From: Actinomycetales bacterium | GTDB lineage: Bacteria > Actinomycetota > Actinomycetes > Actinomycetales > Quadrisphaeraceae | Reading direction: 5' to 3' | Length of the DNA: 64,000 bases | Assembly (NCBI GenBank): GCA_022701985.1 | Contig: JAKONK010000068.1 | Coordinates: 1-64,000 of the forward strand | In this document: piece by piece, positions 1-64,000 of the stretch | Layout: the number at the start of each line of letters is the position of its first letter | Position numbering within the stretch: position 1 is the stretch's first letter | Made by a program: the position numbers and the translations under genes | The notes under the pieces: generated by a model | What the model saw: only the letters and a program-made list of their open reading frames with translations | What the model was told of the DNA's origin: nothing | The model's database searches: none

Positions 1-1321
1 TGCGGGTGAAGTCGCCCTCCAGGTGGTACGGCTTGCGCCGCTCGGTGAGCAGGAGCCGCAGCCCGCCGGTGCGCAGCACCACCTCGGTGCGGGCCACCGG
101 GTCGTCGGTGCAGACGTGCTCCACCACGGCGTCGACGGGCACCGGGGGCTGGTGCACGTCGTCCACCCGCGCACCGACCTCCAGCTGCACCCGGGCCCCG
201 ACGCCCGCGGCGGCCGCCGCCCGCGCCGCCCCGGCGTCGGGGACCGAGGCGTAGACGACCTCCAGCTGCCCCGAGGCGACCTCGGGGCGCTCCAGCAGGC
301 GCGCCAGCGTCCAGGTGGCGTCTCCGGTGCCGCCCGCGGTGGGGTTGTCACCGGAGTCGGAGACGAAGAAGGGCCGGACGCCGGCGGCAGCGCTCGCCGC
401 GGCGGCGTCGAGGCACTCGTCGAGGCTGCCGGTGGGGGCCACGAACGCGAACTCGTCGCGCACCGCCCACATCGCCCGGGCCAGCTCCTCCGCCCCCGCG
501 GTGACGGCGGCGGCGTCGTCGCCGGTGACCACCACGCACGCCGAGCTGCGGGGCAGGTCGGCCCAGGCGTAGCCGATCCAGATGCCGGCGTCGAGCACGC
601 CGTCGCGAGCCTCCACCTGCGGGACCAGGGCGTACAGGGACGCCGCCGGCTCCACGCGGGTGCTGGTCTTCTCCCCGGGCAGCAGCACCGGCACCTGGAT
701 GCGCGCCTTGATCGGGCGCAGCGGCACCTCGCCGCGCCGCGCCGCGAGCAGGCGGTCGACCAGGTTGGCCGCGGCCCGCTCCTTGGTCTCCTCGGCGTCC
801 TCGTGGGGGGCCATCCGGTAGCAGGTCAGCAGGTCGCAGGCCCGGGCGAGCAGCGGGGAGACGTTGCCGTGCAGGTCCATCCCGGTGCTGACCAGGGTGT
901 CCGGACCCACGAGGGCGCGGACGGCGGCGGCGAGCTCGCCCTCCGGGTCGTCGGTGCCGACCACGCTCATGGCGCCGTGGACGTCGAAGAGCACGCCGTC
1001 CAGCGGGCCGTCCTCGAGGGCCGCCCGCAGGCCGCCGAGCAGCACCCCGGTCATCTCCGCCCAGTCAGCCGCGGGCACGGGGGCGCCGGCGAAGGTGCGG
1101 TAGTGCGTCAGGCCGACCCAGTCGGCGGCCCCGCGCAGCGGCGTCCCGGGCGCCAACCAGGGGAGCGCCGCGAGCAGGTCCTCGCCGTCGCGGCGCACGA
1201 AGTCGCTGACGAGCGTGGCGCCGGGGGAGTGGGTGCTCGCCTCCAGGCTCGCGCCGAGGACGGCGATGCGGGGCCCGGGCGGAGCGGGGGCCGGGTTGGG
1301 GGGCGCGGTGCTGTCGGGCAC
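1..1321 (-). CDS. M81 family metallopeptidase (MlrC-like), truncated by window edge
   Basis: Minus-strand reading from GTG at 1321: VPDSTAPPNPAPAPPGPRIAVLGASLEASTHSPGATLVSDFVRRDGEDLL...HGAMSVVGTDDPEGEL...STGMDLHGNVS...FVSDSGDNPTAGGTGD; MlrC-like motifs. Confidence 0.85.
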   Translation of the reverse strand, partial: MPDSTAPPNPAPAPPGPRIAVLGASLEASTHSPGATLVSDFVRRDGEDLLAALPWLAPGTPLRGAADWVGLTHYRTFAGAPVPAADWAEMTGVLLGGLRAALEDGPLDGVLFDVHGAMSVVGTDDPEGELAAAVRALVGPDTLVSTGMDLHGNVSPLLARACDLLTCYRMAPHEDAEETKERAAANLVDRLLAARRGEVPLRPIKARIQVPVLLPGEKTSTRVEPAASLYALVPQVEARDGVLDAGIWIGYAWADLPRSSACVVVTGDDAAAVTAGAEELARAMWAVRDEFAFVAPTGSLDECLDAAAASAAAGVRPFFVSDSGDNPTAGGTGDATWTLARLLERPEVASGQLEVVYASVPDAGAARAAAAAGVGARVQLEVGARVDDVHQPPVPVDAVVEHVCTDDPVARTEVVLRTGGLRLLLTERRKPYHLEGDFTR

Positions 1322-1561
1322 GGGACTTCCTTCGACGGGGCGGGTCGCGGGGAGTCCTCGGGGCGCGCTGCGCTGCGCGCCCCGAGGCCTCCCCGTCGCG
1401 GTGTGGGCGTCATCCACGCACGTCCCCGCGGCGCGGCGCCACGGCCGAAGGTTGCACTTCGGTTAATTCGCGACTGGCCGATCGCCACCCCTTGGCGCTG
1501 GGTGCCCGACCGCCCCTAGCGTCGCGGCACGCCACACCCCGATCCGACGGAGGACCGCACC

Positions 1562-2452
1562 GTGCAGCTCGGCGTCAGCTCCTACAGCTATGCCTCGACC
1601 ATCGCCGCCGGGGGTCTCGACCTGCTCGGCGTCGTCGACAGGGTCGCCGCCTCCGGCGCGGACCACCTCGAGATCGCCCAGGCCGGCGCCGGCGCGCCCG
1701 ACCTCCCCGACGACCTCGCCCTCACCGACGCGATCGCCGCCCGCGCCGCCGAGCGCGGCCTGCCCCTCACCAGCTACGTCATCGCCGCCGACTTCCGCTC
1801 CGCGCACGAGGCCGGTGACCTGGAGTCCGAGGTCCAGCGGGTGTTCGGCCACCTCGAGGCGGCCCGCCGCCTGGGGGTGGCGCGCGTCCGGCACGACGTC
1901 GTCGCGTGGGCGTGGCGCGCCTCGTCCGACGCGGAGGCCCGCGAGGTGGCCGAGCTGGTGGTGGGTCCGTGCCAGCGCGTCGCCGACCGCGCCGCCGAGC
2001 TGGGGCTGGCGACCATGGTCGAGAACCACGGCTTCTTCATGAACGACCCGGCCCGCGTGCAGGCCCTGGTGGCGGCCGTCGAGCGGCCGAACTTCTCCAC
2101 GCTGGTCGACGTCGGCAACTTCCTCTGCGTCGACGCCGAGCCGCTGGCCGCCGTGCGCACCAGCCTGCCGACGGCGTCGGTGGTGCACCTGAAGGACTTC
2201 CGCGTGAGGCCGCAGCTGGAGCCGCCGGGTGACCCAGCGGCGCAGGGCTGGCTCCGCACGCTGGGCGGCGCGGGCCTGCTCGGCTCGGTGGTCGGTGAGG
2301 GCGACCTGCCGCTGGCCGCGATCGTCCGCGAGGTGCGGGCCTCCGGCTTCGACGGCCCGGTGACCATCGAGTTCGAGGGTCCCGAGGACGACGACGCCGC
2401 GGTGGCGGCCGGCCTGGCGCACGCCCGCCAGCTCTGGGCGGAGGCCGCGTGA
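1562..2452 (+). CDS. sugar phosphate isomerase/epimerase (xylose isomerase-like TIM barrel)
   Basis: ORF 296 aa MQLGVSSYSYASTIAAGG...MVENHGFFMN...LVDVGNFLCVD...VTIEFEGPED. Confidence 0.85.
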   Translation: MQLGVSSYSYASTIAAGGLDLLGVVDRVAASGADHLEIAQAGAGAPDLPDDLALTDAIAARAAERGLPLTSYVIAADFRSAHEAGDLESEVQRVFGHLEAARRLGVARVRHDVVAWAWRASSDAEAREVAELVVGPCQRVADRAAELGLATMVENHGFFMNDPARVQALVAAVERPNFSTLVDVGNFLCVDAEPLAAVRTSLPTASVVHLKDFRVRPQLEPPGDPAAQGWLRTLGGAGLLGSVVGEGDLPLAAIVREVRASGFDGPVTIEFEGPEDDDAAVAAGLAHARQLWAEAA

Positions 2453-3558
2453 TGGCCGCCCAGACCCCTCCTGCGAGCACCGGGGCGCCGCTGGGCGTCG
2501 GCGTCGTCGGCGGCGGCTCCATCGCCGAGTGGCACCTGAGCTCGTACGCGCGCAACCCCGGCGCGCGCATCGTCGCGGTCGCCGACGTCGACCTGGCCCG
2601 GGCGACGGCGCGCGCCGCGGAGTACAGCGCGCTGAGCCCGGGCTCGGAGCCGGTGAGGGCGTACGGCTCGCACACCGAGCTGCTGGCCGACGCCGAGGTC
2701 GAGGCCGTGTCGGTCTGCACCCGCAACGACACGCATTCGCCGATCGCCGTCGACGTCCTCGCCTCGGGCCGCAGCGCGCTGGTCGAGAAGCCCATGGCCC
2801 GCACGGTGGCCGAGGCGGAGGCGATCGTGGCCGCCGAGGCGGCGTCGGACGGCGTGGTGCAGGTCGGGTACGTGCGGCGCTGGTCACCGAACGCCCAGGT
2901 GCTGAAGACCTTCGCCGACGCCGGTGACCTGGGCGCCGTCTACTACGCGAAGGCCACCTGCCTGCGCCAGGCCGGCAACCCCGGCGGCTGGTTCGCCGAC
3001 CGCTCGGTCTCCGGCGGGGGCCCGCTGATCGACGTGGGCGTCCACTTCCTCGACCTGGCCTGGTGGTTCATGGGGGCGCCGAGGGCCGTGGCGGTCAGCG
3101 GCTACACCTCCGACCGGCTCGGCAACCGCGGCAACATCGAGTCGCTGACCCGGTGGAAGTCCGCCGACTACGACGTCTCGAGGAACTCCGTGGAGGACCT
3201 CGCCGGCGCGGTGGTCCGCTTCGAGGGCGGCGCGGTGCTCCACCTCGACGTCTCGTACTCCCTGCACGGGCGCCCGCAGGTCGGGCTCGCCCTGTTCGGT
3301 GAGCGCGGCGGGGCGGAGCTCGAGCCGGCGCTCACGCTCTTCACCGAGCAGCACGACACGATCACCGAGGTGGTGCCGCACGTCGACAGCCGCAGCTTCG
3401 ACATCGTGCCGGCGTTCCAGAACGAGATCGACGGGTTCGTGCGGGCCGCCCGCGGGCTGGAGCCGTCGGTGGCCCCGGCGACGCACGGCCTGGAGATGAC
3501 GAAGATCGTGACCGCGGTCTACGAGTCCGCCGCGAGGGGCGCCGAGATCACCCTCTAG
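2449..3558 (+). CDS. Gfo/Idh/MocA family oxidoreductase
   Basis: 369 aa; N-terminal GVVGGGSIAEWHL nucleotide-binding motif, EKPMARTVAEAE; 4-bp overlap with upstream CDS. Confidence 0.92.
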   Translation: MMAAQTPPASTGAPLGVGVVGGGSIAEWHLSSYARNPGARIVAVADVDLARATARAAEYSALSPGSEPVRAYGSHTELLADAEVEAVSVCTRNDTHSPIAVDVLASGRSALVEKPMARTVAEAEAIVAAEAASDGVVQVGYVRRWSPNAQVLKTFADAGDLGAVYYAKATCLRQAGNPGGWFADRSVSGGGPLIDVGVHFLDLAWWFMGAPRAVAVSGYTSDRLGNRGNIESLTRWKSADYDVSRNSVEDLAGAVVRFEGGAVLHLDVSYSLHGRPQVGLALFGERGGAELEPALTLFTEQHDTITEVVPHVDSRSFDIVPAFQNEIDGFVRAARGLEPSVAPATHGLEMTKIVTAVYESAARGAEITL

Positions 3559-3565
3559 CCCCCCG

Positions 3566-3610
3566 CGTGATCATGGACCTCCGGAGCACCTCCAGGCCGT
3601 GATCATGGAC
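3566..3610. repeat. two direct copies of (C)CGTGATCATGGAC in an intergenic region
   Basis: CGTGATCATGGACCTCCGG at 3566-3584 and CCGTGATCATGGAC at 3597-3610. Confidence 0.8.
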
Positions 3611-3645
3611 TTCCCGAACACCGCGGCGCCCTGGCCGTCGTCAGC

Positions 3646-4050
3646 TCAGGCGATGACGGCCAGGGCGTCGATCTCCACCAGCATCTCCTCGCGCGGCAGC
3701 TCGACCATCACCGTGGTCCGCGCGGGCAGCACGCCGCCGCGGACCCGGCGGGTCACGAACGCCTCGTAGGCGTCGTTCATCGCCGCGAAGTGCGCGCGGG
3801 TCGTCAGGTAGACGCGCAGCACCACGACGTCGTCGAACGTGGCGCCGCCCGCGGCGAGCACGGCCTCGACGTTGAGGAGCGTCCGCTCGACCTGCGCGGC
3901 GACGTCGCCCGGGTGCAGGTACTCGCCCGTCCTCGGGTCCACCGGACCCTGGCCGGAGACCTGGACGATGTTCCCGGCGCGCACCCCCTGGGAGAAGGAG
4001 TGGGCGGCGGCCGGGGCGTCGGCGGTGGTGAGGCCGGTGCGCTTCGTCAT
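3646..4050 (-). CDS. RidA (YjgF/YER057c/UK114) family protein
   Basis: MTKRTGLTTADAPAAAHSFSQGVRAGNIVQVSGQGPVDPRTGEYLHPGDVAAQVERTLLNVEAVLAAGGATFDDVV...; the longer ORF in the track is an upstream extension. Confidence 0.88.
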   Translation of the reverse strand: MTKRTGLTTADAPAAAHSFSQGVRAGNIVQVSGQGPVDPRTGEYLHPGDVAAQVERTLLNVEAVLAAGGATFDDVVVLRVYLTTRAHFAAMNDAYEAFVTRRVRGGVLPARTTVMVELPREEMLVEIDALAVIA

Positions 4051-4092
4051 GCCGACCGATCCTGCCCCCGCCGGCTGCGGTGGGAAAGTGCA

Positions 4093-4112
4093 CCGGAGGT
4101 CCATGATCACGG
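4093..4112. repeat. inverted third copy of the CGTGATCATGGACCTCCGG repeat
   Basis: CCGGAGGTCCATGATCACGG; 19 of 20 nt complementary to the copy at 3566. Confidence 0.8.
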
Positions 4113-5768
4113 ACGGTGGGGGAGGAGGGGGCGCAGGGAGCGGCCGGGGGTCGCCCCGGTGCGGGCCCCGTCGGTGACCAGCGGCACGCCCGCCACCCAC
4201 ACGTGCGGGATCCCGCGGGGCGGGCGCCGCGGCTCGTCGAAGGTCGCGCCCTCGACGGCGGCCGGGTCGAACAGCACCAGGTCGGCCACGGCCCCGACCC
4301 GCAGGACGCCCCGCGCCCCCGGGCCGGGTCCCGCCAGGCCCAGCCTCCGCGCCGGCCTCAGCGTCATCCGCAGCACCGCCTCCTCCAGCGACAGGAGTCC
4401 CTCGCGCACGCAGGGCCCCAGCAGGTGCGCGAAGGCGCCCCACGCCCTGGGGTGCGGTCGGGCGCCGACGAGCAGCCCGTCGCTGCCGACGGCGTGGTGG
4501 CGCGACGCGACCACCTCCCGCACGTTGGCGGCGTCGCCGACGTGCTGCAGCACGGTGGTGCCGAGCCGGTCGCGGACCAGCAGGTCGACGGCGACGGCGA
4601 ACGGCGTGCGCCCCTCCCGCTGCGCCAGCTCAGCGACGGTGGCGCCCACCGCGGCCGCCAGCCACGGGTCGCCGGCCGTGGCGACCCCGCTGACCTGCAC
4701 TGACGCCCAGTCGACCGGGACGCCGTGGCAGCCGTCGGCGCCCTGCACCTCGAGGTCGTGGCGCAGGCGCACCAGCTCCTCGCCGTCGCGCGGCCGGCCG
4801 AGCCGGGCCAGCAGGGCCTCCGGGCCCCCGGCCGCGGCCCAGCTGGGCAGCAGCGCCGCGAGCGTCGTGGAGCCGGGCAGGTAGGGGTAGCTGTCGAGGG
4901 TGACGTCCTGCCCGGCGGCGACCGCGGCGTCGACCAGGGCCAGCAGCTCGCCGGCGCGCCCGCGGTTCACGGGGAAGTTCATCGTCGCGTGCGTCAGGTG
5001 CACCGCCGCCCCGCTGCGCCACCCGACCTCGAGGGCCTCGGCGTACGCCTCCAGCGCCCCGGCCCCGTAGGAGCGGGTGTGCGGCGCCCAGTACCCGCCC
5101 GCCGCGGCGACCTCCTCGCACAGCGCAGCCAGCTCGTCGGTCGAGGCGTGCATCCCGGGGGTGTAGGTCAGCCCGCTCGACATCCCGACCGCGCCCTGCG
5201 CCATCCCCTCGCGCACGAGCGCCCGCATCGCGGCCAGCTCCGCCGGGGTGGCCGGGCGGTCCTCGGCCCCCACGACGAGCAGCCGGACGGTCCCCTGCGG
5301 CACGAGGTAGCAGGCGTTCACCGCGGTCCCGGCGTCGATCCGGTCCAGGTACCCGCCGACGTCGCGCCAGGTCACCAGCCCCGGCGGCAGCCGCCCGTTC
5401 CACCCCGCGAGCTGGACGTCGAGGACGGCGAGCGCGGCGTCGTCCACCGGCGCGTACGAGAGGCCGTCCTGCCCCAGCACCTCGGTGGTGACGCCCTGCA
5501 GCGCGCGCGAGAGGTGCTCCGGGTCGGTCAGGACGGCGAGGTCGGAGTGCGCGTGCAGGTCGACGAACCCCGGGCAGAGCGCCAGGCCGCCCGCGTCGAG
5601 CACCCGCGCTCCGGCCGGCACGAGGTGCGCGGGGACCTCACCCAGCGCCCGGAGCACGCCGCCGCTGACCAGCGCGTCCCCGCGGCGGGCGGGGGCGCCG
5701 GTGCCGTCGACCAGCAGCGCACCCCGCACCAGCAGGTCGGGGCTCCCCGCGCTGCGCGAGGGGGTCAC
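4107..5768 (-). CDS. N-acyl-D-amino-acid deacylase (amidohydrolase superfamily)
   Basis: GTG start 5768; LCPGFVDLHAHSD metal motif, SSGLTYTPGMHASTDEL, VGSDGLLVGARPHPRAWG; the track's 986-aa ORF fuses in non-coding upstream frame. Confidence 0.88.
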   Translation of the reverse strand: MTPSRSAGSPDLLVRGALLVDGTGAPARRGDALVSGGVLRALGEVPAHLVPAGARVLDAGGLALCPGFVDLHAHSDLAVLTDPEHLSRALQGVTTEVLGQDGLSYAPVDDAALAVLDVQLAGWNGRLPPGLVTWRDVGGYLDRIDAGTAVNACYLVPQGTVRLLVVGAEDRPATPAELAAMRALVREGMAQGAVGMSSGLTYTPGMHASTDELAALCEEVAAAGGYWAPHTRSYGAGALEAYAEALEVGWRSGAAVHLTHATMNFPVNRGRAGELLALVDAAVAAGQDVTLDSYPYLPGSTTLAALLPSWAAAGGPEALLARLGRPRDGEELVRLRHDLEVQGADGCHGVPVDWASVQVSGVATAGDPWLAAAVGATVAELAQREGRTPFAVAVDLLVRDRLGTTVLQHVGDAANVREVVASRHHAVGSDGLLVGARPHPRAWGAFAHLLGPCVREGLLSLEEAVLRMTLRPARRLGLAGPGPGARGVLRVGAVADLVLFDPAAVEGATFDEPRRPPRGIPHVWVAGVPLVTDGARTGATPGRSLRPLLPHRP

Positions 5769-7123
5769 CCGAAGACCGTCCGCAGCAGGTCGACCACCTG
5801 CGGCTGGGGGAGGGACGCGTCGTCGACGACCGGGACGAGCCCCCACTTGTCGAAGGCGGTGCACGGGTGCGACAGCCCCAGCTGCAGCACGTCGCCGACC
5901 GCGAGGTGCTGGGCCCCCCGGGCCCCGGGGGCCAGGCGCACGAAGGCGTGCTGGTCGTTCACCGCGGTGACGACGGCGCCGCCGGGCTCCAGCGGCTCCG
6001 CCGGACCGCGGCCGCCGGGGCGCCGGGCGCGCACCACGGGCAGGCCCTCGTCGAAGGGGAGGTCGCGCCGCCCGGCGTCGAGCAGCGCCAGCCCCGGCTC
6101 GGGACGGGAGATGACGCGCGCCCAGGCGTGCAGCCCGGCCCGCAGCGCCGGGCCCGTGCCCCGGGTGGCGGGCGTGATGCCCGCGTAGAAGCCGTCGTCG
6201 TGGGCCGCGCTGGCGCCGGCGCGGACCACCACGCGCACCGCGGGGCCGCGCCGCCCGGCGGGGTCGTGCAGGGCGGCCAGCTCCTCGGCGACGACGTCGA
6301 AGTAGGCGCTGCCGCCGGCGGACACGACGGCCGCGCCGCCCGGGGCGTCCCGCAGGTCGTCCAGCAGCCCGAGCGCGAGCAGCTCCTCGTGCAGCGAGCG
6401 CAGGTCGCGCAGCCACCCGCGGACCGCGGTCATCGAGGCGGGGGAGGCGTCGTGGGCGAGCGCCCCCTCGTACCCCGCGACCCCGGCCAGCCGCAGGCCC
6501 GGCGCGGCTGCGGCGGCGCGCGCGACGCCCAGCGCCGCCGCCGCGGACCGCGCGCCCGTGCGGGCCCCGGGCGCCCCCAGCTCGACGAGCACGTCGAGCG
6601 GCCGGGTCCGCTCCGGGTCCCCTCCCGTGCGGGCCAGGCCCTCGGCGCGCGCCGCCGCGGTCGCGGCCACGACGTCCTCGCCGTCCACCCACGCCAGCAC
6701 CCGCGCGTCCGGTGAGCGGGCGACCAGGCCGTGCACGTCGGCGTCGAGCAGGGGACCCGCCACCAGCGCCCGCGGCACGCCGGCGTCGAGCGCCACGGCC
6801 AGCTGCCACGGCGTGGCCACCGTGATCGCCCAGGAGCCCGCCGCGAGCTGGGCCCGCCACAGCGCCGGCGCCATGCTCGTCTTGCCGTGGGGCGCGAGGT
6901 CGACGCCGGCGCCGCCGGCCCACCCGGCCATCGCCGCGAGGTTGGCGGTCACCGCCGCGGCGTCCAGCGTCATCACGGGGGTCGGCAGGTCGGCCAGGCG
7001 GGGACCCGTGGCGACCCACCCGGCGCCGTCCAGCCCCCAGGCGCCGACCGGCACCGCCTTGGCCCACGGCCCGAGGGTCCCGGTGGTGGCCGCGTCGAAC
7101 GCGGACCGCGCGGGTGCGCTCAC
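5765..7123 (-). CDS. D-serine deaminase/alanine racemase N-terminal-like PLP-dependent protein
   Basis: GTG start 7123; DLPTPVMTLDAAAVTANLAAMAGW...LAPHGKTSMAP...HDDGFYAG...LSHPCTAFDKWGLVPVVD; 4-bp overlap with the deacylase. Confidence 0.85.
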   Translation of the reverse strand: MSAPARSAFDAATTGTLGPWAKAVPVGAWGLDGAGWVATGPRLADLPTPVMTLDAAAVTANLAAMAGWAGGAGVDLAPHGKTSMAPALWRAQLAAGSWAITVATPWQLAVALDAGVPRALVAGPLLDADVHGLVARSPDARVLAWVDGEDVVAATAAARAEGLARTGGDPERTRPLDVLVELGAPGARTGARSAAAALGVARAAAAAPGLRLAGVAGYEGALAHDASPASMTAVRGWLRDLRSLHEELLALGLLDDLRDAPGGAAVVSAGGSAYFDVVAEELAALHDPAGRRGPAVRVVVRAGASAAHDDGFYAGITPATRGTGPALRAGLHAWARVISRPEPGLALLDAGRRDLPFDEGLPVVRARRPGGRGPAEPLEPGGAVVTAVNDQHAFVRLAPGARGAQHLAVGDVLQLGLSHPCTAFDKWGLVPVVDDASLPQPQVVDLLRTVFG

Positions 7124-8262
7124 AGCGGCAGCACCACCGTCGGGGAGCCCGTGCGCAGCGCGCTCCAGGCGACCACCCGCGGCCCGCCCCCGGCGTCGTC
7201 GAGCGCCAGCTCGAGGTGGAGCACCAGGTCGGAGTCCTGCGCGCTGACGTACGCGTGGCGTCCGACGACGGCCACGTGCCGCGGGTTCCGCGCCTGCGGG
7301 CGGTCGCCGGTGGCGGAGCCGCCGGCCAGCGGGACGTCGACGACCCGGCCGCCGCGGTGCACCGCGAGCACGTCGAGACCGCGGACCGCCACGAGCAGCG
7401 CGTCGTCGAGGGCGGCCACCTCGGAGGGCTGGGGCGCCGACCCCGCCGACCCCTCCGGTGGACCGGCGGGAGGCGGGGCGGCCGCCTGCGCGGGCACCGA
7501 CCGCAGCCCGCCGAGGCGCCCGCCGCTGGTGGGGGCCGTCAGCAGCGTGGAGCTCAGCTCTCCGGAGAGGTGCAGCAGGTCGCCTCCGGGGTGCCGGCGC
7601 ACGAGCGCCGTGCGCGGGCCGCTCCCCGGGGGAGCGGCCACCACCTGCACCGGGTCCGGGTCGAGCCGGGCAGGGGCTCCGCCGGCGTCGAGGACGACGG
7701 CGTGGACGCGCAGCTCGTCGGTGCCCAGGTCGGCGACGACGACGTGCCCGTCGTCGAGGAACGCCGCCGAGTGCGGGTGGGGGCCCTCCTGGCGGTCGGG
7801 CCGCGGGCCGGAGCCGCGGGGCTCCACCACCTGCACCAGCCGCTGCGCGACCCCGCCCTCGGCGGCGACCACACCGGTGGTGCCCCCGTAGTCGCTGACG
7901 ACGAGCAGGCGGCCGCTCGGGTGCACCGCCACGTGGCACGGGTGGGCGCCGCCGGTCGGCACCCGGGCGAGCTGCTCACCGCCGGGAGCGATGCCCCGGG
8001 AGGCGTCGCCGCGCCGCACGCGCCAGGTCGACAGCACCCCGTCGGGCAGCTCGTGCGCCGCGTGGAGCAGCACCTCCGCGGCCGCCGGTGCCGCCGGGAC
8101 GCCCCCACCCGCGAGGGCGAGGTAGGACGGCGACGCCGCGGGGAGCGCCACCGCGTCCGCTCCGAGGCGCCCGCTGCCGGGGTCGCGGGCTACCAGGGCG
8201 ATCCCGCTGCCGCGTCCGCCGGTGGCAGAGGTGTACGAGCCGACGGCGAGGAGGTCGCTCAT
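7120..8262 (-). CDS. lactonase family protein (beta-propeller, 6-phosphogluconolactonase-like)
   Basis: 380 aa MSDLLAVGSYTS...HPCHVAVHPSGRLLVVSDYGG...GPHPHSAAFLDDGHVVVADLGTDEL. Confidence 0.85.
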   Translation of the reverse strand: MSDLLAVGSYTSATGGRGSGIALVARDPGSGRLGADAVALPAASPSYLALAGGGVPAAPAAAEVLLHAAHELPDGVLSTWRVRRGDASRGIAPGGEQLARVPTGGAHPCHVAVHPSGRLLVVSDYGGTTGVVAAEGGVAQRLVQVVEPRGSGPRPDRQEGPHPHSAAFLDDGHVVVADLGTDELRVHAVVLDAGGAPARLDPDPVQVVAAPPGSGPRTALVRRHPGGDLLHLSGELSSTLLTAPTSGGRLGGLRSVPAQAAAPPPAGPPEGSAGSAPQPSEVAALDDALLVAVRGLDVLAVHRGGRVVDVPLAGGSATGDRPQARNPRHVAVVGRHAYVSAQDSDLVLHLELALDDAGGGPRVVAWSALRTGSPTVVLPL

Positions 8263-8417
8263 CCCGGGAGCCTAGGACGGCCCCCCGGGGCTCCGGGGCC
8301 GGTCACGACCGGGTCACAGGTGGGTCACGGACGGGTCGCCGGGCCGGTCGGAGGCCCGCAGGGGTGGGGCGAACCGGACTCCAGTCACATCAGTCACACG
8401 AGACACGCCAGCAACGT

Positions 8418-8455
8418 GGTTCACGGGAGTCTCCTGAACCTCTACAGTATCGGCG
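8418..8455 (+). promoter_or_regulatory. candidate promoter TTCACG-N17-TACAGT with overlapping GGTTCA...TGAACC inverted repeat; predicted leaderless start
   Basis: ggttcacgggagtctcctgaacc at 8418-8440; tacagt at 8443-8448, 6 nt before GTG at 8455. Confidence 0.4.
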
Positions 8456-9192
8456 TGGGCAGCAGCGGGTTCCTCCTCCTGGGGATCGTCGCGCTCTGGG
8501 CGTTCGGCGCGGTCCCGCACTGGGTCCAGCGCCGCGAGCAGCTGGCAGCTGCCTGGCGCGCGGAGGCGAGCGACGACGAGCTGAGGCTGCTGGAGCGGCG
8601 CGAGCTCTCCCGCAGCTCCTCGGCCCCGGTCAGCAGCGCCGGGCGCCTGCTCGCGGCCCCGCGCCCCGCGGCGGTGGCCCCGCAGACCGCCGCCGGCCCG
8701 GCGTCCACGGGGAAGGGGAGCCGGCCGGCGGCCCAGCCCCGCCGCACCGGCCGCGTTCGCCGCGGTCCGGGTGCGCTGCCCGCCGTCGCCGTGCTGCTCG
8801 CCACCGGCCTGGTGGCCGCCGCGCCCGCGGTCCTGGCCGTGCTCGGGGTGGTGCCGCTGAGCGCCGCCCCCGCCGGCCTGCTGCTCCTGGTCGCCGGGGT
8901 CGGTGTGCTGCGCCGCCGCGCGGTGGTCGAGGAGCGCCGCTCCCGGGCCGCCGCGGCCGCGTCGCTGCGCGCCTCCCAGGCCCGCACCCGCGCCGCCCAG
9001 GTCCGCGCCACCCACCGCCGCGCCGACGAGAGCCGCGCCGCCGCCGCCGCTCAGGCAGCCGCTGCCAGCGCCGCCGCTGCCGAGCGCACCTTCGCCGCCG
9101 AGCGCCAGCGCGAGCTGGCCGCGGCTCGCGCCGCCGCCGGTCGCGAGCAGCGCACGGCCGCCGCGCCCCGCCGCCGCGCCGTCGGCGAGTGA
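8455..9192 (+). CDS. hypothetical membrane protein with long Ala/Arg-rich predicted helical tail
   Basis: GTG 8455: VGSSGFLLLGIVALWAFGAVPHWVQRREQ..., two further TM stretches, then AAAASLRASQARTRAAQVRATHRRADESRAAAAAQAAAA. Confidence 0.75.
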   Translation: MGSSGFLLLGIVALWAFGAVPHWVQRREQLAAAWRAEASDDELRLLERRELSRSSSAPVSSAGRLLAAPRPAAVAPQTAAGPASTGKGSRPAAQPRRTGRVRRGPGALPAVAVLLATGLVAAAPAVLAVLGVVPLSAAPAGLLLLVAGVGVLRRRAVVEERRSRAAAAASLRASQARTRAAQVRATHRRADESRAAAAAQAAAASAAAAERTFAAERQRELAAARAAAGREQRTAAAPRRRAVGE

Positions 9193-9250
9193 GCCGCGGC
9201 GCCGACGAGAGCCGGGCCGAGGCCCGGGTGGTAGTGTTCGTGCGTCCTTC

Positions 9251-9326
9251 GGGGCTGTGGCGCAATTGGTAGCGCACCTCGGTCGCATCGAGGGGGTTAG
9301 GGGTTCGAGTCCCCTCAGCTCCACCA
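9251..9326 (+). tRNA. tRNA-Ala, anticodon CGC, CCA encoded
   Basis: Cloverleaf: GGGGCTG/CAGCTCC acceptor, GCGC D stem, CCTCG-GTCGCAT-CGAGG anticodon arm, AGGGG-TTCGAGT-CCCCT T arm, A discriminator + CCA. Confidence 0.93.
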
Positions 9327-9328
9327 GC

Positions 9329-9363
9329 AGAACGGCGGTCACCCAGCGGGTGGCCGCCGTTCT
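9329..9363 (+). terminator. hairpin terminator downstream of tRNA-Ala
   Basis: AGAACGGCGGTCACCC-agc-GGGTGGCCGCCGTTCT, 16-bp stem with one G-T pair, immediately after tRNA CCA. Confidence 0.8.
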
Positions 9364-9374
9364 CGTTCGTCCGG

Positions 9375-10985
9375 GTGCACGCCCTCCAGGTGCACCGCCG
9401 TGCTGCCGACGACTCGGGTGTGGGTGGGTCCGTGGCGTCTGGTCGCAGCCGGCGGAGCGCGGTGCTGACCGCCCTCGGAGCGGCGCTGGCCCTGGGCGCC
9501 GTGCTCCTGGTGGCCGCCACCGGCCCCGCGCGCCACGTCCTGGGCCTGCCCGACGGCGGGGCCCAGACCGTCGTCGTCCTGACCCTCGTGGTGCTCAGCA
9601 GCGCGGCGACGGCGCTGTGCGGCCTGCGGGCCGTGCGCGTGCTCCGCTCCGGGCGGGGGGCCCGCGGCACCCGCGACGCGGCCCCGTGGCTGGTGTTCAC
9701 CGCCGCGCTGGGGTGCTGGGCCGTCGCCGAGGTGCTGTTCGTGGTCGACGAGCAGCTGCTCGGTCGCGACCCCCGGCTCGACCCGGTGGTCGTCGCCTGG
9801 TTCAGCGCGGCGCCCCTCCTCGCCCCGGTGGGCATGGTGCTCCTCGCGCACGCCGCCCACCCCTCCGCGCCCCGCCTGCGGTGGGTGCTCGACGGCCTGC
9901 TCGCCGGGGGAGGCCTGTTCGTGCTCGGCTGGCTCGCCCTCCTGCAGCCCGCCGTCGCCGGCGGCCGGGTCGCCACCCCGGTGGTCGTGGCCAGCGCCGT
10001 CAGCCTGGCCGGCGTCGTCGCCCTGACCACCGCGGTGCTCGCGCTCGCCGCGCGCTGCCGGCCGTCGGCGGCGGCGCTCCTGTTCACCGCGGGCGCGCTC
10101 GTCGCCGCGGCCACCCAGGCCACCTACCTGCTGCTGGTGCTGACCGGCCGCTTCGCGCCCGGCGGCTGGATCAGCGTCGGCTACGCCGTGGCCCTGGTGG
10201 GGTTCGCCGCCGCCGCCGTCGTCGAGGACGCCCCCGGCGCCGCCCGCACCCAGCCCCGCACCGGTGGGCTCCTGACGGCCCTGCCCCACCTCCCCCTCGT
10301 GCTGGCGGTCCCCGCGGTGCTCGTGACCGGCACCCAGCGGCACCTGGGCGCCGTCGAGGTGGTCAGCACCCTGGTGCTGACGGCCGCGCTGCTGGTGCGC
10401 CAGGGCCTGGTGGTGGCCGAGAACCGCCGCCTGGTCCGCGAGCTCGCGGCCCGGGCGGAGGCGCTGGGGGTGCTCGCCCACACCGACCGGCTCACCGGCC
10501 TGGCCAACCGCGCCGCGCTCACGCAGGCCCTCGAGGAGGCCCTCGACGGCTCCGCGGGCGTCGTCGTCGCCTTCTGCGACCTGGACGGCTTCAAGGGCGT
10601 CAACGACACCCGCGGCCACGCCGCCGGGGACGCGCTGCTCGCGGCCGTGGCACATCGCCTGCTGGGGGCCGTCAGGCCCGAGGACGTCGTGGCCCGCCTC
10701 GGCGGTGACGAGTTCGCCGTGGTCGTCAGGACGGCCCCGGGCGACGACGCGCTCCGCGCCGCCGCCGACCTCCGCGCCCGCCTCGACGCGGCCCTCGCGC
10801 AGCCCCTGGTCGCACAGGGGGCTCCGGGAGGAGCCCACGTGGCCGTGAGCGCCGGCGTGGTGGCCTCCGCCGAGCTCACCGGGAGCGGTCCGGTCACCGC
10901 AGACCTGCTGCTGCGCGAGGCGGACCGCCGCATGTACGCCACCAAGCGGTCGCGCTCCGGCGCGCACCTGGCGCAACAGCGCTGA
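9375..10985 (+). CDS. membrane-anchored diguanylate cyclase (GGDEF), DGC-1
   Basis: Multiple TM helices then HTDRLTGLANRAALTQ...CDLDGFKGVNDTRGHAAGDALL...[18 protein letters not shown]. Confidence 0.92.
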   Translation: MHALQVHRRAADDSGVGGSVASGRSRRSAVLTALGAALALGAVLLVAATGPARHVLGLPDGGAQTVVVLTLVVLSSAATALCGLRAVRVLRSGRGARGTRDAAPWLVFTAALGCWAVAEVLFVVDEQLLGRDPRLDPVVVAWFSAAPLLAPVGMVLLAHAAHPSAPRLRWVLDGLLAGGGLFVLGWLALLQPAVAGGRVATPVVVASAVSLAGVVALTTAVLALAARCRPSAAALLFTAGALVAAATQATYLLLVLTGRFAPGGWISVGYAVALVGFAAAAVVEDAPGAARTQPRTGGLLTALPHLPLVLAVPAVLVTGTQRHLGAVEVVSTLVLTAALLVRQGLVVAENRRLVRELAARAEALGVLAHTDRLTGLANRAALTQALEEALDGSAGVVVAFCDLDGFKGVNDTRGHAAGDALLAAVAHRLLGAVRPEDVVARLGGDEFAVVVRTAPGDDALRAAADLRARLDAALAQPLVAQGAPGGAHVAVSAGVVASAELTGSGPVTADLLLREADRRMYATKRSRSGAHLAQQR

Positions 10986-11047
10986 GCCGTCCGGGTGGTG
11001 CCGGGCCCGCATCCTCCGGACCGTCGTCCCGCCGTCGATGGGAGGAG

Positions 11048-12601
11048 GTGACCTCCACCGCCGCACCCCGGGGCCGACGCGCCCCGGACCGCGTGCTGCG
11101 CCGGGCGGTCCCCCTGGCGGCGGTCCCCGTCCTGCTCGTGGTGCTCGCGGTGCCGCTCTCGGTGCTGCTCCGCCTGCCCGACACCGTCCCGACCGCCGTC
11201 GTCGGCCTCACCGAGGCCCTGGTCGCGGCCGTGGCTGCCCTCACGACGGCCCGTCGCGGGCTGCGGGAGCGCGGTGGCCAGCGCGCCGGGTGGTGGGTCT
11301 TCTCCTCGGCGTGCGCCTCGTGGTGCGCCGGCCAGCTCGTCTTCGCCGGCTACGAGGCCGTGCTCCACCGGGAGGTGCCCCCGGTCTCGGCGGCCGACGC
11401 CGGGTTCCTCGGCTTCTCGGTGCTGGCCCCCGCGGGCGTGCTGCTGCTCGCCCAGGGGCGCCTGCGCGCCGCGTCGCGGGTGCGCGGCGTGCTCGACGGG
11501 CTCATCGCGGCCGGTGCGCTGGGCGTGCTGAGCTGGACGCTGCTCCTGCGCCCGATCGTCGGCAGCGGCGACGAGCTGGTCGCGGTCCTCGTCTCCACCG
11601 CCTACCCCGTCGGCGACGTGCTCGTCCTCGCGGTGGGCACCACCGTGCTCGCCCGCTCGGGAGCCAGCCGCGCCCTGACCGCCCTGGTGGTCGGGGCGTC
11701 GCTGATGGCCCTGGGCGACTCCGCCTACGTCTACCTGCGCCTCGCGGGCGCCTTCACCACCGGCGGCCCCGCCGACGTCCTCTGGACGGCGGCCTTCGCC
11801 GTGATGGCGGTCGCCGCCGTGCTCAGCGGGCGCGGCCCCGGCAGCAGCGCCATGGTGCGCACCTCCGTGGCGGCGCACGTGCTGCCCTACGTGCCGTTCG
11901 CCGTCACCTGCCTGGTGCTGGTGGAGGAGAGCTCGCGCCGCCCCCTGACGGCCCCGCTGCTGGCCTCCGCGGCCGCGCTGGTGCTGCTGGTGCTGGCGCG
12001 CCAGGCGCTCGTGGTCGTCGACAACGTCGCCCTGACCCGTGAGCTGCAGGAGCGCTCCCGCGCCCTGGCCGACCTCGCCTACTCCGACCCGCTCACCGGC
12101 GTGGCGAACCGCGCCGCCTTCACGCGCGCCCTGACCGCTGCGCTCGACGAGGGCCCGCCGGTGGTCGCCGCCTTCTGCGACCTCGACGCCTTCAAGGCCG
12201 TCAACGACCTCGCGGGCCACGGCACCGGTGACGGCCTGCTCGTCGCCGTCGCCGCCCGGCTCCGGCAGGTGGTGCGCCCCGTCGACGTCGTCGCCAGGCT
12301 CGGCGGTGACGAGTTCGCCGTGCTGGTCGTCGACGACGGCGGTGGGCACCGCCCCGCGCACGAGGCCGCCGCAGAGCTGCGCGAGCGCCTGGAGACCGCC
12401 CTGTCGGTGCCCTTCAGCCTCGCCCCCGAGCTCTCGGGCCTGGCCACCTCGCCCGAGGTGGTGCGGGTCCTCGACGCCGTCTCCGCCAGCGTCGGCGCGG
12501 TCTCCTCCGCCGAGCTCGGCAGGCCCACCGCCGAGCAGCTGGTGGGTGCCGCCGACCAGCGCATGTACGCCGTCAAGCGCGGCCGGCGCGTCCTGCGCTG
12601 A
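11048..12601 (+). CDS. membrane-anchored diguanylate cyclase (GGDEF), DGC-2 (paralog of DGC-1)
   Basis: Multiple TM helices then YSDPLTGVANRAAFTRAL...CDLDAFKAVNDLAGHGTGDGLL...[18 protein letters not shown]. Confidence 0.92.
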   Translation: MTSTAAPRGRRAPDRVLRRAVPLAAVPVLLVVLAVPLSVLLRLPDTVPTAVVGLTEALVAAVAALTTARRGLRERGGQRAGWWVFSSACASWCAGQLVFAGYEAVLHREVPPVSAADAGFLGFSVLAPAGVLLLAQGRLRAASRVRGVLDGLIAAGALGVLSWTLLLRPIVGSGDELVAVLVSTAYPVGDVLVLAVGTTVLARSGASRALTALVVGASLMALGDSAYVYLRLAGAFTTGGPADVLWTAAFAVMAVAAVLSGRGPGSSAMVRTSVAAHVLPYVPFAVTCLVLVEESSRRPLTAPLLASAAALVLLVLARQALVVVDNVALTRELQERSRALADLAYSDPLTGVANRAAFTRALTAALDEGPPVVAAFCDLDAFKAVNDLAGHGTGDGLLVAVAARLRQVVRPVDVVARLGGDEFAVLVVDDGGGHRPAHEAAAELRERLETALSVPFSLAPELSGLATSPEVVRVLDAVSASVGAVSSAELGRPTAEQLVGAADQRMYAVKRGRRVLR

Positions 12602-12629
12602 GACCGCCCGGGCAGCGCTGCGGGCGGTG
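12602..12629. terminator. hairpin between convergent genes
   Basis: ACCGCCC ggGcaGCGCtgc GGGCGGT directly after the DGC-2 stop. Confidence 0.5.
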
Positions 12630-12671
12630 TCTCAGACGGTGTCCGGGCCGGTGTCCCAGGAGGTGTCTCAG
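12624..12671. repeat. degenerate 12-bp tandem repeat, 4 units
   Basis: GCGGTGTCTCAG|ACGGTGTCCGGG|CCGGTGTCCCAG|GAGGTGTCTCAG; the last unit contains the LLM gene stop. Confidence 0.75.
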
Positions 12672-13699
12672 GAGGTGGCCGCCCGGACCGCCGGCGCGAC
12701 CTCCGTGCCCAGCAGCTCGATCGCCCGCAGCACCTCGCGGTGCGGCGTGGTGCCGGGGGAGACGTGCAGCATGAACCTGTCGATGCCGAGCACCTCGCTG
12801 TTGAACAGGATCTTCTCGGTCACCTCCGCCGGGCTCCCCACGAACAGCGCGCCCCGCTTCGTGCGGCCGGCCTCGAACTGCGGCCGGTTCAGGGGCGGCC
12901 ACCCGCGCTCGCGGCCCAGCTGGTCCATGACCACCTTGTAGGGGCCGTAGAAGGCGTCGACGGCGGCCTGCGAGGTGTCGGCGACGAACCCGTGGCTGTG
13001 CGAGGCCACGGGCAGGGCCATCGGGTCGTGACCGCCCTGCACCGCCGCGCGGTGGAACAGGTCGACCAGGGGGGCGAAGCGCTCCGGCTGCCCGCCGATG
13101 ATGGCCAGCGCCAGCGGCAGGCCTCGCACCCCGGCCCGCACCACCGACTCGGGGTTGCCGCCCACGCCCACCCACACCGGCAGCGGCTGCTGGAGCGCCC
13201 GGGGCTGCACCACCACGCCGTCGAGCGCGGCGCGGTGCTTCCCGCTCCACGTGGTGGGCCCGTCCTCGCGCAGCGCGAGCAGCAGGTCGAGCTTCTCGGT
13301 GAAGAGCTCGTCGTAGTCGGCGAGGTCGTAGCCGAACAGGGGGAACGACTCGATGAAGGAGCCCCGGCCCGCCAGCACCTCCGCCCGGCCGCCCGAGAGC
13401 AGGTCGAGGGTGGCGTACTGCTGGTACACCCGCACCGGGTCCTCGCTGGAGAGCACCGTGACAGCGCTGGTCAGGCGGATCCGCTGCGTGCGGGCCGCGG
13501 CGGCCGCCAGCACCACCGCCGGCGCGGACGAGGCGTAGTCGGGCCGGTGGTGCTCACCCAGGCCGTACACGTCCAGGCCGACCTGGTCGGCCAGGACGAC
13601 CTCCTCGACCACCTCGGCGAGGCGCTGCCGCGCACTGGGGACGGCGCCGGTGACCGGGTCGGGGGTGGTCTCCGCGAACGAGCTGATGCCGATCTCCAC
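12668..13699 (-). CDS. LLM class flavin-dependent oxidoreductase (luciferase-like)
   Basis: 343 aa [18 protein letters not shown]...[71 protein letters not shown]. Confidence 0.92.
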
Positions 13700-13758
13700 C
13701 CCCCGACGCTAGGCCAACCCCGCCCGGGCGCCCGCCCCCACCCGGTTCGACGGGGTCC

Positions 13759-14208
13759 GTGCCCTCCTTCCTCGACCAGGCGCGCCACCGGGAGGTGCAT
13801 CTCGCCGCCGGGGGGGGGCGTCACCCTCCTCGCCCTCGTCCTGGTGGGCCGGCTCCTGCTGCGCCCGGCCCCCGCCGTCCCCGACGGCGGCACCACGCCG
13901 CTGGCCGGGTCCACCAGGGCCTCCGCCGCCCAGACGACCGCGGTGGGCCCCGCCGCCACCGAGGAGCCGGGCACCGCGGCGGCGGCCCCGAGCACGCCGG
14001 CGGCACAGCCCGCCCCGGCGCTGACCGTCGCGCCCCCCACCACCGCGACCGCCGGTCCCCTCGCCTCCGTGCCCGGGGGGGCGCAGGTGCTCTTCGTCGG
14101 CGACGGCATCGACCCCTCCGGCGCGGCGAACGACTGGTCGGCGCTGGCCGCCAGCACCCTCGGCCCGCGGGGACGCCGGTGCAGCGGCTCCTGTCCGCAC
14201 CGCAGTGA
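13759..14208 (+). pseudogene. membrane-anchored hypothetical with two compensating frameshifts (G9 tract and near 14165); C-terminus resembles the start of an SGNH-type domain
   Basis: Frame 1 VPSFLDQARHREVHLAAGGG, then frame 2 VTLLALVLVGRLLLRPAPAVP...PGGAQVLFVGDGIDPSGAANDWSALAASTLGP, then frame 1 GTPVQRLLSAPQ stop; GC3-rich reading switches frame at both points. Confidence 0.5.
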
Positions 14209-14301
14209 CCCCGCGCTGACCCACCCCGGACCCGCTCCGCCCGTGATCTCGGGCTCGCGGCCGCCCGGTGCCGCTCGCCTGCCGGACCCGGCCCCTGCTG
14301 A

Positions 14302-14356
14302 CTGGCACAGGGCCACCCCGTGCCAGTAGGAGTGGCACGGGGCCACCCCGTGCCAC
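14302..14356. repeat. two consecutive near-identical palindromes, 30-nt period
   Basis: CTGGCACAGGG CCA CCCCGTGCCAG (14302-14326) and GTGGCACGGGG CCA CCCCGTGCCAC (14332-14356). Confidence 0.85.
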
Positions 14357-14523
14357 TCGGGGAGTGGTGCAGATCCCCCCAGGGGGCGGGCCGTGGGGCC
14401 TGGAGGTGCAGACCGGTGGCTCGCCGGCCGTTCGCCTGGTGGCCGGGTGCCCACGATCACGGTCGGGAGGGGGTCTGACCTGCGAGGCTGCAGTTCTGGC
14501 AGCTGCACGCCGATGCACTCCGT

Positions 14524-14952
14524 GTGACCGAGCAGACCACCGCCACCGCCAGCCCCGCCGCCTCCGGGACCGCGGGCGGCACGGCCCTGGCCGCTCCGGT
14601 GGTCGTCACCACCGCCCCGGTGCTGCCCCGGCCCGCGGCCACCCCGGACACCTTCACCTTCACCGCCCCGCCGGCAGCGCGCCACGCGCCCGCACCGGTC
14701 CGCCCCGCCGCGGTGCGCCTCACCTGGCTGTGGACGGCGACGGCGGTGGCCGTCGGCGTGCTGACGGCCTTCTTCGTGCTCATCGTGTCCGGCCGCGTGG
14801 TCACCGAGGGGCCGGTGGTCGCGGTGCTGACGCGCACCCACGGCATCCACCTGGGCGACCTGCTCGCCCTCGGCCTGTGGTGCGCCGCGACCGGCGCCCT
14901 GCTCGTCAACGCCCTGGTCACGACCGCCGCCGTCCGCGGCGACCGCAACTGA
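14524..14952 (+). CDS. small hypothetical membrane protein (two predicted TM helices)
   Basis: 142 aa MTEQTTATASPAASG...LTWLWTATAVAVGVLTAFFVLIVSGRVV...LGDLLALGLWCAATGALLVNALV. Confidence 0.65.
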   Translation: MTEQTTATASPAASGTAGGTALAAPVVVTTAPVLPRPAATPDTFTFTAPPAARHAPAPVRPAAVRLTWLWTATAVAVGVLTAFFVLIVSGRVVTEGPVVAVLTRTHGIHLGDLLALGLWCAATGALLVNALVTTAAVRGDRN

Positions 14953-14981
14953 CCCGCCGCTGACCCGCCGCTGACCCGGCC

Positions 14982-16604
14982 TCAGATCCAGGAGGCGAAC
15001 CACATCCTGGCGCGCCACGCGTCGTAGGTGATCAGCTGCGCCGTCCACACCGGCCAGAAGTACGACGCGGCCACCAGCGCCAGCACCACGAGCGCCCCGC
15101 CGCCCGCCGCGCCCCCGGCCCGCCGGGCCCGCGGGGCTCCCGCCGGCCCGAGGAGCAGCCCGCAGCAGTAGGCGAGCGCGAGCACCACGAAGGGCGCGAA
15201 GACGACGGCGTAGAACTGGAAGATCGTGCGGTCTCCGACCGTGAACCACGGCAGCCACCCCGCGGCCACCCCGGCGAGCACGGCACCGGCGCGCCAGTCG
15301 CGCCGCAGCGCCCAGCAGAAGAGCAGCACGAGCAGCGCCACGCACCCGGCCCACCACACCACGGGGTTGCCCAGGGAGGTGATCGCCTCGGTGCACGAGT
15401 CGGCGCCGCAGCCGGTGAGCCCCTGGGCCTGGCCCTGGTAGTAGAACGACGTCGGCCGCCCCTGCACCATCCACGCCCACGGCGACGACTCGTAGGCGTG
15501 GGGCGAGTCCAGCCCGGTGTGGAACGCCCACATGTCCTGGTGGTACTTCCACAGCGACCGCAGCGCCGGCGGCAGCCACTGCACCCCCTCACCGGGGTTC
15601 TCGGCGGCCCAGCTCCGCAGGTGCCCGGTGGTGGAGGCGAACCACCCCGCCCAGCTCGCGGTGTAGACCACCAGCACGGTCGGCAGGGCCACGAGCGCCG
15701 CGGGCACCCCGTCGCGCCACAGGCCGGACCACCACTGCGGCAGGCCCGCGCGCCGGCGCGCGGACACGTCCCACAGCACGCTCATCAGCAGGAACAGGGC
15801 CATGAAGTACAGGCCCGACCACTTCACCCCGCACGCCAGCCCCAGCGCCACCGCCGCGGCGAGGCGCCACGGGCGCCACCACAGCCGCACCCGCAGGGGA
15901 CCGCCGCCCACCCGCGAGCGGGCCAGCGCCTCCGCCAGCCGGGCGCGGGAGGAGTCCCTGTCGAGCAGCAGCAGCCCGAACGCCACCAGCACCCAGAACC
16001 CCAGGAAGACGTCGAGGATGCCGGTGCGGCTCATCACCAGGTGCAGCCCGTCGACGGCGAGCAGCAGCCCCGCCGTCGTCCCCAGCAGGGTCGAGCCCAG
16101 CAGCCGGCGCCCGATCCGCGCGACGAGCAGCACGCCGAGGGTGCCGACCAGCGCTGCGGAGAACCGCCACCCGAACGCGCTCTGCACCCCGAACAGGTGC
16201 TCGCCGAGCGCGATCATCCACTTGCCCACCGGCGGGTGGACCACGTAGTCGCCCTGGGAGGTGTAGACGTCGACGTTCCCGGCTGCGAAGTCGACGTCGG
16301 TGCCCTCGGGCCAGCGCATCTCGATGCCGGTGGCGAGCATCGTCCAGGCGTTGCGGACGTAGTAGGTCTCGTCGAAGACCAGCTGGTGGGGGGTGCCGAG
16401 GTGCCAGAACCTCAGGACGCCGGCCAGTGCGGCGACCGCCAGCGGCCACAGCCACCCCGTGAGGCGCTCCCGCGCCGTCGTCGCCAGCGGCGGGCCCAGG
16501 AGCCGTTCGCGCTCGGCGGCCACCACCGCGGCGTCGGGCTCGCTCGCGGTGCGGCGCGGGCGCGGGGAGTCCCGGCGCCGCTCGAGGGTGGCGGTCACGG
16601 GCAC
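14982..16604 (-). CDS. dolichyl-phosphate-mannose--protein mannosyltransferase (PMT family)
   Basis: 540 aa; FWHLGTPHQLVFDETYYVRNAW, VHPPVGKWMIALGEHLFG, GRPTSFYYQGQ; GT39/PMT motifs. Confidence 0.93.
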   Translation of the reverse strand: MPVTATLERRRDSPRPRRTASEPDAAVVAAERERLLGPPLATTARERLTGWLWPLAVAALAGVLRFWHLGTPHQLVFDETYYVRNAWTMLATGIEMRWPEGTDVDFAAGNVDVYTSQGDYVVHPPVGKWMIALGEHLFGVQSAFGWRFSAALVGTLGVLLVARIGRRLLGSTLLGTTAGLLLAVDGLHLVMSRTGILDVFLGFWVLVAFGLLLLDRDSSRARLAEALARSRVGGGPLRVRLWWRPWRLAAAVALGLACGVKWSGLYFMALFLLMSVLWDVSARRRAGLPQWWSGLWRDGVPAALVALPTVLVVYTASWAGWFASTTGHLRSWAAENPGEGVQWLPPALRSLWKYHQDMWAFHTGLDSPHAYESSPWAWMVQGRPTSFYYQGQAQGLTGCGADSCTEAITSLGNPVVWWAGCVALLVLLFCWALRRDWRAGAVLAGVAAGWLPWFTVGDRTIFQFYAVVFAPFVVLALAYCCGLLLGPAGAPRARRAGGAAGGGALVVLALVAASYFWPVWTAQLITYDAWRARMWFASWI

Positions 16605-16659
16605 ATCCTCGCCCGAGCGGCTGGGAGCGCGGGGCGGTCCCGCACCGATCGCCGGGGCC

Positions 16660-17835
16660 TCAGGCCGCCAGGCGCGGTCCGAGCGCTGCGAGCCGCTCGA
16701 CGGCGGCGTGCAGCACGTCGTCGCGCTTGCAGAAGGCGAACCGCAGCAGGGTGGGCGCGGCGGCCGGGTCGTCGCAGAAGACCTGCACGGGGATGGCGGC
16801 CACGCCCACCAGCTCGGGCATCCGCCAGGCGAGCTCGGTCGCGTCGGTGCAGCCCAGGGGCGTGGTGTCGGCGGTGACGAAGTAGGTGCCGTCGCAGCGG
16901 TTGACGGCGAGGCCGGCGGCGCGCAGGCCCTCCGAGAGGAGGTCGCGCTTGCGCTCGAGGTCTGCGGAGAAGCCGGTGAAGACCTCCTCGGGCAGCGCCA
17001 GCGCCGCCGCCACCGCGGGCTGGAACGGCCCGGCCGAGACGTACGTGAGGAACTGCTTGACCGCCCGCGCCGCCGCCACGAGCTCGGTGGGGCCGTGCAG
17101 CCAGCCGACCTTCCACCCCGTCACCGAGAAGGTCTTGCCCGCCGAGGAGGTCACGAGGGTGCGCTCGGCCATGCCGGGCAGCGAGGCGAGCGGCACGTGC
17201 TCGGCGCCGGTGAAGACCAGGTGCTCGTACACCTCGTCGCACAGGACGACGGCGTCGTGCTCGACCGCGAGCCGCGCCACGAGCTCCAGCTCGGCGCGGG
17301 AGAGCACGGTGCCGGTGGGGTTGTGCGGGGTGTTGAGGAGCACCAGGCGGGTGCGCTCGGAGAACGCGGCGCGCAGCGCCTCCTCGGTGAGGCGGAAGTC
17401 GGGGGCGCGGAGCGGGACGGTGCGCCGCTGGGCGCCCGCGAGCGCGATGACGGCGGCGTAGGAGTCGTAGTACGGCTCGAGCACCACGACCTCGTCACCG
17501 GGCCCGGTGAGCGCCATGACGACGGCGGCGATCGCCTCGGTGGCCCCGGTGGTGACGAGCACGTCCTCGGGGGAGACGTCCAGGTCCCAGAAGCGCTGCT
17601 GGTGCTCGGCGACCGCCGTGCGCAGCTCGGGGACGCCCGGCCCCGGCGGGTACTGGTTGCGGCCGCCCAGCACGGCGTCGACGGCCCCGCACAGCAGGGA
17701 GGCCGGGCCGTCGGTGTCGGGGAACCCCTGGCCGAGGTTCACCGCGCCGGTGCGGGCGGCCAGGGCGCTCATCTCGGCGAAGACCGTGGTGGTGAAGGGC
17801 CGCATCCGCGGCACGAGTCCAGCGGGGCGGCTCAC
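16660..17835 (-). CDS. PLP-dependent class I/II aminotransferase
   Basis: 391 aa; [56 protein letters not shown]. Confidence 0.92.
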
Positions 17836-20282
17836 CGGGACGAGTCTGCCACCGCCCGTGAGGGGAGGCCGTCGTCACCGGAGGGGGCCGGGGAGGGCAC
17901 GGCGGCCCGCGGGGCGGCGGCCCAGGTGGCGGTGGCGCCGGCGGGCCTGGTGGCCGTCGCGGCGCCGGCGGCCCGGAGGGCGCCCCGCTCGGCGGCCCGC
18001 TCCGCCATCCGCTCGTCGATGCGCTCGGCGAGCCGCTCGGCGTCCTCCCGGGCCGCGGCCCGGTCGGCGCGGCGGCGCCGCTTGTCCGCGAACATGGCCT
18101 GGTCGGCCTCGTCGAGGAGCCTGGCGGGGTCCCCGCCGCCGACGGCGGTGGCGGTGCCCGTCGACAGGCCGACCCGCACGACCGCGCCGCCGGGCAGGCG
18201 CACCGGGGGCGCCACCGCCCGGGCCATGCGCCCCAGGACCACGGGGACCTGGTCGGCGCCCAGCCCGGGGCACAGGACGGCGAACTCGTCGCCGCCGAGG
18301 CGCGCGACGGTGTCACCGGCGCGCACGGCGCCGGAGAGCCGCTCGGCCACGGCCCGCAGCAGCAGGTCGCCGGCGGCGTGGCCGTGGGAGTCGTTGACCG
18401 GTTTGAAGCCGTCGAGGTCGATGTAGATGACGGTGACGCCGACGCGCTGGCGGACGTCGGCGGTCAGGGCGCGCTCGAGGCGGTCGGCCAGGAGGGCCCG
18501 GTTGGGGAGGTCGGTGAGGGGGTCGTGCATCGCGAGCTTCACCAGGGCGTCCTCGGCGGCCCGCTGGGCGGTGGTGTCCTCGATGACGGCGAGGAGGAAC
18601 GGCTGCCCGCCGTCGGGACGGATGACGGACGTGGACTTCCGAGCGTGGCGCACCTCCCCCGAGGGGGTGGTGAAGCGGCGCTCGACCCCGAGGGGCTCGG
18701 GCTCCCCGCCGCCGGCGGCGCGGACCAGGTAGGTGAGGTGGGCGTCGACGTCGCGGGGGTCGAGCAGGTCCCGCACCCGCAGCTGCAGCAGCTCGGCCTC
18801 GCTGCGGCCCGTGAACGCCGCGAACGACCGGTTGACCCGCAGCACCCTCCCCTCCTGCCCGGGAGCGAGGCTGATCATCAGCAGGCCCGTCGGTGCGGTC
18901 TCGAAGGCCTGCCGGAACACCTGCTCGGAGGAGGCCAGGGCGCTCTCGGCGGCGCGGACCGCGGTGACGTCGGTGAGGACCGAGACGTGGCCCTCCACCT
19001 CGCCCGTCGCCGACACCTGCGCCGCGAAGCTGAGGACGACGTCGAGCGTCCTGCCGTCCTTGCACACCGCCCGCTTCGTGAAGACGCCGGACCGGCCGGC
19101 CTCCGCGGTCCGGTGGACCTCGGCCCAGTCCTCGTCGTCGCGCCCGCTGTGGGGGAACCACAGGTCCAGGGGCGACCTGCCGAGGACCTCCTCGGCGGTC
19201 CAGCCGAGCATGCGCTCGGCCCCCCGGCTGAACATCGAGACGCGCAGGTCCGGGGTCGTGCCGACGAGGGCCTGCTCCGTGGCGCCCTCGAGCACCCCGG
19301 CGAGCACCTGCCCGTGCTGGCGGGCCAGCTCCAGCGCGTCGTCGGCGCGGGCCTGCTCGGTGAGCAGCGCCCCCCGGACCGCGGTGACGACCAGCACGAC
19401 CGTCGCCAGCTCGGCCAGGGAGGCCTGCCCGCCGGTCAGGACCACGAGGTCCTCGACGGTCCTGGTGCTCGCGGGGAAGGCGTGCGTCTGCGCGAGGAGC
19501 GCGGAGAAGGGGGTCGGGCCGAGGCCGGCGCGGCCGAGGGCCACGACGGCGGCGCAGGTCGCCGCGAGCTGCAGCGCGACGGCGCGGCCGGAGAGGCGCA
19601 GCGAGGCCCACAGGACGCCCGCGAGGGCGCTCAGGGCCAGGGGGACCGCCCCGGGGACGACGGCGTGCCCGGCGAAGGCGAGGACGAAGAGCACCCAGAC
19701 CCCGGCGCGCTCGAGCGCGCCCACCCCGGGGGAGGCCGGGAGCGAGCCGCGGCGGGCCAGGGCCCGCAGCACCAGGGCCGTGTAGGCCGACGCCGACGCG
19801 CCGACGGCCCACGCCCAGGCCGCCCACACCGGCGCGGGCAGGCCCGCGAGCGCGGCGAGCGCGCCGCCCAGCAGCAGGCAGGCGGCGCCGCCGACGACCG
19901 CGCCCAGCCCGAGGTCGACGAAGAGCCACCGCTCGGTGGGCGCACCGGTGCCGGGGGCCGCCGCTCGCAGGGCACGGCGGCGCACGAGGGCCTCGGTGGC
20001 CACCACGACGACCGCGGCGCCCGCGACCACGGCGGAGGCGGTGACCAGCGCCCGGAGCAGCGGGGCGCCGACGGCCAGCAGGCCGAGGGCGGTGGAGGCG
20101 AGGGCCAGGAGCGCGGCGAGCGCCCGCGAGCGGGGCGTCCGCGACAGGGCGACGGCGAGGGCGGCGGCGCCACCGCTCCAGCCGACGAGGACCGCGGGGG
20201 CGCACACCGCGAGGGCGAGCGCCACGGCGGTGAGGCGTCGGGCCCGGGGGCTGGTGGTCAGCACACCCCTACCTCGGCCCAT
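17832..20282 (-). CDS. MASE/PAS-PAS-GGDEF diguanylate cyclase, DGC-3
   Basis: 816 aa; N-terminal TM region, PAS blocks, [63 protein letters not shown]. Confidence 0.92.
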
Positions 20283-22945
20283 CAGCCACCCACCTTGATC
20301 GCCGCGGTGCCACGGGCAGCCGGACGGCGCCGCTTGGCGGCGTACATGCGGTGGTCCGCCTCGTCCAGGAGCCGGTCCGCGTCGTCGCCGCCGTCACCGC
20401 AGGAGGTGGCGGTGCCGGTGCTGGCGCTGACCCGCACCTCGGCGCCGCTGTCGAGCCGCACGGGCCGGGCCACGGCCTCCCGCAGGCGCTCCACCAGGCG
20501 GGTGGCGTCGGCCTCGAGCAGGCCGGGGCAGACGAGGGCGAACTCGTCGCCACCCAGGCGCGCCACGGTGTCCTCCTCGCGGACCACCTCGCGCAGCCGC
20601 ACCGCGACCTCGCGCAGCAGCAGGTCGCCGGCCGCGTGGCCGTGGGAGTCGTTGACGGGCTTGAAGCCGTCCAGGTCGACGAAGACGACCGTCACGCCCT
20701 CGGGCGCGGCCTCGACGGCCAGGGCCGCGCGCAGGCGCTCGGCGAGCAGCGCGCGGTTCGGCAGGCCGGTCAGCGGGTCGTGCAGGGCCGCGCGGCGCAG
20801 CTCCTCGGCCGCGGCGTGCGCCTCGGTGACGTCCTCGACGGCCACCAGCAGGTGGGGTGCGCTGCCGTCGGAGGGCTGGATCAGCGACGGCGAGGTCCGC
20901 GCCCACCGCACCGACCCGTCGGGGTGGGTGAAGCGCTGCTCGAGGCCGTCCGCGGCGACGGGCTCACCGCGGGCGATCCGCTCCAGCCGGTCGACGTGGC
21001 CGGTGACGTCCTCGGGGTGCAGCAGGTCGCGCACGCGTCCGCCGAGCAGGTCGGCGCGGCGGCGCCCGGTGAAGGCGGCGAAGGCCGCGTTGACGCGGAC
21101 GAGGCGGCCCACCCGCCCGGGGTCCAGGCTCATGACCAGCATGCCCGTGGGGTTGGTGTCGAAGGCCAGGCGGAACTGCTCCTCGGAGTCCGCGAGGCGC
21201 TGCTCCGCGGCGATCTGGGTGGTCGCGTCGGTGAAGACGGCGATCGTGCCGACCACGGCGCCGGCGTCGTCCAGCATCGGGGTGCGGGTGACCTCGGCGG
21301 TGAAGGAGGAGCCGTCGCGGCGCACCAGGTCCCAGCGGCCCGTGGCGCTGCCGCGCTCGGCCAGGCCGTGCAGCAGCACCGCTGGTCCCGGGGGGACGCC
21401 GAGGGCGGCGGCGCGCTCGCGCAGCTGCCCGGGGTGCAGGTACGCCTCGGGGGTGAGGCCCAGCACCTCGGCGGAGGTCCGCCCGAGCATGCGCTCGGCC
21501 CCGGAGCTGAAGACGGTGATGCGGTGCTGGGTGTCGGTGGCGACCACGCCCAGCTCGGTGGCGCCGTCGAGCACCCCGGCCAGCAGGTCCCGGGTGCGCG
21601 CCGCGGCGGCGGCGCCGGCGCGCTCCTCGGTGACGTCGTGGAACACGGCGACCGCGCCGCCCGACCAGGCCGCGCCCTCGGCCTCGGGCAGGGGGTGGGC
21701 GTCGACGCTGAGCAGGCGGCCCTGCGGGCTGCCGGGGCCGGTGACCACCAGGTCCACCCCGATGACGGCCTCGCCGCGCAGGGCCCGGACCACCGGCAGC
21801 TGCTGGGGGTCGGGGGTGCTGCCGTCGGGACGCCGCAGCTCGTAGGCGCCCTCCCAGGAGCGGGGCTGGCCGAGCCGCGGGTTGCCCCCGAGCAGGGCCT
21901 CGGCCGCGGGGTTGCGCGACAGGCTGGCGCCGCTGGCGGAGTACACGATGATCCCCTCCGTCACCGCCTCGTGGACGGCCTCCATGAGGGCGCTCTGCTC
22001 GCGCGTGCGGGCCAGGGCGGCTCCGAGGTCGGCGGTCAGCGCGGAGCGCTCGTCGCGGTGCAGGCAGATGGACGCGACGACGACCACCAGCACGGCGACG
22101 TACACGTGGCAGGTGGTGACGTCGATCCCGGCGGGCATCGTGGAGAAGGGGCCGCGGTCCAGCAGGGTGCCCGCCAGGGCGGTGGCGGCGGACAGCAGCA
22201 GGTGGGCGGCGGTCGCCCGGGCCGGCAGGCGCAGCGCGGCCCAGACGGCGAGCGGGAGGGTGGCGAAGGCCAGCTGCACGCCGTCGAGGAGCACGAAGAC
22301 CCCGACGAAGGCGGCACCGCCGCCGAGCCACAGCGCCACCGCCTCGGCGGGGCCGGCGAGGCCCTGGCGCCGGTCCCTGCGGCTCGCGCCGGCGGCCGCC
22401 GCTGCGGCGCGGGGACGACCCAGGAGAAGTCGCGCGGTGACGACGACCAGGCCCCCCGTGAAGGTGCTCAGCACCCACACCAGCACGGCGTGCGAGGACA
22501 CCGGCTCGGTGACCAGGAGCGGCGAGGCGACCAGCGCGCTCGCGAGGGCGCCGCTCAGGCAGGCGGCCGCGAGGACCCAGGCGTCACCACCGCGCTCCAG
22601 GCGCAGCGGCCCGCGCTGGGCCGCGCGCAGGACCGCGACGGCGACTCCCGCGGCCACCGCGTTGGCCGCACCCGCCAGCAGCGCGGACGCCACCGGGGCG
22701 CCCGTGAGGAACCACACCAGGGCGACGATCGCGGCGGTGGACACCAGCACCGCGCCGCGCTCGCGCCGGCTCCGCCGCGCGGCGAGCCACAGCACGGTGA
22801 GGCCGGTGACCGGCCACACCACCGCCAGGTGGCTGCCCGGCAGGTGCACCTGGCGCGCCAGGAGGCCCACGACCAGCACCCACGCGGGCGCGACCAGCCA
22901 CGCCTCCCAGCGCCGGCGTCCGCTCGCCGGCGGGACCTCGCTCAC
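20282..22945 (-). CDS. MASE1-like/PAS/GGDEF diguanylate cyclase, DGC-4
   Basis: GTG start 22945 ([58 protein letters not shown]); PAS blocks; [42 protein letters not shown]; track start at 23377 runs antisense into rsmI. Confidence 0.9.
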
Positions 22946-23090
22946 GCAGCTCCCCCCTGCCGTGCCATCACCCCGGGAGCATCGGCAGGTCCGGCCGGGC
23001 CCTTGACGCCGACGGCCCCGGGCCCGGCGGTCGGGCCGGCTGAGCGGCCCGGCTGAGCGGCCCGGGAGCCCTGCGCGCGACGATGGGCCG

Positions 23091-23942
23091 GTGAGCGAGC
23101 ACCAGGCCCCGGCGGGGCGCGTCGTCCTGGCCGGCACCCCCATCGGCAACCCCGAGGACGCCCCGCCCCGGCTCGCGGCGGCGCTGGCCACGGCCGACGT
23201 CATCGCCGCCGAGGACACCCGCCGCCTGCGGCGGCTGTGCGCTGCGCTGGGTGTCGTCCCCACCGGGCGGGTGGTGAGCTCGCACGAGCACAACGAGGGC
23301 GCCCGCGGGGCCGACCTCGTGGAGGCCGCCGCGCGGGGCGCCACCGTGCTGGTGGTCACCGACGCCGGCATGCCCACCGTCTCCGACCCCGGCTACCGGG
23401 TGGTGGTCGCCGCGGCCGAGGCCGGGGTGCGGGTCACCACGCTGCCCGGCCCCTCGGCGGTGCTGGCGGCCCTGGCCGTCTCGGGCCTGGCCACCGACAG
23501 GTTCTGCTTCGAGGGGTTCCTCCCCCGCAAGGCCGGTGAGCGGGCGACGGCGCTGGCCGAGCTCTCGCGCGAGCGCCGGACGATGGTGTTCTTCGAGGCG
23601 CCGCACCGGCTGGCGGTGTCGCTGGGGGCGATGGCGGAGGCCTTCGGCGCCGACCGGCCCGCCGCGGTCTGCCGCGAGCTCACCAAGACCCACGAGGAGG
23701 TCCGCCGCGGGCCGGTGGCCGAGCTGGCCGCCTGGGCGGGGGAGCTGGCCAAGATCGGCGAGGTGACCGTGGTGGTGGGCGGTGCGCCCGAGAGCGCCGC
23801 GGACCCGCAGCGCGCCCTGGCGGAGGTGCTCGAGCGCGTCGCCGCCGGCGACCGCCTCAAGGAGGCCGTGGCCGACGTCGCGCAGGCCACGGGGACGAGC
23901 AGGCGCGAGCTGTACGAGGCGGCCCTCGCGGCGCGCCGCTGA
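23091..23942 (+). CDS. rsmI: 16S rRNA (cytidine(1402)-2'-O)-methyltransferase
   Basis: VLAGTPIGNPEDAPPRLAAALATADVIAAEDTRR, VVTDAGMPTVSDPGYRVV, GFLPRK, FFEAPHRL, CRELTKTHEEVRRG. Confidence 0.96.
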   Translation: MSEHQAPAGRVVLAGTPIGNPEDAPPRLAAALATADVIAAEDTRRLRRLCAALGVVPTGRVVSSHEHNEGARGADLVEAAARGATVLVVTDAGMPTVSDPGYRVVVAAAEAGVRVTTLPGPSAVLAALAVSGLATDRFCFEGFLPRKAGERATALAELSRERRTMVFFEAPHRLAVSLGAMAEAFGADRPAAVCRELTKTHEEVRRGPVAELAAWAGELAKIGEVTVVVGGAPESAADPQRALAEVLERVAAGDRLKEAVADVAQATGTSRRELYEAALAARR

Positions 23943-23976
23943 CGGGTCGCTGACGGGCTGCTGACGGGCCGGGGCG

Positions 23977-25137
23977 TCAGCGCAGGACGTCGACCACCAC
24001 GGCGTCCTCGTCCGCGGACAGCTCGACCTCCAGGCCCCGCAGGGTGGAGGTGCGCTGCTGCACGGCGGCCGCCACCGCCGCCATGGAGGTGGGCGAGCCC
24101 ACGTGCACGACGGTCATCGCCACCTCGTGCGGGGGGCGGCGGGCGGTGATCTCGCCGTCGGTGCTGGCGTCCAGCACCGCGGCCACCAGACCCCGCAGCG
24201 CGCCGACGGCGCGCAGGTCGGCGCCCGGAGGGGCGTGGTCGACGACGTCGACGCGCACCCCCCGCGCCCGGGCCTGCGCCGCGGCGCGGCGCACGTCCGC
24301 GTCCATGAGGTCGCGGCCCCGCAGCTCGGCGCGCAGCTCGGCCTCCACCGCCGTCAGGCGGGCGCGCACCCGCTCCTCGAGCGGCCCCCGGGCGCCCGCC
24401 ACATCCTCCAGCAGCGGCACCGCGGTGCTCCGGAGCAGGTCGCGACGCCGGTCGCGGGCGGCCTCGCGGTCGCGGGCCCGCTCGCGGCGGTCGCGGGCCA
24501 GGGCGAAGGCGCCGTCGCTGCGCCTCAGGTCGAGCCGGGTGGTGCTCAGCAGCCGGCGCACCAGCACGCCTCCCGTCCACCACAGCAGGAGCGGGGCCCC
24601 CGAGACGAAGGACTGGGGCAACCACCACCGGTCGCCGCTGTCGGCGAGGGTGGTGGTGGCGATGACGACGCCGACCACGACGCCCGCGACGAGGCCGTGA
24701 GGCGCCCGCCCCCTCAGGGCGAGCACGCCGATGACGGGCGCCACCAGGCCCGGGAAGAACAGGCTCGTGGCGTCGGTGGGCTCGGACCCGACGGCGACGG
24801 CGTTGAGCACCGCCACCGCGGCCACGCCGAGCACCGCGGCGGTGGCGGTGGACGCCCGCAGGGCCACGCGGCCGGCGCGCAGCGGTGCCACCAGCGCGAG
24901 GCACAGCGCCACCGCGACCAGGGCCGTCAGCGCTCCCAGCAGCGGGTGGCCGAGCCGCGGCAGGCCGAGGCAGGCCAGCAGCACCTGGAGGCCGAGCCAG
25001 GTGGCCAGCGCCGCGGTCAGGGGCTCGCGGCGCAGGCCGAGCGGTCCCTCGGCGTCGAGGGACCTCGCGGCCGCAGGGGACGCGGCCGCGGGGGTGCGGG
25101 GCGCGGGGGAGGGCTGCGACGGCTGCGGGGGCGTCAC
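23977..25137 (-). CDS. membrane protein with cytoplasmic sensor-like C-terminus, translationally coupled to a histidine kinase
   Basis: GTG start 25137; about 8 TM stretches then coiled region ARDRRERARDREAARDRRRDLL; 4-bp overlap with the upstream kinase gene. Confidence 0.65.
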   Translation of the reverse strand: MTPPQPSQPSPAPRTPAAASPAAARSLDAEGPLGLRREPLTAALATWLGLQVLLACLGLPRLGHPLLGALTALVAVALCLALVAPLRAGRVALRASTATAAVLGVAAVAVLNAVAVGSEPTDATSLFFPGLVAPVIGVLALRGRAPHGLVAGVVVGVVIATTTLADSGDRWWLPQSFVSGAPLLLWWTGGVLVRRLLSTTRLDLRRSDGAFALARDRRERARDREAARDRRRDLLRSTAVPLLEDVAGARGPLEERVRARLTAVEAELRAELRGRDLMDADVRRAAAQARARGVRVDVVDHAPPGADLRAVGALRGLVAAVLDASTDGEITARRPPHEVAMTVVHVGSPTSMAAVAAAVQQRTSTLRGLEVELSADEDAVVVDVLR

Positions 25138-26288
25138 CGGGGCCACCGCAGCCGCACGGTCGTGCCCCGGCCGGGCGCGCTGGTCACCTCGGCGTCGCCG
25201 CCGGCACTGCGCATGCGGCCCACCACGGACACCCGGATGCCGAGGCGCCCCTCCGGCACGCGGTCGGGGTCGAACCCCGCGCCGTCGTCGCTGACCACGA
25301 GTCGGGCGCCGTCGCCGGCGAGGTGCCCCCGCACGCTGGAGGAGGTGCGGAGCGGGTTGTGGCGCGCGGTGTTGCGCAGCAGCTCGGTGGTGGCGTCGAC
25401 GAGGGCCTCGGCGGCGCTGCCGGGCAGGGAGCCCGGGCCGGCGGAGAGGGCGACGTCGGTGCCGGGGCGGGCGGTGGCCGCTGCGGCCCGCAGCTGCTGC
25501 ACGGCGAGGGCTGCGCTGACCACCAGGGTGGCGGGGCCGCGGGCGATGCCGTCGAGGGCGTCCCGGGCGGCCGCGGCGGCGGTGGCGACCTCCTCGGGCG
25601 AGCGCGCCGAGGCGGCCACCCGCAGCGCCGTGAGCACGTCGTCGTGCACGGCGGCCTCCCACCGGCTCCGCTCGGCCTCGGCGGTGACCAGGGCCTCGGC
25701 CTCGACGGCGGCGCGCGCCGCCGCGGCGCGCGCGGTGCGGACCCGGCTGGAGACGTCCTCCACGCCGCGCACCGCGGCGTAGACGGCAGCGCCGAGCCCG
25801 GCCAGGAAGGCCCCGTCGACCAGGGGCGAGGTGTGGGTCGCGCCGCTGGTGGCGGGGGTGCTGCGCAGGACCCCGAGGGTGCCCGCGCACACCGCCAGCA
25901 CCAGCCCGGCCCGCCAGGTCGGCCAGTCGCGCACCAGCACCGCTGCGGCGGCGACGGCGGCGACGGCCAGGAAGTACGCCCACGGCACCGGTGCGGCAGC
26001 ACCGGTCATGGGGCCGCTCAGCAGCCGCTGGGCGAGCAGGGCGGCGGAGCAGGTCACCAGGAGGGCGAGGGCCGGGGGACCGAGCGGGGCGGCGCACACC
26101 GCGGCCCTCACGACCGCCGCGAAGGCGGCCACCGCGGCCACCAGGAGCGAGACCTCCACGACACCGGGGCCCGCGGGACCCTCCACCACCAGGGTCACCG
26201 CGGCGGTGACCACGGGGACCACGCCCGTCAGCGCCAGCGCGGTGCCCACGAGCCGCTGACCCGTCGCCTGGGCGCGGGCGGGACTCAC
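25134..26288 (-). CDS. sensor histidine kinase (HisKA_3/NarL-type)
   Basis: TM N-terminus; SRWEAAVHDDVLTALRVAA H-box, VVSDDGAGFDPDRVPEGRLGIRVSVVGRMRSAGGDAEVTSAPGRGTTVRLRW HATPase motifs. Confidence 0.85.
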   Translation of the reverse strand: MSPARAQATGQRLVGTALALTGVVPVVTAAVTLVVEGPAGPGVVEVSLLVAAVAAFAAVVRAAVCAAPLGPPALALLVTCSAALLAQRLLSGPMTGAAAPVPWAYFLAVAAVAAAAVLVRDWPTWRAGLVLAVCAGTLGVLRSTPATSGATHTSPLVDGAFLAGLGAAVYAAVRGVEDVSSRVRTARAAAARAAVEAEALVTAEAERSRWEAAVHDDVLTALRVAASARSPEEVATAAAAARDALDGIARGPATLVVSAALAVQQLRAAAATARPGTDVALSAGPGSLPGSAAEALVDATTELLRNTARHNPLRTSSSVRGHLAGDGARLVVSDDGAGFDPDRVPEGRLGIRVSVVGRMRSAGGDAEVTSAPGRGTTVRLRWPR

Positions 26289-26314
26289 CGCCTGCTCACC
26301 GCCTGCTCACCGGG

Positions 26315-26968
26315 TCACGGGCGCTGCGGCGGACCGTCGCCGTCGTCGTCGAGCAGGCCCATGGTCTCGGCGACGTCGCGGAGCTCGAGCTTGCTGGTGG
26401 CGTGGACGTCGACGGCGGCCAGCTTGCTGCGGATCCGCTTGAGGTACTCCTTCACGGTGCCCTCGCCGATGCCCAGGCGCCGGGCCACGGACTTGGCGGG
26501 CAGGTCGGCGGCGTACAGGCGCAGCACCTGCCGCTCCTGGTGGGAGAGCAGGTCGTCGAGGTGGGGCGCGGTCTCCAGGGCCCGGGCCATGCGCACGGAG
26601 ACCACGGCCTCCCCGCGGTGGGCGGCGCGGACGGCCTCGACGAGCACGTCGAGCGGCTCGTCCTTGAGCACCACGCCCAGGGCGCCGCGCGCGACGGCGG
26701 CGTAGACCTGGGCGGGCTTGGCGCCGTCGGTGTAGACGACCACCTGCGCGCCACCGGACAGCAGCTGACCGGTGTTGGTGCCCGGGGTCGAGGCGTCGCC
26801 AAGGCGCAGGTCGAGCAGCACGACGTCCAGGTCGGAGCGCTCGGCGAGCAGCTGCTCCACCGTCGGCGCGCAGGCGACCAGCTCGACCTCAGGCGCCGCC
26901 GCCTCCAGGACGGTCTTCAGCCCCGCCAGCACCACCGGATGGTCGTCGACCGCCCCCACGAGCACCAT
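26315..26968 (-). CDS. LuxR/NarL-family response regulator
   Basis: MVLVGAVDDHPVVLAGLKTVLE...VVLLDLRLGD...GVVLKDEP; HTH LSHQERQVLRLYAADLPAKSVARRLGIGEGTVKEYLKRIRSKL. Confidence 0.9.
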   Translation of the reverse strand: MVLVGAVDDHPVVLAGLKTVLEAAAPEVELVACAPTVEQLLAERSDLDVVLLDLRLGDASTPGTNTGQLLSGGAQVVVYTDGAKPAQVYAAVARGALGVVLKDEPLDVLVEAVRAAHRGEAVVSVRMARALETAPHLDDLLSHQERQVLRLYAADLPAKSVARRLGIGEGTVKEYLKRIRSKLAAVDVHATSKLELRDVAETMGLLDDDGDGPPQRP

Positions 26969-27117
26969 GCCCACGTTCCCCCTCGTCGCCGTCGCTCTGC
27001 AGCGTCCATGATGCGCGTCCCAGCGCCTCGCCCTGGGACTATGCGTCACGCACGGCGACGCCACCGCACCAGGGCCGCCCTCGTCCTCCGCAGTGGAGAC
27101 GACGAGCCGCCCGAGGA

Positions 27118-28287
27118 TCACCCTTGCGCAGTCAGTCGGTCACGCTGCGCATCGGTGCGGCGGGCGACGTCCTTGAGCCGCAGCGCCGGCGCCTCCACCC
27201 CGAACCACGAGGCCGCGGCCACCGCGGTGGTGGCGGCCACCACGGCCGCCAGCTGCACGGCGAGGGGCGCCGCCGCCAGGGGGGTGCTCAGGAGCACGAC
27301 CGCCACCGGCCAGTGCCAGATGTAGACGCCGTAGGACAGGTCGTGGCGCAGCCGGGGCCGCCAGGGCAGCCGCGCCGCCGCCACCAGCACGAGCAGCGCG
27401 AAGCCGGGGGCGCCCACGGCGCGGTAGTCGTCGAACCAGAGCATCCCGGCCAGCACGCTCAGCGCCGCGGCCACGAGCAGGGCGGGGTGGGTGGGCACCC
27501 TGCGGGCGAAGAGGAAACCGAGCGCGCCGAGCGCGAACATCAGCAGCAGGCGCTGCAGCAGGTCGCCGGGGACGACGCCGACGCCGGTGGTCGCCTCGGC
27601 GGTGGTGGCCAGCTGCAGGGCCAGCACGCCCGCGAGCACCAGCCAGGTGCGCGAGCGCAGGAGCCCCAGGACGCCGAGCGCCGCGACGGCGAGGTAGCAC
27701 AGGGCTTCGTAGAACAGCGTCCAGAGCGAGCCGTTGATGACGCCGTCACCGGGCGCCGACGCCGGGACGCCGCCCACGCCGAACTGGGCCATGTAGAGCG
27801 CGGCGTTGTGCAGCACGTACGTCAGGGCCGACCCGGGGGCGGTGAAGACGGCGGTGGCGCTGCCCCCGTTGAGGACGCTGACCAGCGGTGCGACGACGAG
27901 CGCCGTGACCACCAGGCAGACCCAGAACGCCGGCAGGAGGCGCAGCGCCCGGTGCCAGGCGAAGCGGGGGAGCGACCCGAGCCGGAGCCAGCTCGCGGTG
28001 ATGAGGAACCCGCTGAGCACGAAGAAGCCGTCGACGGCGAGGGCGCTGACGTCCGTCGCCCCGACGGCGGGCTGCCACCCGGACGACAGCTCGGTCGTGT
28101 GGGTGACGAGCACCACCGCGGCGAACGCCAGGCGCAGCACGTCGAAGGCGTTGCGGCGCGGGTCGTAGGCGGCGCCGAGGCTGCCCGGGCGCATCCGGCC
28201 GGCACCGGCCGGGCTCGCGGTGCGGGACCCGCGGGGCACGCGCGGGGCGTTCCGGGCAGGGGGTGCTGAGGCGGTCACGCGCCCCAC
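27118..28287 (-). CDS. acyltransferase family protein (OafA/YrhL-like)
   Basis: 389 aa; FDVLRLAFAAVVLVTHTTELSSG, VDGFFVLSGFLITASW; multiple TM helices; DLSYGVYIWHWPV. Confidence 0.9.
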   Translation of the reverse strand: MGRVTASAPPARNAPRVPRGSRTASPAGAGRMRPGSLGAAYDPRRNAFDVLRLAFAAVVLVTHTTELSSGWQPAVGATDVSALAVDGFFVLSGFLITASWLRLGSLPRFAWHRALRLLPAFWVCLVVTALVVAPLVSVLNGGSATAVFTAPGSALTYVLHNAALYMAQFGVGGVPASAPGDGVINGSLWTLFYEALCYLAVAALGVLGLLRSRTWLVLAGVLALQLATTAEATTGVGVVPGDLLQRLLLMFALGALGFLFARRVPTHPALLVAAALSVLAGMLWFDDYRAVGAPGFALLVLVAAARLPWRPRLRHDLSYGVYIWHWPVAVVLLSTPLAAAPLAVQLAAVVAATTAVAAASWFGVEAPALRLKDVARRTDAQRDRLTAQG

Positions 28288-28366
28288 CCTGTGTCAACCT
28301 TCCCCTTACGTCAAGGTGAGGTGCGTCCTTCACGTGAACGGAGGGTTGCGGTCCGGGGTGGCCCGG

Positions 28367-28804
28367 TCAGGCACCGCCCCCGGGCAGGAGCGGGGCGAGC
28401 GAGGCGAGCAGGTCGTCGGCGCCCTGCAGCTGCTCCACCAGCTTGTCGCGGCGCCGGCGCACGTCGACCTCGAGGGCCGCCAGCTGCTGCAGCCGCTCCT
28501 CGTGGTCGGGGCCGGCGGCGCCCTCGGCGGAGACCGCGTCGAGCAGGGCCAGCACCTCGCGCATCTCGTCCAGGGTGAAGCCCAGGGGCTTCAGCCGGCG
28601 GATGGTGAGCATCTTCGCCAGCGCGTCCTCGCCGTAGAGGCGGTAGTTGCCGGGCGAGCGCCGCGCCGGGAGCAGGCCCTCGTCGTCGTAGTAGCGGACC
28701 GTGCGGTGGGACAGGGCCACGCGCTCGGCGATCTCCCCGACCGTCATCAGCCCCGCGGGCGGGCTGCCGTCCTGCGCCGCTGCGCCGGGTGCTGCCGTCT
28801 CCAC
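28367..28804 (-). CDS. MerR family transcriptional regulator
   Basis: 145 aa; TVGEIAERVALSHRTVRYYDDEGLLPARRSPGNYRLYGEDALAKMLTIRRLKPLGFTLDEMREVL. Confidence 0.93.
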   Translation of the reverse strand: METAAPGAAAQDGSPPAGLMTVGEIAERVALSHRTVRYYDDEGLLPARRSPGNYRLYGEDALAKMLTIRRLKPLGFTLDEMREVLALLDAVSAEGAAGPDHEERLQQLAALEVDVRRRRDKLVEQLQGADDLLASLAPLLPGGGA

Positions 28805-28918
28805 CGTGCCTCCTGCGCCGTGCTGACGTGCTGACGTGCTGGCCTTCCATCCTGCCCCACGGGCGGGCGTCCCGGTCGGGCCCGGTCGGGCCCTCGGTGG
28901 CGTCAGGCAGTCAGGCCG

Positions 28919-29554
28919 TCAGGCAGTCAGCCCGGTGCCGCTGGCGGCGGCCGGGTCCCACGCGGAGAACTCCTCCGCGTGGGCGGGGCACAGCGACGTC
29001 GTGGCCGTCGCCTCCACGTCGTAGGCGGCGTCGAGGTCGAGCTCGACGCCGGCCCAGCGCTCCAGCAGCGCCGCGTCGGCCGCCTGCGGGTCCGCCCCGG
29101 CGTCCAGGTCGTCGCAGAAGCCGTGGCCCATGGCCAGGAGGGTCTCGTCGTCGAAGGCGAAGTAGGTCTCGTCCCACAGCCCGTCGATGAAGTCCTGCTC
29201 GTCCTGCGTGAGCGAGGGCGCCGTCCCGTCCTCGGCGCGGACCGCGGTCACCGGCCCCGCTGCCGAGGACAGGCCGACCAGGGCGGCCACGGGCAGGGCC
29301 GCGGTGCAGGCGAGCAGGACGAAGGCCGACGCCGTCAGCCCGACGACGGCGTGGGTGGCGCCCACCCCGCCCCGCCGCCGCGCCCGGGACAGGCCCAGCA
29401 GTCCCAGCACGACACCCAGTGCCGCGCACGGCAGCGCGACCACCCACGACCAGACGGCTGCGCGGTTGGTCACCCGCGCGGGCGGCCACGGGGCCGCGGG
29501 TCCGCCGGAGGTGGGGTCCTCGCCCTGCCGGGGCGCGCGGGTCGGGTCGTCCAC
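28919..29554 (-). CDS. DUF4190-like membrane segment with DUF732-like C-terminal domain
   Basis: Likely GTG start 29554 (VDDPTRAPRQGEDP...); two TM helices; EQDFIDGLWDETYFAFDDETLLAMGHGFCDDLDAG. Confidence 0.65.
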   Translation of the reverse strand: MDDPTRAPRQGEDPTSGGPAAPWPPARVTNRAAVWSWVVALPCAALGVVLGLLGLSRARRRGGVGATHAVVGLTASAFVLLACTAALPVAALVGLSSAAGPVTAVRAEDGTAPSLTQDEQDFIDGLWDETYFAFDDETLLAMGHGFCDDLDAGADPQAADAALLERWAGVELDLDAAYDVEATATTSLCPAHAEEFSAWDPAAASGTGLTA

Positions 29555-29803
29555 GGTCCCTCCAGGGACGTCGGGGTGGGGCGCGCCTGCGAGCGCGGCG
29601 CCCCGACGGTAGGGACCCGGCCCTCTCCCGCGGAAGGGACGCCACCCTCCCGGGGGCCTCGGAAGCGACTCTCCGGAGTCATCGATCACCGCAGCGTGGC
29701 GACCATGGCCCGACCGGAGCGCCAGCGGCACCGGATCGCCCGTCGTGCCCGATTCGTGACGTCTGCGACCGAACGCCGGGCGCCCCGGTCACGAACACCA
29801 CCT

Positions 29804-30751
29804 GTGAGCCCGTACAGCCCGTCCGCGCGCCGCCACTCCGCACGCCGGCGCTCCACCGTCGTCCTCCTCGCCGCGGCAGCCCTGCTGCTGCCGGCGGCCA
29901 CCGCCACCGCGGCGGGCGCCCCGGCCCAGCCGGCGGCGGGGGAGGCCCAGCCGGCCTGGGTGCGCGCCACCCACCTGGTGCCGGACCTGCCGCAGATGGA
30001 CATCTCCCTGGTCTCCCTGACCGGGGGCGGCACGACCACGGTGGAGGGCGCCGGATACGGCGACGTCTCCACCTACGTGCGCGTCCCGGCCGGTGGCTTC
30101 ACCGTCGAGGTGCGCGGCGAGGACGCCGACCCGGCGTCGGCGCCCGTGCTGAGCACCACGCTCCAGGCCGACCCGGGCCAGGCGTACACGGTCGCCGCCC
30201 TGGGCACCGCCCAGGACGCCCGCCTGGCGCCGCTGCAGGACGACCTCACCCCGCCCGCCCAGGGCCAGGCCCGGGTGCGCGTGCTCTCCGCCGCGAGCTC
30301 GGCGCCCTCGGTCGACGTGAGCGCCGTCGACGGTCCGGTGGTCGCCCGCGCCGCGGCCTTCGGGGGCTCGACCACCTACGCCGACGTCCCGGCGGGCCGC
30401 TGGACGCTCCAGGCCGCCCCCGCCTCCGGCAGCGGCTCCTCCGCGGCGGCGGCCACCACGGCCGTCGACCTCGCAGCCGGCAGCACCTACACGCTGGCCG
30501 TCACCGACGGTCGGAACGGTCAGCTGCAGGTCACGCCCGTGGCAGACGCGGCCGGCGCCGCTGCGCTGCCCGTCGGGGGCGCAGCCACCGGCGGTGGTGG
30601 CACCGCGGCCGGGTCCGGCGGCGGCGGGGCGCTCGTCGGCGGCTCGCTCGGAGCCGCGGCGGCCGTGGCGCTCGGTGCGCTGGTGCTCGTCCGCCGCTCG
30701 TCCTCCCGCCCTGCGGCCGCAGCCGTCGCGCCGACGGCCCTGGACCGGTGA
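29804..30751 (+). CDS. DUF4397 domain-containing secreted, membrane-anchored protein
   Basis: GTG 29804; signal peptide STVVLLAAAALLLPAATATAAGA; WVRATHLVPDLPQMDISLVSLTGG, YTVAALGTAQDARLAPLQDDL; C-terminal TM + RRSSSR. Confidence 0.85.
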   Translation: MSPYSPSARRHSARRRSTVVLLAAAALLLPAATATAAGAPAQPAAGEAQPAWVRATHLVPDLPQMDISLVSLTGGGTTTVEGAGYGDVSTYVRVPAGGFTVEVRGEDADPASAPVLSTTLQADPGQAYTVAALGTAQDARLAPLQDDLTPPAQGQARVRVLSAASSAPSVDVSAVDGPVVARAAAFGGSTTYADVPAGRWTLQAAPASGSGSSAAAATTAVDLAAGSTYTLAVTDGRNGQLQVTPVADAAGAAALPVGGAATGGGGTAAGSGGGGALVGGSLGAAAAVALGALVLVRRSSSRPAAAAVAPTALDR

Positions 30752-31452
30752 GGCCGCGCCACCGCGCGGCGACCGCGCTCCTCGCCCTTGCACTGGTGGG
30801 CGGCGTCGCTGGTGCCGCCGCCGGTGCCGCCTCCGGCCGGTCCGCCCCCGCGGCGGCGACACCGGTGAGCGCCGCGGCCGCGGCGCCGTCCCCGACCGCC
30901 GCTCAGGAGCCGCTCGAGCCCGCGGGCGACCGCGAGGGGTTCGCACCCTCGGTGGCCCTGGACGCCGACCCGGCCGCCGTCCAGCCTCCTGCACAGGACT
31001 CCGCAGCCCCGGTCCCGGTGGAGGTGGCCGTCCCGCGCATCGGCGTCGACACGCCGCTGGTGCAGCTGGGCATCGCCCCCGACGGGTCGCTGGAGGTGCC
31101 CGGGCGCGGTGAGTTCGACCGCGCCGGGTGGCTCACGACGAGCGCCGTGCCCGGGGAGCCCGGGGCCAGCGTGATCGCCGGACACGTCGACTCGACCTCG
31201 GGCCCCGCGGTCTTCTACCGCCTGCACGAGCTGGTCCCCGGTGACGAGGTGCGGGTGCAGCGGGCCGACGGGCGGACGGAGGTCTTCACCGTCGACGAGG
31301 TCCGGCGCGTGAGCAAGGACGCGTTCCCCACGGCGGAGGTCTACGGGCCCCAGCCGGGACCGGTCCTGCGCCTGGTCACCTGCGGTGGGGAGTTCGACCG
31401 GGCCACCGGCCACTACACGGACAACGTCATCGCCTTTGCGAGCGCAGCGTGA
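30748..31452 (+). CDS. class F sortase
   Basis: GTG 30748, 4-bp overlap; VAVPRIGVDTPLVQLGIAPDGSLEVPGRGEFDRAGWLTTSAVPGEPGASVIAGHVDSTSGPAVFYRLHELVPGDEV...LRLVTCGGEFDRATGHYTDNVIAFA. Confidence 0.93.
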   Translation: MRPRHRAATALLALALVGGVAGAAAGAASGRSAPAAATPVSAAAAAPSPTAAQEPLEPAGDREGFAPSVALDADPAAVQPPAQDSAAPVPVEVAVPRIGVDTPLVQLGIAPDGSLEVPGRGEFDRAGWLTTSAVPGEPGASVIAGHVDSTSGPAVFYRLHELVPGDEVRVQRADGRTEVFTVDEVRRVSKDAFPTAEVYGPQPGPVLRLVTCGGEFDRATGHYTDNVIAFASAA

Positions 31453-31601
31453 CGGGATGTGACGCAGAGTCGATCTCAACCCCCACCGGCGATCTGCGTC
31501 CTGACACGGAGGTGGAGCACGACGTACTGTCCGTAGCACCGACCGCTGACCAGCGGACGTGCGACGGGGCACTCGGAAGCAGAGACCGTCGCCGGGGGGC
31601 T

Positions 31602-32135
31602 GTGTTGTCAGTGGAGAGGCTCGTCGCGCTCAGCCGCGACCACAGGGCGCGCTTCGCCCTCGTCGGGCTCGGCATCACCGGCGTGCACTTCCTGGTCCTC
31701 GCGGCCCTGCTGCCGGTGGTCGTGCCCGAGGTCGCCAACGCGCTCGCCTTCGTGGTGGCCACCCAGGTCAACTTCGCGGTCAGCTACTCCTGGACCTGGG
31801 CCTCGCGCCGCGGTCCGGGCCGAGAGGGCCCGCGGCAGCTGGCGCGCCGGCTGGGTCTGTTCAACGCCTCGGCGCTGGTGGCGTTCGCCGTGAACGCCGC
31901 GGCCTTCGCCGGCGCCCACCGCCTCCTCGACACCCCGCCGCTGGTCAGCGCGGTGGTCGCGACCGTGCTGAGCGCCGTCGTCTCCTTCGTCGTCAGCTCC
32001 CGCCTGGTCTTCGCCCGGCGGACGCTGGCCCCCGCCCCCGGTCCGGTGGTGCAGCTGCCCGCTGGCCACGGCCCCGTGCTGGAGCTCCCGGTCGACGCCC
32101 CGGCGTCCCGGGCCCCCACCTCGCGCTCCGCCTGA
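31602..32135 (+). CDS. GtrA family protein (copy 1)
   Basis: ARFALVGLGITGVHFLVLAALLPVVVPEVANALAFVVATQVNFAVSYSWTWASRRGPGREGPRQ. Confidence 0.88.
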   Translation: MLSVERLVALSRDHRARFALVGLGITGVHFLVLAALLPVVVPEVANALAFVVATQVNFAVSYSWTWASRRGPGREGPRQLARRLGLFNASALVAFAVNAAAFAGAHRLLDTPPLVSAVVATVLSAVVSFVVSSRLVFARRTLAPAPGPVVQLPAGHGPVLELPVDAPASRAPTSRSA

Positions 32136-32248
32136 ACCCCGCACCACCGCACCACCGCACGCAGGTCCCGACCCGCCCACCGGGTCGCCCCGCTGCGCCG
32201 CCCGCGCGCTCCACAGCGCCGAACGACACGAGGAAGAGGTACTCCGTG

Positions 32249-32992
32249 ATGCACCCCCCGAAGGACCCGCGTGACGACCTCGACGTCGTCGTCCCCGTCT
32301 GGAACGAGGAGCTGCGCCTCGGCCCGACCCTGGGCGCCCTCCTGGCCCGCGCCGGTGACCTGCCGATGCGCGTGTGCGTCACGGTGGTCGACAACGGCTC
32401 CGTGGACCGCACCGCCGAGGTGGTCGACGAGGCCGCGCACCTCGCCCCCGAGAACACCCGGGTGCGGCTGATCGGCTGCTCCCGGCAGGGCAAGGGCGCC
32501 GCGGTGCGCCGCGGGATGCTCGCGAGCTCGGCCCGCTGGCGCGGGTTCGTCGACGCCGACCTGTCGACCCCGCCCTCGCTGCTGCTCCCCGTCGCGAGCG
32601 CCCTGCTCGCCGGCGACCCGGTCGTCATCGGCTCGCGACGCGTGCCCGGGGCCTCCTACGTCGTCCCGCAGCCGCTGGTGCGGCGCCTGGGCTCGCGGGC
32701 CTTCCGCGCGATGACCAGCTCGCTGACCGGGGGCGTCGCGGACACCCAGTGCGGCTTCAAGTTCTTCAGCGCCGACGCCGCCGAGGCGATCTTCCACCGC
32801 GTCACCGCCTCCGGCTTCGCCTTCGACGTCGAGGTCCTCGCCGTCGCGGCCCGCCTGGGCCTGCCGGTCACGGAGGTGCCGGTGCAGTGGACCGACGACG
32901 CCGGCGGCTCCTCCTTCAGCCTGTGGACCCACGGCCCGCGCGTCATCTCCGAGGTCCGCGCGCTGCGCGCCTCCCTGGGCAGGACCGCATGA
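32249..32992 (+). CDS. family 2 glycosyltransferase (dolichyl-phosphate glucosyltransferase-like)
   Basis: DLDVVVPVWNEELRLGPTLGALL, VVDNGSVDRTAEVV, RQGKGAAVRRGM, FVDADLSTPPS, DTQCGFKFFSADAAEAIF. Confidence 0.9.
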   Translation: MHPPKDPRDDLDVVVPVWNEELRLGPTLGALLARAGDLPMRVCVTVVDNGSVDRTAEVVDEAAHLAPENTRVRLIGCSRQGKGAAVRRGMLASSARWRGFVDADLSTPPSLLLPVASALLAGDPVVIGSRRVPGASYVVPQPLVRRLGSRAFRAMTSSLTGGVADTQCGFKFFSADAAEAIFHRVTASGFAFDVEVLAVAARLGLPVTEVPVQWTDDAGGSSFSLWTHGPRVISEVRALRASLGRTA

Positions 32993-34599
32993 GCCGCGGA
33001 CGGGCCGCAGCCGGCTCCGCCGGGGTCGCTGCGGCGGGCCGCGAGCGCATCGTCGTCCTGAACTGGCGCGACCGCCGCCACCGCGCGGCCGGTGGGGCCG
33101 AGCTGTACTGCGAGCGGGTCGCCCGCGAGCTCGCCGCCGCCGGCCACGAGGTGGTGCTGGTGACCAGCCGCCCCCGCGGCACCGCGGCCCGCGAGCGCAC
33201 CGACGGCTACGCCGTGCGCCGCGTGGGCGGCTGGGCGACCGTCTACCCGCTGGCGCTGCTGTGGCTGGCGCGACACCGCGACGAGGTCGACGCCGTGCTC
33301 GACTCCGCGAACGGCGTCCCGTTCTTCACGCCGCTGGTGGCGGGGGAGCGGCCGGTGGTCCTCCTGGTCCACCACGTGCACCAGGACCTGTTCGACCGCG
33401 CCCTGCACCCCCTGGCCGCCCGCCTGGCGCGCTGGCTCGAGGGACCGGCGACCCGGGCGGTCTACGCCCGGCGCACCGTCGTGGTGCCCTCGCCGTCGGC
33501 CCGCACCGCGGTGCGCCGCAAGCTGCGGCTGCGCGGGCGGGTGCGCGTGGTGCCCGGCGGCACCGACACCCGCCTGGTCGAGCACCGCCCCGCGCCCCGG
33601 CCCCGGGTCGTGGTCGTGGGCCGGCTCACCCCGTACGAGCGCCTCGACCCGCTGGTCGACGCGATGGTCGAGGTCGCGGCCAGGGTCCCCGGTGCCGAGC
33701 TGCACCTGGTCGGCGACGGCTGGGGGCGCGAGCCCCTGCAGGACCGCGTCCGCGCCAGCGGTGCACCGGTGGTCTTCCACGGCCGGCTCTCCGACGAGGA
33801 CCGCGACGCCGTGCTCTCCACGGCGTGGCTCACCGTCAGCTCCTCCGACGGGGGTGACTGGGCGCTGTCGCTGCTGGAGGCCAACGCCGCGGGCGTCCCC
33901 GCCCTGGCGCGCCGTGTGACCGGGGTGCGCGACACCGTGCGCCACGGCGAGACCGGCTGGCTGGTCGACGAGACCACCGCCGCCAGCGCCGCGCCCGGGG
34001 CCGACGGGGGTGCGGGCGTCCTGGCCGACGCCCTCGTGCGCGCGCTCACCGAGCTGCAGGACCCGGCCGAGGCCGCCCGGCTCTCGGCGGGCGCCCGCGC
34101 CTGGGCCGCGCGCTTCACCTGGCAGCGCACCGCGGAGGGCGTGCTGGCCGCCGTGCGCGCCGAGGCCGCCCGCGGCGCCCGCGCCCGCCGGCGGGCCCGG
34201 GCGACCGGGGCCGGAGAGCGCCGCGCCGGCAACGACGTGACCGTGGTGCTCGACGCCCCGGCCGCCGCTCTGCCCCAGGGGTGGGAGGACGGCGGCCGCC
34301 GGGGCGACGACGTGTGGGTCCGCGACGGCGAGCGCGTCCGCGCCCTGCTCCCGGGTGCCGACGAGGTCGACGCGCTGGGCCTGCTGCGCCGCCTGGGCGC
34401 CGACCCCGCCGACCCGGACGTCAGCGTGCTGGTGGCCCGGCACGCCGACCTCCTCGACGCCGACCCGACGGTCGGCGCCTCCCGCGCCGCGGCCGCCCGG
34501 GAGGTCATCGACCTCACCACCGCCGAGCACGGCGTCCCGGCGGGCCAGACCGACCAGACCGACCAGACCGAGTCCTCCGGAGGCCGACGTGTCCGTTGA
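32989..34599 (+). CDS. family 4 glycosyltransferase with about 130-aa uncharacterised C-terminal extension
   Basis: NWRDRRHRAAGGAELYCERVARELAAAGHEVVLVTSR, VVVGRLTPYERLDPLVDAM, GDWALSLLEANAAGVPALA. Confidence 0.88.
   Translation: MSRGRAAAGSAGVAAAGRERIVVLNWRDRRHRAAGGAELYCERVARELAAAGHEVVLVTSRPRGTAARERTDGYAVRRVGGWATVYPLALLWLARHRDEVDAVLDSANGVPFFTPLVAGERPVVLLVHHVHQDLFDRALHPLAARLARWLEGPATRAVYARRTVVVPSPSARTAVRRKLRLRGRVRVVPGGTDTRLVEHRPAPRPRVVVVGRLTPYERLDPLVDAMVEVAARVPGAELHLVGDGWGREPLQDRVRASGAPVVFHGRLSDEDRDAVLSTAWLTVSSSDGGDWALSLLEANAAGVPALARRVTGVRDTVRHGETGWLVDETTAASAAPGADGGAGVLADALVRALTELQDPAEAARLSAGARAWAARFTWQRTAEGVLAAVRAEAARGARARRRARATGAGERRAGNDVTVVLDAPAAALPQGWEDGGRRGDDVWVRDGERVRALLPGADEVDALGLLRRLGADPADPDVSVLVARHADLLDADPTVGASRAAAAREVIDLTTAEHGVPAGQTDQTDQTESSGGRRVR
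34545..34571 (+). repeat. 9-bp tandem repeat x3 in coding sequence (TDQTDQT)
   Basis: CCAGACCGA x3. Confidence 0.8.
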
Positions 34600-35944
34600 C
34601 CACCTCGACCGCGCCGGGGGCCCGCCCCCCGGCGCCCCGCCCCAGGAGACGGAGCCCCGCGGTGGAGGTCGTCCTCCTCGCCGCCGCCTGCTGCGCGGCG
34701 CGGCCCTCGCGATGGCCCTCGTGCTGGTGCTCGGCGTCGCCGTCGCCCTGGCGGGCGGCCCGCGCCGCGCGGTGGACGCCGTGAGCGCCGACCCCGCCCT
34801 GGCCCAGTCCGACCAGACGATGCTCGAGGACCTCTGGCTCGGGTACCGCGACGACTTCCTCGAGGAGGGCACGCGCCGCACCGTCGACCCGGTCGACGGC
34901 GGCATCACCACCTCCGAGGGCCAGAGCTACACGATGATGCGGGCCGTCTGGAGCGACGACCAGCAGACCTTCGACGACAGCTGGCAGTGGGCCAAGGACA
35001 ACCTGCAGCGCCCCGACGGGCTGCTCTCGTGGCGCTTCGGGCCGCTCACCGACAGCCCCGACGGCGCCTACGGCATCCAGACCGACCGCGGCGGGCAGAA
35101 CACCGCCAGCGACGCCGACGTCGACGTGGCCTTCGCGCTGCTGATGGCGCACTCGCGGTGGAAGGACGACGCCTACCTGTACGACGCGCTGCCGCTGGTC
35201 AGCGCCATCTGGCAGGCCGAGGTCGTCGAGGTCGCCGGGCGCCCGGTGCTCGTGGCCAACGACCTGGAGCGCAACGACACCAGCTCGGTGCTCGTGAACC
35301 CCAGCTACTTCGCCCCGTACGCCTTCCGGGCCTTCGCCCACGTCGACCCCGAGCACGACTGGGACGGCCTGGTCGACAACACCTACACCGTCCTCGAGCA
35401 GCTCAGCACCGAGCAGGTCGGTGACGGACCGGAGGCCGCCGGCGTCGGGCTCGTGCCCGACTGGGTGCGCCTGGACCGCGAGACCGGGCAGGCCCTGCCC
35501 GCCGACCTCGCCGCCACCAGCGGCGGCTCCGGGACCGACTTCGGCTACGAGGGCCTGCGCCTGCCGTGGCGCCTGTCCCTGGACCACCTCTGGCACGGCG
35601 AGCCGCGAGCGCTGGCCCTCCTGCAGCAGCAGGCGCCGGTCCTCGCCGCCGCCCGGAACGACGCCGGCGAGCTGCCGGCGGTGTACCAGCGCGACGGCCA
35701 GCGAGCCGTCGACTACACCTCGGTCGCGATGGCCGGCGGTGCGATCGGCGCCCTGGACGCCGCCGACCCCCGCGCTGCTGACGAGGTCTACCGCACCCAG
35801 CTGCGCTCCCAGTACGACGCCGACCTGCGCCGCACCCCCGAGCGCCTCGGCTACTACGACGCCAACTGGCTGTGGTTCGGCACGGCCCTCCACCTCGGCG
35901 CGCTGCCGAACCTCAACTCGAGCCCCGGGAGCGACGTCCCATGA
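34589..35944 (+). CDS. glycosyl hydrolase family 8 (endoglucanase/BcsZ-like), membrane-anchored
   Basis: GTG 34589; DPVDGGITTSEGQSYTMMRAVWSDDQQTFDDSWQWAKDNLQ, GGQNTASDADVDVAFALLMAHSRW, NPSYFAPYAFRAFA. Confidence 0.92.
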   Translation: MSVDHLDRAGGPPPGAPPQETEPRGGGRPPRRRLLRGAALAMALVLVLGVAVALAGGPRRAVDAVSADPALAQSDQTMLEDLWLGYRDDFLEEGTRRTVDPVDGGITTSEGQSYTMMRAVWSDDQQTFDDSWQWAKDNLQRPDGLLSWRFGPLTDSPDGAYGIQTDRGGQNTASDADVDVAFALLMAHSRWKDDAYLYDALPLVSAIWQAEVVEVAGRPVLVANDLERNDTSSVLVNPSYFAPYAFRAFAHVDPEHDWDGLVDNTYTVLEQLSTEQVGDGPEAAGVGLVPDWVRLDRETGQALPADLAATSGGSGTDFGYEGLRLPWRLSLDHLWHGEPRALALLQQQAPVLAAARNDAGELPAVYQRDGQRAVDYTSVAMAGGAIGALDAADPRAADEVYRTQLRSQYDADLRRTPERLGYYDANWLWFGTALHLGALPNLNSSPGSDVP

Positions 35945-37635
35945 GCCAGACCACCTCCGCCCGGCCCGCCGGGCCGCCGGTGCCCTCCGGGCAGCAGCCT
36001 GCCGCGCAGCACGTCCCCGACGAGTCGTTCCTCACGCCGGTGCCCAGCCGCGCGCTGCTGGTCGGCAGCTTCGTGCTCGCCCTCGCCTACGTGGCGATGA
36101 TCTGCTTCGCCTTCCAGCGCGGCAACGCCCTCCTGTTCTGGCTGCTCGTGGTCACCGAGGTCTTCCACCTCGCCCAGCTGGCCGGGTACTGCCACACGGT
36201 GTGGGGCCGCGACCGCGCGCGCCCCTTCGCCGCGGGCTTCGCGGGCGGCGTCGACGTCTTCATCACCGTCTGCGGCGAGCCCGTGGAGGTGGTCCGCGAG
36301 ACCGCCCTCGCGGCGATGGCCATGCGCTACCCCGGGCCGGTGCGCATCGCGCTGCTGAACGACGGGCTCGTGGCCAAGAAGGCCGACTGGCGCGACGTCG
36401 AGGTGCTGGCCGCCGAGCTCGGGATCGAGTGCTTCACCCGCACCACCCCCGGCGGCGCCAAGGCCGGCAACATCAACCACGCGCTGCGCCGCACCGAGAA
36501 CCCCTTCGTCGTCGTCTTCGACGCCGACCACGTGCCCCACGACGACTTCCTGCTGCACGTCATGGGCTACTTCACCGACGAGAAGACCGGTTTCGTGCAG
36601 ACGCCGCAGTACTACAAGAACTTCGACGAGAACCGCGTGACGCGGACCTCGTGGCAGCAGCAGACGCTCTTCTTCGGGCCGATCATGAGCGGCAAGTCGC
36701 GCCTCGACTCCGCCTTCCTGTGCGGCACGAACATGGCGATCCGGCGCACGGCCCTGGAGCAGGTCGGCGGCATGTGCGAGGAGAACATCGCCGAGGACTT
36801 CCTCACGTCGCTCTTCCTCCACGAGAAGGGCTGGCGCAGCGTCTACGTGCCCAAGGTGCTGGCGCAGGGCCTGGCTCCCGACGACTTCCTGAACTACTAC
36901 AAGCAGCAGTTCCGCTGGACCCGCGGCAGCCTCGAGGTGATCTTCAAGTACAACCCGCTGCTGCGCCGGGGCCTGACGCTCTCGCAGAAGGTCCAGTACC
37001 TGACCTCGGCCAGCTACTACCTGTCCGGCGCGGTGGTGCTGGCGGGGGCCGTGCTGCCGATCATCTTCCTGCTCACCGGCCAGACCCCGATCGTCACCTC
37101 GACGATGGTGCTGGCGCTGGTCTTCGTGCCCTACCTGTGGCTGAACCTGGCGGTGCTCCAGCGCACCAGCAACGCCTCCTACAGCTTCCAGGCGATCGCG
37201 TTCTCGCTGTCGGCGTGGTGGCTGCAGCTGTCGGCCCTCGCCGCGGTGCTGCTGCAGCGCAAGACCAGCTTCGTGGTCACCAGCAAGGCCGTGGGCGCGG
37301 GCGGGCAGCCGAACTTCCTGCGGCTCGTGGTCCCGCAGCTGGTCTACATCGGCGTCGCCCTCGCGGCGCTCGCCGTCGGCCTGGCCCGCGAGGGCGTGTC
37401 GGCCTCGCTGATGGCCAACACCGCGTGGCTGTCGGTGCACGTCGCCATCTCCCTGCCCTTCATCGCCGCCGCGGCCCCGCGCCGCGCCCGGCCGGCTGCC
37501 GGGGCCTCCGACGGCGCCGGCAGCACGGTGTTCGACCTGCGCGAGCGCGACCTGCGCGACCAGCCCTCCGGCGCCGGCGCGTCGGCCGGCGCCACCGCCA
37601 CCGCGCCCGCCCTGGCCGGGGAGGAGACCCGATGA
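35941..37635 (+). CDS. cellulose-synthase-like family 2 glycosyltransferase (processive, membrane)
   Basis: GVDVFITVCGEPVEVVRET, GGAKAGNINHALRRTENPFVVVFDADHVPH, FVQTPQYYKN, GTNMAIRRTALEQVGG, EDFLTSLFLHEKGW, QQFRWTRGSLEVI. Confidence 0.93.
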   Translation: MSQTTSARPAGPPVPSGQQPAAQHVPDESFLTPVPSRALLVGSFVLALAYVAMICFAFQRGNALLFWLLVVTEVFHLAQLAGYCHTVWGRDRARPFAAGFAGGVDVFITVCGEPVEVVRETALAAMAMRYPGPVRIALLNDGLVAKKADWRDVEVLAAELGIECFTRTTPGGAKAGNINHALRRTENPFVVVFDADHVPHDDFLLHVMGYFTDEKTGFVQTPQYYKNFDENRVTRTSWQQQTLFFGPIMSGKSRLDSAFLCGTNMAIRRTALEQVGGMCEENIAEDFLTSLFLHEKGWRSVYVPKVLAQGLAPDDFLNYYKQQFRWTRGSLEVIFKYNPLLRRGLTLSQKVQYLTSASYYLSGAVVLAGAVLPIIFLLTGQTPIVTSTMVLALVFVPYLWLNLAVLQRTSNASYSFQAIAFSLSAWWLQLSALAAVLLQRKTSFVVTSKAVGAGGQPNFLRLVVPQLVYIGVALAALAVGLAREGVSASLMANTAWLSVHVAISLPFIAAAAPRRARPAAGASDGAGSTVFDLRERDLRDQPSGAGASAGATATAPALAGEETR

Positions 37636-39299
37636 GCACCGCCCTGGACGACCGCACCCTCGCTCCGGGCGAGCAGCCCGGCGCACCGGCAGCCCGCGGC
37701 GCGCGCGCGGCGGGCCCCGCGGGCCGCCTCCCCGCCCTGCGCCGCTCGGCCGGGCGCGCGTGGGACGGGGTCGAGGCCTTCGCCGCGCGGCACCGCCTCG
37801 CCGTCGTCGCCGCTGTGCAGCTGGTCTGCGCCGCTGCGGTCCTGGCCCTGTCGCGGCTGTACTTCGTCGGGCTGAGCATGCGCCTCGACGAGGCCCAGAG
37901 CCTCGGCCAGACCGACCACCGCTACTCCGAGGTGCTCGTCACCGTCGCCCAGGACGTGCACGTCCCGGGCTACCACCTGCTCCTGCGCACCTGGCGGCTG
38001 CTGTACGGGACGGACCTGGAGACCGCGCGGGCCCTGTCGCTCCTCTTCTTCCTGGCGGCCATCCCCCTGCTGTACCTGGTGGCGCGCAAGGCGCTGGACA
38101 CGCGGTGGTCGCTGTTCGCCGTCGTCGTCTTCAGCCTGTCGCCGTTCATGAACTGGTACGGCAACGAGGCGCGGATGTACACGATGCTGGTGCTGGTCAC
38201 CCTGGCCAGCCAGCTGTTCTTCCTCAAGGTGCTCGACCCGGCCGCCACCGGTCGGTGGGCCCCCTGGGCCGCGTACGCCGCCACCGCCGTGGTCGGCGCC
38301 TACACGCACTACTTCTTCCTGTTCGTGCTCTTCGCGCAGGGCGCGTTCTTCCTCGCCTCCCGGGTGGGGCGGAGCTGGCGCGGGGTGGGCCGGATGGCCG
38401 CCACCGCCGTGCTCGTCTGCCTGGCGCTGGTCCCGTGGCTGCTGTACTTCACCGCCAGCGGCGCGGCCTCCGACACCCGGCCCCAGCTGCCGTCGCCGTC
38501 GTCGGTCGACTTCTCCAACGTCTACTCCCAGTTCCTCTTCGGGTTCCAGAGCGACGCCGCCAACACCATGCTCGTGGCCGCCTGGCCCCTGCTGGCCCTC
38601 GCGGGCCTGGCCAGCGTCCGGGTGGGGGTGCGCATGTCGCGCGCCACGGCCTACCTGCTGGTGGCGGCGTTCGGGCCGGTGCTGCTGGCTTTCGCCGTCA
38701 GCCACCTCGTCACGCCGTTCTTCCTGTCCCGCTACATGATCGCGGCGCTGCCGGCGCTGCTCGTCGTGGTCGCGGCGTTCCTGCGGATGCTGTCGCGGCG
38801 CGTCGGCGTGGTGCTCGCGGCGGTGCTGCTGGTCGCGACGGTGGTGGGCACCGGGGTGCAGGCCACCTCGTCGGCCACCCCCGTCAAGGAGGACTACCGC
38901 GGTGCGGCCGAGCTGCTGGAGGCGAAGGTGACGCCGTCCGACCTCGTGGTGGTCAGCTCGCCGTTCACCATCTGGCCGTTCGAGCGGTACTACGACGGCG
39001 ACGCGCGCGTGGTGACCCTGCCCGAGTGGGACCGCCGCCAGGAGGGCGGCCTGCCCGCCTTCGACGAGGCCGCGCTGCCCGCCCAGGTCGACGAGCTCGT
39101 CGCCGGCCACCAGCGGGTGTACCTGCTGCTCAGCTACGACCAGGGCTACGAGGACGCGGTGGAGCAGTACTTCCGCAGCCAGTACCAGCAGGTCTACGCC
39201 CAGGAGGTCTCCCCGGGGATGCAGCTGGTGGGCTTCCGCACGGGGTACAGCCAGAACAGCCCCGTCGAGGACCAGCAGCGCACTGCACCCCGCCGCTGA
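37632..39299 (+). CDS. GT39-family/ArnT-like membrane glycosyltransferase
   Basis: SMRLDEAQSLGQTDHRYSEVL, DVHVPGYHLLLRTW, FSPFMNWYGNEARMYTMLVLVTLAS; many TM helices. Confidence 0.88.
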   Translation: MSTALDDRTLAPGEQPGAPAARGARAAGPAGRLPALRRSAGRAWDGVEAFAARHRLAVVAAVQLVCAAAVLALSRLYFVGLSMRLDEAQSLGQTDHRYSEVLVTVAQDVHVPGYHLLLRTWRLLYGTDLETARALSLLFFLAAIPLLYLVARKALDTRWSLFAVVVFSLSPFMNWYGNEARMYTMLVLVTLASQLFFLKVLDPAATGRWAPWAAYAATAVVGAYTHYFFLFVLFAQGAFFLASRVGRSWRGVGRMAATAVLVCLALVPWLLYFTASGAASDTRPQLPSPSSVDFSNVYSQFLFGFQSDAANTMLVAAWPLLALAGLASVRVGVRMSRATAYLLVAAFGPVLLAFAVSHLVTPFFLSRYMIAALPALLVVVAAFLRMLSRRVGVVLAAVLLVATVVGTGVQATSSATPVKEDYRGAAELLEAKVTPSDLVVVSSPFTIWPFERYYDGDARVVTLPEWDRRQEGGLPAFDEAALPAQVDELVAGHQRVYLLLSYDQGYEDAVEQYFRSQYQQVYAQEVSPGMQLVGFRTGYSQNSPVEDQQRTAPRR

Positions 39300-39406
39300 C
39301 CCTCCGCTGACCCGCCGAGGGGCACCTCGGGGCGGGCTCGCCGAAACCCCTCCCGGCGGCGTCACCGGACCACATACTGGCCGCAGGTGACGTCCCGGGA
39401 GGGATC

Positions 39407-39994
39407 ATGACGACGCAGCGCGCCGTGGCGCTGGGAGTGCTCCGCGACCCGCGGGTCCGCTTCCTCGTGGTGGGTCTCGCCTCGACGGCCGTGCACCTGG
39501 CCGTGCTGTCGGCGGCGGTGCACCTGGTGGTGGCCGAGGCCGCCAACGCCGTCGCCTTCGGCGTGGCCGTGCAGGCCAACTTCGCCGCGAGCTACTGGTG
39601 GACGTGGTCCAGCAGGCGGGCCCCGGGCCGCGAGAGCGCGCGCCGGCTGCTGCGCGCGTGGGCGCTGTTCCACGGGTCGGCCCTGGTGGCCTTCGGGGTC
39701 AACTCCGCCTGCTTCTGGGGCGCCCACCGCCTGCTCGACGCGCCGCCGCTGGTGAGCGCGCTGCTGGCGACCGCCGTCAGCTGCCTGGTGTCCTTCGTCG
39801 TCAGCAGCCGCCTCGTGTTCGCCCGCCGCGAGGTCCTCGTGCTGCCGGAGGCTCCGCTGGTGGCCTTCGCGCCCACCGCCAGCACCGCGCCCGCCGAGGG
39901 GCCGGTCGTCGCGGTGCTGGCCGTGGTGCTGCCGGCCCAGCGCACCCCCGTCGGTCGCGAGGCGTCCGCGGTGCCGCTGCTCGCCGCCCTCTGA
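39407..39994 (+). CDS. GtrA family protein (copy 2)
   Basis: VRFLVVGLASTAVHLAVLSAAVHLVVAEAANAVAFGVAVQANFAASYWWTWSSRRAPGRESARR; close paralog of the CDS at 31602. Confidence 0.88.
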   Translation: MTTQRAVALGVLRDPRVRFLVVGLASTAVHLAVLSAAVHLVVAEAANAVAFGVAVQANFAASYWWTWSSRRAPGRESARRLLRAWALFHGSALVAFGVNSACFWGAHRLLDAPPLVSALLATAVSCLVSFVVSSRLVFARREVLVLPEAPLVAFAPTASTAPAEGPVVAVLAVVLPAQRTPVGREASAVPLLAAL

Positions 39995-40007
39995 GACGGG
40001 GCAGCGG

Positions 40008-40778
40008 TCAGCTGGCCTCGTCGCGCAGGTCGACGACGTCGGGCGCCGTGCCGCACTGCGCCTGCGGCGAGAGCAGCCCCAGCTGCTCGGCCAGGACGCG
40101 CAGGTCGACCTTGGTGCCCACGGCCACCCCGCGCACCGCGAGCTTGGCCCGCATGCGCTTGAGGTACTCCTTGGCCGTGCCGACGGTGATGCCCATCCGG
40201 CGGGCCACCGACTTCGCGGGCAGGTCGGCGCCGTAGAGGCGCAGCACCTCGCGCTCCTGCCGCGACAGCAGGGAGCGCACCTCGCGCACCTGGGCGCCCG
40301 CCTCCGCGGCGCCGGGGGAGACCCACGGGGTCCCGGCCCCCGCGGCGGCGACCGCCCGTCGGACCTCCGAGACGGGCTCCCAGGCGCCGACGGAGCACAG
40401 CGCGCCGTCGGCGAGCGCCTCCTCGGCCAGGCCGACCTGCCCCTGCCCCACGAGCAGCACGAGGCGGTGCTGCCGGGCCAGGCGCGTGAGCTCGGCCGCG
40501 GCGGGGGAGCACCCCGGGCAGGTCAGGTCGGCCAGCACCACCGAGCGCGCAGGCAGCGCCCCGCCACCGACGACCACGTCCGCGCTCCCGAAGACCGAGG
40601 ACAGGCCGACCGCGGTCAGGGGGTGACCGCCCACCAGGCCCAGCGCCGGGGCCGTGCGCTCCTGCGCGCGGGCGTCTGCGGGGTCGTCCCGCTTCAGCCG
40701 GTCCACCGCGCCTCGGGGGGCCCCACCGCCCCCGTCGCCGTTACCCCCGCTGCCACCGACCTCGTGCTCCACCAGCAC
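40008..40778 (-). CDS. LuxR-family regulator with atypical/degenerate receiver-like domain
   Basis: LLSRQEREVLRLYGADLPAKSVARRMGITVGTAKEYLKRMRAKL; N-terminal GLVGGHPLTAVGLSSVF lacks the usual DD. Confidence 0.8.
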   Translation of the reverse strand: MLVEHEVGGSGGNGDGGGGAPRGAVDRLKRDDPADARAQERTAPALGLVGGHPLTAVGLSSVFGSADVVVGGGALPARSVVLADLTCPGCSPAAAELTRLARQHRLVLLVGQGQVGLAEEALADGALCSVGAWEPVSEVRRAVAAAGAGTPWVSPGAAEAGAQVREVRSLLSRQEREVLRLYGADLPAKSVARRMGITVGTAKEYLKRMRAKLAVRGVAVGTKVDLRVLAEQLGLLSPQAQCGTAPDVVDLRDEAS

Positions 40779-40972
40779 CGTGCCACCCCCCGTGCGAGCC
40801 CGGACCTCGCCGGGCAGGTCGACAGGGTGTTCGGGAGGGGGGTCCCGGGGCCAGCCGAGCGGGGGACTTCCACGAGCGCTCGAGGAGGTCGAGGGCGCTC
40901 GCGGGGCCCCGTGGTCACCGTTCGGTCACGAACCCTGACGCTGCGGCAGCCTTCGGGGCAGAGTCATGGGCA

Positions 40973-42715
40973 GTGGATGACGAGATGACCGGTGGTGCGT
41001 CGGGCGATGACGCCCCCGCGGGGGCCCGGCGCGGCCTCGAGGCCGTGCTCGTCCGCCTCGTCGACCCCGCGACCTCCACCCGGCGCACCGCGGCGGCGCG
41101 CACGCGGCTGGCGAACGACCCCACCACCCGGGCCCTGCTCGAGGCGGGCGTGGCCGTGCTGATGGAGGAGATCGGCGGCGCGGGCGAGGTCTCCACCGCC
41201 GAGCACGGCACCGCCGGCCTGCCGCCGGCCCGGTTCCTGGAGGTGCTGTCGGCCCGCAGGGTCGCGGCCGCGGCCACGGCCGTCGGGCCGCTGCGCGTGA
41301 CGGCGTGGCACCTGCGCGACCGGTGGGCCCGCTCGTCGGACTTCGTCGACGACCTGCTCGCCTACGCCCTCTGGCCGCAGCACTGGCTCACGACCTACGC
41401 GACGCGCCTGCGCGACCTGCGTCCGCCCACCGGCCCCGCCGACCTCCCGCGCGTGTTCGCCGCCGTGGCCGACGCCACCCTGGTGGTCAGCTCCCTGCCC
41501 ATCTCCAGCCGCCTGGAGGTGCTGGCGTCCGCGCTCGGGCCCGTGCGGCCGGGCCTGCGGGCGGCCCGCGCCCGCGCCCAGGCCCGGCTCAACGCCACCT
41601 GGGCCACCGCGTGGACCGACCTCTTCCGCGCCGCGGGGTACCGGCCGCGCTCGCAGCGCCACCTGCTCGACGGCGTCCGCGCGGCCGCGGCGCTCGCCGA
41701 GGGCGCCAACCTGCGGCTGCTGGCCCTGGGAGACGACCCCGAGCGCCGCGAGGAGGCGGTGCGGCTCCTGGTGGCCGGGGGGACGGCGCTGGCGCGGGCC
41801 TGCCTCGAGCCCGTGGGGGCTCACGGCGGCTCCGGCGGCTCCGGCAGCCCCGCAGGGGGGCCTCCCGGCGGTGCCTTCGGCCGGTGGCCGGTGTGGACGG
41901 CGGACGCCGACGGCGACCTCTCCGCCGTCCTCACGCGGCTGACCGACCCGTTCTCCGGCGCCCGCCGCACGACCGCCGCGCGCGAGCGCCTCGCCCGCGA
42001 CGGCATCACCCGCCAGCTGCTGCTGGGTGGCCTGGAGGTGCTGGCGGAGGAGTTCGGCACCACCCGGCCCCGGCCGGGGGGAGGGCGCGCCGAGCCGCCG
42101 GGGCCGTCGCGCTTCTTCGACGTGCTGTCGGTGGCCCGCGTCGTGGAGGTCGCGCGCGCTGCCGGCGGGGCGGGGGCGAGCGCCACGAGCGCCCGCCTGC
42201 GCGACCGCTGGCCCGAGCGCGAGCACTTCGTCGACGACGTGGTGGCGTTCGCCGTCCGCGACGCCTCGCTGGTGGTCGCCTCCGTCCCCGATCAGCGCCC
42301 GCGCACCGGCGAGGAGTTCCGCATCGCGACGCGGAACTCCGCGGAGGCCGCCTTCACCAGCCTCGACCGCAGCGCCGGGCTGCGCCTCAGGCTGCTGCTG
42401 ACCACCCTGGCGCAGGCGCGCCCGGTGGTGGCCGCGCGGCTGCGCAGGGCCTACGCGCACGAGGACGCCGTCGTGGCCGCCCAGATGGACGCGGTGGCGG
42501 CCGCCACGGGGGCCCGGCTGCGTGACGACGTCGACCTGACCGACCTCTGCCGCGCGATCGGGGCCCTCGGGGAGGGGGCGGCGATGCGCGTGCTGGCCAC
42601 GGGGGACGACGGCCGCGGCGACCCGGGCGCCTCCGGGGAGTCGCTGGCGCTGCGGGCCGCCACCTGGCTCTACTGGGGCGCGATGGCGGAGCCGCCACGT
42701 CCGGGCAGCCCATGA
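40973..42715 (+). CDS. large internally duplicated TetR-like protein (two halves of about 280 aa)
   Basis: Half 1: LVRLVDPATSTRRTAAARTRLANDPTTRALLEAGVAVLMEEIG...VTAWHLRDRWARSSDFVDDLLAYAL; half 2: LTRLTDPFSGARRTTAARERLARDGITRQLLLGGLEVLAEEFG...TSARLRDRWPEREHFVDDVVAFAV. Confidence 0.7.
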   Translation: MDDEMTGGASGDDAPAGARRGLEAVLVRLVDPATSTRRTAAARTRLANDPTTRALLEAGVAVLMEEIGGAGEVSTAEHGTAGLPPARFLEVLSARRVAAAATAVGPLRVTAWHLRDRWARSSDFVDDLLAYALWPQHWLTTYATRLRDLRPPTGPADLPRVFAAVADATLVVSSLPISSRLEVLASALGPVRPGLRAARARAQARLNATWATAWTDLFRAAGYRPRSQRHLLDGVRAAAALAEGANLRLLALGDDPERREEAVRLLVAGGTALARACLEPVGAHGGSGGSGSPAGGPPGGAFGRWPVWTADADGDLSAVLTRLTDPFSGARRTTAARERLARDGITRQLLLGGLEVLAEEFGTTRPRPGGGRAEPPGPSRFFDVLSVARVVEVARAAGGAGASATSARLRDRWPEREHFVDDVVAFAVRDASLVVASVPDQRPRTGEEFRIATRNSAEAAFTSLDRSAGLRLRLLLTTLAQARPVVAARLRRAYAHEDAVVAAQMDAVAAATGARLRDDVDLTDLCRAIGALGEGAAMRVLATGDDGRGDPGASGESLALRAATWLYWGAMAEPPRPGSP

Positions 42716-42736
42716 CCACGGTGCGTGACTGCCGAA

Positions 42737-42772
42737 GGGGAGCCCCCCCGAAGGGGGCGCGGATGGCTCCCC
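42737..42772 (+). terminator. nested GC hairpin after duplicated TetR-like gene
   Basis: GGGGAGCC...GGCTCCCC enclosing CCCCC-GAA-GGGGG. Confidence 0.5.
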
Positions 42773-42848
42773 GTGACCGCCGGTAGGTGCCACGATCAGG
42801 GGTGATGGCCGTCCAGAAGCGGGGGGCCGCCCGTTCTGAGGACCGCGC

Positions 42849-43037
42849 GTGACCCCCACCGACGACCGCCGCCGCCGCCTGCCCGGAGGCATCGCCGATG
42901 CCGCCCGCCGCGCCCGAGACGCCCGCTGGGCCGCCGAGGCCGAGGAGCGGGCCGCTGCCGCCGCTGCCGCGGGGGCGCCCGCTCCGGCCGCTCCGGCCGT
43001 GGCGGCCCCCGACGAGCCGCCGACGCCGGCGGACTGA
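42849..43037 (+). CDS. short Ala/Pro-rich hypothetical protein
   Basis: 62 aa MTPTDDRRRRLPGGIADAARRARDARWAAEAEERAAAAAAAG; upstream of the T4SS-like operon. Confidence 0.4.
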   Translation: MTPTDDRRRRLPGGIADAARRARDARWAAEAEERAAAAAAAGAPAPAAPAVAAPDEPPTPAD

Positions 43038-43129
43038 CCCGCAGCCGGCTCCACCGCCGGCCCCGCCGTCGCTCGTCCGGGGCGCTGCAGCGCGCTGCGC
43101 CCGGACGACACCTCCCCTCCGAGGGACCC

Positions 43130-43160
43130 ATCTGGTACACATGTGACAGATGGTGCAGAT
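43130..43160. promoter_or_regulatory. candidate operator/promoter: CACATGTG palindrome flanked by ATCTG/CAGAT
   Basis: ATCTGgtaCACATGTGaCAGATggtgCAGAT immediately upstream of the small TM protein start at 43161. Confidence 0.4.
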
Positions 43161-43592
43161 GTGATCTTCTGCGCCCGGAGGAGGATCCTGGTGGGCGTCT
43201 CGGCGATGGCGGTGCCGGCGGTGCAGGCCGCCCACGTGCTGCACGCCTCGCTCCTGGCGGCGGCCACGCCCTCGCCGTCGCCCACCGACGACACCGACTA
43301 CGGCACCTCTCGGGAGTTCCTCCGCCGGATGCTGGAGGAGTCCTCGCCCAGCCCCGGGCCCTTCTCCTCCTTCGCCGGACCCGCCGGGCGCCTGCTCGGC
43401 GTGGTGCTGTTCCTGGTGCTCGTGGCCGCCGTCCTCGGCCTGGTGGTCTCGCTGATCGCCGCCGTCGGCGGGCTGCGCAAGGGCTCGAGGGCCACCGGCT
43501 CGCTGCTGTCGGCGGTGGGCTGCGCCCTCGTCATCGTCATCATCGGCGCCTTCTCGACCTTCACCCTCGGCTGGTTCGACCTCCTCACATGA
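43161..43592 (+). CDS. small two-TM protein (possible VirB2/TrbC-like component)
   Basis: VIFCARRRILVGVSAMAVPAVQAAHVLHASLLAAATPSPSPTDD...LLGVVLFLVLVAAVLGLVVSLIAAVGG...VGCALVIVIIGAFSTFTL; first gene of operon. Confidence 0.65.
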   Translation: MIFCARRRILVGVSAMAVPAVQAAHVLHASLLAAATPSPSPTDDTDYGTSREFLRRMLEESSPSPGPFSSFAGPAGRLLGVVLFLVLVAAVLGLVVSLIAAVGGLRKGSRATGSLLSAVGCALVIVIIGAFSTFTLGWFDLLT

Positions 43593-45136
43593 GGCCGGTC
43601 GCCGGTGGAGCACCGGTGCGGGCCGAGCCGGCCGCGCCGGGCCTCGCGACGTCGCTGCTGCTCGCCCTGCTCCTCGTGCTCGTGCCCACCGGCGCGGCGC
43701 TCGCGGCGTCGGCGCTCCCGGTGCCGCCCGACACCTCCGGCAGCGCCGCCACCCCCGGCGCCGACGACCCGGTCTCCCGCATCCCCGTGCCCTCGCCCGT
43801 GCCGGGCGGCACCGGTGACGCGGCCGCGGGGGCGGGGGCGGGCGACGCCGCAGCGGGCTCGGGGGCGTGGGCCACCTCGTGCCCCAGCGGCCTCTTCGGC
43901 TGGGTGAGCTCGCCGAGCGCCGCCGACGACTGCCTCGCCGACACCCTCGGCAGCTCGGTCAGCTGGATGTTCGAGTACTCGGTCACCACCGTGACCACGT
44001 ACGTCGCCTTCAACCCGCTGCGGGGGAGCTACTGGCAGGTCTACCTCTGGCACTTCGGGCTGCTCGTCGTCGTCGCGCTGCTGGTGGCGGTGGTGCAGTG
44101 GATGGTCTCGCTGGTGGTGGACGGCGCCGCGGAGGGGATGCGCTCGGCGGGCCGGTCGTTCGTGCTGCTCGCGGTGGGCCTCCCGGGGGCCTTCTCCGTC
44201 CCGTTCCTCCTGCTGCTCGTCGACGCCGGCGTGCTGGCCGTCACCGGCGCGTTCGCGGGGGTCTTCGCCTCGCGGGTCACCGAGCTGGCCGGGCAGGTCT
44301 CCAGCGCCGTGGCCCTGGGCGACTCCCCGGGCGCGCTGCTCGCGGCCGTGCTGCTGACGGCGTTCCTCTTCCCGCTGCTGCTGGTGGTGCTCTTCGCGTT
44401 CGTGCTGCGCCAGATCGCCGTCTACGCCATCCCCGTCTTCGGGCAGTTCGGGCTGCTGCAGGCCATCGCGGGCGACGACGGCGCCGCGCTGCGCACGTAC
44501 TTCCGCATCATGGCGGGGACCCTGCTGTTCCCCCTGCAGTTCGTGGACCTGCTGGTCATCGGGGTGTCGTTCCTCGACTTCAGCACCGCTGACGAGAGCT
44601 TCGTCAGCCTGCTCTACATCATCGGCGTGGTGCTGTTCGCCCTGCTCGGGGGCTCGTTCCTGTCGCTGGTCTTCGGCACCTACGCCGGTCACGCCGCCTA
44701 CGCCGGGGCGCGCCGCGCCGGCCAGCGGCGCCGCCAGGGCCGGCGGCTGTGGCGGCCCTCGCGCAGCGCCGACCGGCCCCCCTCGCGGCTGGAGCAGAGC
44801 CGGCTGGCCTCGGCCGCCGGGGCCCGCTGGGACGCCCGCCGCGCCGAGCGCGAGACCCGGCGCGACGAGCGCGCGGCCGCCCGCACCCCGGCCAACCCCC
44901 TGTACTGGCTCGGGCGCGCGCCCGAGCACCGCACGCCCGGCCCTGGCGGCCCTGGCGGCCCCGACGGCTCAGCCGGCGCCGGCGGTCAGGCCGGCCCGCG
45001 GACCTACGGCGACCGCGCCCGCGAGCGCCGCGGCCGCCGCGTGGGCGGCTCCTCGGGCAGCGGCGTCGGCGGCGGCCCGGGCCCGGCCGGCCGGCCCCCG
45101 AGAGGGAGGAGTCCCCGTGGCCCGCGTCCCCAATGA
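43589..45136 (+). CDS. polytopic membrane protein (VirB6/TrbL-like) with Arg/Gly-rich C-tail
   Basis: Signal peptide, SWMFEYSVTTVTTYVAFNPLRGSYWQVYLWHFGLLVVVALLVAVVQW, about 7 TM helices, then RRAGQRRRQGRR... tail; overlaps both neighbours. Confidence 0.75.
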   Translation: MRPVAGGAPVRAEPAAPGLATSLLLALLLVLVPTGAALAASALPVPPDTSGSAATPGADDPVSRIPVPSPVPGGTGDAAAGAGAGDAAAGSGAWATSCPSGLFGWVSSPSAADDCLADTLGSSVSWMFEYSVTTVTTYVAFNPLRGSYWQVYLWHFGLLVVVALLVAVVQWMVSLVVDGAAEGMRSAGRSFVLLAVGLPGAFSVPFLLLLVDAGVLAVTGAFAGVFASRVTELAGQVSSAVALGDSPGALLAAVLLTAFLFPLLLVVLFAFVLRQIAVYAIPVFGQFGLLQAIAGDDGAALRTYFRIMAGTLLFPLQFVDLLVIGVSFLDFSTADESFVSLLYIIGVVLFALLGGSFLSLVFGTYAGHAAYAGARRAGQRRRQGRRLWRPSRSADRPPSRLEQSRLASAAGARWDARRAERETRRDERAAARTPANPLYWLGRAPEHRTPGPGGPGGPDGSAGAGGQAGPRTYGDRARERRGRRVGGSSGSGVGGGPGPAGRPPRGRSPRGPRPQ

Positions 45137-46643
45137 GTACGTGGTCGGCGAGCGGTCGGTGACGTTCGCGGCGCTGGCGCGCGGCAGGTTCGCCCGCGAG
45201 GCGCTGCTGCCGTGGTTCTTCGTCGGCGTCTTCGTGCTCAGCGTGCCGCTGGGCGTGTGGGCGCGCAGCCCCGAGCTGATCGTCACCGGCGCGGTGCTCG
45301 GTGTGGCCGGGGTGCTCCTGTTCTCGGCCCCGTTCGGGGTGCGGCCGCTCTACCAGCGCCTCCTCGACGTGGTCCGCTGGCGGGCCCTGGCCCGCGGCGG
45401 GGAGCTGCGGTACTCCTCCGCCAGCGGCTTCGCCGGCCTGGAGGGCGGGCGGCACGCGCCGGGGAGGCCGCCGTCGGCCTTCGGGCGGATCACCTGGCGC
45501 GACGTCCCCGTCGCCCTCGGCCGAGCGGGTGCGGGCGGTGACGTCTGCGTGTTCTTCCAGCCCGAGGCGGGCGGCGGCGGCCACTACGGGGTGAGCGTGC
45601 AGGTCGACGCCGCGTGGGGCGGCCTGCCCGACGTGCTCCGCTCCGACCGCCTGCGCGGTGGGCTGTCACGGGCGCTGGGGCAGCTGTCGGACTCCTTCGA
45701 CAGGGTCGCCATGTACTCGGTGTGCTCCTACACGGACGTGAGCGCGCTGCCGCCGCCGTCGGCGGGGGCCCCCGCCTCGTTCCGGGCCGCCGTCGAGGCC
45801 TCGCGCGACGACGCCGCGGCCCACCCCAGCTACGAGCACTTCCTCACCCTGTGGGCCACCTCCTCCGCGCCGCTGCGGGCCGCCGCCCGCCAGGCGCGGG
45901 CCCGCGGCGAGAGCGACCCGCACCTGGCGGCGGCGCGCGTCGTCGCCGCTCGGCTGGAGGCGGCGGTGCCGCTGCTGGCGGCGGCGGAGGTGGTGGTCCG
46001 CCGCCCCCTCGCCGCCCAGGCCCTCGCCGGGGTCAACCGCGGGCTGCTCGACAGGTCGGTGTCGCTGTGGGACGACGCGCCCACCGACCCGTCGCGGATG
46101 GCCCCGCCGATGGAGGTCCACCCCACGCACGTCGGGGTGCACGGGCGCCACGGCGACGGGTTCCTCCGCGGCTTCGAGGTGGCCGGCTTCACCGACGAGG
46201 TCAGGACCTCCGCGTCGCTGGTGCCGCTGCACACCCTCGGCGCCGCCGTCCGCGGGAGGACCCTGGAGTACGTCACCGCCGTGGTCGTCGACGTGCGCGG
46301 CCGGGTGGCCACCCTCAACGAGGCCCAGCGCCACGAGCAGGGCGCCGAGCTGCGCCGGCAGGTCCGCGAGTCCACCTCCCACCTGCGCGCCAGCCTCGAC
46401 CGGCCCGCCGACGAGCGCCAGCACAACGTCTCCTACGCCGGCGGTGGCTGGCACGGCGGCTACGGCGCGGGGTTCTTCGTGGTCAACGCCGCCTCCCTCG
46501 ACGAGCTCGACGCCGACTGCGAGGCGCTCGTCGCCGCCGCCCGGGGCTGCGGGGTGCACCTGGCCCCGGTGGCCGCGCTCCGCCAGGACCAGGCGGTGGT
46601 GGCGGGCACCCTGCTGGGCCGGGGGCTCGCGCGTGTCCTCTGA
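45117..46643 (+). CDS. SCO6880-like conjugation/T4SS-associated protein (PrgI-like N-terminus)
   Basis: MARVPNEYVVGERSVTFAALARGRFAREALLPWFFVGVFVLSVPLGVW...HVGVHGRHGDGFLRGFEVAGF...LNEAQRHEQGAELRRQVRESTSHL. Confidence 0.75.
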   Translation: MARVPNEYVVGERSVTFAALARGRFAREALLPWFFVGVFVLSVPLGVWARSPELIVTGAVLGVAGVLLFSAPFGVRPLYQRLLDVVRWRALARGGELRYSSASGFAGLEGGRHAPGRPPSAFGRITWRDVPVALGRAGAGGDVCVFFQPEAGGGGHYGVSVQVDAAWGGLPDVLRSDRLRGGLSRALGQLSDSFDRVAMYSVCSYTDVSALPPPSAGAPASFRAAVEASRDDAAAHPSYEHFLTLWATSSAPLRAAARQARARGESDPHLAAARVVAARLEAAVPLLAAAEVVVRRPLAAQALAGVNRGLLDRSVSLWDDAPTDPSRMAPPMEVHPTHVGVHGRHGDGFLRGFEVAGFTDEVRTSASLVPLHTLGAAVRGRTLEYVTAVVVDVRGRVATLNEAQRHEQGAELRRQVRESTSHLRASLDRPADERQHNVSYAGGGWHGGYGAGFFVVNAASLDELDADCEALVAAARGCGVHLAPVAALRQDQAVVAGTLLGRGLARVL

Positions 46644-48333
46644 CCGGCGCCCCGTGCCGCCGGTCGTCCGCCGCCGCGCTCCGCAGGTGCGGGCCGCGCC
46701 GCGGAAGGCGGTGGGCTCTGGTGGGGGTGCTCCGAGGATGCGCCCCATGGCGGTGACCGAGCGGTCACTCCCGAGGGGCGCATCCTCGGAGCTCCCGGAA
46801 CCGGCTCCACCGACCCTGCCGACCCCGCCGCGCCCGGGGCACCCGGGGCTGGCCCGCGCCCGCGAGCAGGGGAGGCGCGCCACCGAGGCCGCGTGGGACG
46901 GCGTCGCCCGCGCCGCGGCCGCGCTCGCCTACCGCCTGCGCGAGCCGGGGGACGGCACCGGGCCCCGGCCGCCCGTCGAGCACGGTGCGTCGCTGGCCCC
47001 CACCGGCGACGAGCGCTCGCGCCTGGTCGCCCTCGCCCGGGGGCCGCTCGGCATGGACGACTACGGTGCCCCGCCGATCCGCAGCGACCTCTACGCCCTG
47101 CAGCCGCTGTTCCCCTTCGCGCACAGCGCTCCGTGGGACTCACCCGAGGGCGTCTTCGTCGGGTACGACGCGCACACCGGCGAGCCCGTGCGCCACAGCG
47201 GCCGGGCCTGGTTCTCCGCCGGGACGTCGGGCTCGGCCACGCTGGTGCTGGGGTCGAAGTACGCGGGCAAGAGCGCGCTGCTGAAGTCCTACCTGGTGCG
47301 GGCCGTCGCCGAGCACGGGTTCCGCGCCTGGGTCTACGACACCCGGGCCGTCAACTACGTCGAGCGGGTCGACGGCGTGGAGCGGGAGGTCTCCGAGGGG
47401 GAGTTCTGCGCCCTGGTCCGCGAGGCCGGCGGCTCGGTGCACCGCTTCTCCAGCGGCGGGCCGCTGCGCCTGAACCTGCTCGACCCCCGCCTCTTCGGCG
47501 CCCGCGACGCGGGGGGCCGCGAGGGGCTGGTCCGCTCGGTGCTGCAGTTCCTCGCCGGGCGGCGCCTCACCCCGCAGGAGGGGTTCGCGCTCCGCGTGCA
47601 GCTGGCCCGCCTCCTGGCCGCCCGCCCGTCGGGGGCCCCGACCGTCGTCGACCTGAGGGAGGCGCTGCTGAGGGCGCCGGCCGACCCCTCGGCGGTGGTC
47701 CCCGAGGAGCCGACGGCCACCGAGGGCGAGCTGTTCGCGTGGGGCCGCGACCTGGGCCTGCTCCTCGACAGGCTCGTCCACGGCGACCTCGCCGGCTTCG
47801 TCGACGGACCCACCTCCGACACCGTCGACCTGGACGCCGACGTCGTCACCTGGGACCTCTCGGAGGTGGCGAGCACCCACCCCGACGTCGTCCCCATGCT
47901 CATGGCCGCCTCGGCGGCGCTCGTGCTCGGCAGCTGGACGGCCCCCGGCAAGGGGTGGGGCGTCGTCGTCGTCGACGAGCTCTGGAACGCCTTCCGGGTG
48001 CCCGAGCTGGGCGTCGTGGTCCAGGAGGTGATGAAGAAGGCCCGCACCCTCGGCGTGGAGTTCCTGGGGGCCACCCAGCACCTGGTCGACATGCTCGAGG
48101 GCGGCAGCTTCGTCAGCGACGCCGACATCGTCGTCTCCTTCCGGCAGGAGCCGGTCAACGCCCAGGTCTTCGGGCGCCACCTGGGCTTCTCCGACGTCGA
48201 GGTCGACGCGCTGCAGCAGCTCGGCGCCCACCAGGCGGTGTGGAAGGTGCCCGGCGAGCCCGCTCGCGCGGTGCAGCACGTGCTGCACGGCTGCGAGCAG
48301 CGCATCGCCGACACCTCGCAGCGGCTCGTCTGA
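46633..48333 (+). CDS. VirB4/TraC-like T4SS ATPase
   Basis: Walker A LVLGSKYAGKSALLKSYLVRAVAEHGFRAWVYD, Walker B GWGVVVVDELWNAF, KKARTLGVEFLGATQHLVDM; GTG 46633 overlaps upstream stop. Confidence 0.85.
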   Translation: MSSDRRPVPPVVRRRAPQVRAAPRKAVGSGGGAPRMRPMAVTERSLPRGASSELPEPAPPTLPTPPRPGHPGLARAREQGRRATEAAWDGVARAAAALAYRLREPGDGTGPRPPVEHGASLAPTGDERSRLVALARGPLGMDDYGAPPIRSDLYALQPLFPFAHSAPWDSPEGVFVGYDAHTGEPVRHSGRAWFSAGTSGSATLVLGSKYAGKSALLKSYLVRAVAEHGFRAWVYDTRAVNYVERVDGVEREVSEGEFCALVREAGGSVHRFSSGGPLRLNLLDPRLFGARDAGGREGLVRSVLQFLAGRRLTPQEGFALRVQLARLLAARPSGAPTVVDLREALLRAPADPSAVVPEEPTATEGELFAWGRDLGLLLDRLVHGDLAGFVDGPTSDTVDLDADVVTWDLSEVASTHPDVVPMLMAASAALVLGSWTAPGKGWGVVVVDELWNAFRVPELGVVVQEVMKKARTLGVEFLGATQHLVDMLEGGSFVSDADIVVSFRQEPVNAQVFGRHLGFSDVEVDALQQLGAHQAVWKVPGEPARAVQHVLHGCEQRIADTSQRLV

Positions 48334-48336
48334 CGC

Positions 48337-49410
48337 GTGCCGGGGGTGGGGCTGCGCCGCCAGATGTGGTGGTTCGCCGGCATCGCGTCCGCGCTGGTCG
48401 CGGCGCTGGTGGCCGTCGCGGTGACGCTCGCGGGCCTGGTCGTGGTGGTCGGCGTCGTGGCCGCCCGCGACCCCCAGCGCGCCACGGCCCCCTCGACGTC
48501 GTCGGTGGCGGTGGCCGACGGCGCCGTCCCCGAGCGCTACCGCGCCGCCTTCGACTACGCCCTGACGCTGTGCCCGGCCCTGCCGGCGCCGGTGCTCGCC
48601 GCGCAGATCACCCAGGAGTCGGGCTGGGACCCCCGCGCCGTCAGCTCGGCCGGCGCCCGCGGGCTGGGGCAGTTCATGCCCGGCACCTGGAAGGAGCACG
48701 CCGTCGACGCGAACGGCGGGGGAGCGGAGATCCTCGACCCCGCCGACTCCCTGGCCTCGGCCGCCGCGTACGACTGCTACCTGCTCGACCAGGTCACCGG
48801 CAGGGGGTACGACGGCGACGACACCTCCCTCATGCTCGCCGCCTACAACGCCGGGCCCGGTGCCGTGGCGCGCTACGAGGGGGTGCCGCCGCCGTCGTTC
48901 TCCGACGGGCAGACCCACGACTACGTCGAGGCGATCACGGCGATGGCCGCCCGCGACACCGTGGAGGCGGTCCCGGGCCTGGTGGTGGCCGGGTCCGTGC
49001 CGGAGCGCCCGCTGCCCGCGTGGCCGGTGGGCGCCGACGGGCTCGCCCCGAACGCCGAGTTCGGGCGCCGGTGGCTGCAGGCGAGCTTCGGGGTCGTGGT
49101 GCCGGTGTCGTCGTGCGTCGCCAGCTCCGGGCACGTCGAGGACAGCTACCACTACGACGGCCACGCGTGCGACGTCATGGTCGCCCCGGCCGGGTCGGTG
49201 CCCGACGCCGCGGGCACCCAGCTCGGGTGGGCGGTCGCGAACGCCCTGGTGGAGGACCACCGCGGCCTCGGGGTGGAGCAGGTCATCTGGCAGGGCCGGA
49301 TCTGGACGGCGTCACGCCCCACCTGGCGGGAGTACGAGAACCCGCTGGGCTCCTCGGTGACCCTCGACCACCTCGACCACGTGCACGTCTCCTTCGACCG
49401 GAGCCGCTGA
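48337..49410 (+). CDS. bifunctional lytic transglycosylase (SLT) with C-terminal conjugation-type domain
   Basis: APVLAAQITQESGWDPRAVSSAGARGLGQFMPGTW, MLAAYNAGPGAVARYEG; C-terminal HVEDSYHYDGHACDVMVAP...DHLDHVHVSF. Confidence 0.88.
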   Translation: MPGVGLRRQMWWFAGIASALVAALVAVAVTLAGLVVVVGVVAARDPQRATAPSTSSVAVADGAVPERYRAAFDYALTLCPALPAPVLAAQITQESGWDPRAVSSAGARGLGQFMPGTWKEHAVDANGGGAEILDPADSLASAAAYDCYLLDQVTGRGYDGDDTSLMLAAYNAGPGAVARYEGVPPPSFSDGQTHDYVEAITAMAARDTVEAVPGLVVAGSVPERPLPAWPVGADGLAPNAEFGRRWLQASFGVVVPVSSCVASSGHVEDSYHYDGHACDVMVAPAGSVPDAAGTQLGWAVANALVEDHRGLGVEQVIWQGRIWTASRPTWREYENPLGSSVTLDHLDHVHVSFDRSR

Positions 49411-49471
49411 CCCCGCGACGACCGAGGGTCTGAGCGCCACCACCCGGCCGCGAGGGTCACGGCCGCGAGGC

Positions 49472-50197
49472 TCACGCCGGCGGGTGGCCGCCCGCGGGGG
49501 CGGGGAGCACCCGCCAGACCAGGCGCACCAGCACCAGCGCGGGCAGGCTGACGCCGAACACGACGCCGACGCCCGGCAGCGCGGAGTACAGCCACCACGC
49601 GGCGAGCAGCACCCCGATGCCCCCCAGACCCACCAGCGGGCGGCCCAGCACCACGAGCACCGCGCGCCGCAGCTGCGTCCGCGCCCCGCCGTCGAGGTGC
49701 GCCGCGAGCACGGGCAGCACCGCGGTCACCGCCAGCAGCACCGCGCCGAGCACCCACAGCAGCGCTGTCAGCGCCATCACGAGCGGGGCGGGCGCCCCCG
49801 CCGCGAGGGCCCCGCCGACCCCGCCCTCGGGAGCGCGCAGCAGCCACAGGTCGTACAGCCACACGGCCCACCCGGCGGCCAGCAGGGCGCCGACGGCGTT
49901 GGCCGGGCGCAGCTCGCGGCGCCAGGTGCCGTGGAACTCGGCCCACAGCCCCCCGCGCTCGTGCTGCTCCACCCAGCCCTCGGCGACCATCCGGTCGCGC
50001 CGCAGGACGGCGACGACGGCGGCCGTGGCCGGGGCGACGCCGAGCACCACGCCCCCCATCAGGACGTGCAGCAGCCACAACCCCTGCAGCAGCGCCAGGC
50101 GCAGGCCCGCCTCGCCGAGGCCGACGTGCAGCCCGACCAGCCGCTGGAGCCCCGTGGGCCGCCGGGCCGCCGCCCCGGGCGAGGACGCGGCCGTCAT
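49472..50197 (-). CDS. DUF624 (YesL-like) membrane protein
   Basis: MTAASSPGAAARRPTGLQRLVGLHVGLGEAGLRLALLQGLWLLHVLMGGVVLGVAPATAAVVAVLRRDRMVAEGW; coupled to sugar ABC permease. Confidence 0.82.
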   Translation of the reverse strand: MTAASSPGAAARRPTGLQRLVGLHVGLGEAGLRLALLQGLWLLHVLMGGVVLGVAPATAAVVAVLRRDRMVAEGWVEQHERGGLWAEFHGTWRRELRPANAVGALLAAGWAVWLYDLWLLRAPEGGVGGALAAGAPAPLVMALTALLWVLGAVLLAVTAVLPVLAAHLDGGARTQLRRAVLVVLGRPLVGLGGIGVLLAAWWLYSALPGVGVVFGVSLPALVLVRLVWRVLPAPAGGHPPA

Positions 50198-51150
50198 CCC
50201 TTGACCGACCCGATCAGCACGCCCTTCTCGAAGTACTTCTGCAGGAAGGGGTAGAGCACGACGACGGGCAGCGTGGACACGATGATCACGCCGTACTTGA
50301 TCTGGTCGGCGAACTGCTGGCCGTACCCGCCGCCGGTGCCGCCGGCGCCACCGGCCCCGCCGGCGAAGACGTTGTTCGACAGGAGGATGTCGCGCAGCAC
50401 CACCTGCAGCGGCTGCAGGTCGGCGTCGCGGATGAAGACCAGGCCGGTGAAGAAGTCGTTCCAGTGGGCCACCAGGTAGTACAGGAGGATCACCGACAGG
50501 ATCGGCTTGGACAGCGGGATGACCATCCGCGTGAACACCTGGAAGTAGCTGGCGCCGTCGATGAAGGCGGCCTCGTGCAGCTCCTCCGGCAGGGAGTGCT
50601 CGAAGAACGCCCTGGCGATGATGAGGTTGTAGACGTTCAGCGCCGTCGGCAGCACGAAGACCCACATCGTGTTCAGCAGCCCGAGGTCGCGGTACAGCAG
50701 GTAGTTGGGGATCAGCCCGCCGTTGAAGAACATCGTGAACGCGAAGAAGAAGATCAGCACCCTCCGGGCGCGGAACTCCCGGCGCGAGAGCGCGTACGCC
50801 GCGGGGATGGTCACCAGCATGTTGATGGCGGTGCCCACGACGGCGTAGGTGAGGGTGTTGCGGTAGCCCTGCCAGATGCGGGCGTCGGCGAAGATCTGCT
50901 CGTACCCGAAGCTGTTGACGCCGCGCGGGAAGAGCAGCACCTGCCCCGACTGCACGAGGTCGGGTGCGCTGACCGAGGCGATGGCCACGAACCAGATCGG
51001 GTAGAGCGTCGCGAAGACGACGGCGGTGAGCGCGACGCCGACGAAGGCGGCGAAGGCCAGGTCGCCGGGGGACTGGTGCCTCATGCGCCGCAGGGCGGCG
51101 GCGGGGCCGGCGCTGCGCGTCGGCGTCGCCGAGGGGGTGCTGGTCGTCAT
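50194..51150 (-). CDS. carbohydrate ABC transporter permease (MalG/LplC-like)
   Basis: 318 aa; INMLVTIPAAYALSRREFRARR, FFNGGLIPNYLLYRDLGLLNTMWV, ELHEAAFIDGASYFQVFTRMVIPLSKPIL (EAA loop). Confidence 0.94.
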   Translation of the reverse strand: MTTSTPSATPTRSAGPAAALRRMRHQSPGDLAFAAFVGVALTAVVFATLYPIWFVAIASVSAPDLVQSGQVLLFPRGVNSFGYEQIFADARIWQGYRNTLTYAVVGTAINMLVTIPAAYALSRREFRARRVLIFFFAFTMFFNGGLIPNYLLYRDLGLLNTMWVFVLPTALNVYNLIIARAFFEHSLPEELHEAAFIDGASYFQVFTRMVIPLSKPILSVILLYYLVAHWNDFFTGLVFIRDADLQPLQVVLRDILLSNNVFAGGAGGAGGTGGGYGQQFADQIKYGVIIVSTLPVVVLYPFLQKYFEKGVLIGSVKG

Positions 51151-51160
51151 CGTCGGCCCC

Positions 51161-52150
51161 TCACCACAGGCTCGTGCTGGAGACGCGCTTGGCCACGGAG
51201 TTCGCGACCAGCAGGAACGCGAAGTTCACGACGGTGTTGAACAGCCCGATGGCCGTGGCGTAGCTGAACTGGTTGCCGACGATGCCGATCTTGTAGACGT
51301 ACGTCGCGATGACCTCCGACACCGGCAGGTTCAGGGTGTTCTGCATCAGGAAGATCTTCTCGAAGCCGGTGGCCAGCACCCCGCCCATGTTGAGGATGAA
51401 CAGCACCACCATGGTCGGCACGAGCGCGGGCAGGTCGACGTTGCGGATGATCTGCCACCGGTTGGCGCCGTCGATCCTGGCGGCCTCGTACAGCTGGGTG
51501 TCGACGCTGGCCAGGGCCGCGAGGTAGATGATCGAGTTCCACCCGCAGTGCTGCCAGACCTCGGAGATGACGTACACGGGCACGAACGAGCTCGGGTCGC
51601 CGAGGAAGTTGACCCCGGTGATGCCCACGCGCTCCAGGAGCTGGGTGACGAGGCCGTTGGACGGCGACAGGAACACCTGCAGCATGCCGACCACCACGAC
51701 GATCGAGATGAAGTGCGGCAGGTACGTCGCGGTCTGGGTGAAGCGCTTGCGCCGCCGCCCGACCACCTGGTTGATGAGCAGCGCCAGCACGATCGGCGCG
51801 ATGAAGCCGCCCACCAGGGTGGAGACGCTGATGACCGCGGTGTTGCGCAGCAGCGGCCAGAACTGCGGCGAGCTGAAGAACTGCTCGAAGTAGAACAGCC
51901 CCACCCACTCGCCGCCGGTGAGCCCGGCCTCGAAGTCGAACCTGCGGAACGCCAGCTGCAGGCCGTACATGGGCACGTAGGCGAACACCAGGGTGAACGC
52001 GATGGCCGGGGCCATGAGGGCCCACAGCTGCCACTGCCGCCCGAGGTGCCGCCGCAGGCGCGCCCCCGGTGGTCGCGGCCGGCCGGGCGGTGCGGGCTCG
52101 GCGCCGGTGGCGGTGGTCGTCCTGTCGTCGTCCTGCAGCACCGCGGTCAT
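51161..52150 (-). CDS. ABC transporter permease (LplB-like)
   Basis: 329 aa; FVYVPMYGLQLAFRRFDFEAGLTGGEWVGLFYFEQFF, LYEAARIDGANRWQIIRNVDLPALVPTMVVLF. Confidence 0.94.
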   Translation of the reverse strand: MTAVLQDDDRTTTATGAEPAPPGRPRPPGARLRRHLGRQWQLWALMAPAIAFTLVFAYVPMYGLQLAFRRFDFEAGLTGGEWVGLFYFEQFFSSPQFWPLLRNTAVISVSTLVGGFIAPIVLALLINQVVGRRRKRFTQTATYLPHFISIVVVVGMLQVFLSPSNGLVTQLLERVGITGVNFLGDPSSFVPVYVISEVWQHCGWNSIIYLAALASVDTQLYEAARIDGANRWQIIRNVDLPALVPTMVVLFILNMGGVLATGFEKIFLMQNTLNLPVSEVIATYVYKIGIVGNQFSYATAIGLFNTVVNFAFLLVANSVAKRVSSTSLW

Positions 52151-52210
52151 GCGGGTGGCTCCTCGCCGTCGAGGGTCAGGGGGTCAGCTGGTCAGGGGCG
52201 TGTGCGCCGT

Positions 52211-52232
52211 CGCCTCGCGTCAGCGCGAGGCG
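52211..52232 (-). promoter_or_regulatory. perfect 9-bp hairpin with the solute-binding protein stop codon in the loop
   Basis: CGCCTCGCG-TCAG-CGCGAGGCG. Confidence 0.7.
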
Positions 52233-53839
52233 GCGTACTCGTCGTAGTAGCGCTGGCGGATCTCGACGTTCTCGGCGAGCCCGACGTCGAGCACGGTCTC
52301 GACGTGCTCGTCCCAGTCGCGGGTGGCGCCCCCGCGGGTCACCCACTGCGCGAACTGCGGCATCACCACGCCCAGGACCGCGGTGTCGTTGAGGCTGGAG
52401 ACGAGGGTGTCGTCCTCGTCCAGCTTCAGGAACGGCTGCGGGTACACGTCGCGGAGCACGTCCACGCCGTCGTAGGCAGGCTGCAGCGGGGCGGAGTCGG
52501 CCACGGCCTCGGACAGGTCGGCCGGCAGCTGCACCTCCATCTCCGGGCGGATGAAGAAGGGACCGTTGTCGGCGACGGTCGAGGTCCACTTCCAGGTCGA
52601 CGGGTCGAGCGCCGGGTCGGCCGGCGGCAGCACGGTGTACTGCTCGTCACCGGTCTTCTCGACGTTGGTGCCCAGGTCTCCCCACAGCACCTGGACCGAG
52701 GTGTCGGGGGCGTAGAACTGGTCGACCATCCGCAGCACGGCGTCCTTGTGCGGCGTGGACGCGGACACCAGCACCGCGTTGGGCGTGAGGTTCTCGTAGT
52801 CCCAGCTCCAGCGCACCGGGGCGCTCTGCCCGGCCTCCTGCTGCAGCTGGCCGATCGCGGCGTACTGCTGGTAGACGCCGGGGCCGAACCGGTCCGAGGC
52901 CGACCAGCCCCAGCTGAAGCCGACCCGCGCCTGGTCACCGGTGCCGCGCGCCACCGACTGGTAGGTGGAGTAGTCCTGGGTGAAGGCGTCGGGGCTCATG
53001 AGCCCGGCCTCCCAGCAGCGGTGGAGGAACTCCACCAGGTCGCGGTAGCGCTCGTCGACGAAGAGGTTCTTGACCTCGCCGTCCTCCAGGAAGTAGCCGT
53101 TGCCGCCGCCGTTGACCACCTGCATGCCGGTGGAGCCGAGCAGCGCGGTCGGCTGGAAGTAGCCGAAGCCGGTGGTGCCGACGGGGGAGAAGTCCAGGGG
53201 GATCTCGTCGGCCTGCCCGTTGCCGTTGGGGTCGCCCTCCTTGAAGGCGGTGAGGACGTCGAACAGCTCGTCCCAGGTGGTGGGAGCCTCCAGGCCGAGC
53301 GTGTCGAGCCACTGCTGGTTGACGTACTGGTGCGTGATCGCCTGCGGCCAGTACTTCTTGTAGCTCGGCAGGGCCCTGATCGCCCCGTCGCGCGTGACCA
53401 GGTCCTGCGCGCCGTCGACCTCGTCGAACATCGCCTGCGCGTTGGGCAGCGCGTCCATGTCGTCGCTGAGGTCCTCGAACAGCGAGTGGAACGTCACCAG
53501 GTCCTGGTCGGTGACGGCGTTGAAGCCGATGATGACGTCGGGCACGTCACCGGCGGCGAGCATGGGGTTCTTCTTCTGGTCCCAGTCGGAGGAGACCTCC
53601 TCCCACTCCACCGGCACCCCCGCGACCTCCTCGAGCTGCTGCACCCAGGCCATCTCGGCCATCGGCTTGGTCAGGCCGTGCTTGACGACCATCACGGAGA
53701 TGCTGTCGTCGGCCTGCGCGTCGGCGCCGCAGCCGCTGAGCAGCAGGCCGGCCGCGGCGCACGAGGCGACCAGGCCGGTGACCCGCCGGCTCCGCCCGCG
53801 GGGCCGCCGGGGGTGGGGTCGAGGTGCTGTCGCTGGCAT
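52220..53839 (-). CDS. extracellular solute-binding lipoprotein (LplA-like)
   Basis: ATG 53839; lipobox VASCAAAGLLLSGCGADAQAD; LDTLGLEAPTTWDELFDVLTAFKEGDPNGNGQADEIPL. Confidence 0.93.
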   Translation of the reverse strand: MPATAPRPHPRRPRGRSRRVTGLVASCAAAGLLLSGCGADAQADDSISVMVVKHGLTKPMAEMAWVQQLEEVAGVPVEWEEVSSDWDQKKNPMLAAGDVPDVIIGFNAVTDQDLVTFHSLFEDLSDDMDALPNAQAMFDEVDGAQDLVTRDGAIRALPSYKKYWPQAITHQYVNQQWLDTLGLEAPTTWDELFDVLTAFKEGDPNGNGQADEIPLDFSPVGTTGFGYFQPTALLGSTGMQVVNGGGNGYFLEDGEVKNLFVDERYRDLVEFLHRCWEAGLMSPDAFTQDYSTYQSVARGTGDQARVGFSWGWSASDRFGPGVYQQYAAIGQLQQEAGQSAPVRWSWDYENLTPNAVLVSASTPHKDAVLRMVDQFYAPDTSVQVLWGDLGTNVEKTGDEQYTVLPPADPALDPSTWKWTSTVADNGPFFIRPEMEVQLPADLSEAVADSAPLQPAYDGVDVLRDVYPQPFLKLDEDDTLVSSLNDTAVLGVVMPQFAQWVTRGGATRDWDEHVETVLDVGLAENVEIRQRYYDEYAASR

Positions 53840-53996
53840 GTCTCCTCCTCGAGACGCGGAGCGGCGGTGGTGCTCGGTGCCTGGCGCGCGGCGGGTCTGC
53901 GGTGACCGCCGTGGATCGAGGGTGCGCCCGTGGTTCAGCGTTGTCAACCGTGACCGGCGTGGCCTCCCCGCGCGGCGACCGGTGCCGCCGCGCCGC

Positions 53997-55025
53997 TCAG
54001 CGGGGGGCGCTGGACGCGCGGACCCGCAGGTCGGCGCCGGTGCGGACGCTGCGGCCCGGGCCCTCGAGGCCGTCCATCCGCTCGCACAGCATCTGCACCG
54101 CGGCGGCCACCATGTCGGCCTGGCGGGGGTCCACCGACGTCAGCGCCGGGGTGGTGAAGCGGGCCTCCGGGGTGTCGTCGAAGCCGGTGACGGCGACGTC
54201 GTCGGGGACCCTGCGCCCGTGCGTGCGCAGCGCCCGCAGCACGCCCACGGCCGTCGCGTCGTTGACGCAGAGCACGGCGTCGAGCTCCACCCCCGAGCGC
54301 AGGAGCGCCACCGTCGACGCGTAGCCCGACCGCCGCCGGTTGGTGTCCGTGCCGGCGACGAACAGCGCGTCGTCGAGGGGCAGGCCGGCCTCGAGCAGGG
54401 CCCGGCGGTACCCGGCGTAGCGCTCGTCGGCGGGGTGCCGCACCCCGCCGGAGTACCACGACACCGCGATGCGCCGCCGGCCCGTCTCGACGAGGTGGCG
54501 GGCGACGGCGAGGGCCCCCTCGTGCTCGCCCATGACCACGCGGTCGCCGGGGCTGGTGCCCACCCCTCCCACCTGGACCACCGGCAGGTGCGGCTGCGCG
54601 CGGCGCCCGAGCTCCTCGACCGGCGTCCACAGGGGGGCGACCACCACCCCGTCGACGCCGGCCGTGGTGGCCCCCGAGACCGCGGCCACCTCGGCCGCCG
54701 CGTCGGCGGCGATGCGCAGCGTGCTGCTGTACCCGCGCGCCGCGAGCGCGAGGATGAGCCGCTCGGCCAGGGTCGCGAAGTACGGCTGGTAGAGCATCGG
54801 GACGACGACGGCGACGCGCCGGCTGCGTCCCGACGACAGGCTCCTCCCGGCGTGCTGCACCTGGTAGCCGACCTGCTCGACGGCCTCGCGCACCCTGGCG
54901 CGGGTGGCCTCCGAGACGCCGCCGCGCCCGAGCAGCACGTTCGACACCGTCTTGCCCGACACCCCGGCCACGCGGGCGACGTCGTCGAGGGTCGCTGCCC
55001 GCGGCGGGTGCGGCGGGTCGCTCAC
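53997..55025 (-). CDS. LacI family transcriptional regulator (1)
   Basis: ATLDDVARVAGVSGKTVSNVLLGRGGVSEATRARVREAVEQVGYQ. Confidence 0.95.
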   Translation of the reverse strand: MSDPPHPPRAATLDDVARVAGVSGKTVSNVLLGRGGVSEATRARVREAVEQVGYQVQHAGRSLSSGRSRRVAVVVPMLYQPYFATLAERLILALAARGYSSTLRIAADAAAEVAAVSGATTAGVDGVVVAPLWTPVEELGRRAQPHLPVVQVGGVGTSPGDRVVMGEHEGALAVARHLVETGRRRIAVSWYSGGVRHPADERYAGYRRALLEAGLPLDDALFVAGTDTNRRRSGYASTVALLRSGVELDAVLCVNDATAVGVLRALRTHGRRVPDDVAVTGFDDTPEARFTTPALTSVDPRQADMVAAAVQMLCERMDGLEGPGRSVRTGADLRVRASSAPR

Positions 55026-56047
55026 CGCGGGACCGGCCCGGTCGTCGACTCCCGCCGCACCAGCTGCACGGGCACCAGCACCCGCCGCGGCTCCTGGGCC
55101 GGCGCGGTGCGGGCCAGCCTGTCGGCGACCAGGTCGAGCGCCGCCCGCGCGAGGTGCTCCGGGGCGAGGGCCACCGTGGTGAGCGACGGCGCGCTGAAGG
55201 ACCCCTCCTCCAGCCCGTCGACGCCGGCCACCACCAGCGCGTCGGGCACCGCCACCCCGCGGGCGTCCAGCGCCGCGAGCAGGCCGAGGGCCACCTCGTC
55301 GCTCCCGCAGAGCACGGCGTCGGCGCCACCGGCGGGGCCGCTCCCGCGGAGCGCGGCGAGGACGCCGTCGACGGCGTCGAACCCCTCCTCGCGGCGCTGC
55401 GCCCGCGGCTCCACCTCGGCCACCGCGCCGGCGCCGGCCGCGTCGAGGGCGGCCCGCAGCGCGTCACCGCGGGAGGTGAGGCGCGCGCAGCCCACCAGCA
55501 CCGGGCGGCGGCGGCCCACCACCGCGAGGTGGTGCGCCAGCAGGGCGCTCGCCTCTGCCAGGTCGGAGTCGACGGTGTCGACGGGGTCCACGCGGTCGGT
55601 GCCGCCGCCCTGCACGACCACCACCGGGGAGGCGGGCGGCAGGGGCGCGAGCGCGTCGCCGTGGGGGCCGAGCACCAGGACGGCGTCGACCGCCGCACCC
55701 ACCGAGGCGACCACCGCGCGCAGCCGGGAGGGGCGCTGCTCGGGGCCCCCGGTCGGCTCGACCGCCGCCTGCAGGCCGCGCCGTCCGACCTCCTCGACCA
55801 CCGCCTGGACCAGCGCGGCGTCGGCGGGGCGGCCCAGGTCGGGCACCGCCACCGCGAGCACGCCGGTGCGGCCGGTGCGCAGGGCGCGGGCGCTGCCGTT
55901 GGGCACCCACCCCAGCTCGGCGATCGCCTGCCGCACCCGCTGCACCACCTCGGGGCGGGTGTGCGGCTCGAGGTTCACCACCCGCGACACCGTCTTGAGC
56001 GAGACGCCGGCGAGCGCGGCGACGTCGCGCATCGTGGCGGAGGGCAC
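55022..56047 (-). CDS. LacI family transcriptional regulator (2)
   Basis: ATMRDVAALAGVSLKTVSRVVNLEPHTRPEVVQRVRQAIAELGWVPNGSARAL; 4-bp overlap with LacI (1). Confidence 0.95.
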   Translation of the reverse strand: MPSATMRDVAALAGVSLKTVSRVVNLEPHTRPEVVQRVRQAIAELGWVPNGSARALRTGRTGVLAVAVPDLGRPADAALVQAVVEEVGRRGLQAAVEPTGGPEQRPSRLRAVVASVGAAVDAVLVLGPHGDALAPLPPASPVVVVQGGGTDRVDPVDTVDSDLAEASALLAHHLAVVGRRRPVLVGCARLTSRGDALRAALDAAGAGAVAEVEPRAQRREEGFDAVDGVLAALRGSGPAGGADAVLCGSDEVALGLLAALDARGVAVPDALVVAGVDGLEEGSFSAPSLTTVALAPEHLARAALDLVADRLARTAPAQEPRRVLVPVQLVRRESTTGPVPR

Positions 56048-56138
56048 CGGCCGAGCCTAGGCTCGACCCCGGCGCGACGGCGCCGGGCGGTCGCCCCGTC
56101 CGGTGCACGCACCACCGGCGCCACCCCAGGAGGACCCC

Positions 56139-57413
56139 GTGAAGCTCGCCATCGTCGGCGGCGGGTCGACGTACACCCCCGAGCTGGTCGACGGCTTCCA
56201 GCGCCACCGCGACGCGCTGCCGCTGGACGAGCTGGTGCTGGTCGACCCCGACCCGCAGCGGCTGGAGCTGGTCGGCGGCATCGGCCGCCGCATGCTCGCC
56301 CGCGCCGGCCACCCGGCACGGCTCACCACCACCACCGACCTCGCGGCGGGTGTCGACGGCGCCGACGCGGTGCTGCTGCAGCTGCGGGTGGGCGGGCAGG
56401 ACGCCCGGCACGCCGACGAGACGTGGCCGCACGAAGCGGGCTGCATCGGCCAGGAGACCACCGGCCCCGGCGGCTTCGCGAAGGCGCTGCGCACCGTGCC
56501 GGTGGCCCTCGGCATCGCTGACGTCGTGCGCGAGCGCGCGAAGCCGGGTGCCTGGATCGTCGACTTCACCAACCCCGTCGGCATCGTCACGCGGGCGCTG
56601 CTGCAGGCCGGGCACCGCGCCGTCGGCCTGTGCAACGTGGCCATCGGGTTCCAGCGGCGCTTCGCCGCCGCCCTCGGGGTGCCCGCCGACGACGTGCAGC
56701 TCGGCCACGTGGGCCTGAACCACCTGACCTGGGAGCGCAGCGCGGTGGTCGCGGGCGTCGACAGGCTGCCCGAGCTGCTCGCGGAGCGGCTCCAGGAGGT
56801 GGCCGACGACGTCGAGCTGCCCGCCGCGCTCCTCGCCGAGCTGGCGTGCGTGCCGTCGTACTACCTGCGCTACTACTACGCGCACGACGAGGTGCTCGCC
56901 GAGCAGCTCGCCAGCCCGACCCGCGCCGAGGCGGTGCGCGCGATCGAGCGCGAGCTGCTCGCGCTGTACGCCGACCCGTCGGTCGACACCAAGCCGGAGG
57001 CGCTGGAGCGCCGCGGCGGGGCGTTCTACTCCGAGGCGGCCGTCGAGCTGCTGGTAGCGATGCGCGGCGGGCGGTCGGGCGGGGGAGCGGACCGGCCCCG
57101 CGTCGTCGACCTGCGCAACGACGGCGTGCTGCCGTTCCTCCCCGACGACCACGTCATCGAGGTGCCCGCCAGGTTCGCGGGCGGCCGCTTCGTGGCCGAG
57201 CCCGTCGCGCCGCTGCCCGAGGCCGCGCGCGGCCTGGTGGCCGCCGTCGCGGGGTACGAGCGGCTGGCGCTCGACGCCGCGGTGCACGGCGGCCGCGAGC
57301 GGGTGCTCGCGGCGATGCGCGCGCACCCGCTGGTGCTGCAGCACTCCCGGGCTGAGCGCCTCACCGACCTGCTGCTCGCGCAGAACGCCCAGCACCTGCC
57401 CTGGGCGCGCTGA
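56139..57413 (+). CDS. family 4 glycoside hydrolase (6-phospho-beta-glucosidase-like)
   Basis: GTG 56139; VKLAIVGGGSTYTPELVDGF, RVGGQDARHADE, DFTNPVGIVTRALL, GLCNVAIGFQRRF, GHVGLNHLTW. Confidence 0.92.
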   Translation: MKLAIVGGGSTYTPELVDGFQRHRDALPLDELVLVDPDPQRLELVGGIGRRMLARAGHPARLTTTTDLAAGVDGADAVLLQLRVGGQDARHADETWPHEAGCIGQETTGPGGFAKALRTVPVALGIADVVRERAKPGAWIVDFTNPVGIVTRALLQAGHRAVGLCNVAIGFQRRFAAALGVPADDVQLGHVGLNHLTWERSAVVAGVDRLPELLAERLQEVADDVELPAALLAELACVPSYYLRYYYAHDEVLAEQLASPTRAEAVRAIERELLALYADPSVDTKPEALERRGGAFYSEAAVELLVAMRGGRSGGGADRPRVVDLRNDGVLPFLPDDHVIEVPARFAGGRFVAEPVAPLPEAARGLVAAVAGYERLALDAAVHGGRERVLAAMRAHPLVLQHSRAERLTDLLLAQNAQHLPWAR

Positions 57414-57416
57414 GGC

Positions 57417-58958
57417 TCAGCCGCCCAGGGGGCGGACCCACACGGTCCAGGTGCGGCTGCCGTCGGGGGAGGTGACCTCGGCCGCCTGCTGGAACCCGAG
57501 CGCCGGCATCTGCGGCTCCAGCTGCTGCCCGGTGGCCGACGAGCCGTCGAAGAACACCACCGAGAAGTCGCCGGCGGCGAGCGCCGCCTCGTACGCGGGG
57601 GCGTCGACGAGCCCGTCGCGCTGGTAGGCGCCGGGGTAGAAGGCGCCCCAGCGCTGGGAGGGCACCTGCTCCCACAGCGGGTACTGCATCGTCTCGGGGT
57701 TGTCGCCGGCCACGCCGGCTCCGGGGCGCTGCTCGACCAGCGGCACGAGCACGTCGCGCAGGGGGTCGGAGCCGGCCCAGCTGCCGAAGAGCCGCGAGGC
57801 GGTGCCCGCGCCGAGCACGAGGGCGACGACGAGCGCCGTCGCCACCAGTGCCGACGCCCACCACTCGCGGGCCGCGGCGACGAGCACCCCGGCGGCCACC
57901 GCCCCGAGCACCATCCCGAGCGCGGGCGCCTTGTAGAGGGAGACCTGCTCACCGGTCACGACCTGCAGCACCGCGGGGGCCAGGGCGCCGAGCCCGAGGG
58001 CCGCTCCCAGCAGCGGCCGGTGGCGGGCGAGGACGACGGCTCCCACGACGGCGAGCAGCAGCGGGAGCCCCGCGTCGCGCAGGACCTCGACCGCCAGCTC
58101 CGACGAGGGCGTCGGCGCCACGGGCTGGCGCGCGAGCGTGCTGGAGACGAACCCGGCCACCAGCCCTCGGCCCCAGGTCAGCGCCGAGAGCAGCAGCACG
58201 AGCGCACCCGTCCCGGCGGCCACGGCCGCGACGCGCACCGCCCGCTGGCGACCGACCGCGGCTCCCGCGCCGCCGGCAGCTCCAGCAGCTCCGGCAGCTC
58301 CGACCACGGCGAGCAGCACGAACGGCACCGCGATGCCGGAGGTGTACTTCAGCAGCACGGCGAGCCCCAGCAGCAGGCCGGCTCCGGCGCCCCACCAGGT
58401 GGGACGCGCCGCGCCCCGGCGCACGGCGTGCAGACCGAGCGCCAGCGCCCACGCCAGGCAGGCGAAGGCGGCGGCGTCCATCGACGCGAAGTGCCCCAGC
58501 GCCAGCAGCGGGCCGGTCGCAGCCACGACCAGGGCGGCTCCTGCTGCCGCACGCCGGGGGTGCTCGGGGGAGGCGCTGCTGGCCGACCACGCCACGGCCG
58601 CCGTCGTCGCCAGCAGCAGCACCGTCGACGCGGTGCGCACGAGACCGAGCCCGCCGGCGCTGTCGAGCAGCGCCGCGAAGACCGGGTAGAGCTGCGGAGC
58701 GCCGGTGAACCAGCCCTCCGGGGCGGAGGTGAGCGGCGGCCCGCCCGACCACTCCTGCAGCAGCCAGTGGCCGGTGGCCAGGTAGAGCGCCTCGTCCTGG
58801 AAGGCCGAGTTCTGCAGCCGCAGCGCGAGCACCGCCTGCACGGCCATCACGAGCACCACCAGCGGGTTGTCGCGCACGAGGGCACGGGCGCGGCTGCCCG
58901 GCGTGGTGGCGGGGCCCCGGGCAGGAGCGGAGTGCGTGGTCGCCTGGTCGGTGCTCAT
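57417..58958 (-). CDS. membrane glycosyltransferase-like protein (GT39/ArnT-like fold)
   Basis: 513 aa; NSAFQDEALYLATGHWLLQEW, multiple TM helices. Confidence 0.75.
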   Translation of the reverse strand: MSTDQATTHSAPARGPATTPGSRARALVRDNPLVVLVMAVQAVLALRLQNSAFQDEALYLATGHWLLQEWSGGPPLTSAPEGWFTGAPQLYPVFAALLDSAGGLGLVRTASTVLLLATTAAVAWSASSASPEHPRRAAAGAALVVAATGPLLALGHFASMDAAAFACLAWALALGLHAVRRGAARPTWWGAGAGLLLGLAVLLKYTSGIAVPFVLLAVVGAAGAAGAAGGAGAAVGRQRAVRVAAVAAGTGALVLLLSALTWGRGLVAGFVSSTLARQPVAPTPSSELAVEVLRDAGLPLLLAVVGAVVLARHRPLLGAALGLGALAPAVLQVVTGEQVSLYKAPALGMVLGAVAAGVLVAAAREWWASALVATALVVALVLGAGTASRLFGSWAGSDPLRDVLVPLVEQRPGAGVAGDNPETMQYPLWEQVPSQRWGAFYPGAYQRDGLVDAPAYEAALAAGDFSVVFFDGSSATGQQLEPQMPALGFQQAAEVTSPDGSRTWTVWVRPLGG

Positions 58959-59064
58959 CGGTCCTCCGTGCCGCGCGTCGGGTGGTCTGCACCACCACGA
59001 CGCTGGGCCGGCGCTGGCCGCCCCGTGGGGCGGCGCACCCTCCGACGGTAGGCGCGGCGGGCCG

Positions 59065-60444
59065 CTAGAGCGAACTCCGCTCGGCGGGCGGGACAGCGGG
59101 GATGCTGCCGGTGGTCGTGACGTCGAACGCCGTCAGACCGGCGGGGACGGTCAGCAGCACCACGTGCACGGGGGCGCCCAGGGGGGCCAGCGCGGTAGTG
59201 GCCTCCTCGGCGAGCGCGCGCGAGCCCGACCCGTACGGAGCCACCAGCACCACCTGGGCGGCGCGGGTGGCGTCGACGTAGCGCCACCACGGCTGGTCGA
59301 GGTTGACGACGACGAGGTGCGAGGAGCCGGCCCCGGCCGGAGCGACCATCGAGGCGGCCTCGCCGCGGGTGGCGCCGGGGGCCACGAGCACCACGACCTG
59401 CTGGCCGGCGGCCAGCGCACCGCCCACCGCGGCCCGCAGGGGGAGCAGCACCGAGGTGCCCACCGGGTCGCGGGGCACCTCGAGGTAGGAGCCCCGGCCG
59501 CGCCGCGCCAGGCGGCGACCGGTCGCACGGGTCAGGACCTGCCCGCGGCGGCCGGCCAGCGCCGTGGCGATCCCGGCCACCAGCAGCGCGGTGACCACGA
59601 AGGCGACTGCGGCGTCGCGCCAGGCGTGGCTGGCGGGGACGACGTCGGGCAGTGCGACGGCCTCACCGGAGCCCAGGAGGGCCGGGGGCTGGGCCCGCTC
59701 GATGCGACTCAGCTGCTGGAGGCGCAGCTCGGCGTCGGCGGCGAGGCGGGTGGCGTCGGTGGAGCCGGGGGCGGCTGTGGCGAGCTCGGCCTGCACGGCG
59801 GCGAGCTGCTCGTCGAGCTGGTCGGTCCAGGTCTGGACTGCGGCGGTGTGCTCGGCGAGGACCACGGGCTCGAGGGCGGGCAGCACGGCGGCGGCCACCT
59901 CCTGCGCCTGCTCGGTGGAGCTGCCGGGGCCCGAGGTGGTGACGGTGACGTCGACGACGCCCGGCGCCCCGCCCAGGCCGACTGCGATGTTCTGCGAGGC
60001 CTCCTCGGCGCTCCACCCCGCGCCGTCCGCGGCGGTGGCCAGGAGCGCGGGGTCGGCAGCCGCGGCGACGTAGGCGGAGGCCACGCGGGCGGCGTCGTCG
60101 GGGTCGGTGGTGTCACCGGCAGAGCCCGGCACGACGACGCCGCTGGTCGTGGCGCGGTGCACCGGCTCCGCGCGGGCGCTCAGCAGGCCGGTGAGGAGGG
60201 CCACCAGCAGCGCGACGGCCAGCGCGAGCGGTGCGTGGCGGGCCAGCTCGCGCAGCAGACCGGTGGCGCGGCTCGACGCGGCGGGGACGCGCCGCCCGCG
60301 GACCCAGCGCGAGGGCCGCGCGGTGCGGGGCGCCTGTGCCGCGTCGCGGGCTGTGTCGCGGGTCGGGTCGAGGGCCGCCGCGAGGGAGGCGACGCCCCCG
60401 GGGGTGGGGTCGGCGTCGGGGCGCTGGGGAGCCGTCGCGGTCAC
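59065..60444 (-). CDS. Wzz/chain-length-determinant-like membrane protein
   Basis: GTG 60444; N-terminal TM, periplasmic coiled region, second TM DAAVAFVVTALLVAGIATALAG, cytoplasmic domain without clear Walker A. Confidence 0.65.
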   Translation of the reverse strand: MTATAPQRPDADPTPGGVASLAAALDPTRDTARDAAQAPRTARPSRWVRGRRVPAASSRATGLLRELARHAPLALAVALLVALLTGLLSARAEPVHRATTSGVVVPGSAGDTTDPDDAARVASAYVAAAADPALLATAADGAGWSAEEASQNIAVGLGGAPGVVDVTVTTSGPGSSTEQAQEVAAAVLPALEPVVLAEHTAAVQTWTDQLDEQLAAVQAELATAAPGSTDATRLAADAELRLQQLSRIERAQPPALLGSGEAVALPDVVPASHAWRDAAVAFVVTALLVAGIATALAGRRGQVLTRATGRRLARRGRGSYLEVPRDPVGTSVLLPLRAAVGGALAAGQQVVVLVAPGATRGEAASMVAPAGAGSSHLVVVNLDQPWWRYVDATRAAQVVLVAPYGSGSRALAEEATTALAPLGAPVHVVLLTVPAGLTAFDVTTTGSIPAVPPAERSSL

Positions 60445-60708
60445 AGCAGGCAGGTCCTTGTCGTCCGAGGGAGCCGGTGGCCCCCGGGGTGCGGGAAGGA
60501 GGCGCGAGACGCGCGCGACCACCCAAGCACGCAGGGGCCTGCGGGCCCCCACCTGAAGATCTCCCGCCGCGCGAGAAGGACCGTTCGGAGGGCGCCCGTC
60601 ACGCCGCGTGGCACTGTGACCACGCGCGCCGCGCCGGTGCGGGGGCTCTGCCCCGGGCTGCTGCCCGCCGCCGGGGTACGTCATCGGTCAGACCGTCTTG
60701 CCCCAGCC

Positions 60709-61074
60709 GTGAAAGGACACCACCACCACCACCGCTGCCTGGCTGTTCTGGGTGTTCTGGGCGGGTTCGGCGCCCACGACTTCTCCCTGCGCCACACCGG
60801 GGCCGGCGTGGCCAAGATCTGCCTGAACCTCCTGGGCTGGCTGCTGACGCTGGTGCTCATCGGCTGCGTGGTGCTGCTGGCGCTGTTCGAGTGGTGGATC
60901 GTCGACGCCACCGCGCCATCGGCGCCGCTCACCGAGCCGTCGGGTCGCTCGCCGAGACGCTCCGCAGATGGGCCCCTTCAGCGTGATCACCCGGTCACTC
61001 TGAAGGGGCCCACCTGCGGAGTGCCGCTCAGCCATCCGGCCAGGCCAGCGAGCCCGCCACCCCGGCGGCTGTGA
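60709..61074 (+). pseudogene. TM2-domain-like protein, probably frameshifted
   Basis: VKGHHHHHRCLAVLGVLGGFGAHDFSLRHTGAGVAKICLNLLGWLLTLVLIGCVVLLALFEWWIVDA; the +1 frame over the first codons reads KDTTTTTAAWLFWVFW, closer to TM2. Confidence 0.45.
60960..61021. repeat. 22-bp inverted repeat (1 mismatch), 18-nt loop; possible terminator or interspersed element
   Basis: CTCCGCAGATGGGCCCCTTCAG ... CTGAAGGGGCCCACCTGCGGAG, loop cgtgatcacccggtcact. Confidence 0.85.
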
Positions 61075-61648
61075 GTCCGAGCAGGTCGCTCGTCCCCGTC
61101 TCCGCGTAGGAGCCCTCGGCGCCCAGCTGCCAGATGCGGACCGTCCGTCGCACCGGGTCGACCACCCACAGCTCCTCGACGCCGTGGGAGGCGTAGAAGG
61201 CGGACTTCGCGAAGGTCTCGTCGTGGGGGCTCAGCACCTCGATCACCAGGGCGGCGGAGGGGTAGTAGAGCGCGGGCCCCTCGTGCGGTCGGTGGAAGCC
61301 GAGGTCGGGGACACGGAAGTCACCGGGGTGACCGAGGTTGAAGGACCCGCCGTTCCGCAGGCCCGCGGTCAGCGCCGGGCCGTGGAGGGCGACGGCGAGC
61401 GCCATCGCCGTCTCGCCGTTGCGGCCGTGCTCGTGGGGAGCCACGTGGTACACCCCCTCCCAGACCTCGTCCTTGCCGTCCAGGCCGAGCTCGCGCCGTC
61501 GCGCCAGCAGTGCCTCGACGGCGTGGTCGTTCTCGACGAAGAGCGTGCTCATCGGCGCCTCCCGCTCGTCAGCGCTGCTCTGCGCGCCGGTGTCGACCAT
61601 GGCAGAACCCTCTGACAGCGTGCTGGCGTTGTCCACAGGCCCTGTCAC
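61028..61648 (-). CDS. Uma2 family endonuclease (DUF820); start may be 61600 or 61552
   Basis: WEGVYHVAPHEHGRNGETAMALAVAL, DFRVPDLGFHRP, LVIEVLSPHDETFAKSAFYASHGVEELWVVDPVRRTVRIW. Confidence 0.88.
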   Translation of the reverse strand: MTGPVDNASTLSEGSAMVDTGAQSSADEREAPMSTLFVENDHAVEALLARRRELGLDGKDEVWEGVYHVAPHEHGRNGETAMALAVALHGPALTAGLRNGGSFNLGHPGDFRVPDLGFHRPHEGPALYYPSAALVIEVLSPHDETFAKSAFYASHGVEELWVVDPVRRTVRIWQLGAEGSYAETGTSDLLGLTAAGVAGSLAWPDG

Positions 61649-61652
61649 CGCA

Positions 61653-62663
61653 TCAGCCAGTGGTCGTGAAGACCGTCATCGTCGGCCGGTGGCGCGTTCC
61701 TGAGCCGTCTTCGCTTCTCAGCACGGTGAAGCTGGCGGCCCTCCCGACCGCCGGGGTCGCCAGCACGTGGTCGATGGGGATCGCGACGAGTGGGGGCAGG
61801 TGGGTCCGCCACGTGCCCACCCCGGCGCTGTGCCGCAGCGACGCGGCGTCCTCGCAGAGGCCGAGGCGCGGACCCCCGAAGTCGTCCACGCTGCCGTTGA
61901 AGTCTCCAGCCACCAGCACGGGGGCGTCGGTGGAGCACTTCGCCGCGACCCAGTCGAGGTCGCGCTCCCACCCGGGCAGTCCCGGCCCCACCGGCCAGGG
62001 GGCGTGCAGCGCCAGGACCGTGGGCAGCGAGGCGTCGTCAGGCACCAGCTCGACCGCCTTCTTCGGGTCGGGCCCCGGCACCGCCGTGTAGTGCCCGGCG
62101 AGGGCGGGGGAGACCCACACCGCCACCTGCACCGACGATGATCCGCCGTTGACGCGGACCATCCGCAGCCCGGCGGCGGTGAAGGCGGCGCGGTAGGCGT
62201 CGTCAGTCCCTGGTGCCTGCTGCGGCAGGACGACGACGTCCGCGTGCTGCGCCGCCGCCAGCTCCGCCACGACGTCCGGCGTGGTGAGCCGCCCGTTGGT
62301 GTTCCACTCCAGCACCCGCAGCTGCCCCGCAGCCGGAGCCGCGACCGGCTCGCCGACCACCCCGCGCGCGAGCACCACGGGCAGGTGCAGCCCCACCACC
62401 AGGGCGAGCGCGGCCGCGACGGGCAGCCCGAGCCTCGGCCGCACGACGCGCGTGACCAGCAGGACCAGGACGACGACGAGAGCCGCGCTCGCGACGACCG
62501 CCAGAGCCCCGCGGGCGGGGAGTGCCGCCGCGATGACGTGCCAGCGCTCCATGCCGACGTGGGGAGCAGCGAAGAGCAGCACTGCCCCCGCCGCCACCAG
62601 CGCGGCGAGCACCCGCACCGACGCCGCGGCCAGTCCTCGCACCGCCTGATCGTCGAGGACCAC
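61653..62663 (-). CDS. endonuclease/exonuclease/phosphatase family protein with N-terminal TM helices
   Basis: LRVLEWNTNGRLTTPDVVAELAAAQHADVVVLPQ, VLVAGDFNGSVDD, PIDHVLATP. Confidence 0.88.
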   Translation of the reverse strand: MVLDDQAVRGLAAASVRVLAALVAAGAVLLFAAPHVGMERWHVIAAALPARGALAVVASAALVVVLVLLVTRVVRPRLGLPVAAALALVVGLHLPVVLARGVVGEPVAAPAAGQLRVLEWNTNGRLTTPDVVAELAAAQHADVVVLPQQAPGTDDAYRAAFTAAGLRMVRVNGGSSSVQVAVWVSPALAGHYTAVPGPDPKKAVELVPDDASLPTVLALHAPWPVGPGLPGWERDLDWVAAKCSTDAPVLVAGDFNGSVDDFGGPRLGLCEDAASLRHSAGVGTWRTHLPPLVAIPIDHVLATPAVGRAASFTVLRSEDGSGTRHRPTMTVFTTTG

Positions 62664-63207
62664 CTGGCAGCCGCCTGAGCCGGGTCGACCCTCGGGAGGC
62701 CCGCTGGCACGAGCACCGAGGAGCGTCGGGTCGTCAGGACCGGGGCCGGGTCACCCCTCGCCCGTCTGAGCGGCCGATGGGTGGGGTGACGCTCCCGCGG
62801 AGCAGCCGGGCCTGTGGGGCCAGCTCCTGTCAGCGCGTCCGGAGTGGCGCTAGCGCGCCGCAGCACCCACTGGAGCGTCCCGCCGCGCATCCGTCCGCAC
62901 CTCTACCGCCGCACCCTCCACCCCCGCTCAGGCCCCCCGCCCAGGCACCCCCGACACGTCGCGAGCTGTCGCAGGTGCACCACCTCGACCCGCCGGTCGT
63001 GCAGGACCGAGGCCACCGGGGCGTGGATCGGTCCGCGTCTCGGGCAAGGTGGTCAGCGCCTGTCAACGTCCGGGCGGGCGAGTCGTCGTGGAGGCGCTCG
63101 ATGTCGGCCTCGTCGAAGGAGTCACCACCATCACGAGAGCGCAGTGGCTCGGCGCAGCGGGTGGTCGCACGCGGGCCCCGCTCGACCATCCGGGTGCGAG
63201 CGGCGCC

Positions 63208-64000
63208 TCAGAGGTCGAGGACGGAGCGGCTGGCTGCGTGCCACCTCGCGCTCCACGGCGCGATCGGTCGCACGCCGGCGGCTTCAAGGGTCCGGTGCCC
63301 CAGCACCGACCACGCCGGACGGGGCGCGGGGCGCACGAAAGCGGCGGACGTCGTCGCCGAGACGACGTCGCGGTGCAGGCCCGCGGAACCCACCACCTCG
63401 CGCGTGAAGCCGTACCAGCTCGTCGAGCCGCTCGACGTCGCGTGGTACGTCCCTGCGGGGGCGCCCACCTCCAGCAGATCGGCGATGACGCGGGCTACGT
63501 CGACGGTCCACGTCGGCTGACCGACCTGGTCGTCGACCACGCTGACGGTGCCGCGCTCCCGCGCGAGCTTGAGGATGGTCTTCGGGAAGCACGGCCCACC
63601 GGCACCGTAGAGCCACGCGGTCCTCACGACGAGGGTGTCTCGACAGGCCCGGCGGGCCGTCCCTTCGCCCTGGGCCTTGGTGCGCCCGTAGACGGACTTC
63701 GGGGCCACCGGTGCGTCCTCCGGGTACGGCTCCGAGGCGTCGCCGGCGAAGACGTAGTCCGTCGACACCTGCACCAACCGCGCGCCCGCCTTGCTGCACG
63801 CAGCGCCGATGTACCCCGGAGCGACGGCGTTGAGGTCAGCCGCGGCCTCGTGGTCCGTCTCCGCGGCGTCGACCGCGGTGTACGCGGCGCAGTTGATGAC
63901 CACGTCGTGTCCCGGCACGACCCGCGCCAGCACCGCGGTGTCCAGCACGTCGAGGTCGGCGCGCGTCGCCGCCGTCACCTCGTGACCGCGCTCGCGGAAC
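63208..64000 (-). CDS. rfbD: dTDP-4-dehydrorhamnose reductase, truncated by window edge
   Basis: VINCAAYTAVDAAETDHEAAADLNAVAPGYIGAACSKAGARLVQVSTDYVFAGDASEPYPEDAPVAPKSVYGRTKAQGE. Confidence 0.93.
   Translation of the reverse strand, partial: FRERGHEVTAATRADLDVLDTAVLARVVPGHDVVINCAAYTAVDAAETDHEAAADLNAVAPGYIGAACSKAGARLVQVSTDYVFAGDASEPYPEDAPVAPKSVYGRTKAQGEGTARRACRDTLVVRTAWLYGAGGPCFPKTILKLARERGTVSVVDDQVGQPTWTVDVARVIADLLEVGAPAGTYHATSSGSTSWYGFTREVVGSAGLHRDVVSATTSAAFVRPAPRPAWSVLGHRTLEAAGVRPIAPWSARWHAASRSVLDL

Follow-up and report, generated by a model that had tools for sequence, protein, structure and literature searches.

The window analyzed here, a 64,000-nucleotide stretch of contig C48 in a 3.84-Mb draft genome with 75.7% GC (G000), carries on its forward strand the gene rsmI (23091–23942), which encodes 16S rRNA (cytidine(1402)-2'-O)-methyltransferase (TIGR00096, E 3.7e-59). 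An 11-nt tandem array on the same strand (23935–23971; period 11 and 3.4 copies according to TRF) runs across the rsmI stop codon, the TGA at 23940, and reads GCTGACGGGTC GCTGACGGGCT GCTGACGGGCC at 23938–23970. Both the sequence and TRF bear out the preliminary description of this gene end, namely, that TGA is present in all three frames: at 23940, the rsmI stop itself, at 23951, and at 23962. The convergent gene on the reverse strand (23977–25146), for which there is no Pfam or NCBIfam match, has its TGA stop (TCA on the forward strand) at 23977–23979. When tested for a hairpin terminator, the rsmI end was found to fold no more stably than shuffled sequence (z +1.41).

The rsmI protein is 97% identical to that of Quadrisphaera sp. 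INWT6, in which the gene ends in a 14-nt array, with a unit unlike that of the 11-nt array in G000. Compared to G000, INWT6 rsmI (L061, 10640–10900) has a 1-nt deletion near the 3' end, which shifts the C-terminal frame, and the shifted frame terminates at the third TGA of the 14-nt array. The deletion could be an assembly error; provided that it is real, this gene can illustrate how a rotated stop catches a frameshift. A loose BLAST search of the window against L061 also gave matches off the main diagonal, which were dismissed as noise. In NZ_VDMJ01000050.1 (L062), deposited as Streptomyces sp. NP160, rsmI is 85% identical to that of G000 and its end equals that of another member of the genus, G003, suggesting that this genome is probably a misnamed Quadrisphaera. 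In Arthrobacter bambusae (L138), a 22-nt tandem repeat at the rsmI end gives TAG in three frames; thus, other Actinobacteria, too, have frame-rotating duplications across stops, made of longer units.

Seven further sites in the window had been put forward as gene-end arrays, and four of these are real arrays at gene ends. An 11-nt array of CTGACCCGCCG (2.7 copies; 14949–14978, forward strand) extends across the stop of gene 14524–14952 and is also located downstream of the stop of the convergent gene. On the reverse strand, an 11-nt array of GTGAGCAGGCG (26284–26312) directly follows the stop (26315–26317) of a gene for a LuxR-type response regulator, and the same end in INWT6 bears an 11-nt array with a different unit. 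An 8-nt array, TGCCTGAC on the reverse strand (28902–28930), lies across the stop at 28919–28921, and an 11-nt array of CCCGCCGCTGA (2.6 copies; 39289–39317, forward strand) across the stop at 39297. The array placed at 52192 is equally real (8-nt, TGACCAGC TGACCCCC TGACCCTC on the reverse strand, 52173–52198), but it is situated ~25 nt past the stop of gene 52220–53839, within the following gene's leader and just before its start, rather than at the stop itself. Two sites did not hold up: at 31450, there is merely TGAC twice, 10 nt apart, and the 14206 site falls inside a low-scoring open reading frame, with no confident gene end. Outside that list, an 8-nt array of CCGCACCA (2.8 copies; 32139–32160, forward strand), which contains no stop codons, lies just past the stop at 32133, and a degenerate 12-nt array on the reverse strand, which keeps the frame and is absent from INWT6, follows the stop at 12670. 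A counter-example is provided by an 8-nt array in the 5' leader of reverse-strand gene 28367–28804, at no gene end (TCAGCACG on the reverse strand, 28819–28841), which means that arrays are not restricted to stops; its copy layout differs in INWT6.

For a broader survey, we analyzed about 1.75 Mb of two Quadrisphaera genomes, i.e., 1.37 Mb (36%) of G000 and 0.4 Mb of G005, with genes called by a home-made gene caller (1036 gene ends). Following TGA stops in the two genomes, a further TGA occurs 20 times at +8 (8.9 expected, 2.2-fold), 31 times at +11 (8.6 expected, 3.6-fold), and 15 times at +14 (8.2 expected), with a slight excess at +12 (12 versus 8.5) and no enrichment at +9 (3 versus 8.9) or +10 (8 versus 8.7). 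An excess is also seen outside the window (13 versus 6.4 at +8 and 22 versus 6.1 at +11) and in G005 alone (4 versus 2.0 and 6 versus 2.0, respectively). Thus, the lack of genome-wide enrichment at +8/+11 over +9/+12 that the preliminary description had named as refuting its pattern was not observed. Similarly, within 36 nt past the stop, −1-frame stops number 81 at codirectional ends, compared with 36.9 (sd 5.5) in dinucleotide shuffles, and 36 at convergent ends, compared with 13.1 (sd 3.4). Collectively, the stop pattern after genes is beyond chance, and the TGA excess at +8 and +11 is owed mainly to repeats.

Arrays are indeed abundant at these 1036 ends: 25 extend across the stop (1.0 expected), 66 start within 40 nt past it (4.2 expected), and 40 start further out (6.8 expected). 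Located 0–50 nt past stops and sharing no common unit sequence, they reach a density of 2.43/kb within 45 nt of the stop, versus 0.51–0.80/kb near starts or in mid-intergenic DNA (Fisher p 3e-11). Their period does not depend on the presence of a stop codon, with stop-free arrays near stops also peaking at 11 (16/77). In coding DNA, 535 of 593 arrays have a period divisible by 3, only multiples of three surviving in genes, and the peak is at 12 (excess 58, versus 28 at 9 and 15 at 15). The ~11-nt period thus appears to be a property of the DNA, common to arrays with and without stops.

The same preference emerges from triple TGAs, which in this genome are spaced by 11 nt in 54 cases, by 10 in 8, and by 8 in 15 (66, 13, and 25, respectively, in G005). 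Triple TGAs with spacing 10 thus occur ~7 times less often in G000 than those with spacing 11, although both rotate the frame equally. Across 21 other genomes of this order, the two spacings do not differ and both are rare, with 37 cases of spacing 11 and 40 of spacing 10 in total (34 versus 5 in this genome). In other Actinobacteria, arrays across stops are about as frequent (9/431 and 8/331), and their periods are longer and scattered; the Kineococcus plasmid pKRAD01, with only 38 ends, is too small a sample. It is the 11-bp period that is genus-specific and, as far as a limited literature search can tell, such an 11-nt step at gene ends has not been described. We note that several loci contain a (T)TGACC direct repeat with 11-nt spacing and variable spacers, common to members of the genus (G000:C77:30461, C198:18125 and 21564, C222:2444, C244:21349, and C260:16682; G002:C6:328948 and 332978 and G002:C5:194956), which looks more like a direct-repeat binding site than a stop array.

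The left edges of frame-rotating arrays indicate where such repeats can begin. Per 1000 start positions, there are 0.2–0.35 edges within coding sequence, 2.14 at −8 to 0, 2.76 at +1 to +9, and 1.99 and 2.02 in the intervals out to +27, with lower values beyond. The edges switch on at −8, the first position from which copy one of an 11-nt unit keeps the stop. This step at the coding boundary, with no peak at the stop, argues that the stop codon does not act as a seed. Arrays begin over the stop as often (2.1 per 1000) as just downstream (2.0–2.8), contrary to the earlier suggestion of a slippage process seeded at TGA.

The DNA in which the arrays reside is poorly conserved. In 64 intergenic regions compared between two species across near-stop, mid-codirectional, mid-divergent, and near-start DNA, the 45 nt past stops are the least conserved, with 74.0% identity and 11.4% gaps, versus 85.4% identity in mid-codirectional, 84.8% in mid-divergent, and 89.7% in near-start DNA, with gaps of 1–4% in these three classes; duplications can therefore accumulate past stops. 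Among 69 orthologous ends, 14 have arrays in this genome, 13 in G005, and 7 in both, often with another unit or period. The orthologues at L200|933 differ by one 11/12-nt unit, and the G005 end at 242957 has five TGAG copies, against none at the corresponding end in this genome. Judging from these comparisons, arrays are gained, lost, and rewritten fast.

We consider it probable that the stop arrays are short tandem duplications, with a preferred unit of ~11 bp (also 8–12), arising from slippage during replication or from comparable local errors of copying. Of the origins proposed in the preliminary description, slippage is the one supported by the data: orthologous ends differ in copy number, in unit, and in the very presence of an array, and the coding period of 12 matches. 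Slippage would be the molecular process, and the preferred unit would correspond to about one turn of DNA, the helical turn presumably setting the 11-nt preference. A duplication beginning no more than 8 nt before the stop spares the protein, with the first copy retaining the stop, so that the boundary between coding and non-coding DNA fixes the left edge of the arrays. If the duplicated segment contains TGA, every copy carries it and, since 11 and 8 are both 2 mod 3, the frame rotates with each copy. Termination in all frames would then be a by-product, which may occasionally help, as in INWT6 rsmI.

Alternatively, the extra TGAs could be kept by selection for termination in all frames, chiefly in the −1 frame, which in genes with 75.7% GC rarely meets a stop, letting frameshifted ribosomes overrun. 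Inside genes, hidden stops indeed occur at 0.33 per 100 codons in the −1 phase, versus 1.38 in the +1 phase, and the excess of −1-frame stops past both codirectional and convergent ends, as well as the INWT6 rsmI frameshift that terminates at a rotated TGA, would fit this explanation. However, the bulk of the excess lies within repeats, and inside these repeats, TGA is no better kept than its flanks (17/101, versus 27–32% for control triplets; at lag 11, 11 TGAs are intact and 9 have one change). Outside arrays, sense-strand TGA does not exceed TCA (165 versus 172), and spacing 10 shows no enrichment like that of spacing 11. Selection for frame rotation, also considered earlier, is thus not needed to account for the pattern. 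In bacteria, in-frame additional stop codons have been tested for selection, and none was found (PMC6764699).

What speaks for termination being selected is a weak residue outside the repeats. Even with repeats masked, the −1 phase has the most TGAs (67 versus 43 and 55), with the phase bias reaching p of about 0.02–0.1 by our counts. A shadow of coding phase, tried as an explanation of this bias, was rejected: among trinucleotides past stops, phase bias is strongest for TGA and for CTG, which overlaps it. TGAs without spacer similarity number 9 at +8, 12 at +11, and 10 at +14, versus 5 at +10 and 3 at +12; for +8, +11, and +14, this makes 31 ends, compared to the ~15 that we estimate from a 1% background. 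Furthermore, periods divisible by 3 are less frequent among stop-containing arrays (8/45) than among their stop-free neighbours (26/77; p 0.06). Given this weak surplus of −1-frame stops that show no similarity to repeats, selection may play a small part, as a minority possibility. Selection for all-frame termination as the explanation of the pattern is unlikely, and so is the combined scenario in which Quadrisphaera, nearly devoid of −1-frame stops in its genes, draws on tandem duplication for raw material and retains the off-frame TGAs just past genes to catch −1-frameshifted ribosomes. Were it true, bacteria would have in this catch a fail-safe system of downstream, off-frame stops that is, to our knowledge, without precedent.

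Still less probable is that the arrays serve transcript ends as an RNA or DNA element, for instance as regularly spaced, C-rich sites for Rho loading or as a binding site spaced by 11 nt, in which the TGAs would be incidental. The position of the arrays past stops is as expected for such an element, and Rho sites have a spacing near 11–12 nt. Ends with arrays are also more C-skewed (0.064 versus 0.024) and less folded than other ends (z −0.56 versus −1.31), and some of the spacing-11 TGA matches resemble the (T)TGACC direct repeats common to the species. Yet arrays are present at only a few percent of ends, orthologues gain and lose them freely, the units have no sequence in common, 8-nt and 14-nt arrays occupy like places, and the period preference recurs, as 12, in coding DNA. 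Reading the arrays as hairpins or terminators was rejected, with folds no better than those of shuffled sequences and the array ends being the less folded ones; shuffling the convergent gaps yields inverted repeats only slightly shorter than the real ones. Finally, fossil stops, left off-frame just downstream by a C-terminal frameshift, would by our reasoning likewise fall in the +2 phase when genes are GC-rich, but they are very improbable, given that at ends with a non-repeat −1-phase TGA, the current frame is fully coding right up to the stop (4.5, controls 3.4), unlike the other frame (−7.2, controls −5.5), and that the repeats would be left unexplained.

These gene ends show how a duplication bias, together with weak constraint on 3' flanks, can give rise to a seemingly designed stop pattern, which calls for caution in tests of fail-safe stops. 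The counts presented here provide a baseline against which real selection on −1-frame stops can be measured, and the genus-specific 11-bp duplication step invites a search for the enzyme or repair process behind it.

Several known systems invite comparison. Like the fail-safe stops examined in bacteria (PMC6764699) and the out-of-frame stops of the ambush hypothesis, tests of which concern coding sequence (PMC5909447), the extra stops described here would end readthrough or frameshifted translation. Unlike those stops, which are in frame downstream or lie within genes, the present ones are downstream, off-frame, and repeat-borne, without clear evidence of selection; of the signs expected for fail-safe stops, extra stops are enriched, but they are neither better kept than their surroundings nor, outside repeats, more common than TCA. 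Marine Beggiatoaceae have TAACTGA direct repeats (PMC4679880) that are likewise short and intergenic; their unit length is no multiple of 3, they provide stops in every frame, and some overlap the stop of the upstream gene. However, they consist of one fixed 7-nt unit, point mostly towards downstream starts, and have been proposed as a regulator site, whereas here each site has a unit of its own. The bacterial LSSR, repeats with units of several nucleotides that are ascribed to polymerase slippage (as summarized in PMC4679880) and reported from hosts including Actinobacteria, differ in that heptamers are the most common, as opposed to 11-mers (8–12) that cluster in the 45 nt past stops and have a rapidly changing unit sequence. 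Nevertheless, both are made of short head-to-tail units, are mostly non-coding unless the unit is a multiple of 3, and have slippage as the proposed origin, and three features of LSSR are also found in Quadrisphaera: units beyond chance in non-coding DNA, multiples of 3 in genes, and changes in copy number between relatives.
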